From Ignavibacteria bacterium (GTDB lineage Bacteria; Bacteroidota; Ignavibacteria; Tepidaquicellales; OLB5): a stretch of DNA of 39,050 nucleotides. The stretch spans positions 1-39,050 of the forward strand of contig JAIOIK010000177.1 of NCBI GenBank assembly GCA_019912545.1, written 5' to 3'. The notes below the pieces were generated by a model. The model made no database searches. It was not told the DNA's origin and saw only the letters and a list, made by a program, of their open reading frames with translations. Made by a program: the position numbers and the translations under genes. The first letter of the stretch is position 1, and every line of letters starts with the position of its first letter. Positions 1-39,050 of the stretch are shown one piece after another.

Positions 1-344
1 GGTGCATCTGACCTATCCCCTTTTTTTATGCCTTCACTCCTTGCTTTGATAATAGAAACAATCAGATTTATTACACTTGTAGAAAAATTCAAAGCACCTG
101 TTATTGCGAGTACCCATAGTAAAATCTCAGGTCCTGATTCATGCTCTATGAATTGAATCTTCTCTTTTTCCAAATCAATAGTATGTAGTTCCCTATCAAT
201 TAATTCGTAAGCTTTAGGGGAATGTTCTCTATGGAAACAACCACTATATACCCCCACTTTCAGTGAAATAGGAAAACCTTCATTAAAATTATATCTTCTT
301 TGATAACTGTCTAACCTGTTCCGTATTTCGTTATTCCAATCCAT
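1..344 (-). CDS. Hypothetical membrane protein, cut by the window edge
   Basis: Reading the minus strand from an ATG at 344 gives an uninterrupted frame of at least 114 codons that runs off the window, beginning MDWNNEIRNRLDSYQRR. The first ~85 residues are hydrophilic and charged, with a section rich in Glu, His and Lys. They are followed by one hydrophobic stretch (LLWVLAITGALNF and onward to about residue 103) that looks like a single membrane helix, then basic residues (KARSEGIKKGD), so the visible end would be on the cytoplasmic side. I do not recognise a family. The gene lies downstream of thiC on the same strand with a 69-bp gap. That gap holds a copy of the CTTTGCG-type repeat, so co-transcription is possible but not evident. 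The C-terminus is outside the window. Confidence 0.6.
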   Translation of the reverse strand, partial: MDWNNEIRNRLDSYQRRYNFNEGFPISLKVGVYSGCFHREHSPKAYELIDRELHTIDLEKEKIQFIEHESGPEILLWVLAITGALNFSTSVINLIVSIIKARSEGIKKGDRSDA

Positions 345-413
345 GATTTTAAAAGTTAATTTCTTTAATTTCATAAATTTCTTTGCGCCTTAGCGTCTTT
401 GCGGTTTAGAATT
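345..413. repeat. CTTTGCG-type intergenic repeat
   Basis: The gap between thiC and the edge gene contains CTTTGCGCCTTAGCGTCTTT followed by GCGG at about 381-404, a quasi-tandem string of CTTTGCG/CTTAGCG units. Related strings occur at 5452-5490 and three times between 34054 and 34682 in this window. Confidence 0.6.
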
Positions 414-2393
<1,980 letters not shown>

Positions 2394-2401
2394 CTAATGA
2401 T

Positions 2402-2553
2402 CCGCCTCGGCGGTTATTATTGTATTAATTTATTATTCAATTGATTCAAACCCTTTGTTGGTCTACGACTCTTCGAGTCGAAGACTCGTAGAGTATTTGT
2501 TGAATCCCGATTTATCGGGATGAAATCCCGCTTGCGGGATCACCAACAACACA
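2402..2553. repeat. Palindrome island in the thiC leader: three hairpins inside a fourth
   Basis: An outer stem TTGTTGGT (2455-2462) pairs with ACCAACAA (2542-2549). Its loop holds three separate hairpins: CTACGACTC...GACTCGTAG (2463-2491, one mismatch), ATCCCGAT...ATCGGGAT (2504-2521) and ATCCCGCTTGCGGGAT (2525-2540). A small CCGCC-TC-GGCGG hairpin sits at 2402-2413. The 29-bp CTACGACTC unit recurs at 38989-39017 with two changed loop bases, and the GTTGGT stem recurs as a plain hairpin at 38871-38894. The island lies in the transcribed leader of thiC. Confidence 0.75.
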
Positions 2554-2563
2554 AATTTATAAA

Positions 2564-2633
2564 ACGAAAAAACGCTTACCCTATTACATCTTCCGGTGCA
2601 GGAAAGATAATACAGGATTTTCGCCGTTGTCGG
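2564..2633 (-). terminator. Second terminator-like hairpin of the thiC leader
   Basis: Positions 2564-2618 repeat 2669-2723 with 2 differences in 55. On the minus strand the inner stem CCTGTATTATCTTTCC / GGAAGATGTAATAGGG closes on a TGCACC loop and is followed by TTTTTT. The outer arm (AACG...CGTT) pairs less well than in the first copy. The duplicate lies 105 bp downstream of the first in the direction of transcription. Confidence 0.55.
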
Positions 2634-2649
2634 TGTTATCTCCGACAAC
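2626..2649. repeat. Perfect 8-bp hairpin between the two leader terminators
   Basis: GTTGTCGG (2626-2633) and CCGACAAC (2642-2649) form a perfect stem with an 8-nt loop. It lies between the two copies of the terminator-like hairpin, and its left arm overlaps the outer left arm of the second copy on the minus strand, so the two could be mutually exclusive. Confidence 0.5.
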
Positions 2650-2669
2650 TAAATGTTTGCATCATACAA

Positions 2670-2730
2670 CGAAAAAACGTTTACCCTATTACATCTTCCG
2701 GTGCAGGAAAGATATTACAGGATAAACGTT
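2670..2730 (-). terminator. Rho-independent terminator in the TPP riboswitch expression platform
   Basis: Just after the aptamer, on the minus strand, AACGTTTA pairs perfectly with TAAACGTT (plus-strand arms 2676-2683 and 2723-2730). The interior (CCTGTAATATCTTTCC against GGAAGATGTAATAGGG) continues the stem with G-U pairs and small bulges around a TGCACC loop. The stem runs into TTTTTT (plus-strand A-tract 2672-2677). A long hairpin plus U-tract a few bases after the aptamer is the expected off-switch for transcriptional control of thiC. Confidence 0.75.
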
Positions 2731-2734
2731 CTTA

Positions 2735-2818
2735 TTCTGTTTTCCTACGCCGGCATTACCCGGATCAGGTTTTGAGGGTATAGTCTCAGCCTCCAATGAC
2801 GGAAGCACCCCTGTTGAA
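2735..2818 (-). promoter_or_regulatory. TPP (THI element) riboswitch upstream of thiC
   Basis: Read on the minus strand, the conserved aptamer blocks appear in order: CAGGGGTGC at the 5' side of P1/P2, then GGCTGAGA, ACCCTC, AACCTGATC, GGGTAATGCCGGCG and a closing TAGGAAAACAG. These are the invariant cores of the thiamine-pyrophosphate riboswitch (CUGAGA and ACCU-GAUC contact the ligand). It faces thiC, the gene most often controlled by this element. A box TATATTTG (plus-strand 2829-2836) about 10 nt upstream of the aptamer could be the -10/-7 region of its promoter. Binding of TPP would be expected to favour the terminator hairpins that follow. Confidence 0.95.
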
Positions 2819-2909
2819 TTATATATTACAAATATAACTAAATAGTTTGCAAAATAAAAACAAGAAAAATGGTCATGATAATTACATCAACAATACAAAA
2901 TACCAATTT

Positions 2910-3794
2910 CTATTTAATCAGCACCATCTTCTGTGTTTCAGTAAAATTCTGAGTTTCAAGCTTATAATAATACACTCCACTGGCTCTATGAGATGCATCC
3001 CAATCTACTTCATATACTCCTGGCTTTAATTCTTCATTCACAAGAATTGCCATAACTCGCCCGGTTATATCATAAATTGTTAGTTTTGTGAATGAAGATT
3101 TTGGAACACTGAATCGAATTCTTGTATTGGGATTAAACGGATTTGGATAATTCTGGAAAAGTGAAAAAGATTCCGGTGTTTTGGATGAGACTTGATTAAC
3201 CCCAAGAACTACAGAAGTATCACCATAAACAATGCCGTTTATGTTGCAGCCTCTTAAATAACACCTGACCTCTACATTGCCTTCCGGCCTTGAAAGCGTG
3301 TACCTGTAATAAGTAATGCCAAAGTAATAAGCCAGATCTATACTTCTGGTAATTGAAGTGTGAAAGGAATTTATGTTCTTGTAGTAATACTTGTGAGTTG
3401 TATTCACGCCAAAGAGACTTGTGTCCGCTCTAACTATACAAGGAAACAACAAAGTATCCCCCTGATTAGCTGATAAATTCAAATAATCATACTCGGACTG
3501 AGAAACAGTTATTAGACTAATAATAGAACTCAATGAATCAAAACGAATCCAAGAATAGCGTGAATAATAATCATCTGGCGGAAATCCATCAAAATAGAAA
3601 TACTTAACATTTTCAATCAATGTATCCTTTGTTATAACAAACCTGGTTCTATACCACGAGGCTTCAGGATATCTCCATACATCGAAAGTCCATGAATTGC
3701 CAATTTTCAATGGCAGGTATCTAGCCGGTAATGTATCCTGGGAATAAGACTGGATAACAAAAATAAACAATATTATTAATATACTTTTTTTCAT
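2910..3794 (-). CDS. Secreted protein with T9SS C-terminal sorting domain
   Basis: The 294-residue product begins with a typical signal peptide (MKKSILIILFIFVIQSYSQ). Residues ~20-200 are a unique, Tyr- and Ser-rich beta-type region with no recognised domain. It carries two Cys (PCIVRAD and RCYLRGC regions) and an opening PARYLPLKIGNSWTF resembling other FCB cell-surface proteins. The last ~80 residues are a type A Por sorting domain: FSLFQNYPNPFNP, a beta-sandwich strand FTKLTIYDITGRVM, LKPGVYEVDWD, and a terminal TQKMVLIK. Such proteins cross the inner membrane by Sec and are exported through the type IX system, where the domain is cut off. The gene stands alone; the only thing nearby is the divergence point with the thiC riboswitch region. 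Function of the mature part unknown. Confidence 0.85.
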   Translation of the reverse strand: MKKSILIILFIFVIQSYSQDTLPARYLPLKIGNSWTFDVWRYPEASWYRTRFVITKDTLIENVKYFYFDGFPPDDYYSRYSWIRFDSLSSIISLITVSQSEYDYLNLSANQGDTLLFPCIVRADTSLFGVNTTHKYYYKNINSFHTSITRSIDLAYYFGITYYRYTLSRPEGNVEVRCYLRGCNINGIVYGDTSVVLGVNQVSSKTPESFSLFQNYPNPFNPNTRIRFSVPKSSFTKLTIYDITGRVMAILVNEELKPGVYEVDWDASHRASGVYYYKLETQNFTETQKMVLIK

Positions 3795-3933
3795 ACTTCA
3801 CAAATTTATTATTTCTTTCATAATTAAAGCTGTTTTTTCTCAACAACAGAAATAGTAACAAAAAAAAGCAAAAGGGTAACTCAATGGCTTGCGCCACGGA
3901 ATCACCCCCTAATTGTATAATTCAAATATAATG

Positions 3934-3956
3934 CATTTTCTTTGTAAAAGAAAATG
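3934..3956. terminator. Palindrome after the AlbA_2 gene, possible terminator
   Basis: CATTTTCTTT (3934-3943) and AAAGAAAATG (3947-3956) form a perfect 10-bp stem with a 3-nt loop, 21 bp past the stop of the minus-strand gene at 3978. There is no long T-tract, so this may be an mRNA end stabiliser instead of a terminator. Confidence 0.4.
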
Positions 3957-3977
3957 AGGAAGCGTATCACAAAAACG

Positions 3978-4625
3978 CTAATTCAGTGTATAAAAATCTT
4001 CTTTTTCATGGTTATGCAGGCGGATTATATCTGCGCGGACGAGATTGACCAGAATGCGGCTTGCGCGGCGGTTGGAAAGATTAAGGAACTCGCGGAATTC
4101 GTTTACTGTGATGCGTTCGTGATCGGTAAGGTATTGAATGAGAGCTTTTTCTTTATCACCCAGATTGATTATCTGCGCGGGTGAATCAGCCCTGAGTTTT
4201 CTAAGAACTTTTACTGTTTCCCTTGATGCCTGTACGGATTTATCCTTAACTCTTATATAAACTTTGTATTCATCTTCATCACTTTTTCCGTTTTCAATCA
4301 ACCGGTGCGGCTTGGTTTTGCTTTCGGGGATATTCAGTACAATAACATCCTTGCGGTAAATGTGCATTATGTCTATTGAGTGAACCAGTTCAGGCTCGCA
4401 GTAAAACCTTGCGGCAAGATCAATATATTCAATCTCACCCTTTTCGCTTTCAACTCCAACGACTTTCTTATCATCATCAATACCAAAGAGTATTTTGCCG
4501 CCCTGAGTGTTGGCAAAAGCTATCATTTCCTTTGCGATCTTTTCCGGCTCGGTGAATTTGCGTTTAAACTCAACCTGTTGGTTCTCGCCGCCTTCTATCA
4601 GTTCGTTTAATTCGTAAAGCGTCAT
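3978..4625 (-). CDS. AlbA_2 / Schlafen-like putative DNA-binding protein with a C-terminal winged helix
   Basis: The 215-residue protein opens with the AlbA_2 (Schlafen AlbA, formerly AAA_4) fold: ELNELIEGGENQQVEFKR, then KIAKEMIAFANTQGGKILFGIDDD and VVGVE, which are the family's E-F-K, A-N-x-x-G-G and G-I-x-D signatures (residues ~5-65). The middle (residues ~90-130) carries the rest of the domain, including KPHRLIENGK and YKVYIRVKD. The last ~60 residues (EKALIQYLTDHERITVNEFREFLNLSNRRASRILVNLVRADIIRLH) read as a winged helix-turn-helix. Members are described as transcription regulators or nucleic-acid-binding accessory proteins; a specific role cannot be read here. No operon partner is visible. 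Confidence 0.8.
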   Translation of the reverse strand: MTLYELNELIEGGENQQVEFKRKFTEPEKIAKEMIAFANTQGGKILFGIDDDKKVVGVESEKGEIEYIDLAARFYCEPELVHSIDIMHIYRKDVIVLNIPESKTKPHRLIENGKSDEDEYKVYIRVKDKSVQASRETVKVLRKLRADSPAQIINLGDKEKALIQYLTDHERITVNEFREFLNLSNRRASRILVNLVRADIIRLHNHEKEDFYTLN

Positions 4626-4650
4626 TGATTAATTGGTCTATACGTTTTTC

Positions 4651-4700
4651 GGAGTGCATCAACTGTGTTGATGCATGCATTGACGCAGTCAATGCACTCC
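4651..4700. repeat. Two-hairpin palindromic element
   Basis: GGAG ... CTCC brackets two back-to-back hairpins: TGCATCAAC-TGT-GTTGATGCA (4655-4675) and TGCATTGAC-GCA-GTCAATGCA (4676-4696). The four-base ends pair, so the whole 50 bp can fold as a three-way junction or be extruded as a cruciform. It lies in the 143-bp gap between the AlbA_2 gene and ruvX. Confidence 0.75.
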
Positions 4701-4768
4701 AAAGTAAAACAATTTATTCAGTTCGTAAGAGATATTTCTTAACTTCCTAAAGTTACTGCAATACTTAT

Positions 4769-5215
4769 TTAAGTTATTCTTTTCAAACTATCCAGGTAGC
4801 TTTGAAGCATAATTGCAGCGGAGGTTATATCAAGGTTTGATTTATCCTGGCGTCTTTTTTTCTTCATGCCTGATTCAAGTTGTGAATCCAGCGCCATCTT
4901 TGAGGTAAACCTCTCATCCCATCTTACAATCTGTATATCATAAGGCGGCTCCTTAAGGAATTCTTCCCTGAGCTTTTCTTCAAACAACTCAACCTCGCCC
5001 GTCTGCTTCGTTTTTTCTGCTTTTAGATTTAAAGGGTAGCCTATTACTATAGTTGATGCGTTTTCTTCAGAGGCAAGCTTTTTGATATATGATACTGCTT
5101 TTGCTGCATCTTTGCCTTGTATGGCTTCCCTGCCGAAAGCTACTGTAGAGCTATCGTCACTAACAGCGATGCCAATTCTAACTGAGCCATGATCTATACC
5201 TATAATTTTACTCAT
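4769..5215 (-). CDS. ruvX: Putative pre-16S rRNA nuclease / Holliday junction resolvase RuvX (YqgF)
   Basis: This is the YqgF/RuvX RNase-H-fold nuclease involved in maturation of the 16S rRNA 5' end (older annotation: Holliday junction resolvase). All family blocks are present: IIGIDHGSVRIGIAVSDD at the N-terminus with the first catalytic Asp, IVIGYPLNL, VRWDERFTSKMA with the second acidic site, and DITSAAIMLQSYLD near the end with the last Asp. I chose the ATG at 5215 because the family starts two residues before IIGID. An upstream ATG at 5254 would add 13 extra residues and neither start has a clear Shine-Dalgarno. With the internal start the protein is 148 residues, close to family length. 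Confidence 0.92.
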   Translation of the reverse strand: MSKIIGIDHGSVRIGIAVSDDSSTVAFGREAIQGKDAAKAVSYIKKLASEENASTIVIGYPLNLKAEKTKQTGEVELFEEKLREEFLKEPPYDIQIVRWDERFTSKMALDSQLESGMKKKRRQDKSNLDITSAAIMLQSYLDSLKRIT

Positions 5216-5611
5216 ACTGTTCAACAGTTTTGAATCGCTTTCTGTTCTGCTCATAGAAATTCAAAAGACCGACTTCCCGCATCAAGTGCGGGACAGGCTT
5301 CGGCTCAAAGACTCAAAGAAAAACAAATTTTACTATCCCTAGAATTTTTATGCTGTTGTACCGCTTTGTTCTTTGCTTTTAAAAGTTTATATTTTAAAAA
5401 TTAAAAGGACCCGTTCCAGAATTCCGAATATTAGAAAAAAAACCTGTTAACCCTTTGTGTCTTTGTGTCTTTGTGCCTTTGAGTCCGCTTTGTGTTTTGC
5501 TTCTAATGAAGTAAGGCAAAGATATAAAATAAATCAAACTACAAAAGTCTTTAGAGAGCAAACACTAAATAAGACTCTTGTAGTCTGAAGTAATAAAAAG
5601 AGTGATACCGT
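5216..5611. repeat. Intergenic region with hairpin and CTTTGTG-type tandem repeat
   Basis: There is no gene between ruvX and the HU gene. The region contains a hairpin CCCGCA-TCAAG-TGCGGG (5277-5293) within a repeat-like stretch, and a quasi-tandem CTTTGTGT string at about 5452-5490 (units CTTTGTGT, CTTTGTGT, CTTTGTGC, CTTTGAGT) that belongs to the same family as the CTTTGCG strings elsewhere in the window. The HU terminator is at 5538-5584. The rest is AT-rich with nothing recognisable. Confidence 0.5.
5538..5584 (-). terminator. Hairpin downstream of the HU gene, likely terminator
   Basis: ACTACAAAAGTCTT (5538-5551) and AAGACTCTTGTAGT (5571-5584) match at 13 of 14 positions with a 19-nt loop. 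The stem starts 27 bp past the HU stop codon on the minus strand and is followed there by a T-rich TTTGATTTATTTT, fitting a weak intrinsic terminator for the pgsA-like/HU unit. Confidence 0.6.
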
Positions 5612-5944
5612 TTAAACCAGCGGCCTCTTAAGAAATTCTTTCAGCAATTTACCTGGTTTGAAATGCATTTTCTTTCTAGCCGGTACATAAACAAACTCAC
5701 CTGTTTTCAGATTCCTTGCCTTTGGTTTAGGCTTGGTGATCTTCACTTCAAAAACTCCGAAATCCCTGATCTCTATTCTGAGGTCCGGGCTGGCAGTCAT
5801 TAGCAGTTCACGGATACTATCAAACAAAGCATCAACCGCAGCTTTCTCGGAAATCTTTCTTCCTTCGAACTTCTTGGCAAGCTTTATTTCAATATCTTTC
5901 TTTGTTAATGTTCTAACCCTGAGCTTTTTTTCTTTTACTTCCAT
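5612..5944 (-). CDS. HU/IHF-family DNA-binding protein
   Basis: HU-type proteins bend and compact DNA as dimers. The 110-residue product has the family helix pair (residues ~15-50, KKDIEIKLAKKFEGRKISEK) followed by the beta-arm signature: IEIRDFGVFEVKI, ARNLKTGEFVYVPARKK and MHFKPGKLLKEFL. It is longer than classical HU (about 90) by a charged N-terminal extension, EVKEKKLRVRT. The arm reads KPKPKARNLKTGE where HU normally has RKGRNPQTGE, so it is a diverged paralogue. A strong AAGGAGGGG lies 4 bp before the ATG and fixes the start. It follows the phosphatidyltransferase gene by 19 bp on the same strand, so the two are very likely one transcript, and a hairpin closes the unit. Confidence 0.92.
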   Translation of the reverse strand: MEVKEKKLRVRTLTKKDIEIKLAKKFEGRKISEKAAVDALFDSIRELLMTASPDLRIEIRDFGVFEVKITKPKPKARNLKTGEFVYVPARKKMHFKPGKLLKEFLKRPLV

Positions 5945-5963
5945 TACCCCTCCTTAAAATTTT

Positions 5964-6536
5964 TTAAATATTTTCTAAAAAACGTTTTAAATATGAAACT
6001 AAAGATAACAATATCATACCTATAGATAAAAATAGCATTACGACTATTAAAAGTTCCGTAATTTCATTATGATAGGAAAAAAAATTACCAAACTGCCCAA
6101 TTTGAGCCCCATTTGCAAAAATCGAAAGAAATAAGGTCAACCCAATTGTGAAAACAGCCATCTTCCCCAGCCAATTAGATTGTAATACTATGTTCTTCTT
6201 GGCATTTAAATATAATCCACCGGCCAGTATAAGCGCATCACGGGAAACAGTGATAATTACAAACCACGGAGGAATTATTTTCTGAATGAGCAAAATAACC
6301 ACTATCACAATTATGGATACCTTATCTGCTAAAGGATCAATTATCTTGCCAAATTCGCTTATCTCGCCACGTCTGCGTGCTATATATCCGTCAAGAAGGT
6401 CCGAAACCCATATCAAAAAGATCATAATACAGGAAAAGAGATAATTCTTTTCAAGCAAAAAATATGCTGCGACCCCAAGAAGCAAGAACCTTGATAGACT
6501 GATAAGGTTTGATATGTAGAATATCTCTTTTTTCAC
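5964..6536 (-). CDS. CDP-alcohol phosphatidyltransferase (phosphatidylglycerophosphate-synthase type)
   Basis: Integral membrane enzyme that transfers a phosphatidyl group from CDP-diacylglycerol to an alcohol. The diagnostic motif D-G-x2-A-R-x8-G-x3-D-x3-D is complete: LLDGYIARRRGEISEFGK followed by IIDPLADK, in the loop after the second helix. The 190-residue length and about five to six hydrophobic segments (for example LLGVAAYFLLEKNYLF, VSIIVIVVILLIQKI and the C-terminal LLIVVMLFLSIGMILLSLVSY) fit PgsA, but the acceptor alcohol cannot be told from sequence alone, so no gene symbol is given. It is the first gene of a two-gene unit with the HU protein. Confidence 0.88.
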   Translation of the reverse strand: MKKEIFYISNLISLSRFLLLGVAAYFLLEKNYLFSCIMIFLIWVSDLLDGYIARRRGEISEFGKIIDPLADKVSIIVIVVILLIQKIIPPWFVIITVSRDALILAGGLYLNAKKNIVLQSNWLGKMAVFTIGLTLFLSIFANGAQIGQFGNFFSYHNEITELLIVVMLFLSIGMILLSLVSYLKRFLENI

Positions 6537-6972
6537 TTATAAACAAATATAAAAATACATGTAAATTATTAATAAAACTACGCTTATATTTTTCCCTAGA
6601 TTTCGAATATCGATCAAATTCGTACTACGAATATATTGATTAAAATTTCTTGGGAGTTCGTTAATCCTTAGTTTCCAGTAGATTTGAACTTAACTGTTTT
6701 CGTGGCACGAATATATGGTTGGTGATGTGCAACAAGAAACGAAATTCTATTGAACATTCTATAGAATTCGTATAATTCGTGCAATTCGTGGCAGAAGCTT
6801 TTCTCTTTTTTAAGAAGTGTGGTATGACATCTTATATAACGAAAACTAGCTTTTTTATTAGAAACGACATAGTTATTTTACTTGTTTAATAGAATTATCC
6901 GGAAGAACATTGCCGTTAGGCATTTTTTGTTTAGAAAACCCTCAATCTTTCTTCAGGCTCACAATATTACAA
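6537..6972. repeat. Intergenic region with AATTCGTGG-type repeats
   Basis: The 436 bp between the divergent phosphatidyltransferase and M16 genes are AT-rich and contain AATTCGTATAATTCGTGC / AATTCGTGGC at about 6765-6792, plus degenerate copies further upstream (ACGAATATATTGAT at 6629, CGTGGCACGAATATATGG at 6701). A related block ending in AATTCGTGGCTAAAGCTTT is at 38511-38566. The promoter of the M16 operon must lie here, but I see no convincing -35/-10 pair. Confidence 0.55.
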
Positions 6973-8298
6973 ATGCTTAAATACTTAATACTAATCTTAA
7001 TGTTTACACTATCTGCTCAGGTAAAAGGCCAGGCCAGTAATGTAGAATTCGAAGAATTCGACATGAAAAACGGCCTGCACGTTATAATGCATAAGGATAA
7101 TGCAAATCCAATTGTTTCGGTTGATATCTGGTATCATGTTGGAGCCAAAGATGAAGACCCGGGAAGAACAGGATTTGCACATTTGTTTGAACACATGATG
7201 TTCCAGGGCTCGGATAACATCGGTAAATCAGAACACTTCAACTACGTTCAAAAAGCAGGGGGGACTGTAAACGGCACAACAAGCCAGGACAGAACAAATT
7301 ATTTTGAGTCTGCCCCATCTAACCAGCTTGAGCTTTTGCTTTGGCTGGAATCTGACAGAATGCAGACATTAAAAGTTACACAGGAAAATTTTGATAATCA
7401 GCGCGAAGTTGTTAAAGAAGAAAAGCGCATGCGTTATGATAACGCTCCCTACGGCTCAAGATGGGGAGAAATGATGAAGCGTGCATTTAAAGACGAGACT
7501 TACGAATGGATTCCAATCGGCAGCATGGAAGATCTTAATAATGCCGATCTTCAATACGCCCAGGAATTTTACCGTAAGTATTACAGCCCGGATAACGCAG
7601 TACTCGTTATTTCAGGTGATATAGATTATGATAATGCAAGGAAGCTTACAGAAAAATATTTTAGTGAGATCAAACCCGCTGAAACAAAAAAGAATGCATA
7701 TCCAGAAATTACTTTTAATAGCGGAGAGATCAGGGATGTTATCTATGATAATGTTCAGCTGCCGGCTGTATATATAGGTTATAAAATTCCGGGAATGACC
7801 AATAAAGAAGTTAGGGCACTTGAGATCATTTCGATGATAATTGGCGATGGAAGAAGCTCAAGGCTTTATGAGAACATTGTATATAAAAAGAAAACTGCAA
7901 AATCATCCGGTTCTTTTGTATGGGATAACGAAGTAGGCGGTTTGTTTATTGTTTACGCCACCGGTTTTAAAAATACTGATCTTGATTCACTAACAACAGA
8001 TATTACCGGTATAATAGATCAGCTTTCTGAGGGTGAAGTTCTTGAAAAAGAAATTCAAAAAGCAAAAAACAGCATAGAAAATGACCAGGTGAACAGCCGC
8101 CAGACAATACTTGGCAAGGCCGATGCACTTGCAAATTACTGGACATTCTTTAAAAACACTGCGATGATAAACACAATAGTTGACGACTACCTTGGCGTTA
8201 CCAAAGATGATATTTTAAATGCCGCCAAAAAATACCTCTCTACCAGCAACAGGGTTGTACTTTACTACGAACCTAAACCGGAAAATAAGGTAAACTGA
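6973..8298 (+). CDS. M16 family zinc metallopeptidase (secreted or periplasmic, catalytically competent)
   Basis: M16 (insulinase/pitrilysin) peptidase of the small, two-domain type. From the ATG at 6973 the protein has a signal peptide (MLKYLILILMFTLSAQVKGQ) and then the catalytic inverted zinc motif HLFEH (H70, E73, H74), with the third ligand at E150 in REVVKEEKR, exactly 76 residues on as the family requires. The second M16_C domain (SPDNAVLVISGDID and onwards, to ~440) lacks the metal site, as usual. A longer frame starts at a TTG at 6910, but it would put 21 residues in front of a perfect signal peptide, so the ATG is preferred. First of three consecutive M16 genes with gaps of 1 and 18 bp, almost certainly one operon. 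Confidence 0.95.
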   Translation: MLKYLILILMFTLSAQVKGQASNVEFEEFDMKNGLHVIMHKDNANPIVSVDIWYHVGAKDEDPGRTGFAHLFEHMMFQGSDNIGKSEHFNYVQKAGGTVNGTTSQDRTNYFESAPSNQLELLLWLESDRMQTLKVTQENFDNQREVVKEEKRMRYDNAPYGSRWGEMMKRAFKDETYEWIPIGSMEDLNNADLQYAQEFYRKYYSPDNAVLVISGDIDYDNARKLTEKYFSEIKPAETKKNAYPEITFNSGEIRDVIYDNVQLPAVYIGYKIPGMTNKEVRALEIISMIIGDGRSSRLYENIVYKKKTAKSSGSFVWDNEVGGLFIVYATGFKNTDLDSLTTDITGIIDQLSEGEVLEKEIQKAKNSIENDQVNSRQTILGKADALANYWTFFKNTAMINTIVDDYLGVTKDDILNAAKKYLSTSNRVVLYYEPKPENKVN

Positions 8299-8299
8299 T

Positions 8300-9595
8300 T
8301 TGAAAAAAGATTATTCTTCGCTTAGAGCAGCAAGCGGGCTAAGTAAACCCGGCAGTATCTTGTTTGCCGAAGGTACACTTGAAAACGGCCTAAGGGTAAT
8401 ACTATCACAGGATACGACAATTCCCTCTGCTGCAGTTAACCTTTGTTACCATGTTGGAAGCAAAGACGAATCACCCGGGATGAGAGGCTACGCGCACCTG
8501 TTCGAGCATTTAATGTTTGAGGGTTCCGTGAACCTGGAGCCGGGTGAGTATGACAGCTTATCAATTGAGGCCGGCTGCGAAAATAATGCTTACACTACCG
8601 AAGATAAAACGAACTATTACCTCCTTGCGCCTTCAAACCAGCTTGAGTTCGGCCTGTGGCTGGAGTCAGACAGGATGCTTGGCTTTGCTGTGACAGAAGA
8701 AAGCCTTGAAGTTCAAAAAGGTGTTGTGATCGAAGAGAAGAAGCAGGTTTTCGATAACAGGCCGTATGGTTCTGTTAATCTTGAATTCCCGCCCCGTTTA
8801 TTCAAGAATAACGGTTATAGCTGGGATACTATTGGCGATACGGGTGATATAGAAAAAGCAAAACTAAGCGATGTTAAGGGTTTTTATGAGAAATATTACA
8901 TTCCCGGAAATGCGGTGCTTGCAATCGCAGGAGATATTGATATTGAAAATACATTCAAACTGGTTGAGAAATATTTCGGCCCGATAAAAAGTGGTAATGT
9001 TATTCCACCAAGATCGTTCAATGACTCCCCTTTGCCCGCTGAGGAAATAGTAACCGTAAAAGATGATATTCAGCTCCCCGGCGTGTTTATTGGGTACAAA
9101 ATCCCTGAAGAGAATTCAAAGGAATATTATTCATTTGATATATTGACGGATATTTTATCTTCGGGAGATAGTTCGAGGATGTATAGATCCCTTGTTTACG
9201 ATAAGCAGTTGGTTTCCGATACAGGCTGCTGGGTTGAGGGAAGAGAGTTTTCGGGTGTATTTTATTTTTACGCAATTCTTATGCCGGGGGTTAAGTTACC
9301 GGATGTACAGGACGAGTTTGACAGGATATTAAGTGACATAATAATTAACGGACCCGCCGAAAGAGAACTTGAGAAAGTAAAGAACAGGATAGAGACAAGA
9401 AATACATACAGGATGCAGACAAATCTCTCGAAGGCGGATATGCTTGCGCACTACAAAACATTCTATAATGATGCAGGGCTGGTTAACTCTACAGTGGAGC
9501 GTTACATGGAAGTGAAACGCGAAGATATTATGAATGCAGCTAAAAGCTATCTTAACAAAAATAACAGGGTGATCTTGAATTACGTCCCACGTTAA
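8300..9595 (+). CDS. M16 family zinc metallopeptidase (second, catalytically competent)
   Basis: This paralogue of the preceding gene starts 1 bp after its stop, from a TTG. It has no obvious signal peptide: MKKDYSSLRAASGLSKPGS leads straight into the first beta strand, so it may be cytoplasmic, or its N-terminus may be unusual. HLFEH (H66, E69, H70) and the downstream acid in KGVVIEEKKQ are intact. The sequence around LAPSNQLEFGLWLESDRM is shared almost word for word with the first gene, showing a fairly recent duplication. The C-terminal domain with PGNAVLAIAGDIDIENT and a GDSSRMYRSLV segment is complete. Overlap in expression with its neighbours suggests that the three proteins act together, perhaps as hetero-oligomers. 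Confidence 0.93.
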   Translation: MKKDYSSLRAASGLSKPGSILFAEGTLENGLRVILSQDTTIPSAAVNLCYHVGSKDESPGMRGYAHLFEHLMFEGSVNLEPGEYDSLSIEAGCENNAYTTEDKTNYYLLAPSNQLEFGLWLESDRMLGFAVTEESLEVQKGVVIEEKKQVFDNRPYGSVNLEFPPRLFKNNGYSWDTIGDTGDIEKAKLSDVKGFYEKYYIPGNAVLAIAGDIDIENTFKLVEKYFGPIKSGNVIPPRSFNDSPLPAEEIVTVKDDIQLPGVFIGYKIPEENSKEYYSFDILTDILSSGDSSRMYRSLVYDKQLVSDTGCWVEGREFSGVFYFYAILMPGVKLPDVQDEFDRILSDIIINGPAERELEKVKNRIETRNTYRMQTNLSKADMLAHYKTFYNDAGLVNSTVERYMEVKREDIMNAAKSYLNKNNRVILNYVPR

Positions 9596-9613
9596 CAAAG
9601 TGCATTTTAAGAT

Positions 9614-11092
9614 ATGAGATCAAAAACAATTTTTTACATATTTATAATACTGATTATGACAATGACTTCAGCAGCACAGGATGAAAAATTAGATAGAACA
9701 AAGCCTCCGAAACCGGGTCCCCCGAAAGATGTTCAGTTCCCTGATTACTTCGATACAACTTTACCAAACGGGATAAATGTACTGGTAATTGAAAACAATA
9801 AAATACCTGCCGTATCGGTGAGGATGGTTTTCAGAGACGCCGGCTCATTTTTCGACGGGAACAATCACGGCCTTGCTTCACTTACTGCTGAACTTCTTAT
9901 CAAAGGGACTATGAACAGGTCTGCTTCACAGATCGCCGAAGAAATTGATTTTGTGGGCGGAAGCCTGAACACCGGCAGTGACTGGGATGGAAGTTACATT
10001 TCACTTTCAGTGCTTAAGAAGCATCTAAATACAGGTATTGATCTGTTAAGCGATGTTGTGCTCAATCCCGTTTTTGCAGAGGATGAGATAAGCCGCGTAA
10101 AGGAGCAAAGGCTGTCATCAATCCTGCAGGCTAAAGATGATGCCGGGCATTTGAGCGATAAGATGTTTAATAAGGTTTTGTTTACTGATATTCAGGGTAA
10201 GTATAAAAGTCCATATGGCTTTCCACCGGAAGGTACGGAACAAAGCGTTAAGGATCTCACACAAAGGGATATAATAGATTTTTACAGTAATCATTATTTC
10301 CCGCAAAAACTTATTATTGCTTTTGTAGGCGACATCACAAAAGAAGAAGCGTTAAGAATTGTAGAAGAGAAGTTATCTGTTTGGAAAAATAATTATAAAG
10401 AGCCTTTAGGGAATGAAATTTCAAAAAATCCCTTCAACACCGGCAATAATTCAGTTTTTGTTGTAAATAAGCCGGGTGCTGTGCAGTCTAATATAAGAGT
10501 TGGACACATTGGTATATCAAGGAACAATCCAGACTATATTGCAGTAACAGTAATGAATACGATTTTAGGCGGATATTTTGGCTCACGGATTAATTACAAT
10601 CTAAGAGAAAAACATGGCTTTACTTATGGTGCCCGGAGCGGTTTCAATCCGCATATAAATCCAGGGGATTTTTCTGTTGATACTGATGTTAGAAATGATG
10701 TAACTGATACCTCAATTGCGCTGATTATTGAAGACCTGAAGGAAATGGTTAAAAATGAGATAACAGATGAAGAGCTTTCAACTGTGAAGAATTACTTAAC
10801 GGGAGTGTTCCCGCTTCAGCTTGAAACTGCAAATTCTGTTGCTTCGAGAGTTATCAACTTAAAGCAGTATGATCTTCCAAAAAATTATTACAGTACATAT
10901 ATCAGTAATATAAATAAACTCACGAAGAAAGATATATTAGATGCAGCGAAGAAATATATTCATCCCGATAACCTGTTCATAGTAGTATCAGGCGATGCCA
11001 GTGCCGTTAAAGATAAACTGAAGCGATTCGGCGAAGTGAAGGTCTTTGATGCAGATGGAGTACAGGTTTTCCCCATTAAAAAGGGGGATTAA
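9614..11092 (+). CDS. M16 family peptidase homologue lacking the zinc motif
   Basis: The 492-residue product has a signal peptide (MRSKTIFYIFIILIMTMTSAAQ), a Pro-rich linker (RTKPPKPGPPKDVQFPDY) and both M16 domains. At the place of HxxEH it reads GLASLTAE (S89, A92, E93), so all three key residues are gone and it cannot bind zinc in the usual way. The C-terminal domain keeps the substrate-groove segment NLREKHGFTYGARSGF. This pattern is known for M16 pairs in which one subunit is catalytic and the other inactive but needed for the peptide channel (as in mitochondrial processing peptidase). The last few residues (FPIKKGD) and the stop codon lie in the left inverted repeat of the DUF559 cassette, so the original C-terminus may have been altered. 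Confidence 0.93.
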   Translation: MRSKTIFYIFIILIMTMTSAAQDEKLDRTKPPKPGPPKDVQFPDYFDTTLPNGINVLVIENNKIPAVSVRMVFRDAGSFFDGNNHGLASLTAELLIKGTMNRSASQIAEEIDFVGGSLNTGSDWDGSYISLSVLKKHLNTGIDLLSDVVLNPVFAEDEISRVKEQRLSSILQAKDDAGHLSDKMFNKVLFTDIQGKYKSPYGFPPEGTEQSVKDLTQRDIIDFYSNHYFPQKLIIAFVGDITKEEALRIVEEKLSVWKNNYKEPLGNEISKNPFNTGNNSVFVVNKPGAVQSNIRVGHIGISRNNPDYIAVTVMNTILGGYFGSRINYNLREKHGFTYGARSGFNPHINPGDFSVDTDVRNDVTDTSIALIIEDLKEMVKNEITDEELSTVKNYLTGVFPLQLETANSVASRVINLKQYDLPKNYYSTYISNINKLTKKDILDAAKKYIHPDNLFIVVSGDASAVKDKLKRFGEVKVFDADGVQVFPIKKGD

Positions 11093-11102
11093 GGTGGTTG
11101 TC
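11071..11102. repeat. Left terminal inverted repeat of the DUF559 cassette
   Basis: CCCCATTAAAAAGGGGG followed by ATTAAGGTGGTTGTC. In reverse complement it matches the repeat at 11465-11495: both carry a C-run, a T/A-rich loop, GGGGG, a short spacer and then GG(T/G)GGTTGTC. It contains the stop codon of the M16 homologue and the TTG start of the DUF559 gene. Confidence 0.65.
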
Positions 11103-11487
11103 AAAAGTACTTTATAATTATGCCTTGAAAGATCTTTCCCGAAAGCTGCGGAATAATGCGACAAAGGCTGAGAGATTATTATGGAAGGAAATAAAAGGCA
11201 GGAAATTGAAAGGATACCAATTTTCAAGGCAGAAGCCAATTAGTAATTATATCGCAGATTTTTATAGTTTCAAATTAAAACTTGTTATAGAATTAGATGG
11301 CGCAAGCCACATTGGAAGAGAAGAATACGATAAGAAAAGACAGAATGATATTGAACTCATTGGATTTACCGTTTTGAGATTCGACAATTCAGAAATTGAA
11401 AATAATATAGAAGCAGTAATAAACACAATTAATAAATATATAGATAATTTTGAAATCACAAACAGACAACCCCCCTACCCCCTTTAA
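11098..11487 (+). CDS. DUF559 endonuclease-like protein (Vsr/PD-(D/E)xK fold)
   Basis: Small single-domain protein of the DUF559 family, related in fold to very-short-patch-repair endonuclease. The 129 residues show the family line in order: LSRKLRNNATKAERLLWKEI, KLKGYQFSRQKPISNYIADF with the first catalytic Asp, LKLVIELDGASH with the E-x-D-G pair, and IELIGFTVLRFDNSEIENN. The start is a TTG inside the left inverted repeat; no ATG is available in frame. The last six residues (QPPYPL) and stop lie inside the right inverted repeat. It overlaps the open frame of the following moxR gene. The biological role of these nucleases is not established. Here the position between inverted repeats points to a mobile cassette. 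Confidence 0.88.
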   Translation: MSKVLYNYALKDLSRKLRNNATKAERLLWKEIKGRKLKGYQFSRQKPISNYIADFYSFKLKLVIELDGASHIGREEYDKKRQNDIELIGFTVLRFDNSEIENNIEAVINTINKYIDNFEITNRQPPYPL

Positions 11488-11495
11488 CAAGGGGG
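11465..11495. repeat. Right terminal inverted repeat of the DUF559 cassette
   Basis: GACAACCCCCCTACCCCC followed by TTTAACAAGGGGG. It is the imperfect inverse of 11071-11102 and also forms a local hairpin, CCCCCTTTAACAAGGGGG. It encodes the final residues and stop of the DUF559 protein and, in the overlapping frame, the PPTPFNKG peptide that would belong to an extended MoxR. Confidence 0.65.
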
Positions 11496-11539
11496 CGGAT
11501 GTCCTCACAAACGGAGATACCACAAACAAGCAAAACGAT

Positions 11540-12511
11540 GTGGAACTTGTTAAGTACCTGAATGTAAAGTATAATGAGTTAAAGAAAGAAGTTGCAAAGG
11601 TTATTGTTGGCCAGGATGCAATTATTGACCAGATAATCATTGCGATCCTATCCCGCGGGCATTGCCTGCTGGTTGGTGTTCCCGGGCTTGCAAAAACTCT
11701 TTTGGTGAAAACCCTGGCTGATGTGCTTGAGCTGAGGTTCAGCCGTATACAGTTTACCCCTGACCTCATGCCAAGTGATATTGTTGGAACTGAAATACTT
11801 GAGGATAATCTCTCAACCGGATCGAAGAATTTTAAGTTTATTCACGGTCCCGTCTTTGCAAATATGGTTCTTGCTGATGAAATAAACAGGACTCCCCCTA
11901 AAACCCAATCTGCATTACTTGAAGCTATGCAGGAGCATAAAGTAACTGCAGCCGGCAGTACTTACACGCTTGATGAACCGTTTTTTGTGCTGGCTACACA
12001 GAATCCGATAGAGCATGAAGGCACATACCCGCTTCCTGAAGCACAGTTGGATAGGTTCATGTTCAACATTTGGCTTGAATATCCCAGCGCAACTGAGGAA
12101 GTTGATATTATCAAATACACTACAAGTATGTACGTTCCAAAACTTAACATTACACTTAAAAAAGATGAGATCATAATGCTGCAGGATCTGGTCAGACGTG
12201 TACCGGTTGCAGACAACGTTATTGAATATACAGTTAATCTGGTTAACAAAACGAGGCCCAGCGGAACAAGCGCGCCAAAGTATATTAAAGACTGGCTTGA
12301 ATGGGGCGCGGGGCCAAGGGCATCTCAATACCTGATCTTAGGTGCGAAAACTAACGCAATACTCAGCGGAAGGTTCTCACCCGAAATTGAGGACATCAAG
12401 AAAGTTGCTAAGCCCGTACTAAGACACAGATTGATAACAAACTTCAATGCCGAAGCCGATGGTATTAAGACAACCGATATTATCGAAAAACTCCTGAGTG
12501 AACAAGGTTGA
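11540..12511 (+). CDS. MoxR-family AAA+ ATPase
   Basis: MoxR ATPases act as chaperones, usually for von Willebrand factor-A proteins. The sequence has the MoxR start LNVKYNELKKEVAKVIVGQD, Walker A GVPGLAKT, Walker B MVLADEINR, the sensor segment FVLATQNPIEHEGTYPLPEA and QLDRFMF, then the C-terminal lid (GAGPRASQYLILGAK, HRLITNF). The frame is open back to a TTG at 11450, but that extension crosses the right repeat of the DUF559 cassette and encodes the repeat peptide PPTPFNKG. I therefore place the start at the GTG at 11540, which gives a normal N-terminus; it has no good ribosome binding site, so the start is uncertain. The usual DUF58 and VWA partners are not next to it. Confidence 0.92.
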   Translation: MELVKYLNVKYNELKKEVAKVIVGQDAIIDQIIIAILSRGHCLLVGVPGLAKTLLVKTLADVLELRFSRIQFTPDLMPSDIVGTEILEDNLSTGSKNFKFIHGPVFANMVLADEINRTPPKTQSALLEAMQEHKVTAAGSTYTLDEPFFVLATQNPIEHEGTYPLPEAQLDRFMFNIWLEYPSATEEVDIIKYTTSMYVPKLNITLKKDEIIMLQDLVRRVPVADNVIEYTVNLVNKTRPSGTSAPKYIKDWLEWGAGPRASQYLILGAKTNAILSGRFSPEIEDIKKVAKPVLRHRLITNFNAEADGIKTTDIIEKLLSEQG

Positions 12512-12689
12512 ATTTGTTCTCCCCCTCAAGAAATCAACGCAGTTGATTTCGCAGTCACGCTTTGGCGTGAAAAAAATAAGCTAGAGGGAGTATCGAAATC
12601 CAGTTCTCCACCTGACAGGGGGTGCTATAGGGGATCATTAACTTAGTAGCATTAACCTTTCAGGTGTAAACCATAAAATTTCAAAAAAC
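12512..12689. repeat. Palindromic elements after moxR
   Basis: A bracketed element at about 12519-12592 has ends CTCCCCCT and AGAGGGAG enclosing two hairpins: GAAATCAAC-GCA-GTTGATTTC (12530-12550) and TCACGC-TTTG-GCGTGA (12555-12570). It is followed at about 12606-12622 by a CCACCT-GAC-AGGGGG hairpin and GGTGCTATAGGGGAT, a G-run segment similar to the DUF559-cassette ends. No gene. Confidence 0.65.
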
Positions 12690-13043
12690 ATGAAATCAAT
12701 ATCATATTTCTTAATTTTTACTTTTGTCTTTTTACTTCTTGGCTGTTCCGGTACGAAAATTTCCACCAACACCAAAAATCTCAAAAACTCCAAATATTTC
12801 AGGATACTAGCAGATGCTGATGATGATCCTATATTTGTAAAATTGCAGGATGACCTGGTAATCGATCCTAAAATGGAAAGATATACGGTTACTGTTGATA
12901 TCAGATCAAGTGAACCCTCTCAGCAATATGTAATGATAGGTGATGAATACAATCCGGTAAGGTTTTCATGGAGCCAGGTATCTGAGCAAGTCCGGAATGG
13001 ATTAATAAACTGGACAGGCAGCAATAAAGAAAAATTAGATTGA
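12690..13043 (+). CDS. Small lipoprotein of unknown function
   Basis: 117 residues beginning MKSISYFLIFTFVFLLLGCS, a lipoprotein signal peptide with lipobox LLGC, so the mature protein would start at the Cys and be anchored to a membrane. The remainder is polar, with an acidic patch (LADADDDPI), one predicted beta-rich core (YTVTVDIRSSEPSQQYVMIG) and no cysteines. I do not recognise a family. It converges on the M61 peptidase gene with a strong hairpin between them. Confidence 0.75.
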   Translation: MKSISYFLIFTFVFLLLGCSGTKISTNTKNLKNSKYFRILADADDDPIFVKLQDDLVIDPKMERYTVTVDIRSSEPSQQYVMIGDEYNPVRFSWSQVSEQVRNGLINWTGSNKEKLD

Positions 13044-13051
13044 ACTGATTA

Positions 13052-13084
13052 ACTCATCGGATGACTCAGAGTAATCCGATGAGT
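13052..13084. terminator. Perfect hairpin between convergent genes
   Basis: ACTCATCGGAT (13052-13062) and ATCCGATGAGT (13074-13084) form an 11-bp perfect stem with an 11-nt loop, placed between the stop codons of a plus-strand and a minus-strand gene. Neither side has a long T-tract, but the location fits a shared bidirectional terminator. Confidence 0.55.
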
Positions 13085-13092
13085 AAAAACTC

Positions 13093-14892
13093 TTACCACT
13101 TAAGCTCAACCCATTTTTCATATATTCCCTTTTGTAATTCTGATGGATTTGCAGTTTTCTCTAAATAATAGTTGGCCATTTTCTTATTAGCAAGTGAAAT
13201 TTTGAATTCCCTCAGTTTATCATTGCGGAAAATCATCAATGTAATACTTTCGCCGGCGTTTAATGCTTTAACTCGTTTTTCCATCTCTTCATAAGGAAGT
13301 TTCAGTCCGTCGAAGGCAACAATCTCATCACCTGACATTAAACCGGCTTTTTCAGATGCAGAGCCCGTTAGAACTTCATCGACCACTATTTTATCTCCTT
13401 TTTTAGATGCATAAAGCCCAACAACCGGAGCCATAGTGCTGTCATCACTTTTGAGCTCAAGCCCGGCAAAATTCAGGTATTTTTCCCACGCAATCGGCGC
13501 AGTTCCTGTAACGTAATCATTAAAAAAACCGTCCAATTTTTTCCCAACAAACTCTTCACACACTTTCTGGAAATCTTCATTTGTATAACCTTTTTTATCC
13601 AGCGGAAATCTCTCATACATTGAGCGGAAAACATCATCAAGCGAATACTTATTGCCTGAAGCATTTCTTATTTCAAGATCGAGCACTATGCATACATGTG
13701 AGCCTTTGGAATAATAATCAGATTCAGAACCGTAAGTATTTGGAGTTCTTCTCCAGAACTTAACCCATGCATCGAAACTGGATTCTGCAACGGACTGAAT
13801 GCGGTTCCCGGGGCGTCGCCTTTCTTCTTCAACACCGCTTGAGATTTCTTTAAAGAAATCAATAACATCCATTTGTCCGGTTCTTACAAGCATCAATCCG
13901 TCATAATAAGATGTCCCGCCTTCTGCTATCCAAAGCTCAGAAGTGTAATTCTCTTTCGAAAAGTCGTATGGTGTAAGTCCTTTTGGCTTAAGCTGTTTAA
14001 CATTCCACGTATGGAAAAACTCATGTGAGATAAGACCCAGAAAAGCTTTGTAGCCGGCATCCGTATCAAAAGCATTAGGCCTTACTCCAACAACTGTTGA
14101 ATTTATGTGCTCAGTTCCTCCCCCGCTTTGAGGTGTACAATGGACAATAAAAACGTATCTATCATACGGAACACTTCCCCAAAACTCATAATTTTTCTTT
14201 ATGATAGTACTGAAATCATCAATTAATTTTAGTCTGTCGTATTTTGCTTCTCCGTAAAAACTGATAACGTGTCTTTTGCCTTCAACCATAAAATCAAAAT
14301 CGGTTTGATTTCCTATTTCAAGAGGGCAATCAACAAGGTAATCATAATTCGGTGCAGTAAATTTATTAGTATCACTACCTGCGTTATCAAGCCCGGTAGT
14401 AACATGCCAGTCTGCAAATGGCTTAACCAGCAGACTAAGCGGCTGGTCCCGCAAATCATCCGAATACATGAAAACTGCCATTCCGTTTACAAATGCATGT
14501 GTATCGTCAAGTCCGCGGGTCCTTAAAGAAAATTCATTGGCAAAAACTCTGTACTTGACGAGAACATTTTTTGCAGCTCCCTTTTCAATTCTCCACGAAG
14601 ACTTATCTGTCTTACTCCATCTAAATGGTTTCCCTTCTGCATCGCTTGCCGAAAATTCCTGCACACCAGATGCAAAATCAAATATGAGATATCTGCCTGT
14701 TCGCCAAACAGGAAGTTTTAGCGTAAGTTCGTTTTCTTCTGATGATAAATTGCCAAGATGAATTCCTACCTCGAAATAATGGCTGGACGGTTCCGGCATT
14801 GATAAGGTATAAAGCACTTCTGAATTTGGCATTGAATAGAGTAGTCCTGTCAAAAAAATTAAAAAAAATACTTTCATTACAAATTTCGTCAT
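13093..14892 (-). CDS. M61 family metallopeptidase with C-terminal PDZ domain
   Basis: M61 glycyl-aminopeptidase-type enzyme, secreted or periplasmic. The 599 residues comprise a signal peptide (MTKFVMKVFFLIFLTGLLYS), the N-terminal M61 beta domain (to ~180), the catalytic domain with the zinc motif HEFFHTWNVKQLKP (HExxH near residue 290) and the third ligand in LWIAEGGTSYY, and a PDZ domain (~residues 480-570, GLYASKKGDKIVVDEVL, GSASEKAGLMSGDEIVAFDG). The family cleaves N-terminal Gly or Ala from peptides, and PDZ domains in such proteins bind substrate C-termini. Length and architecture are standard. It is transcribed alone, divergent from the YggX gene. Confidence 0.95.
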   Translation of the reverse strand: MTKFVMKVFFLIFLTGLLYSMPNSEVLYTLSMPEPSSHYFEVGIHLGNLSSEENELTLKLPVWRTGRYLIFDFASGVQEFSASDAEGKPFRWSKTDKSSWRIEKGAAKNVLVKYRVFANEFSLRTRGLDDTHAFVNGMAVFMYSDDLRDQPLSLLVKPFADWHVTTGLDNAGSDTNKFTAPNYDYLVDCPLEIGNQTDFDFMVEGKRHVISFYGEAKYDRLKLIDDFSTIIKKNYEFWGSVPYDRYVFIVHCTPQSGGGTEHINSTVVGVRPNAFDTDAGYKAFLGLISHEFFHTWNVKQLKPKGLTPYDFSKENYTSELWIAEGGTSYYDGLMLVRTGQMDVIDFFKEISSGVEEERRRPGNRIQSVAESSFDAWVKFWRRTPNTYGSESDYYSKGSHVCIVLDLEIRNASGNKYSLDDVFRSMYERFPLDKKGYTNEDFQKVCEEFVGKKLDGFFNDYVTGTAPIAWEKYLNFAGLELKSDDSTMAPVVGLYASKKGDKIVVDEVLTGSASEKAGLMSGDEIVAFDGLKLPYEEMEKRVKALNAGESITLMIFRNDKLREFKISLANKKMANYYLEKTANPSELQKGIYEKWVELKW

Positions 14893-15003
14893 AATTTAAA
14901 CTAAATTTAATGTATTTTTTTCATACTAATTATTGCTGAAAATAGACATATTACGTTAATATGAAAATTATAAATCAATATTGGGAAAAGGAGTTAAAAT
15001 TAG

Positions 15004-15276
15004 ATGCCTGAAAGAATGGTAAAGTGCATAAAATTGAAGATTGAGGCGCCAGGGCTGGATTCACCTCCGCTGCCGGGTGAATTAGGACAGAGAATATATG
15101 AAAATGTCTCAAAAGAAGCCTGGAAGGAATTCATAGAGCATTTTAAGATGGTAATTAATGAATATAGACTTGATTTGACAAGTCCACTAGCGGACCAGGT
15201 ATTTGAGCAAAAAGCAGAAGAGTTCTTCTTTTCTGACGAATACAGGATGCCGGAGGGCTATATTCCTGAAAAATAA
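15004..15276 (+). CDS. yggX: YggX-like Fe(II)-trafficking protein
   Basis: 90 residues colinear with YggX, a small protein linked to iron supply and protection of iron-sulphur clusters in proteobacteria. The family core is plain: LPGELGQRIYENVSKEAWKE, then MVINEYRLDLTSPLADQVFEQ, then EEFFF and the terminal PEGYIPEK (E. coli ends EGYTPED). One Cys is retained near the N-terminus (MVKCIKL), where YggX has its functionally important Cys. YggX is best known from beta- and gammaproteobacteria, so finding it here is uncommon. The gene is a single unit between divergent M61 and a T9SS cargo gene. The upstream AAAGGAGTTAAAATTAG has a GGAG 12 bp before the ATG. Confidence 0.88.
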   Translation: MPERMVKCIKLKIEAPGLDSPPLPGELGQRIYENVSKEAWKEFIEHFKMVINEYRLDLTSPLADQVFEQKAEEFFFSDEYRMPEGYIPEK

Positions 15277-15354
15277 CAAAAAAAATCACCGTTTAGGGGT
15301 AGGTTTCGCCGTATAAATACGCTTGTTTTTTGTAGTTTATTTATTATATTTATA

Positions 15355-15390
15355 TAGAAGTTGGGGAACAATTAGAAGTTGGGGAACAAT
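15355..15390 (+). repeat. Tandem 18-bp duplication at a ribosome-binding region
   Basis: TAGAAGTTGGGGAACAAT occurs twice head-to-tail (15355-15372 and 15373-15390) immediately before the ATG at 15394. The second copy puts GGGG 12 bp from the start codon. The duplication doubles the leader just ahead of a secreted-protein gene. Confidence 0.85.
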
Positions 15391-15393
15391 TAA

Positions 15394-16353
15394 ATGAAAA
15401 CAAGCATGAAAAAACACGTACTATTTGCAATAGCTCTTTTTTCTTTTCTCACAATTGGTGTGTTAGCCCAGCCTCTATCTCCAGTTTTAGTTGGGCCGCC
15501 GGATGAAGTTGATGTAGCTTTAATTCCTGTTTCTCTTGATTGGCAGGATTCTCCTGGCGCTGATTGCTACTTAGTAGAGGTTTATACAGATACTTCTCAG
15601 CCCGATAAATTTACAGGAGTTTGTAATTCTCCTACATCACATTTTGATCTGCCATTAACTGAAACTGAACCTAATGTAACATATTATTGGAGAGTTTTTG
15701 CCTGCAATAATCAGGGGTGGAGCGCTCCTTCAGCTTACTTCAGTTTTACAACAGCTGATGTTGACGCATCGGGAAGCATCGTGAATTTGACTGATGGAGT
15801 CATTGATCTGATTGCTGATGAAGAAATATCATCATCTCAGGGTAATATTTTGATCAACAGGCTTAATCAGGCTAAGACCAAGTATGATAACGGACAAAAT
15901 TTCGTAGCTTTGGTGCATATGGTTTTGTTCAAAGCAAGAGTTTTTATTCTTAGATTATCAAATCAGATATCAAGCAGCGTATCCACATCTTTGAATTACA
16001 GTGCAGACGGCGTAATTGATTTAATAATTTATGATGACAGTCCTGGAGGCAATACACCGAGTGTTAATATGGATGATCTGACGATTCCGAAATCATATGA
16101 ACTAAGCCAGAATTATCCAAATCCGTTTAACCCAAGCACTACTATTGAGTATTCTATCCCAAATAATGCGGAAGTAACTTTAAAGATTTACGATATCTTG
16201 GGTAAAGAAGTTGCTACTCTGGTAAATGAATTCAAGAGTACCGGCACATACATTGTCAACTGGAATGCATCTAATTATTCAAGCGGTCCTTATTTCTACA
16301 GGCTAACCGCAGGTGATTATACGCAAACAAAAAAGATGTTCTTGGTCAAATAA
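15394..16353 (+). CDS. Secreted T9SS cargo with fibronectin-III-like domain and FIMAH-like helical region
   Basis: 319 residues. A signal peptide (MKKHVLFAIALFSFLTIGVLAQP, preceded by MKTS) is followed at ~25-120 by an Fn3-like beta domain (LVGPPDEVDVALIPVSLDWQ ... YYWRVFACNNQGWSAPSAYF). A short helical region (~145-205, NILINRLNQAKTKYDNGQNF with LVHMVLFKARVFILRLSNQI) resembles the FIMAH module of surface proteins. The last ~75 residues are a Por sorting domain: YELSQNYPNPFNPSTTIEYS, VTLKIYDILGKEVATLVNEF, TQTKKMFLVK. Export by Sec and T9SS is expected. A 10-bp terminator follows the gene, so it is monocistronic. Ligand or function unknown. Confidence 0.88.
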   Translation: MKTSMKKHVLFAIALFSFLTIGVLAQPLSPVLVGPPDEVDVALIPVSLDWQDSPGADCYLVEVYTDTSQPDKFTGVCNSPTSHFDLPLTETEPNVTYYWRVFACNNQGWSAPSAYFSFTTADVDASGSIVNLTDGVIDLIADEEISSSQGNILINRLNQAKTKYDNGQNFVALVHMVLFKARVFILRLSNQISSSVSTSLNYSADGVIDLIIYDDSPGGNTPSVNMDDLTIPKSYELSQNYPNPFNPSTTIEYSIPNNAEVTLKIYDILGKEVATLVNEFKSTGTYIVNWNASNYSSGPYFYRLTAGDYTQTKKMFLVK

Positions 16354-16386
16354 AATCACTGAAAACACGGTTTACATTTAATAAGA

Positions 16387-16418
16387 AGAGTGTTATTTTG
16401 ATATAACACTCTTTTTTT
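16387..16418 (+). terminator. Intrinsic terminator after the T9SS cargo gene
   Basis: AGAGTGTTAT (16387-16396) and ATAACACTCT (16403-16412) form a perfect 10-bp stem with a 6-nt loop followed by TTTTTTT. It lies 33 bp past the stop codon at 16353, on the coding strand. Confidence 0.9.
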
Positions 16419-16432
16419 AATGCATTGAATCA

Positions 16433-18550
16433 ATGATAGATCTGCAAAATTCAAATATTTATAAAGAGATAGCAACATCAATACAGGGTGAAGAAGCCAT
16501 TTTTCACTCAGTTCTTCTTGAATTAAAGAAAATTGATAAAACCGACCTGCATGAATTCCTCAATAAGGTTCTGGATGTAGTTGCAAATGCACTTAATATT
16601 GAAAGAGTCTCTATTTGGTTCTTTAATGAAGACAGAAACTGTATTTATTGCGATTATATGTATTTAAGAAAATTTGGCTCTTATACTAACGAAACGACAC
16701 TTCAGGTTAAAGACTATCCAAATTACTTTAATGCGATCGAGACCCAGTTATATGTAGCGGCTGATGATGCAGTCAATGATCCTCAAACAAAAGAACTGGC
16801 AGAGAGTTACCTTATACCAAGGGGCGTTTTTTCAATGATGGATATCCCGATTCATTTCCGCGGGCAGACAATTGGCATTATTTGCCACGAAGAGCAGGAC
16901 ACGCCACGTAAATGGAAAAGGGAAGAAATGGATTTTACTGCTGCTATTTCCAGTCTTGTATCAACTTCCCTTGAAATCGACTTCAGAAAAACAAAAGAAC
17001 AGGATTTTCATGAAAGCCAGAGATTCCTATCTACCCTTATCAGTAATTTGCCCGGCTATGTTTACAGAGTAAAAAAAACCGGAGACAGCTGGTCGATACA
17101 ATACACAAGCGATGGAGTTTTTGAGCTTACCGGCTACAGACCGCAGGAATTGATTGATAATATTGTGTTTTATAATTCAATGATGATTTATGAAAATGAC
17201 AAGCTTATTGCCAAGAAGGCTATAGGCGAAGCACTTTCTGCAAAAAAATCTTACCAGATTAGTTACAGGATAAAAACTGCCTCGGGAGAAATAAAATGGG
17301 TTTGGGAACAGGGAAGAGGCATTTATGCAGATAGCGGTGAATTAACAGCAACCGAAGGATTTATAACCGATATTACAGAGAAAAAGCTTTTTGAAGAAGA
17401 GATTCTGAAAAAAAATAATGAACTGGCAGAACTGAATGAATTCGGCAAATCGTTAAGCAAACTTGCTGAACCTGATGAAATTAGTGAGATACTTGGATTA
17501 ATGCTTGGAAGATTATTTGAAACAAATAGCATTACTATCAGCCTTTATGATGAAGAAGTTAATTTTCTTACTTTTCCATATTGTTCTATTAACGGCACCA
17601 GAATGAAAGCCGAAGGAAGAGAATTTGAAAATGGTCTTACTGAATATATTATTTCCTCCAAAAAGACACTTCTGTTAAATGAAAATGTTGATTTGTCCCT
17701 GGAATCTCTTGGTATTGTAAGAGATGATACAGGATCACTAAGCTTGCTCGCTTCACCAATGATTGCAGGAGAAAAAGTACTGGGAGCAATAACCCTGCAG
17801 GTTAACAATGGAAACCATAAATTCACTGAATCACAATCCGAATTACTTGCTACTGTTGCCTCACAGGCAGCAATTGCTCTTGAAAATGCTAACCTTTACC
17901 ACGAAGTGACAAGATCGCTCAGGGATAAAGAGATACTTCTTCAGGAAGTGCACCATAGGGTGAAAAACAACCTGCAGATAATGTCAAGTCTTATCAAACT
18001 GCAGACACAATTCCTTAAAGATGAGAAAATGCTTGAGATAATGAAGGAGACCGGCGGCAGAATACAATCAATGGCAATTGTTCATACAAAGCTTTACAAT
18101 ACTAAAGATTATGAAAAGATCAACTTCTCAGAATACGTAAAGAGTCTCACAGATAATTTTATCAATTCTTACGGTTTTAAAGTGAAGAATATGAGGTTTG
18201 ATATTGATATAATTGATGTTGTTCTTAATATTGATACAGCTATTCCATGCGGACTGATAATTAACGAACTTGTATCAAATGCAATTAAGTATGCATTCCC
18301 GAATGGTATAGGCGTGATCACTATTTCAATGAAATTGGAAAGCGGCAGCAAATATATTCTTACTGTAAAAGATAATGGCGCAGGTACAAATAAAAATATA
18401 GACCTTTATAAGGCAGATACGCTTGGCTTGCAGTTAGTTTCTCTTCTCAGCAAGCAGTTAAATGGAACAGTTAGTATGAATACCGGTGTGAATGCAGGGT
18501 TTGAATTTGTTCTCATTTTTGAAGAAGCTTATTATAAATCCAGAAAATAA
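16433..18550 (+). CDS. GAF-PAS-GAF sensor histidine kinase (HisKA_2 type)
   Basis: 705-residue cytoplasmic sensor kinase without a membrane segment. Order: GAF domain (~35-185, VANALNIERVSIWFFNEDR ... TIGIICHEE), PAS fold with PAC (~200-315, GYVYRVKKTGDSWSIQYTSD, FELTGYRPQEL, WEQGRGIYADSGELTATEGF), second GAF (~340-490, SITISLYDEE to ASQAAIALENANLYHE), then the phosphoacceptor LLQEVHHRVKNNLQIMSSLI of the HisKA_2 family with the His in HHRVKNN, and a HATPase_c domain (NELVSNAIKYAFPNG as N-box, VKDNGAG as G1-box, LGLQLVSLLSKQLNG). HisKA_2 kinases usually phosphorylate stand-alone response regulators; no regulator gene is adjacent, so the partner is elsewhere. It has its own start 83 bp after the previous gene, behind a terminator. 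Confidence 0.95.
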   Translation: MIDLQNSNIYKEIATSIQGEEAIFHSVLLELKKIDKTDLHEFLNKVLDVVANALNIERVSIWFFNEDRNCIYCDYMYLRKFGSYTNETTLQVKDYPNYFNAIETQLYVAADDAVNDPQTKELAESYLIPRGVFSMMDIPIHFRGQTIGIICHEEQDTPRKWKREEMDFTAAISSLVSTSLEIDFRKTKEQDFHESQRFLSTLISNLPGYVYRVKKTGDSWSIQYTSDGVFELTGYRPQELIDNIVFYNSMMIYENDKLIAKKAIGEALSAKKSYQISYRIKTASGEIKWVWEQGRGIYADSGELTATEGFITDITEKKLFEEEILKKNNELAELNEFGKSLSKLAEPDEISEILGLMLGRLFETNSITISLYDEEVNFLTFPYCSINGTRMKAEGREFENGLTEYIISSKKTLLLNENVDLSLESLGIVRDDTGSLSLLASPMIAGEKVLGAITLQVNNGNHKFTESQSELLATVASQAAIALENANLYHEVTRSLRDKEILLQEVHHRVKNNLQIMSSLIKLQTQFLKDEKMLEIMKETGGRIQSMAIVHTKLYNTKDYEKINFSEYVKSLTDNFINSYGFKVKNMRFDIDIIDVVLNIDTAIPCGLIINELVSNAIKYAFPNGIGVITISMKLESGSKYILTVKDNGAGTNKNIDLYKADTLGLQLVSLLSKQLNGTVSMNTGVNAGFEFVLIFEEAYYKSRK

Positions 18551-18562
18551 TTATACAACGTT

Positions 18563-18982
18563 TCATTCACCGATTATCTTAACAAGTACTCTCTTTCTTC
18601 TCTTGCCGTCAAACTCACCATAAAATACCTGCTCCCATGGACCAAAATCCATCTTACCACCTGTAACTGCTATAACTACTTCCCTGCCCATTACACTCCT
18701 TTTAAGATGAGCATCAGCGTTATCTTCTCCGGTATCATTATGCCTGTACCGGTCATATGGTTTCTCGGGTGCGAGGTGCTCAAGCCACTTTTCAAAATCT
18801 GAATGAAGGCCGCGCTCATCGTCATTTATAAAAACGCTTGCCGTAATATGCATAGCATTGCAAAGGAGTATACCTTCCAAAATCCCGCTTTCTTCAAGAC
18901 ACCTCTCAAGTTCAGGAGTAATATTTATGTATTCACGTCTCTTACCGGCATTGAACCAAAGCTCTTTTCTGTATGACTTCAT
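18563..18982 (-). CDS. YjbQ/UPF0047 family protein
   Basis: 139 residues of the YjbQ (UPF0047) family, annotated in some pipelines as a secondary thiamine-phosphate synthase because of weak activity seen in E. coli. The family signature is complete: [54 protein letters not shown] and the final [24 protein letters not shown]. The conserved His (HITAS, YRHN, DAHL) and Asp/Glu form the putative metal site. Convergent with the kinase, with a 12-bp gap. It is 16 kb from thiC, so no functional link should be read from position alone. Confidence 0.92.
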
Positions 18983-19203
18983 GGTAATTCTTATGTTAAT
19001 TTGGCTCTAACATGCAGATTTATTTATGAATTCAAAACACATTTATTTGTTGATTAATTATACTGGATATAGTTTAAAAGTAATCTGTAAGTACGTGAAT
19101 TTCAGTATATTGGATGATGCTATTAAGGTTTAACGATACATATCATATTTTTTGCTTATTTATAATACAGTCCAGTTATTATTTTTGTAGGTAGAATAAA
19201 ATA

Positions 19204-20427
19204 ATGAAAAAGAAACTAATAGTACTTGGCAGCGGATTTGGAGCTTTTAGCTGCCTTAAAGAGCTTAATTACAATCTTTACGATGTAATTATAGTCAGCC
19301 CCAGAAATCACTTCTTATTCACGTGTCTATTACCAAGCACAACTGTTGGAACAATAGAATTCCGCAGTATAATTGAACCTATACGAAATATCAAGAAAGC
19401 TAAGTATATCCAGGCATTATGCAAAGATATTGACGAGCTGAATAACAGGATTTTTTGCGAGGATACTGATACAAAAAAAGAATTCACTATAGAGTATGAC
19501 TTGCTCATCATCTCTGTTGGAGAGACTACAAATACTTACAACATTGAAGGAGTTGATAAGTACGCATTTTTCCTTCGTGAAGTAGCGGATGCGAGGAAGA
19601 TCAGGATAAAAGTAATTGATTGTTTTGAAAATGCATCACTTCCAAATATCACAGATGAAGAGAGAAAAAGTTATTTACGATTTGTAGTATGCGGGGGAGG
19701 ACCAACAGGAGTGGAATTTGCAGCAGAATTACATGACTTCATTGAAGAAGATGTTAGGAGGAAATATCCCGGACTTGATCAATATATAGAGGTTATTCTA
19801 ATAGAAGCAGGCGAAACCCTTTTGAACTCATTTGACAAAAAGCTCAGTGAATACACCATGAAGATATTCAAACGCCAGAAGATCAGCGTTAAAACAAATT
19901 CCAATATTACAAAAGTTACTCAAAGCGAGATTTTTGTTAGCGATGGAAACAATTTCAATTACGGGTTACTTGTTTGGGCTGCAGGGAATACGGGAATTCC
20001 GCTGATAAAAGATAGCAGATTACCTAAGAATAAAAGATCAAAGATAATTATCGATCATTTTCTTCGGGTAATAGGTCAAGAGAATATATTTGCACTTGGT
20101 GATTGCGCTGAAATACCGGATGAGCCATTCCCGGTTACAGCCCAAACTGCGCAAAGACAGGGTAAATATATTGGTAAATCTCTTAACAAAATTTCAAAAG
20201 GTAGTCCCTTGAAGCCGTTTAAGTATAAAGATCTTGGAATGCTGGCTTATATTGGAAGCAATAAGGCTCTTGCAAATACGAATCAGTACAAAGGCAGCGG
20301 ATTTGTAACCTGGCTGTTCTGGAGAAGTGTTTATATAACAAAACTTGTCAGCCTGAAAAACAAAGTACTCGTTTTATTCGATTGGTTTAAGACCTTTGTT
20401 TTTGGAAGGGATGTAAGTAATTTCTAG
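19204..20427 (+). CDS. Type II NADH dehydrogenase-like FAD oxidoreductase
   Basis: 407-residue member of the pyridine-nucleotide-disulphide oxidoreductase superfamily in the NDH-2 branch. FAD site GSGFGAFSCLKEL at the N-terminus, PRNHFLFTCLLPSTTVGTIE as in NDH-2, NAD site VVCGGGPTGVEFAAELHDF (~residue 160), FAD-closing segment ENIFALGDCAE (~300) and the quinone-side QTAQRQGKYIGK. The C-terminal ~60 residues (SGFVTWLFWRSVYITKLVSL and onward) match the membrane-anchoring helices of NDH-2. NDH-2 transfers electrons from NADH to quinone without pumping protons. Related yeast-like and ferredoxin reductases are close, so the exact acceptor is inferred. The stop overlaps that of the convergent rmuC by 4 bp. 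Confidence 0.9.
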   Translation: MKKKLIVLGSGFGAFSCLKELNYNLYDVIIVSPRNHFLFTCLLPSTTVGTIEFRSIIEPIRNIKKAKYIQALCKDIDELNNRIFCEDTDTKKEFTIEYDLLIISVGETTNTYNIEGVDKYAFFLREVADARKIRIKVIDCFENASLPNITDEERKSYLRFVVCGGGPTGVEFAAELHDFIEEDVRRKYPGLDQYIEVILIEAGETLLNSFDKKLSEYTMKIFKRQKISVKTNSNITKVTQSEIFVSDGNNFNYGLLVWAAGNTGIPLIKDSRLPKNKRSKIIIDHFLRVIGQENIFALGDCAEIPDEPFPVTAQTAQRQGKYIGKSLNKISKGSPLKPFKYKDLGMLAYIGSNKALANTNQYKGSGFVTWLFWRSVYITKLVSLKNKVLVLFDWFKTFVFGRDVSNF

Positions 20428-21737
20428 ATATCTTCCTTATTTTCCTCATTGTGTTCATGATTGGCTCTGTCTAACCATTTTTGGTCAATTGTTTTATTTG
20501 TTTTCGCGCCCAATTCTTTTAAATTCTGAACCTTTGTTATTAAATTTCCCCTATTACCAACTGTCAATCTTTTCATCGCGGCTTCGTAAGATTCTCTTGA
20601 TTTATTAATAAAGACCCCAATATCATTAAGATCCTTCAACAAACTTACAAATTGATCGTATAAAGTACCACTTTGTTTTGCAATTTCAAGAGCGTTTCTT
20701 CTCTGATTATCTTGCTTCCAAATAAAAGAAATAATTGAAAGTGTTGCCAACAGAGTTGTAGTAGATACTAACAATACATTCTTGTTTTCCAATGCCCAAA
20801 GGTATAGTTCTTTGTCATTTTCAACTGCTAAGTTAAATGCAGAATCGATCGGGATATACATTAGAACATAATCTGGACTATTAATATCATACAACATCTG
20901 ATAATCTTTTGAGCTTAAATCCTTAACATGATTTGTCAAGCTTTCGATATGTAGTTTAAGAAAACGAACTCTATCTTCATCATTCTCAGAATTAAAATAG
21001 TTTGAGTATGCATTTAGCGACACTTTCGAATCTAATATCAAATGCTTCTTGTCAGGCAAATTTATTACAAAATCGGGTCTTTTTACTTTTCCTTCATCAT
21101 CTTTAAAAGATTCCTGCACTGTATAATGTACATCTTTCTTGAGTCCTGCTTTTTCAAGAAGCAATTCAAGCCTCACTTCTCCCCAATCTCCTTGTTTTTT
21201 GGTATCACCTCTTATAGCATTTGTTAAGTTTGTTGCATCTTCACTAATCTTGATACTTTGTCCATGAAGTTCTCTTATTTTTTCTATTAAACTAACTCTT
21301 TGCTTCGTATCCTCTAATTGTGAACTTTCAATCTTTTCACCAAATTCCTTGATCTTTTGTTTTATTGGATTAAGAATTTCCTCGATATTTGATTTACTTT
21401 GCTTTGTTGTCTCATTGAATATACGATTCGCTGTATTTTCGAAATCAGTTTTTAATCGGATTTGCAGTTCTTCGAGCTCCGATTTCTGAGTGCGTAACTT
21501 ATCTTCAAGATTAGTGTAATTTGCTTTGAATCCTGCCAACTCATTGCTTAGATCCATCACATGATTTCTTTCTGCTACAATTTCATCTTTTGAAGCATTG
21601 ATTGAGTTGTCTTTTTCACTAATTAGCTTTTCCTTTTCTTCCAACTTGGAAGTCAGTGCAGAAATTTTACTCTTTACCACAAAGTACCCAATGGTAATTC
21701 CAATTAATATACCAACTACTAAATAAATTATTTCCAT
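20424..21737 (-). CDS. rmuC: RmuC-family protein
   Basis: RmuC is a predicted nuclease-fold protein that limits recombination at inverted repeats in E. coli. The 437 residues contain an N-terminal membrane helix (MEIIYLVVGILIGITIGYFV), a long coiled coil (~25-130, SALTSKLEEKEKLISEKDN and so on) and the RmuC domain (~150-400) with GDWGEVRLELLLEKAGL, PDFVINLPDKKHLILDSKVS and PDYVLMYIPIDSAF, where the Asp and Lys residues are those of the restriction-endonuclease-like core. Interesting in context because this genome region is unusually rich in inverted repeats, though that is only suggestive. It converges with the NDH-2 gene on a shared CTAG. Confidence 0.95.
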   Translation of the reverse strand: MEIIYLVVGILIGITIGYFVVKSKISALTSKLEEKEKLISEKDNSINASKDEIVAERNHVMDLSNELAGFKANYTNLEDKLRTQKSELEELQIRLKTDFENTANRIFNETTKQSKSNIEEILNPIKQKIKEFGEKIESSQLEDTKQRVSLIEKIRELHGQSIKISEDATNLTNAIRGDTKKQGDWGEVRLELLLEKAGLKKDVHYTVQESFKDDEGKVKRPDFVINLPDKKHLILDSKVSLNAYSNYFNSENDEDRVRFLKLHIESLTNHVKDLSSKDYQMLYDINSPDYVLMYIPIDSAFNLAVENDKELYLWALENKNVLLVSTTTLLATLSIISFIWKQDNQRRNALEIAKQSGTLYDQFVSLLKDLNDIGVFINKSRESYEAAMKRLTVGNRGNLITKVQNLKELGAKTNKTIDQKWLDRANHEHNEENKEDI

Positions 21738-21803
21738 GATTTTCTTTGCTGCGTTATTTTCAATATGTGCTCAATGCCCATTATACTCGAAACTACTATA
21801 CTT

Positions 21804-22637
21804 TTATTTCTTATTTTTTTCTTTTGCTTCTTTAAGATATTCACCTACCATCGGTTCAAGTGATGGTTCAATCTTTATTCCATTTTCAAGATCACTGACT
21901 GCCTGCGGGTAATTACCTGAATACAGGTAAGCGATACCTCGCCTGCAATATGCCTCGGCGCTGTATGGATCAAGGGTCAGTGCCTTGTCAAAATCAGCAA
22001 TTGCTTCACTGTACTTACCCATTTCCCTGTAGATAGCTCCCCTTGTGTTGTAAACGTCAACCCGGTTGGGCCCAAATTGGAGCGCCTTATTAAGATCATC
22101 AAGAGCTTTTAAAGTGTCTCCCATAAACAAAAGTATTGATCCCCTGTTCTTATATGTATCAACATTTTCGGGCTCTATTTCAACAGCCTTATTCAGCAGG
22201 TCTAAAGCTTCTGTTTTCTTACCCTCTGCATAATATATTACAGAAAGTGAATTCATCGAAGTTATATCTTTCGGATTGATCTCAAGCGCTTTTTTAAAGC
22301 TATTCAATGCTCCCTCAGAATTCTGCATATAAGTATAGGCAGTTCCTCTGCCTGAATATGCCCGGTAATTGCCGGGATCAAGCTGAATGGCTTTATCGAA
22401 ATCATATAGCGCATCCTTCACTTTCTTAAGGAATATAGCAGTATTGCCGCGCGAAATATACCCTTTAACGCTATCGGGATTATTTTCTATGTACTTCGAG
22501 AAATTGAAATATGCTTCAACAAATTTCCCATCCTGAAAAAGCTTCTCGCCCTGGATGAATAATATTTCATAATCCTGAGCGTTTACGCCATTTATCAGAA
22601 GCAATATAGCAATAATATATGCTGAGAAGAGTCTCAT
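21804..22637 (-). CDS. Secreted or periplasmic tetratricopeptide-repeat protein
   Basis: 277 residues. A signal peptide (MRLFSAYIIAILLLINGVNAQ) is followed by about seven TPR units filling the rest of the protein, each with the W/L/G/Y/A/F/A/P pattern (for example ALYDFDKAIQLDPGNYRAYS, ALNSFKKALEINPKDITSMN, AIADFDKALTLDPYSAEAYC). TPR arrays are protein-binding scaffolds; no enzymatic domain is attached. Same strand as yqeY upstream, separated by a hairpin that may end that transcript. Confidence 0.9.
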   Translation of the reverse strand: MRLFSAYIIAILLLINGVNAQDYEILFIQGEKLFQDGKFVEAYFNFSKYIENNPDSVKGYISRGNTAIFLKKVKDALYDFDKAIQLDPGNYRAYSGRGTAYTYMQNSEGALNSFKKALEINPKDITSMNSLSVIYYAEGKKTEALDLLNKAVEIEPENVDTYKNRGSILLFMGDTLKALDDLNKALQFGPNRVDVYNTRGAIYREMGKYSEAIADFDKALTLDPYSAEAYCRRGIAYLYSGNYPQAVSDLENGIKIEPSLEPMVGEYLKEAKEKNKK

Positions 22638-22668
22638 GTAATGATATTAATTTCTTTGAAGCAAAAGC

Positions 22669-22692
22669 AGGGTCTCCGCTAATTGGGACCCT
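22669..22692 (-). terminator. Hairpin after the YqeY gene
   Basis: AGGGTC (22669-22674) pairs with GACCCT (22687-22692) around a 12-nt loop, 9 bp past the yqeY stop on the minus strand. It is followed there by GCTTTTGCTTC, only a partial T-tract, so termination may be incomplete. Confidence 0.4.
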
Positions 22693-22701
22693 ATGGTAAA
22701 A

Positions 22702-23115
22702 CTAACTGATCTTCGATTTCACTATTTCGCTAACAATCCTGCCATCGTACCTTCCTGAGAAGTTTTCCTTGAAAAATGGCATGATCTCTTTAATTGTCTT
22801 GCCTTCACTGGTCATTTTGGTAACAATTGTATCAATTTCATCTTTTGAAAGCTGACCCGGAAGGTAAGATTCAAGTATCTTCTTTTCATCCAGTAGTTTT
22901 TGCTTTGCTTCCTCAGCAATATCAAAAGATAAAGTCTCATCTGCATTCTTCATAAATTTACGGATTATTTTCAGCTCATCATCTTCCGTAAATTCTTTCC
23001 CGCTCTTAGACTGCGTGAACATTTCTCCATACAGTGTGGATAGCAAGTTAGCCTTTGTTGTTTCTCTGTTTCTTTTTGCATCCTGCATATCTTTACGGAT
23101 TTTCTCTATAAGCAT
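22702..23115 (-). CDS. GatB/YqeY domain protein
   Basis: 137-residue stand-alone YqeY protein, the same fold as the tail domain of the amidotransferase GatB. The family line is clear: IRKDMQDAKRNRETTKANLL, LKIIRKFMKNADETLSFDIA, LDEKKILESYLPGQLSKDEID and the end MPFFKENFSGRYDGRIVSEI. The biochemical role of the free protein is not settled (tRNA-related binding is presumed). Length is slightly below the 147 of typical YqeY. Confidence 0.92.
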   Translation of the reverse strand: MLIEKIRKDMQDAKRNRETTKANLLSTLYGEMFTQSKSGKEFTEDDELKIIRKFMKNADETLSFDIAEEAKQKLLDEKKILESYLPGQLSKDEIDTIVTKMTSEGKTIKEIMPFFKENFSGRYDGRIVSEIVKSKIS

Positions 23116-23343
23116 ATACTTCCAGTATTATTTTGAATTATGCGAAAATATGAACAATTATCAATATTTGAACTGAATAAATCAGGTATATGACAATAAC
23201 CAGAATCAATTTCAGTATTGGAACTATATGTAACGGTTTACGACTAAAAGCTAATTTACGATTTAAAAACCAGGTGTCAGATTCGGAACTTGAAATGCTC
23301 AATTATCCATCTCAGGCATTATGAAGATCTCAATAAATCAAAA

Positions 23344-23892
23344 CTATCTTACATATGTTTGAGTACTTTGAGCAAGCTGTTTAGAAGTTTCTTCCCAGGC
23401 TTTTGGAGCAAAGAAATTATAAGATTCCCTCCTGTAAGTTGCATAATATGCATATCCCCAGACAGGGGTGTTGGGATAGTAGTACAGGTAACCTGTCGAT
23501 AAATCAAGCACAGAAGGAAACTCAGCAGCTGCAAAATGTTTAGGGCAGTATTGACCCATAAAACCGGCAAGTTCTGCTGTAATATTATTTGTTATCAAAA
23601 GAGGATATACCACAAGCATTGCTCCAAAACCAAGCGGCGCACCGGTTCTGTGCCGGTTAGCAAGCGAATACATTTTCTCGCTGAAAACTTTCAGTTCCTG
23701 TCCCGTGGCACCCTCGGGCATATATTTTGAGCAAACATAACAATCAACCTTTCCGAATTTTGAAACTTCCACTCTGCTTCGTTTAAAAACTTTATCTGCT
23801 CCGGATTCTGCATGGACATTTAGTGCTTCGAATCCATAATATTTGAGCCATCCTTCAAGCATAGTAAAATATTTCTCTGATATATCTGACAT
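23344..23892 (-). CDS. Protein of unknown function
   Basis: 182 residues from the ATG at 23892, chosen because MSDISEKYFTMLEGWLKYYG is a more natural start than the 14 extra residues of the longer frame (MIVHILVNLKLNTN). No signal peptide or membrane helix. Features: a paired Cys near the middle (VDCYVCSKYMPEGATGQEL) that could hold metal or be redox-active, a hydrophobic core GAPLGFGAMLVVYPLLI, a third Cys in FMGQYCPKHF, and an aromatic-rich C-terminal third with LYYYPNTPVWGYAYYATYRR. I do not recognise the family. The longer frame reaches 23934. Confidence 0.65.
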   Translation of the reverse strand: MSDISEKYFTMLEGWLKYYGFEALNVHAESGADKVFKRSRVEVSKFGKVDCYVCSKYMPEGATGQELKVFSEKMYSLANRHRTGAPLGFGAMLVVYPLLITNNITAELAGFMGQYCPKHFAAAEFPSVLDLSTGYLYYYPNTPVWGYAYYATYRRESYNFFAPKAWEETSKQLAQSTQTYVR

Positions 23893-24030
23893 ATTAGTAT
23901 TAAGTTTTAGATTAACCAAAATATGAACGATCAAACATAATTAAATAATGAAAATATTTAAAGGGATAACGAATTCATGAAATATTCAATTATGTAAGCT
24001 CCCCTTACTAAGGAGATTACAGAAACTGAA

Positions 24031-25104
24031 TTATCTGCCCCAGTTTATAGTGTCAACTTCAAGCAGCCTTAGATATGTTGAAGAAGAATGCTCGAAACCA
24101 ACCCAGCAAAAGTAGTTTTCATACGTGCCGGGTGTTCCGCAGTTTGGCGCCGGAATAGTTCCCAGGAACTGACGTGTATCAACATGTTTATATACAATTC
24201 CGCTATCCTGAAGGTACTTTTGAATTTCAATATATACAGCCTGAATCACAATAGGTACGGCAGTTGGCACGCCATCGTGAACAATATTGCCTATACCGGC
24301 CCATGCGTATGGCACGAGGTCTTTATTATTTACGCACCTGTGGCTTTCACTGTTTGAAGAAAGCATAATATTATGAAAATGATTTACAAAAGACTGATTA
24401 CCAACTGTAGGTGCAGCAAATGTATAAACTTCAGGTCGGTAGGTATTGGAAAAACCCAGATCAACAAACCACGCTGCAAGAAGTGTAGCAAGCGCACCCC
24501 CAAGCGAGTGGCCTGTAATGAACATTTTTTTCTTAGGCGTGAATATACCATTCAGGAAAGCATACAGGGACTGCCCTGTAACCGGATCGAAGGTATTTAA
24601 CAATGTATCAAGGCCAAGCATTGATCCGTAAGAAACTGAGTCATTTATCGAGCCGCTGTAGGGATATTTCTGAAGTTTCCAGACTTCCATATCCTGCTGA
24701 ATATTCGAGGGAAAAGACCAATCAGTTCCCCTGACACAAATAGCGTATCTGGTCGTATCACCAACATGAGTTGTATCATGGGCTACATACATCATATTGC
24801 CTCCTGAAAGACTTAAGCCGGGTCCCCAGACAATCTCCCAATTGCCTTTTGTTGCATAATTTGTATCGGTTAACTGGTGAATAATTGAATCTCTGATCTC
24901 GAGTGCGTTTGTGCTGCCTTCAGCCACATAACACAAAGCAGATAAGGTCATCATTACACCGGCTTCGGTTTTTTCATAACCGCCGAAGAGTGGCGGAGTC
25001 CCTGGGCCGCCTCCGTTAAGGATTGATTCTGAATCGCAGCCGCTGTATTGATAAGAAATAAAAAAAGTAATCAGGGCGTAAAAGAAGACTTTTGATTTCT
25101 GCAT
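24031..25104 (-). CDS. Class 3 lipase domain protein, probable lipoprotein
   Basis: 357 residues. The N-terminus MQKSKVFFYALITFFISYQY leads to SGC at residue 23, a plausible though non-standard lipobox, so the enzyme is probably anchored outside the cytoplasmic membrane. The alpha/beta-hydrolase core carries the class 3 (fungal-type) lipase nucleophile elbow ITGHSLGGALATLLA with Ser200, a likely acid Asp263 in VNNKDLVPYAWA, and a His340 in WVGFEHSSSTYLRLL near the end. An oxyanion-type segment AICVRGTDWS lies at ~121. Cys are few. A TATATTTG box is present about 40 bp upstream (plus 25142-25149). Transcribed separately from its upstream neighbour, which ends in a terminator. Confidence 0.88.
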   Translation of the reverse strand: MQKSKVFFYALITFFISYQYSGCDSESILNGGGPGTPPLFGGYEKTEAGVMMTLSALCYVAEGSTNALEIRDSIIHQLTDTNYATKGNWEIVWGPGLSLSGGNMMYVAHDTTHVGDTTRYAICVRGTDWSFPSNIQQDMEVWKLQKYPYSGSINDSVSYGSMLGLDTLLNTFDPVTGQSLYAFLNGIFTPKKKMFITGHSLGGALATLLAAWFVDLGFSNTYRPEVYTFAAPTVGNQSFVNHFHNIMLSSNSESHRCVNNKDLVPYAWAGIGNIVHDGVPTAVPIVIQAVYIEIQKYLQDSGIVYKHVDTRQFLGTIPAPNCGTPGTYENYFCWVGFEHSSSTYLRLLEVDTINWGR

Positions 25105-25233
25105 TTAAGTATAGATTCCTCGATATAAATTTGAAGTTAGCCAAATATAATAGTAAAATTTCAGATATGTAAGAGTAAGTTTTGCTTGAATTAATTATAT
25201 AAAAAATCCATATTACTCAAGTACGCACAACTC

Positions 25234-25280
25234 CAAAAACAAAAGGCTGTCATTCTACGGAGGTAACGAGAATGTCAGCC
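25234..25280 (-). terminator. Intrinsic terminator downstream of the YCF48-type gene
   Basis: On the minus strand GGCTG-A-CATTCT pairs with AGAATG-A-CAGCC (plus arms 25245-25256 and 25269-25280, one A-A mismatch), followed by TTTTGTTTTT. It lies about 115 bp past the stop of the gene at 25396. The 3' untranslated stretch in between (25281-25395) shows no other strong structure. Confidence 0.75.
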
Positions 25281-25395
25281 CTTTCTAAAGGAGGAGAAAA
25301 TAGCAAGAAACCAGCAATCACTGCGTTAAACTATCTGTTAACGAAAAATCTCAAAAGTGATCTTCGGCACAGGCCGGATAAGACAAATATTTTCT

Positions 25396-27276
25396 CTATT
25401 TAACCAGGATCATTTTCTTGGTATCGGTAAAATCACCCGCTAATACCCTGTAGAAATATATTCCGCTTGAAAATCCTGATGCATTCCAGTCAACCTGGTA
25501 TGAACCGGGCTGTAACTGGCCCTCAAGAAGAGTCTCTACCACACGGCCAAGCATATCAAATACTACAACTTTGACTGCAGAATTTACTGGAATATCAAAA
25601 TTTATCTTCGTAGCCGGATTAAACGGATTAGGATAATTTTGCTGCATCCTGTATGCCGTTGGGATATTTGTTCCAAGCTGATGAACTCCGATTACATTAA
25701 ATGAAGTCATATAAAAATTTATAGTATCCGGGTTAAAGCTACCAAGTGTTACACTCTTCTCAACCTGTCGGTAGCCCATTCTGTCACAAATCATTCTGTA
25801 GTTTGCCTGTGAAAGATTATTTACATCATAAGGCCCGTTTAACCGCGAAATACTGAATCCCTTGAATTCATTGCCTTCCATTGCATAAACAATTGCACTT
25901 TGCAGGCCGCCCGTTTCCGGTGGGGCAACATACACACCGCCGCCGATATAACCGTTTCCTCCGCTGCCGGAAATGCTGAATGCCCTGATGTTTATATTGA
26001 ATAAATTATTATTTGCATACAATGTGTTAGAGGCAGTCCAGCTGATAGTACCAACATTATTTCCGGCATAGTATGTCGGAACAAACTTTGGAGGCATCTG
26101 AATTTCTTCATCTTCATCATTTGGATATGCCATAATATCCACACTGTCATTAGGAATATTTCTGAGTATGTAATCACCATTAGACTGAATAGATGCCGTA
26201 TCAATTACCCGTACCGAGTTTGTAACAGGATCGAATCTTAAAGCCTTAACCATACCGCGCGTAACTGCCTGCCCGTTTGGCGTGGTAACTCTTCCGGCAA
26301 TTGCGAATGGCGCCTCAAGCACTCCTCCGTTTTGTGTTTTTTGAACTGATCCTGACTTTCCGGAAGTATAACCAAGGTTATACTTTACAAAATAAACTGA
26401 GAGCAGATCATCAAAAGTGCTGGATTGCTGTGAATTCCATATCGCACTTCCATTTGTAGTTTTCAAAATAATACCATCTTCGCCAACTGCATAACCGATC
26501 TGATCATTCCAAAAATGAACCGAGTTAAGATCTTTGTTAACGATTCCCTGCTGAGACCATGTTTCGCCGCTATTTGATGATTTAAATATTACACCTGAAG
26601 ACCCGAATTCATAGCCGCCTACTGCATACCCAATACTTGCCGTTGGGAAATAAATGCTTCTGAAGTCTATATCAGCCGTAGAGGGTGATACTTCATACCA
26701 AGAGAGCCCGCCATTTATAGTTTTGAAAATTATTCCGGAATAAGCGTCATGCATCTTTCCGCCGGCGATAAATCCTGTTGTGGGGTTTACAAAGTAAACA
26801 GAGTTAAACTTATTTTCATACAGACTTACGAACTGGATGTCCCATGAAACACCTGCATTTGTAGTTTTCACTATCTTACTGTTCATACCTACGCCAAAGC
26901 CTGTGTTTTTATCTGCGAAGTAAACGGAATTTATAGCAGTCTGATTCAGATCAACCCAGTTGATGCCGCCGTTTGTTGTTTTATGGATCGTGCCTTCAGA
27001 AATATAGCCTGTGTATTCATCGTGAAAGTATATTGAAGAACCGCTGAAGGAATTTGATATCACCAGCCAGTTCCTGCCCGCATCTAATGTTTTTAAGATT
27101 ATGCCATTTCCAGCCATGTAACCAACACTGGCATTAACAAAAAAGATCGATTTGAGTACGTTACTTGTGCCTGATTGCAAAGGGTACCAGCCATTCTGGG
27201 CTTTGAGGCTGCAACCAAAAGTAAATAGAATGGCAACGATAAGGACGTTGAAATATTTTATGTACTTTTTGTTCAT
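25396..27276 (-). CDS. Secreted YCF48/BNR-repeat beta-propeller protein with T9SS sorting domain
   Basis: 626 residues. After a signal peptide (MNKKYIKYFNVLIVAILFTFG, with a Cys in FGCSLKAQ that could be a lipobox) come about seven YCF48-like repeats (~30-320), each built as IxFxNxxxGYxxGxxGxIxKTTxGGxxW, for example SIFFVNASVGYMAGNGIILK and SVHFWNDQIGYAVGEDGIIL. They should close into a beta propeller. Then a carboxypeptidase-regulatory-like beta domain (~325-400, AIAGRVTTPNGQAVTRGMVK), a further beta region, and the sorting domain AYRMQQNYPNPFNPATKINF to DTKKMILVK. The ribosome binding site AGAGG lies 6 bp from the ATG. Binding partner unknown. Confidence 0.9.
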   Translation of the reverse strand: MNKKYIKYFNVLIVAILFTFGCSLKAQNGWYPLQSGTSNVLKSIFFVNASVGYMAGNGIILKTLDAGRNWLVISNSFSGSSIYFHDEYTGYISEGTIHKTTNGGINWVDLNQTAINSVYFADKNTGFGVGMNSKIVKTTNAGVSWDIQFVSLYENKFNSVYFVNPTTGFIAGGKMHDAYSGIIFKTINGGLSWYEVSPSTADIDFRSIYFPTASIGYAVGGYEFGSSGVIFKSSNSGETWSQQGIVNKDLNSVHFWNDQIGYAVGEDGIILKTTNGSAIWNSQQSSTFDDLLSVYFVKYNLGYTSGKSGSVQKTQNGGVLEAPFAIAGRVTTPNGQAVTRGMVKALRFDPVTNSVRVIDTASIQSNGDYILRNIPNDSVDIMAYPNDEDEEIQMPPKFVPTYYAGNNVGTISWTASNTLYANNNLFNINIRAFSISGSGGNGYIGGGVYVAPPETGGLQSAIVYAMEGNEFKGFSISRLNGPYDVNNLSQANYRMICDRMGYRQVEKSVTLGSFNPDTINFYMTSFNVIGVHQLGTNIPTAYRMQQNYPNPFNPATKINFDIPVNSAVKVVVFDMLGRVVETLLEGQLQPGSYQVDWNASGFSSGIYFYRVLAGDFTDTKKMILVK

Positions 27277-27356
27277 TATAACCTCTTTAAATTATATTTG
27301 ACAAGCCGCTTGAAAATCCAGAACATGGCTGCCTATTTCCATAAGATAATAGTTAT

Positions 27357-27431
27357 TTATAGAATTATCAGTAGAAAAATTACTAACATTATAACTACTA
27401 TCTGGACGCCTTGGAGGCTGTTTATCATCAT
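27357..27431 (-). CDS. Possible tiny single-helix membrane peptide
   Basis: A 24-codon frame, MMINSLQGVQIVVIMLVIFL and then LIIL and stop, that is almost entirely one hydrophobic helix. It follows the 26-codon frame at 27456-27536 on the same strand. TCAGAGAAA sits directly ahead of the ATG as a weak ribosome binding site. Two consecutive frames of this kind in 180 bp of DNA with no other content are unusual, but random AT-rich DNA gives hydrophobic codons easily, so confidence is low. Confidence 0.3.
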   Translation of the reverse strand: MMINSLQGVQIVVIMLVIFLLIIL

Positions 27432-27455
27432 TTTCTCTGAAAATTAGCTATTTTA

Positions 27456-27536
27456 TTAAATAATCAACAATAACAGCAGGAATACGAAAAATAAGCTAAT
27501 TATTCCGGTAACCGAAAATTTAATTTTAAATTCCAT
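27456..27536 (-). CDS. Possible tiny single-helix membrane peptide directly after the TrmB-like gene
   Basis: A 26-codon frame starts 1 bp after the stop codon of the TrmB-like gene: MEFKIKFSVTGIISLFFVFL and then LLLLII. It has a basic first segment followed by a 17-residue hydrophobic helix, the layout of small membrane peptides that bind a larger partner. No Shine-Dalgarno is present, so it would depend on translational coupling with the upstream gene. Existence is inferred only from the reading frame and its placement. Confidence 0.35.
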   Translation of the reverse strand: MEFKIKFSVTGIISLFFVFLLLLLII

Positions 27537-27537
27537 A

Positions 27538-28368
27538 TTATTTATATTTTTTGTTATATTCTTCAAGTGATAATGACTTTTCCCAGTAATACGTAAACAA
27601 ATCACTCATATGTGCTGCATAATCTACATTCCTGATAATGAGATCGGCCAGCTTATGTTTGGGCACAGATTTATCTGCGGATAAGTTTATAAAAACATTT
27701 TCAGAATCAAAAACCGTAATGTTCGGAATTTTGAATTCAGCAAGCCTTACTTTCTCTCCGCCCTTGGCAAACAATTCACATGCTTTGTAAAGCTCTGCAT
27801 TATCAGTCTGACTCTCGCCAAGCTGGTAAATTGACCGAATCTCTCCACCATTGCTTATGAACTTCCTTGCATCCTCACTCAACTCGTCAACTGCAATACG
27901 CCTGGGGCTGTACATGCCGCAAATGCTCTGTTTAGAGCTATTCACAAGCTCTACGTACTTGGCAACTCTATGCTTGTTGAATCCCCTTATAAGCTGAATG
28001 TTCTTATCCGGACCCTCAGTCTTTGCTGATTCTGCCTTATAGATATTCTGCATTTGTGAAAATGTTTCAGTAAGGCTTTCCATTTTATAAGCGAAGCTCT
28101 TCTTGTGATCGCTGATTATTTTGTCAAGAATGATGGCTGGGTCAATGATCTGGTAATTTAAGATCGTATTTGTTTCTATTTCGTTACAATAGCCTTTTTC
28201 AACAAATGATTTCAGTATATCATATATCGAGTTCCTTATGATACCGGCTTCCTTTGCAATTTCGGAAGCGCTCATTGCGATACCACTAAGCAATACTATA
28301 AGTACTTTGGATTCATATTCCTTGAATCCAAGTGACTTTAATCTTTCTATCAGAATTTCGTTTTTCAA
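27538..28368 (-). CDS. TrmB-like transcriptional regulator
   Basis: 276 residues. The N-terminal winged helix is of TrmB type: LIERLKSLGFKEYESKVLIV, SASEIAKEAGIIRNSIYDIL, SFVEKGYCNEIE, then a coiled-coil linker (residues ~80-115) and a C-terminal effector-like domain (~125-235, LIRGFNKHRVAKYVELVNSS, ISNGGEIRSIYQLGE, NITVFDSENVFINLSAD) similar to the PLD-like sensor part of TrmB proteins. These regulate sugar or other metabolic genes, mostly in archaea; the ligand here is unknown. The start is a TTG that touches a 31-bp palindrome overlapping the -10 box, so autoregulation is likely. It is preceded by a clear TTGACA promoter and may be followed by two tiny membrane peptides. Confidence 0.85.
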   Translation of the reverse strand: MKNEILIERLKSLGFKEYESKVLIVLLSGIAMSASEIAKEAGIIRNSIYDILKSFVEKGYCNEIETNTILNYQIIDPAIILDKIISDHKKSFAYKMESLTETFSQMQNIYKAESAKTEGPDKNIQLIRGFNKHRVAKYVELVNSSKQSICGMYSPRRIAVDELSEDARKFISNGGEIRSIYQLGESQTDNAELYKACELFAKGGEKVRLAEFKIPNITVFDSENVFINLSADKSVPKHKLADLIIRNVDYAAHMSDLFTYYWEKSLSLEEYNKKYK

Positions 28369-28398
28369 TATTGCTGTAGTTTTAAACTACTGCAATAT
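28368..28398 (-). promoter_or_regulatory. Palindromic operator at the TrmB-like gene
   Basis: Arms ATATTGCTGTAGTTT (28368-28382) and AAACTACTGCAATAT (28384-28398) are inverted copies with one mismatched pair around a single central T. The palindrome covers the -10 box and ends on the first base of the start codon, a placement typical of a repressor site. Confidence 0.65.
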
Positions 28399-28422
28399 AG
28401 TATATTTTTAAAGGCTTGTCAA
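28394..28422 (-). promoter_or_regulatory. Sigma-70-type promoter of the TrmB-like gene
   Basis: On the minus strand TTGACA (plus 28417-28422) is separated by exactly 17 bp from TATATT (plus 28394-28399). The -35 box is a full consensus match and the -10 box matches five of six bases. The palindromic operator begins within the -10 box. Confidence 0.75.
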
Positions 28423-28471
28423 GTTATATAATTAGATAATCAATCTGTTACTTAAGTTACGTATTATCAAT

Positions 28472-28496
28472 AAAAAAAGGGCATATAATACGCCCA
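28472..28496 (-). terminator. Intrinsic terminator of the candidate small RNA
   Basis: On the minus strand GGGCGTA pairs with TATGCCC (a 7-bp stem with one G-U pair, 3-nt loop) and is followed by TTTTTTT. In the opposite direction the G-U pair becomes an A-C mismatch and no T-tract follows, so it acts on the minus strand. Confidence 0.85.
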
Positions 28497-28621
28497 TTTC
28501 TATGATTTGCTGTAAATACGAAACGCAGCCGCTGAACTGCAGTGATCTTAATTGTTTCTCCCGCCCTTCGAAAGAGAACAACCTACCAAGACAGTAGCTG
28601 CTGCGTTTGTAATATCAAAAC
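28472..28621 (-). ncRNA. Candidate ~150-nt small RNA with own promoter and terminator
   Basis: A promoter (TTGATA-N17-TATAAC) predicts a start near 28621 on the minus strand, and the U-tract terminator ends it at 28472. Between them the RNA folds as one long imperfect rod: closing stem AACGCAGC / GCTGCGTT (plus 28600-28607 with 28522-28529), continued by GCT-ACTG / CAGT-TC-AGC, then TCTT / AAGA across an internal loop, and an apical stem TTGTTCTC / GAGAAACAA around a TTTCGAAGGGCGG tip. There is no reading frame of note. A closed rod with internal bubbles is reminiscent of 6S RNA, whose Bacteroidota forms are diverged, but this one is short and I cannot assign the family. It could instead be the 3' end of the T9SS cargo transcript that stops at 28726. 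Confidence 0.5.
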
Positions 28622-28627
28622 AAAAAT

Positions 28628-28656
28628 GTTATAATTTTTGTCCCAACAAATATCAA
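28628..28656 (-). promoter_or_regulatory. Sigma-70-type promoter in front of the candidate small RNA
   Basis: On the minus strand TTGATA (plus 28651-28656) and TATAAC (plus 28628-28633) are spaced by 17 bp, each one base off consensus. It lies 70 bp after the stop codon of the upstream T9SS gene and has no protein-coding gene directly downstream, which is the argument for a separate RNA gene. Confidence 0.6.
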
Positions 28657-28725
28657 GGAACATTTAACTCAGTACTTTGAAGCTTCATCTCACTTATTAA
28701 ACCGTGAATGATATAATTTGTTTCA

Positions 28726-30456
28726 TTACTTTATCAAAACCATTTTCATGGTACTTCTGAAATCCCCTGTCGAAGATCCGGCTTGACGGATTTCCATCAT
28801 GTAGAAGTAAACACCGCTTGGAAATCCCGACGCATTCCATGATGTTTTGTATGTTCCTGGTTTCAAATTTTCACTTACCAGTTTAGTAATCTCTTTACCT
28901 CTTACATCAAATACAGTGATCTTCACAAAACTTTCTTTGGCAACATCAAAATTAATCCCTGTTTGCGGATTGAAAGGATTTGGATAATTTTGAGAAAGTG
29001 AAAATTTACCGGGCACCAAAGTTGAAATTGTCTGTATCCCGATAATATTAATATCTCCAAAATCATCATAGTAATGATACCATGCAGAATCCGTCATAGA
29101 AAGCATCGTGCATACATTCTGGAAATTATCTCCGCCCTGCGCAGAGATCACAGTTCCAATTACAAACACCTGGGTATCGCTGCTGTTCATGGTAAACGGT
29201 CCTGAAGACTGGATTAATCTTCTGTCCTGTGAACTGCTATCGTACCAGCCAACTCTGGAACATGCATTTCCGGTGTACTGGTATTTTGTCGGCAATCCGG
29301 TAACATAATTAATTTTAGGGTTACCACAAAGATCAAAGCCCTTTAACAAATTATACCCGCCGCCGGCAGAATCCGGATCATTCCAACAAGGATTTGTTGA
29401 CGCACCGATAACAAAAACATTAGAAGTCATACCAAGCAGCTTATAACCTACCATGTTACTATAAGGCAAGTGAGCAGTATCATTACTATTGCCTGTAAAT
29501 TTTACAGGACTTTGTAACATCTTGTTACCTAACGTCGGGGGATTGGTACCGTAATTACAATCATTATTATCTGCATTATATATAAATGCAACATTCCTTG
29601 CAGAATCAGTACCGCCGGCATCATCACCGGCTCCACAGCTTCCGGATCCAATATCTACATCATTGATATATCCAATATATGTACTATCCCAAACAGAACT
29701 GCTCTTGTTAATTATTCTGAATTTCAGAAAATACATGTCTTTTAATGGCAACTGATCAAACATAAATGCCAATTGATGAATTTCCACTCCCATGGGTATC
29801 GTACCTCCGGGCAAACTGATTTGAGCCAGATGCGTATTGTTTGTACAATTTGTATAATCCATATAGACCATGTAAGAAAGCACATCAGGCCTTGCAGTTG
29901 ATCCGTTGCCAATACCCGGCCTGTCGCCATCCCATGCCGCCTGGTATCCCGGAATTCCATTTAATTCAGCATACGGCGCCCCAAGGTTTACCGGCCACGC
30001 GGCCCATGAATCATATGTGATCGAATACATCCGCCCGCCTGCCATTACTACTCTTATGCCGCCGTTTACCAAACCAATATCAGTTAAATTAACCTGGTAT
30101 CCCCTCCAGAGAGCGTCACTGCATACCGATGGCGGTGGCACCTGCCCTAAGACTGGAATGTTACCGGGAGAGTAGTGAGAAGCATACCAGCTTGCTGCCA
30201 TTCTCAGCTCACCGCCCACTTTCGCACCTATCCAGATACCGGAAGCAAAATCAGCAGTTTTTCTGGTTAGCGAAGATACAGGCCAAACAAGGCCTGCATC
30301 AGGAGAAGGAAATGATATCAAATCATAGTTCATAATTCCGTTTGTACTGAATGAAACATTAATGTTATTACCCTGCATAAAAAAGGTCTGAACCGGCGCA
30401 AGGCTCTGCGAAAAAGCTATGGATGAAATTATGAGAATTAAAAGTATTGCTTTCAT
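28726..30456 (-). CDS. Large secreted protein with T9SS sorting domain
   Basis: 576 residues: a signal peptide (MKAILLILIISSIAFSQSLA), a ~450-residue region of unknown fold, and the Por sorting domain (KFSLSQNYPNPFNPQTGINF, VKITVFDVRGKEITKL, LKPGTYKTSWNASGFPSGVY, ending STMKMVLIK). The body begins with FFMQGNNINVSFSTNGIMNY and contains DGDRPGIGNGSTARPDVLSY and YIGYINDVDIGSGSCGAGDD, Gly- and Asp-rich loops that may bind calcium. This style is widespread in Ignavibacteria as long surface proteins without assigned function. GAGGAG lies 10 bp upstream of the ATG, and a TATTTTTG box about 50 bp upstream (plus 30507-30514) may be part of its promoter. No neighbours on the same transcript. Confidence 0.88.
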   Translation of the reverse strand: MKAILLILIISSIAFSQSLAPVQTFFMQGNNINVSFSTNGIMNYDLISFPSPDAGLVWPVSSLTRKTADFASGIWIGAKVGGELRMAASWYASHYSPGNIPVLGQVPPPSVCSDALWRGYQVNLTDIGLVNGGIRVVMAGGRMYSITYDSWAAWPVNLGAPYAELNGIPGYQAAWDGDRPGIGNGSTARPDVLSYMVYMDYTNCTNNTHLAQISLPGGTIPMGVEIHQLAFMFDQLPLKDMYFLKFRIINKSSSVWDSTYIGYINDVDIGSGSCGAGDDAGGTDSARNVAFIYNADNNDCNYGTNPPTLGNKMLQSPVKFTGNSNDTAHLPYSNMVGYKLLGMTSNVFVIGASTNPCWNDPDSAGGGYNLLKGFDLCGNPKINYVTGLPTKYQYTGNACSRVGWYDSSSQDRRLIQSSGPFTMNSSDTQVFVIGTVISAQGGDNFQNVCTMLSMTDSAWYHYYDDFGDINIIGIQTISTLVPGKFSLSQNYPNPFNPQTGINFDVAKESFVKITVFDVRGKEITKLVSENLKPGTYKTSWNASGFPSGVYFYMMEIRQAGSSTGDFRSTMKMVLIK

Positions 30457-30960
30457 AGGAAATGCTCCTCACTAGGGTTGTATTTTTAGAGGACTTATTG
30501 TATGTACAAAAATAAAAAACGCAAATAGTATTAAAATTGACTTTTGTCATAAAACCGTGACTGAGGCAGATCCCGTAATTACCTCCGTTGACGCCTGATT
30601 GGATCAAAACCTCAGCCATGGGAAAAAAAACTGTAAGAGAGATAGAATTATTATTAATACAAGCAAATTTACTTCGTAATGCAAACTTGTCATCTGCTAA
30701 AAAATCATACTTTATGTAATTATCGATAACCGGAGAATTCATTTTTATACTTTAAGTTGTAAACTGTAATGATCTCAATGTAAAAATAGCATATAAAGTG
30801 CCCCTATGCAAAGATTTTTAAATGGTTTTGTTAAAAGTAATTTCAGATATTTGAGCAGTTCAAATTGGCTGTTTTATGCCAAATTTACATTGTAGCCCCG
30901 TATTTTTCATGACAGAATACGCGATTTGTTAAATCATAAAAGTCTATCTTTCTTTCAAAA
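30457..30960. other. Long divergent intergenic region with one structured element
   Basis: The 504 bp between the divergent T9SS gene and the 30961 gene hold no credible coding frame. They contain the TATTTTTG box noted for the cargo gene and the nested inverted repeat at 30555-30621. The right half (30660-30960) is AT-rich and must contain the promoter of the plus-strand gene, but I cannot pick a convincing one. Confidence 0.5.
30555..30621. repeat. Nested inverted repeat, possible structured RNA or terminator
   Basis: CCGTGACTGAGG (30555-30566) pairs with CCTCAGCCATGG (30610-30621) over 12 positions with one wobble and one mismatch. Inside, GATCC (30569-30573) pairs with GGATC (30601-30605), and a CGT...ACG pair lies inside that. 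On the minus strand it is followed by TTTTATGAC, on the plus strand by GGAAAAAAAAC. It lies upstream of the probable promoter of the cargo gene, so it is not in that leader. Confidence 0.5.
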
Positions 30961-32394
30961 ATGAGGGAATCGAAGCTTACTGAAATGTTGAAGGGTATCA
31001 CGCCAGCAGAATACAGGAGATTTGGCGAATTCCTTAATTCCCCGTTTCACAATAAGAGCAGGAAAATAATTGAACTCTATGAGCTGATCGGGGAAGAGTA
31101 TGGCGAGTTTGATGCCAACAAAGTAACAAATGACAGGATAGCAAAATCAATTTTTACCGGCGAAGGGAACAAGGATCAGAATGTTAGAACTTTGATCAGC
31201 AACTTCACATCACTGCTTGAAGAATTCCTTATTCAGCTTGAGCTTAATAATAATAAAATGCAGTCTAATGTTTTTCTGCTGAGGTCTCTGAAAGAAAGAA
31301 ACATCCTTAAGACATTTGATATGCTCTCTAAGGAGATAATTGAATCAAATGAGAAAGATTTTAACAGGAATACTGATTACTATTATTATGATCTCACATT
31401 CAGGGAAATTGCGCTGAATTACCGCGGAGAAGATCTTGATCTAGACCTTGATAAGAGCTATTACGAGATGTCCGACAATACCGATTACATGTTTATTGTC
31501 ACCAAGCTCAAAATACTGAACTCTGTAATCAGCCGCAAAATACTGCCCGGTGCAAACCTGTACAAAAGCTTCTGGGGTGTTGAAGGTATTATTGAACATA
31601 TTGAGAAGAACATTGAGCATATTGAAAAATTTCACCCTATAATTTACTCTGAATACAAGATCTTAATGATGGCCCTGAAGCCGGATAAGACAAAGCACTT
31701 TCACGACCTTGAAAAAAGGGTCTTTCATAATATTAACAGTTACAAAGAGGCTGAGCTTGAACAGGTTTATTATTCGCTTTCGAACTATTGCGTGAACAAA
31801 ATAGCCCTTGGTGAAGAAAAATTTGTTAACGAGCTTTACAAAATTCATGTGAACCTGGAAAAATACGGATTCTACTCAAAGAACAAGAATATACAGTACA
31901 CTGATTTTATCGGAGTGCTTATATGCGGATTGAACCTTAAGCATGTGAAGTGGGCAGAATATTTTTTCAATACTTACAAAAGTAATATCGCAAGCGAATT
32001 CAAAAGAGATACAATAAATCTATCTTCTGCGCTTATTTCATTTTCAGATAAAAAGTATAAAGAAAGTATTACCAGCCTGAATAAAGTGGGTTACAAATAC
32101 TCGTACTTTTACCTGAAGTCAAAAGAAGTTTTGATAAGGGCTTATTATGAGCTTGGTGAGATTGAGACTCTGATAGCTGTAGTTGATGCAGCAAAGCATT
32201 ATATAAAAAGGCATAAAGACCTGCTGTCCATCCACTATGACCGGTATAATCTTTTCTTAAACTACATGACAAACCTAATTAAGCTTGATAAGAAGAAAAA
32301 GCCGGAGATAAAACAACTGATGAAAAGGCTTGATGAAAACAGGACAACAATTGCAAGGGAGTGGCTGATAGAAAAGATTATTGAATTGAAATAA
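30961..32394 (+). CDS. All-helical protein of unknown function
   Basis: 477 residues without signal peptide or membrane segments, predicted to be almost entirely helical. It begins with a Bacteroidota-style opening, LKGITPAEYRRFGEFLNSPF followed by HNKS, seen in a family of uncharacterised cytoplasmic proteins that look like degenerate TPR solenoids. Helix-hairpin pairs continue throughout (for example LISNFTSLLEEFLIQLELNN, YYSLSNYCVNKIALGEEKF, SYFYLKSKEVLIRAYYELGE). A short internal duplication, IEHIEKNIEHIEK, appears near residue 215. The C-terminus is strongly basic (KLDKKKKPEIKQLMKRL). A protein-binding role is plausible from the fold; no partner is indicated by context, as both neighbours are on the other strand or distant. 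Confidence 0.78.
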   Translation: MRESKLTEMLKGITPAEYRRFGEFLNSPFHNKSRKIIELYELIGEEYGEFDANKVTNDRIAKSIFTGEGNKDQNVRTLISNFTSLLEEFLIQLELNNNKMQSNVFLLRSLKERNILKTFDMLSKEIIESNEKDFNRNTDYYYYDLTFREIALNYRGEDLDLDLDKSYYEMSDNTDYMFIVTKLKILNSVISRKILPGANLYKSFWGVEGIIEHIEKNIEHIEKFHPIIYSEYKILMMALKPDKTKHFHDLEKRVFHNINSYKEAELEQVYYSLSNYCVNKIALGEEKFVNELYKIHVNLEKYGFYSKNKNIQYTDFIGVLICGLNLKHVKWAEYFFNTYKSNIASEFKRDTINLSSALISFSDKKYKESITSLNKVGYKYSYFYLKSKEVLIRAYYELGEIETLIAVVDAAKHYIKRHKDLLSIHYDRYNLFLNYMTNLIKLDKKKKPEIKQLMKRLDENRTTIAREWLIEKIIELK

Positions 32395-32424
32395 TACGGT
32401 CTTTTTGGTTTCGAAAATCAAATG

Positions 32425-32450
32425 CAGGTGTCTGCCTTGCCTGACACCAG
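32425..32450. terminator. Hairpin between convergent genes
   Basis: CAGGTGTC and GACACCAG bracket a TGCCTTGCCT loop between the stops of the 30961 gene (+) and fmt (-). The GGTGTC/GACACC stem is perfect over 6 bp. Plausible shared terminator, but without a T-tract. Confidence 0.4.
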
Positions 32451-32454
32451 ATAA

Positions 32455-33393
32455 TTAACTGGAATAAATCTTCTTAAATATTCCGTAATGCCCCGCTAGA
32501 AAATCCGCAGCATTCATCCGCTTTTTTCCTTCCAATTGAAGCTCTTTGACCTCGAGGAATTCATCAAGGCATGAAGCACACAATTTATCATCAAATATAA
32601 GAAGTCTTCCGGGTCCCTTTAGGCTATCTTTATGTATCTTTTCGGTTCGGAATATCTTAATGCTCTTTCCTTCGTGTATCGTGTAAGCTCCCGGAAATGG
32701 CGCAAGACCGCGGATAAAATTATATACATCATCTGACTGCTGTTCCCAGTCTATGAGGCAATCTTTCTTGAATATCTTTGGAGCGGGAGAGGCATCAAAA
32801 TCGTTCTGCTTACTGACCGTAGGCCTGCCGCCGGATCTATCTATCATATTTACTGTTGAATAAACTGTTAATGCTCCAAGTTCTTTTAATTTATCATGCA
32901 GGATGCCTGCATCATCTTCAGGCGAAATATCAATATAGTTTTGTTGAATGATATTCCCGGTATCAACTTTATCCTCAAGGAAAAAAGTAGTTACACCGGT
33001 TTCCTTTTCGCCTGTAATTATTGCCCAGTTTATCGGCGCCGCTCCTCTGAATTTAGGCAGAATCGAAGCGTGCAGATTGATTGAACCGTATTTAGGTATC
33101 CTGTAAATTTCTTTTGGCAGTATCCTGAAAGCTACAACAATAATAAGATCCGGATCAAGGGATTTTATCTCATTTACAAAATTCTTATCTGAAAGTTTGT
33201 CGGGCTGCAGGATATTTATTCCGTTATTCTGTTCTAATGCAAATTTCTTAATATCGCTGTAAGCAACTTTTAGTCCCCTGCCCTTTGGCTTATCGGGAGC
33301 TGTTACTACAGCAGAAATATTGTGATTTGTATTTAGCAGGATGTTAAGTGAGGGTACTGCAAATTCAGGAGTCCCCATGAAAATAATGTTCAT
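32455..33393 (-). CDS. fmt: Methionyl-tRNA formyltransferase
   Basis: Fmt formylates the initiator Met-tRNA using 10-formyltetrahydrofolate. 312 residues with the family landmarks: MNIIFMGTPEFAVPSLNILL at the start, VVTAPDKPKGRGLKVAYSDI, the catalytic region SINLHASILPKFRGAAPINW with the active-site Asn-x-His, VDTGNIIQQNYIDI with the catalytic Asp, and the C-terminal OB-like domain containing VYNFIRGLAPFPGAYT. It begins 2 bp after the stop of def on the same strand. The fmt-def pair adds and later removes the N-formyl group and is a very common operon. Confidence 0.97.
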   Translation of the reverse strand: MNIIFMGTPEFAVPSLNILLNTNHNISAVVTAPDKPKGRGLKVAYSDIKKFALEQNNGINILQPDKLSDKNFVNEIKSLDPDLIIVVAFRILPKEIYRIPKYGSINLHASILPKFRGAAPINWAIITGEKETGVTTFFLEDKVDTGNIIQQNYIDISPEDDAGILHDKLKELGALTVYSTVNMIDRSGGRPTVSKQNDFDASPAPKIFKKDCLIDWEQQSDDVYNFIRGLAPFPGAYTIHEGKSIKIFRTEKIHKDSLKGPGRLLIFDDKLCASCLDEFLEVKELQLEGKKRMNAADFLAGHYGIFKKIYSS

Positions 33394-33395
33394 GG

Positions 33396-33983
33396 TTAGT
33401 ACTTTCGCTTATGAATAACATGCTTGCCCTTTTTGGGCAGTTCGGCAAGAAGGTAATCAGTTTCCATTTCACCCTTTCTTATTAAGTCCAGATCAGGCTT
33501 GAATTTTTTCTTTTCGTCTTTTTTTAAATGATCTATAAACAGTATCCCGTTCAAATGATCTATTTCATGCTGTGTGACTCTTGCAAGAAGCCCTGTTATC
33601 TCGATATGCTGTTTATTCATATCAAGATCGTGATATTCAACATATACGGTTGCAGGACGCGTAATTTCGCCGCGAACATGCGGAATGCTCAGGCAGCCTT
33701 CTTCCATAACAGCTTCGCCGTGGTAATCAACAATTACCGGATTAATAAGTGTAATTGGAGCAGTTGTAATTTTCTTCTTATCTTCCGCGCGAGAGATATC
33801 AATTACCGTTACAGCCGCATCAATGCCAACCTGCGGAGCGGCAAGTCCGATACCGTTTGCTGCATGCATAGTTTTGAACATACTGCCTATGAGATGGATG
33901 AGCTTATCATCTATCTTAGTTATCCGGCGTGTTTTCTTCCGCAAGACATCAAATCCGTACGTATAAATTGGCAATAAATCCAT
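33396..33983 (-). CDS. def: Peptide deformylase
   Basis: Metalloenzyme that removes the formyl group from nascent proteins. All three active-site boxes are present in the 195-residue protein: GIGLAAPQVGI (Gln ligand-side loop), EEGCLSIP (metal Cys) and QHEIDHLNGILF (two metal His and the catalytic Glu). Starts MDLLPIYTYGFDVLRKKTRR and ends with a Lys-rich tail (LPKKGKHVIHKRKY). First gene of the def-fmt unit; its 5' flank is the large repeat region, so the promoter is near 33990-34010 in AT-rich sequence. Confidence 0.97.
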   Translation of the reverse strand: MDLLPIYTYGFDVLRKKTRRITKIDDKLIHLIGSMFKTMHAANGIGLAAPQVGIDAAVTVIDISRAEDKKKITTAPITLINPVIVDYHGEAVMEEGCLSIPHVRGEITRPATVYVEYHDLDMNKQHIEITGLLARVTQHEIDHLNGILFIDHLKKDEKKKFKPDLDLIRKGEMETDYLLAELPKKGKHVIHKRKY

Positions 33984-34258
33984 ATCTTACAAAAATATCG
34001 GAATTTCATTGCAAAATCAATTTAAATCAGAATCTGGAGCCGCTAATGTTAATGTCTTTCTTTGCGGCTTGGCGTCGTCGCCTGTCCGGCCCCTGACGGA
34101 CGGCAAGGCTTTTCCTCTTATTGGTATTGATTATGCTTTTAACACATTTTTTCTTTTGCCTTTTTTGAGCCTTGATGCCTTAGTGGCGTTCTTTTATTTT
34201 ACTTTTGATTTTACTTGTGTTAAGGGGCTAAAGCCCCGGTATCTGGTTGCACTCGGTT

Positions 34259-34401
34259 CCCCGCCCTGAAGAGGCTGACTCAAAACCAGTGGGACAGACA
34301 TTCCTGTCTGTCGAAAACCTCATTTATGTTTAACGATCACAGACAAGAATGTCTGTGCCACCGAAAAATGGTACTTTTGAGACAGCCTCTGAAGGGCGGG
34401 G
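34259..34401. repeat. REP-like hairpin CCCCGCCCT / AGGGCGGGG interrupted by the MITE
   Basis: Left arm 34259-34267 and right arm 34393-34401 are perfect complements. Removing 34270-34390 and one copy of the GA on each side restores CCCCGCCCT-GA-AGGGCGGGG, a normal short-loop hairpin. Its partner hairpin GGGGCTAAAGCCCC lies 21 bp upstream. Confidence 0.75.
34270..34390 (+). mobile_element. 121-bp MITE-like element, copy 1
   Basis: Terminal inverted repeats AGAGGCTGACTCAAAA and TTTTGAGACAGCCTCT (16 bp, one difference) close the element. Inside are two further hairpins built on GACAGACA/TGTCTGTC and CACAGACA/TGTCTGTG. It is flanked by GA on both sides, a possible 2-bp target duplication. Copy 2 at 38719-38839 is the same length and lies in the opposite orientation. 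There is no coding capacity, so movement would require a transposase from elsewhere. The end sequence resembles those of IS5- or IS1182-type elements, but I cannot name the donor family. Confidence 0.8.
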
Positions 34402-34972
34402 CTATTAACACACTGGTTAAGCGATTAATACTCATTGTTCTCTGTTGTGATGTGTTTTTGATTTTGCTTTTCTTTGCGGCTTTGCGACTTCGCGGGAAGG
34501 CTTTTGCTTCTGAGATAACATTACATGTCACCCCTAACGGGGTTCTGTTATTGTGTGTTGTTAGTCTTTACAAACATATCACCCCTGCCTGCGCAGGTGC
34601 TCCGGCAGGCAGGCCTACGGGGTTAAAGGCTTTGTGTCTTGGAGTCGTCGCTTGTCCGCCCATTGGCGGAAGTCCGGCTTTTGGTTTTGCTTTTTCACAT
34701 TCTGGAAAGTTTAGAAATCAGAAAGGAATCAAAACATTCCAAGTCCAGAAAGCAAAAAAATACCTCCACAAACTGGAATTCCAGTGTTTGGAAAGTGAAG
34801 AGCCATGAATATGTGAAATCAGTAACAAAAATATTTTGTTGAGAAAATTGATACTCTATCAAAGCAATCTTTCCATATAACTGTTTCGAGTTACAAAAAG
34901 AGTATTGAATTAGCAAGAAATTTAGATTAAACTTACACCACTAATGGCAAATAAAACGTATAAGTTATAGAA

Positions 34973-35932
34973 TTGCAATTAAACCATAAAATAAATTTAC
35001 TGTTTCTCCTTGCAATTGCGTCCTTGTTGCTTCAGGGAAATCTATCCTCTCAGCAAAGTGATAGTATTAACCTGAGGCTTTCCGGAAATGTTCGCGATAC
35101 ATTGAATTTGAAGACTGCCCGGGAAAACGTATCCGGCGCTCAGTTCATGAAAGAAAAATATAAGGTCAATTACCTGAAAATTGGTGCAATAACCGGTGCA
35201 ACTGCCGGGGCTTTCCTGTGGCTGCATAATTACCAGAAGAATGCATGGTGGAGCGGGCAGCGCGGTAAATTCCATTTTCAAAATGACTGGAACTATGCAA
35301 TGAGCGCAGATAAGTTCGGACATTTTTTTGACGGCGCGTTTATCCAGGCACTTTATAGGGGGGGATTTGAATGGGCAGGTTTAAGTCCTACCGCCTCCCA
35401 GTGGCTGGGTGCCGCTTTCAGCATCGCTTATATGACAGATATTGAGATCGAAGACGGTTTTGCAACTGACTGGGGATTTTCCCCCGGCGACCAGATCGCA
35501 AATGTTGCCGGTGCGCTTTATCCCGTAGCTCAGTATTACTGGAAGCCGCTGAGAAGCGTTAACTTGAAGTGGAGCTACTACCCTTCTGAAGATATACTCA
35601 GCGGAAAAAAACACGGTGCATTTTTGGATGATTATGACGGGCAGACCGGATGGGTATCTTTTAACCTGTGGGACATATTGCCAAAGAAGGCTAAGAAATT
35701 CTGGCCGGATTACCTGAACATAGCAGCAGGTTACGGAGTGAATAACTATACTGACCTTGAAAACCGGTATGCAGATTATTATTTTGGGCTTGACCTGAAC
35801 TGGGAACGGATCCTTCCCGGAAACAGTAAATTCATGCTTTGGTTCAAAAATGTCTTAAACCATTTCCGCTTCCTGCCGCTGCCAGTATTGAAATTCAATA
35901 AAGACGGCGTAACTTATTCGGTAAATTTTTGA
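34973..35932 (+). CDS. DUF2279 (YfiM-like) membrane-associated protein, first of a tandem pair
   Basis: 319 residues starting from a TTG (no ATG is available in frame): signal peptide MQLNHKINLLFLLAIASLLL and onward, a linker, then the DUF2279 core at ~65-190: YLKIGAITGATAGAFLWLHN, WWSGQRGKFHFQNDWNYAMS, DKFGHFFDGAFIQALYRGGF, EWAGLSPTASQWLGAAFSIA, IEIEDGFATDWGFSPGDQIA, NVAGALYPVAQYYW. The C-terminal ~110 residues are rich in alternating aromatic residues and end in SVNF, typical of a beta-barrel-like outer-membrane segment. YfiM in E. coli is an uncharacterised lipoprotein, so no function is claimed. The second copy follows directly; the upstream leader is the palindrome nursery. Confidence 0.88.
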   Translation: MQLNHKINLLFLLAIASLLLQGNLSSQQSDSINLRLSGNVRDTLNLKTARENVSGAQFMKEKYKVNYLKIGAITGATAGAFLWLHNYQKNAWWSGQRGKFHFQNDWNYAMSADKFGHFFDGAFIQALYRGGFEWAGLSPTASQWLGAAFSIAYMTDIEIEDGFATDWGFSPGDQIANVAGALYPVAQYYWKPLRSVNLKWSYYPSEDILSGKKHGAFLDDYDGQTGWVSFNLWDILPKKAKKFWPDYLNIAAGYGVNNYTDLENRYADYYFGLDLNWERILPGNSKFMLWFKNVLNHFRFLPLPVLKFNKDGVTYSVNF

Positions 35933-36093
35933 TGAAAATAAAATCTGAATATAATAGACCTCACCCCCGTCCCCTCGCCCAGAGGGAGAGGGGAGACAAT
36001 CCCAAGATATTAATGAACAATCCCCCTCTCCTTTCAGGAGAGGGGTTAAGGGGTGAGGTAATCAGATACAGATTAACTCAGGAATTTAGTTCT
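35932..36093. repeat. 100-bp CCTCACCCC repeat between the DUF2279 genes
   Basis: Outer arms CCTCACCCC (35959-35967) and GGGGTGAGG (36050-36058) enclose two hairpins, CCCCTC-GCCCAGAGGGA-GAGGGG (35971-35993) and CCCCTCTCC-TTTCA-GGAGAGGGG (36022-36044). In frame with the following gene it encodes the peptide PHPRPLAQRERG, a well-known product of this repeat class in mis-extended protein predictions. Confidence 0.85.
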
Positions 36094-37113
36094 ATGGGAT
36101 TTCTTTTGAAAAATAAATGCACCTGCATAGTTTTGATATTTTTCATAGCATCATTAATCACTTCTTCTGTATATTCGGGAGAGTCCGCCGGGGATAATGA
36201 GATCAAACTGAAGCTCAAAGAGAAAAAGATTGAGTTTGCAAATCTGGAAACCGGGAATTTCAAAATCGGAAATCCATTATTACCCGAAAATGTGTTCAGC
36301 AGATCTGTTTTGGCAAAGGAAAAAAAACTGTATAAGATCAACCCCTGGAAAATGACAGCGCTTGGAGTTGTCGCCGGGGGAATTTTCACGGGACTACATA
36401 TATATTATTCAAACACATGGTGGAAAGATAAAGTGCATTATTTCAAGTTTGCTCAAGACGGTTTTTATGCAAGGAATATGGATAAAGCTTCGCACATTTA
36501 TACTGCAAATGCATTCACCGTGATTACTGCAACCGGTTTTGAGTGGGCAGGTTTATCACCATCCAAATCATTATTATACGGCGCAATAACTTCTATGGCA
36601 TATGAAACCTACATTGAAGTAAATGACGGCCTTGCCCCGAACTGGGGATTTGACTGGGTGGATATGGGAGCAAATTTAGCGGGCGCATTGTACCCGTTTT
36701 TGCAAAACGAAGTGAAGCCCTTCAGGCATATCAATTTCAAGTGGAGCTTTAAACCTGAATGGGTAAAAAAGAAAACTACACAAAGTGATGACTTGCTTGA
36801 TGATTACACTAATATGACTTTCTGGGTTAGCGTGAATCCCATGATCGTCCTGCCAAAATCCATAACCAATGGCAAATTCTACCCTAAATTTCTGGCATTT
36901 GCTTTGGGAATGAGCCTTCAGGATGCAAGCCACGTAACCGGAAGCACAAATGCACAATCGCAGTGGTTTATTTCTATTGATTGGGATGTAAATCAACTGC
37001 CCGGAAAATCTGATTTTATGAAAAAATTGAAGAAAATACTGAATTTTTATCACTTCCCCGCGCCTGCTGTGAGGATATCTCCATCAGGTATATGGTACGG
37101 ACTTTATTTTTAA
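36094..37113 (+). CDS. DUF2279 (YfiM-like) membrane-associated protein, second of a tandem pair
   Basis: The open frame extends upstream to an ATG at 35932 that overlaps the stop of the previous gene, but residues ~8-45 of that version are encoded by the inserted repeat. The ATG at 36094 gives a clean signal peptide (MGFLLKNKCTCIVLIFFIAS and LITSSVYSG) with AGGA about 9 bp upstream, so it is the better start (339 residues). The DUF2279 core is present: WWKDKVHYFKFAQDGFYARN, DKASHIYTANAFTVITATGF, EWAGLSPSKSLLYGAITSMA, IEVNDGLAPNWGFDWVDMGA, NLAGALYPFLQNEVKPF. The C-terminal part again ends in an aromatic YGLYF. About one third of residues match its tandem partner by eye, so the duplication is old. 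Confidence 0.87.
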   Translation: MGFLLKNKCTCIVLIFFIASLITSSVYSGESAGDNEIKLKLKEKKIEFANLETGNFKIGNPLLPENVFSRSVLAKEKKLYKINPWKMTALGVVAGGIFTGLHIYYSNTWWKDKVHYFKFAQDGFYARNMDKASHIYTANAFTVITATGFEWAGLSPSKSLLYGAITSMAYETYIEVNDGLAPNWGFDWVDMGANLAGALYPFLQNEVKPFRHINFKWSFKPEWVKKKTTQSDDLLDDYTNMTFWVSVNPMIVLPKSITNGKFYPKFLAFALGMSLQDASHVTGSTNAQSQWFISIDWDVNQLPGKSDFMKKLKKILNFYHFPAPAVRISPSGIWYGLYF

Positions 37114-37154
37114 GTATTTTTCTCTTATTTTTGTAGCTTTAACACAAAAGGACT

Positions 37155-37361
37155 ATGGCTAAACAACAAACATTTGCTGATAAAGCAAGCAAATTATCGA
37201 AAAAATCAGGTAGTATTATCATCGATCCAGAGAGCGGGAAAGAGACCAAGCTCCTGAACGTAAAACTGGTTGAATCTACAAAAACCACTAAAGGTACATG
37301 GAAGTTTTTAGTAAGAATGCAGAAAGTTTATGAATCATCTTTAAAACCATACGAAGGGTAA
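37155..37361 (+). CDS. Small basic protein of unknown function upstream of rpmB
   Basis: 68 residues, Lys-rich (MAKQQTFADKASKLSKKSGS ... GTWKFLVRMQKVYESSLKPY). The MAKQ(Q)TFADK opening is seen in a small Chlorobi/Ignavibacteria protein group next to ribosomal genes, by analogy with DUF4295 in other Bacteroidota. I cannot assign a function. The gap to rpmB is 8 bp, so co-translation is likely. AAAGGA lies 4 bp before the ATG, and a TATTTTTG box at 37126-37133 could be part of the promoter. Confidence 0.8.
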   Translation: MAKQQTFADKASKLSKKSGSIIIDPESGKETKLLNVKLVESTKTTKGTWKFLVRMQKVYESSLKPYEG

Positions 37362-37369
37362 GATAGAAA

Positions 37370-37597
37370 ATGTCAAAAGTATGTGAATTAACAGGCAAGG
37401 GGCCGCTTTCGGGAAATCATGTTTCCCATGCTCATAACAAAACAAAAAGAAGACAGCTTCCTAATCTACGGAAGAAGAGGATCTGGATAGAAGAAGAAAG
37501 TAAGTTCGTTACTCTTAAAATATCCACAAGCGCTCTTAAGACCCTCAAGAAAAAGGGCTATGCAAAGATGTTAGCCGATGGAATGGCTGCAGTTTAA
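37370..37597 (+). CDS. rpmB: Ribosomal protein bL28
   Basis: 75-residue large-subunit protein with the family outline MSKVCELTGKGPLSGNHVSH, NKTKRRQLPNLRKKRIWIEE, KFVTLKISTSALKTLKKKGY. Only one of the zinc-ligand cysteines (C5) is present, so this is the non-zinc (C-minus) form. It forms a two-gene unit with the preceding small protein, ended by a hairpin at 37621-37647. Confidence 0.97.
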   Translation: MSKVCELTGKGPLSGNHVSHAHNKTKRRQLPNLRKKRIWIEEESKFVTLKISTSALKTLKKKGYAKMLADGMAAV

Positions 37598-37620
37598 GTT
37601 TTGCTTTTAAGGATTTTTAA

Positions 37621-37647
37621 AGGAGTGTAAATTTTTTTTGCACTCCT
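37621..37647 (+). terminator. Hairpin downstream of rpmB
   Basis: AGGAGTG (37621-37627) and CACTCCT (37641-37647) form a 7-bp stem around a T-rich 13-nt loop, 23 bp past the rpmB stop, followed by ATTGTTTTAG. Likely terminator or 3' stabiliser. Confidence 0.5.
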
Positions 37648-37695
37648 ATTGTTTTAGATACAGTTAAAACCATTCAGCAATCATTTTCAAACAAC

Positions 37696-38439
37696 TTGTC
37701 ACTGGCACCGCAAATAAGCGTTATCATTCCCACGCTGAACGAAGAGAAACTCATAGTTCAGACCCTAAGCCAGTTCAATAAAGATCTAAGAGAAAAATTC
37801 AGCATCGAAGTAATAATTTCCGATGGCGGCAGTACTGACGCAACACTTGATCTTGCCGGCAAACTTGCAGATAAGATTGTGAACGCTGTTAAGGGTGAAA
37901 AACAGAATATCCCGCAAGGAAGAAATGCAGGAGCCAAATGTGCTTCAGGGAAATATCTATACTTCCTGAACGCTGATACTATGGTAAACAATATGCCCGA
38001 GTTTCTTGAGGTAACTTTGAATGCTCTTGGCTATGAAAGACACTCAGCCCTTACCTGCAGGATTCAGGTATTCCCTGATGAAATGAGACTCTCAGATAAA
38101 TTGTTTCACGGTTTCTACAATAACTACGTTAGAATTCTCAATTTTCTTGGTATGGGAATGGGAAGAGGCGAATGCCAGATGGTAAAGAAGGAGATATTTG
38201 AGGAGCTGAATGGATATAATGAATCACTTGCCGCCGGTGAAGATTATGATCTGTACAGAAGGATCAGGAAGCTGGGCAAAGGAAAGATCAAATTCCTGAA
38301 CGAACTGGTTGTGTATGAATCACCAAGAAGATACAGAAAATTTGGATACAGAAGGGTTTTCCTTGACTGGACCAAGAATTCTGTATCAGTTCTTTTTAAG
38401 AATAAGTCTGTATCAAAAGTCTGGGAAGCGGTTAGGTAA
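37696..38439 (+). CDS. Family 2 glycosyltransferase
   Basis: 247-residue inverting glycosyltransferase with GT-A fold. Nucleotide-binding start ISVIIPTLNEEKLIVQTLSQ, DGGSTDAT (metal/sugar-nucleotide Asp), GRNAGAKCASGKYLYFLNAD as the DXD-like region, and the acceptor-side EDYDLYRRIRKLGK near the C-terminus. No membrane helix, so soluble or peripheral. The start is a TTG at 37696. Sugar donor and acceptor unknown. It is followed by a long repeat region and no partner gene. Confidence 0.93.
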   Translation: MSLAPQISVIIPTLNEEKLIVQTLSQFNKDLREKFSIEVIISDGGSTDATLDLAGKLADKIVNAVKGEKQNIPQGRNAGAKCASGKYLYFLNADTMVNNMPEFLEVTLNALGYERHSALTCRIQVFPDEMRLSDKLFHGFYNNYVRILNFLGMGMGRGECQMVKKEIFEELNGYNESLAAGEDYDLYRRIRKLGKGKIKFLNELVVYESPRRYRKFGYRRVFLDWTKNSVSVLFKNKSVSKVWEAVR

Positions 38440-38706
38440 AATCACTGTTGTCATGCTAAACGACCTGCATGTTGCGGGCAGGAGTGAAGCATCCATTTTG
38501 AATTGAAAATCGCTTGAATATTCTTGAAAATTCGCGAACATTCGTGTTAATTCGTGGCTAAAGCTTTCTTCTTTTGGCAGAATTATGTACTTAAATTTTC
38601 ATCAGCAACAGAAAGAAGATGAAGTTAAAATGTCAAGTCAGGTCCTCAGACCTGACTTGCAAATATAGGAATCGTGGCTAGAGCCGACTACATAAAGCCC
38701 TATAAT

Positions 38707-38850
38707 CCACGACCCAAAAGAGGCTGTCTCAAAAGTTCTATTTTTCAGTGGCACAGACATTCTTGCTTGTGATTATTAATCATAAATGTTGTTTTCGACA
38801 GACAGGAATGTCTGTCCCACTGGTTTTGAGAAAGACTCTAAAGGTCGTGG
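38707..38850. repeat. REP-like hairpin CCACGACC / GGTCGTGG interrupted by the MITE
   Basis: Left arm 38707-38714 and right arm 38843-38850 are perfect complements. Removing the MITE and one AAA flank restores CCACGACC-CAAA-GGTCGTGG, a short-loop hairpin of the same design as at 34259-34401 but with different stem bases. Confidence 0.75.
38719..38839 (-). mobile_element. 121-bp MITE-like element, copy 2 (inverted)
   Basis: Same length as copy 1 and readable as its reverse complement with scattered differences. Ends AGAGGCTGTCTCAAAA and TTTTGAGAAAGACTCT (the right end has decayed); internal GACAGACA/TGTCTGTC and CACAGACA-type hairpins are kept. Flanks are AAA on both sides, a possible 2- to 3-bp target duplication. 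Confidence 0.8.
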
Positions 38851-39050
38851 CTAATCAAATTATTACACCCGTTGTTGGTGTTTTCACCAACAACTCACGT
38901 ACTATCAGAGTCTCTTCAAGAAGGACTCTGATAAAGAAAGTTTTGCTTTTATTCCCCTCTCGGGAGGGGTGGCTCCGAAGGAGACGGTCTACGACTCTTC
39001 GAGTCATAGACTCGTAGAGGGTGGGTTTACTTCAAAAAAAACTATATACT

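Follow-up and report, generated by a model that had tools for sequence, protein, structure and literature searches.

The window, i.e. the whole stretch of DNA analysed here, covers 39,050 nucleotides of contig JAIOIK010000177.1 from an Ignavibacteria bacterium. Between an M16 peptidase gene and moxR it contains a short DUF559 gene, which is framed by two mutually inverted palindromic elements (Table 1).

The DUF559 gene and its framing elements in the window

The left element is composed of the imperfect palindrome CCCCATTAAAAAGGGGG, the spacer ATTAA and the tag GGTGGTTGTC, which points towards the DUF559 gene. Its palindrome and tag are partly decayed, and its hairpin is weak and looks decayed as well (z -0.8). 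The right element, read on the minus strand, consists of the palindrome CCCCCTTGTTAAAGGGGG, the spacer TA and the tag GGGGGGTTGTC, and its hairpin is strong (z -3.1).

Genes and elements overlap at both ends of the unit. As an earlier note on this DNA had described, the DUF559 gene starts in the left repeat and ends in the right one: its TTG start codon at 11098 falls within the left tag, while its last residues and the TAA stop codon (11485-11487) lie within the right palindrome. The peptidase stop codon had been described as abutting the cassette, but it (11090-11092) is actually contained in the left element, and the M16 protein ends with FDADGVQVFPIKKGD in the window instead of the FDADGNQLSEK of the close relative G006. 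The reported invasion of moxR was borne out on the other side, where the moxR frame now begins at a TTG inside the DUF559 gene and runs through the right element (PPTPFNKG).

Table 1. Positions of the genes and repeat elements discussed in the text.
Feature	Position	Strand	Remarks
M16 peptidase gene	9614-11092	+	last codons and stop supplied by the left element
Left triplex-type element	11071-11102	+	palindrome 11071-11087, spacer 11088-11092, tag 11093-11102
DUF559 gene, putative nuclease	11098-11487	+	129 aa; PF04480 E 3e-37 (Pfam)
moxR gene	11450-12511	+	native start region (MEE..K) replaced
Right triplex-type element	11465-11495	-	palindrome, 2-nt spacer, tag pointing at the DUF559 gene
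Possible decayed solo element after moxR (CCACCTGACAGGGGG..)	12606-12636	+	no significant hairpin
Gene-free inverted pair of TGAGGT-tag elements	35958-36059		ends ACCTCACC...GGTGAGGT

The inverted elements are real. A match of about 30 bp had been proposed earlier; the ungapped core of the inverted repeat is 18 bp at 78%. Taken alone, this inverted repeat is only moderately unlikely: its score was reached by 15 of 2000 randomised flank pairs. Because of this moderate value and the weak left hairpin, the case had to rest on relatives; the above-chance status of the arrangement comes from its recurrence at other DUF559 loci and not from the window locus alone. The gene-free G-run segment at 12606-12642, previously regarded as a similar copy, shows no significant hairpin (z -0.05) and is a decayed copy at most. 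The gene-free pair farther downstream, about 100 bp long, reads in frame at the N-terminus of the ORF 35929-37113 and is of the same type as the elements around a second, uvrC-embedded DUF559 copy of the window genome.

The window protein was modelled by AlphaFold2 with a pLDDT of 92. Its matches were the DUF559-like Neisseria protein 3hrl and the catalytic domain of the EDxHD homing endonuclease I-Bth0305I (3r3p, E 1e-4), which is the closest structure outside DUF559. A profile search agreed (3r3p at E 7e-7), with an alignment that covers part of the positions and not all of those of the catalytic residues. Sequence profile and fold together indicate the EDxHD catalytic fold, and the enzyme is predicted to be an EDxHD/Vsr-like PD-(D/E)XK nuclease. 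The earlier label of a Vsr-like nuclease thus holds for the general fold family, but the match to the Vsr repair endonuclease itself is weak (1cw0, E 0.77). In the unit Pfam detected only DUF559 and a related nuclease, and no HUH Y1 tyrosine transposase; PADLOC returned a weak match only, to a methyl-directed restriction enzyme. Residues E25, D54, E65, D67 and H71 (window numbering) are invariant in the family and are kept in the copies nested inside other genes.

Recurrence of the layout and the base rule of the repeats

The window genome contains three full-length DUF559 copies. The second (contig C110) lies in frame inside uvrC between palindromes of another type, and the third, which has one stop codon, is likewise accompanied by palindromes. 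DUF559 was present in 42 of the 59 relatives searched. Across 66 loci, C..G-type palindromes occurred at 3-9 per kb less than 100 bp from the domain and at about 0.1 per kb beyond 1 kb, and palindromes of the opposite order (G..C; GGG-CCC) showed no enrichment near DUF559 at these loci. When the upstream flank was compared in inverted orientation with the downstream flank of the same gene, the median was 18.5, against 9.5 for the flanks of other genes. The corresponding values were 24.5 and 11.5 in an 80-locus sample from Pseudomonadota, deltaproteobacterial MAGs, Dehalococcoidia and Nitrospinota, a non-random sample biased to its bait, a proteobacterial consensus of our own making.

With detection thresholds of our own, a strict element oriented towards the gene and no more than 300 bp away was found at 49/66 and 70/80 loci of the two samples, together 119 of 146 loci from several phyla. 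Strict elements reached 7.1 and 9.6 per kb within 50 bp, compared with 0.02-0.04 per kb at 3-9 kb, so their density at DUF559 is more than 100 times higher. The nearest ones pointed inward rather than outward at ratios of 47:19 and 77:21. At 27 of the 146 loci no inward element was detectable within 300 bp. Homologues without inverted repeats had been named in the earlier note as evidence against a mobile unit, and we count these loci in that way, together with the outward-pointing tags of Deinococcus and some deltaproteobacterial loci.

Matching inverted flanks were also seen at single loci of Pseudanabaena, Sinorhizobium and two Deinococcus species. In the Deinococcus pair (L302, L303), DUF559 lies between hpa genes with long inverted flanks and outward tags, and in one of the two species the flanks are extended by GCCAGCGTTGCTG. 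A Vsr-like gene of the window genome with a weak DUF559 match (L004; G000 C162:6679-6792) is situated amid large genes resembling a defence island, and no palindromes were seen around it.

At the element copies, the tag is the mirror image of the purine arm of the palindrome, with T or A opposite A, as in the arm/tag pairs AAGGAGGGG / GGGGTGGTT, GAGAGGGG / GGGGTGTG and AAGAGAAGGGGG / GGGGGTTGAGTT. Over 281 informative copies this mirror rule gave a z of about 25 against the tags of other loci. A direct-repeat rule (z 5.7) and a reverse-complement rule (z 4.0) fell far below this value and were rejected. In the right element of the window the rule extends over seven consecutive triads (CCCCCTT/AAGGGGG/GGGGGTT). 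In terms of bases this is the triad rule (G.GC and T.AT or A.AT) of a putative antiparallel class II (purine-motif) intrastrand triplex. The order of the parts agrees: a pyrimidine arm is followed by a purine arm and then by a 3' tract that runs antiparallel to the purine arm and places G opposite G. The moderate significance of the window repeat alone would be in keeping with chance or ordinary terminator hairpins. This explanation was ruled out by the control for purine-pyrimidine order and the distance profile; as the more than 100-fold enrichment under composition control and the mirror covariation also contradict it, we give it practically no weight.

Repeats known as BoxC, PIT or TM have been recognised in E. 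coli since the 1990s and exist in thousands of copies in hundreds of genomes. These names are aliases for triplex repeats, of which TMECO accounts for 3610 copies in 262 proteobacterial genomes; its triplex formed in vitro and raised instability, and mobility activities were never found near such repeats (Holder et al. 2015, PMC4666352). By their sequence pattern, the repeats framing DUF559 belong to this class of intrastrand-triplex repeats, a point that the earlier note overlooked. They share with it the class II order with the reverse-Hoogsteen tract at the 3' end, the C/T-rich arm, the dispersed copies and the frequent inverted pairs, and the copies of Dyella, Sinorhizobium, E. coli and uvrC are of the same TGAGG type. 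The known repeats differ in that no mobility gene was described with them. The copy in the window is richer in AT, has the tag GTTGTC and does not fit the TMECO consensus CCCTCNCCCN3-6GGGNGAGGGN3GGGNGAGGG. No paper connecting triplex repeats with DUF559 was found in the open-access literature.

The DUF559 gene of E. coli K-12 is ycjD. A decayed repeat covers its 3' end, and about 170 bp beyond the stop codon follows a perfect TM copy, which matches the right arm and tag of TMECO exactly. Given 23 TMECO copies in 4.64 Mb (PMC4666352), we calculated that such closeness would arise by chance in about 0.6% of cases. Of 5426 complete E. coli genomes, 3365 have ycjD, nearly always at full length. 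In E. coli lacking it (L280-L282), a TetR regulator and RND efflux operon adjoins fabI and replaces ycjD and sapF, so the junction is not a simple empty site.

Occupied sites, empty sites and dispersed copies

At the M16-moxR junction, DUF559 was absent from all 14 readable relatives, and the window is the only carrier. Among the relatives without it is G006, whose MoxR is 98% identical to that of the window. Comparison with G006 shows that about 80-90 bp, the moxR start among them, gave way to the unit, so that the insertion was not clean; a target-site duplication, the hallmark of a DDE transposon or MITE, was not seen. Clean insertion with target duplication was therefore dropped in favour of replacement of intergenic DNA. 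What stands of the compact mobile unit of one nuclease and two hairpins, with empty sites between the same neighbours, is a recurrent unit at a variable locus; what does not is the cleanness of its arrival. In G013 (L257), two solo palindromes without a nuclease gene are found in the M16 C-terminus and the moxR N-terminus, the same two places as those of the window unit.

Shared flanks at an unrelated locus, which the earlier note had expected of a mobile unit, were present in G001 and G003: their DUF559 genes (57-59% identical) carry the same GGGGGTTGT tag and adjoin thyX and a DUF4239-like gene (names taken from reading the translations).

All three states exist at the uvrC linker. It is empty in G006, G009, G011 and G012. 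G002 has in-frame repeats there but no gene, and so do G004 and G010 within the reach of their contigs. In G000 (the window genome), G005 and G008 the linker carries repeat-DUF559-repeat in frame. The repeat-only alleles may have lost the gene by recombination or may represent a stage on the way to its gain. In the window genome (L001 874-3288 on C110), the linker contains the DUF559 domain together with four palindromes, and no intein domain was found by Pfam in the uvrC reading frame, the in-frame case to which Pfam was applied. In HsdR-like frames of two genera (L074 of G020 and L087 of G024), DUF559 lies just before GVVWHTQGSGKS; this shared site could be vertical or due to homing. Further in-frame hosts by sequence are hsdM, another DNA methylase and the editing region of leuS, where L085 8061-11054 (G007 C3) reads as a leucyl-tRNA synthetase with DUF559 and palindromes. 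Many repeat copies have no in-frame stop and could thus land inside genes, where they may be tolerated as extra loops or domains.

These alleles bear on the main rival explanation, a free-standing homing endonuclease that cuts solo repeats or conserved genes and thereby spreads nothing but itself, the repeats being landing sites and homology arms multiplied by another route. The nearest structure outside DUF559, I-Bth0305I, is compatible with such an enzyme, and so are the same uvrC site in three congeners, the same hsdR site in two genera and the repeat-only alleles at uvrC and, in G013, at M16/moxR. The number of dispersed repeats of the matching type is at odds with it, as it tracks the gene across and within families, which would not be expected of a pure self-spreader. 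We therefore consider the homing explanation unlikely.

The dispersed copies were counted by pattern searches. The window genome contains 57 copies of the generic repeat, as opposed to 3 of the reversed pattern. In a comparison of 49 genomes, whose flank types were assigned by eye, the type of the dispersed repeats follows the type that frames DUF559. The ATGGGGG type was found in 11 of the 13 genomes of that type, in 3 of 36 others and in none of 20 TGAGGG-type genomes; the WGGGGG type reached at least 5 copies in 14 of its 15 own-type genomes and no more than 5 in TGAGGG-type genomes. The TGAGGG pattern is less exclusive, being common in Azospirillum too.

Among 247 Bacteroidota genomes, at least 3 element copies were present in 71 of 102 with DUF559 and in 13 of 145 without (odds ratio 23, p 7e-24), and the co-occurrence was also seen within families (within-family permutation p<=1e-4). 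After three flank copies per gene were subtracted, at least 10 copies remained in 18/102 versus 3/145 genomes (p 2.4e-5). Hairpins dispersed without the gene, as suggested earlier, are hence widespread and co-occur with DUF559. Three Bacteroidota genomes (G187, G262 and G288) harbour 14-31 elements without a DUF559 match, which is counted against the mobile-unit reading; these genomes may have lost the gene recently, use another enzyme or carry a DUF559 gene that was missed. The nearest DUF559 proteins in other genomes, with mean pair identities of 57% and 68%, share their arm and tag above chance (z 4.2/4.3 and 2.8/2.9). As paralogues within one genome share elements too, part of this match between protein and tag could be a genome effect.

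In E. coli the triplex repeats are tied to instability and are markers of rearranging loci (PMC4666352); genes enclosed by them could thus be shuffled. DUF559 might accordingly be a passenger like any small gene, carried by recombination between independently spreading repeats. Flank repeats that are specific to the gene copy and the protein lineage, together with the strong co-occurrence at the genome level, make this very improbable in our judgement.

A candidate enzyme for intrastrand-triplex repeats

We favour, with moderate confidence, the reading that this segment of the window belongs, as one copy, to a family of small mobile units, each made of a DUF559 nuclease gene and inverted intrastrand-triplex repeats, and that the nuclease drives the spread. 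The gene lies between inverted triplex repeats in very many bacteria, E. coli among them, which makes its product the first good candidate for an enzyme that spreads or maintains them. The nuclease would recognise its own repeat type, most likely single-stranded and folded at the replication fork, and would nick or cut at the tag or close by. A new site would then receive either the repeat alone or repeat-gene-repeat, through repair or template switching that uses another copy. DUF559 would in this way cut or move its repeats much as RAYT proteins act on REP sequences, but with hydrolytic cleavage and repair by the host in place of tyrosine strand transfer.

A housekeeping role has also to be weighed, in which DUF559 is a repair nuclease that resolves replication stalled by hairpins or triplexes and is kept by repeat-rich genomes, the nearby repeats regulating the gene or marking its acquisition. 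The Vsr-like fold, the instability associated with triplex repeats in E. coli (PMC4666352) and VsrA of Caulobacter, a DUF559 protein that causes an SOS response on methylase loss and for which a role in mismatch repair has been proposed (PMC12907096), are in line with repair. We think it rather improbable, since it leaves unexplained why the gene lies between inverted repeats and in frame inside unrelated genes, and why presence/absence alleles exist. Both the housekeeping and the passenger explanations account for fewer facts than the mobile unit.

The closest analogue of such a unit is the REPtron of REP sequences and RAYT (PMC2817692, PMC3733652). In both systems inverted palindromes with tags enclose a gene for a nucleic-acid enzyme, the genome contains numerous copies without the gene as well as inverted pairs, and the repeat type is tied to the enzyme lineage. 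The differences are that the DUF559 enzyme is PD-(D/E)XK-like, while RAYT is an HUH tyrosine enzyme; that the tag of the DUF559 unit mirrors the arm, while the REP tag is GTAG; and that the triplex rule has not been described for REPs. No GTAG tag was present beside the DUF559 palindromes, whose tags are GTTGTC, GTGAGG, GTGGTT, GAGGTT and similar. By this comparison the DUF559-repeat unit is no REPtron, though it would work like one. CGTC-tagged REPs "apparently lack a dedicated transposase" (PMC3733652); a link to them was rejected, as alphaproteobacterial DUF559 flanks carry G-run tags and no CGTC.

I-Bth0305I resembles the DUF559 protein in its fold and in its insertion inside conserved genes, but DUF559 is without the long DNA-binding extension, is framed by repeats and showed no intein domain in the uvrC case. 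The Rickettsia palindromic elements resemble the DUF559 repeats in being palindromes that interrupt protein genes in frame; no nuclease gene is known to be associated with them, whereas the DUF559 repeats frame one.

A broader reading, held more tentatively and at somewhat less than an even chance, is that DUF559 proteins, YcjD included, are the dedicated enzymes of triplex repeats, i.e. triplex- or hairpin-guided nucleases that copy the repeats and themselves. They would be separate from REP/RAYT and occur in at least five phyla (Bacteroidota, Pseudomonadota, Cyanobacteriota, Deinococcota and Chloroflexota), with in-frame targets such as uvrC and leuS.

The spread of triplex repeats has been unexplained (PMC4666352) and DUF559, a widespread protein family, has had no assigned role; their link gives each a testable role, and the presence of ycjD in E. 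coli makes it testable in a model organism. If true, it would reveal an enzyme that may act on DNA triplexes, as well as a route by which important genes acquire in-frame domains.
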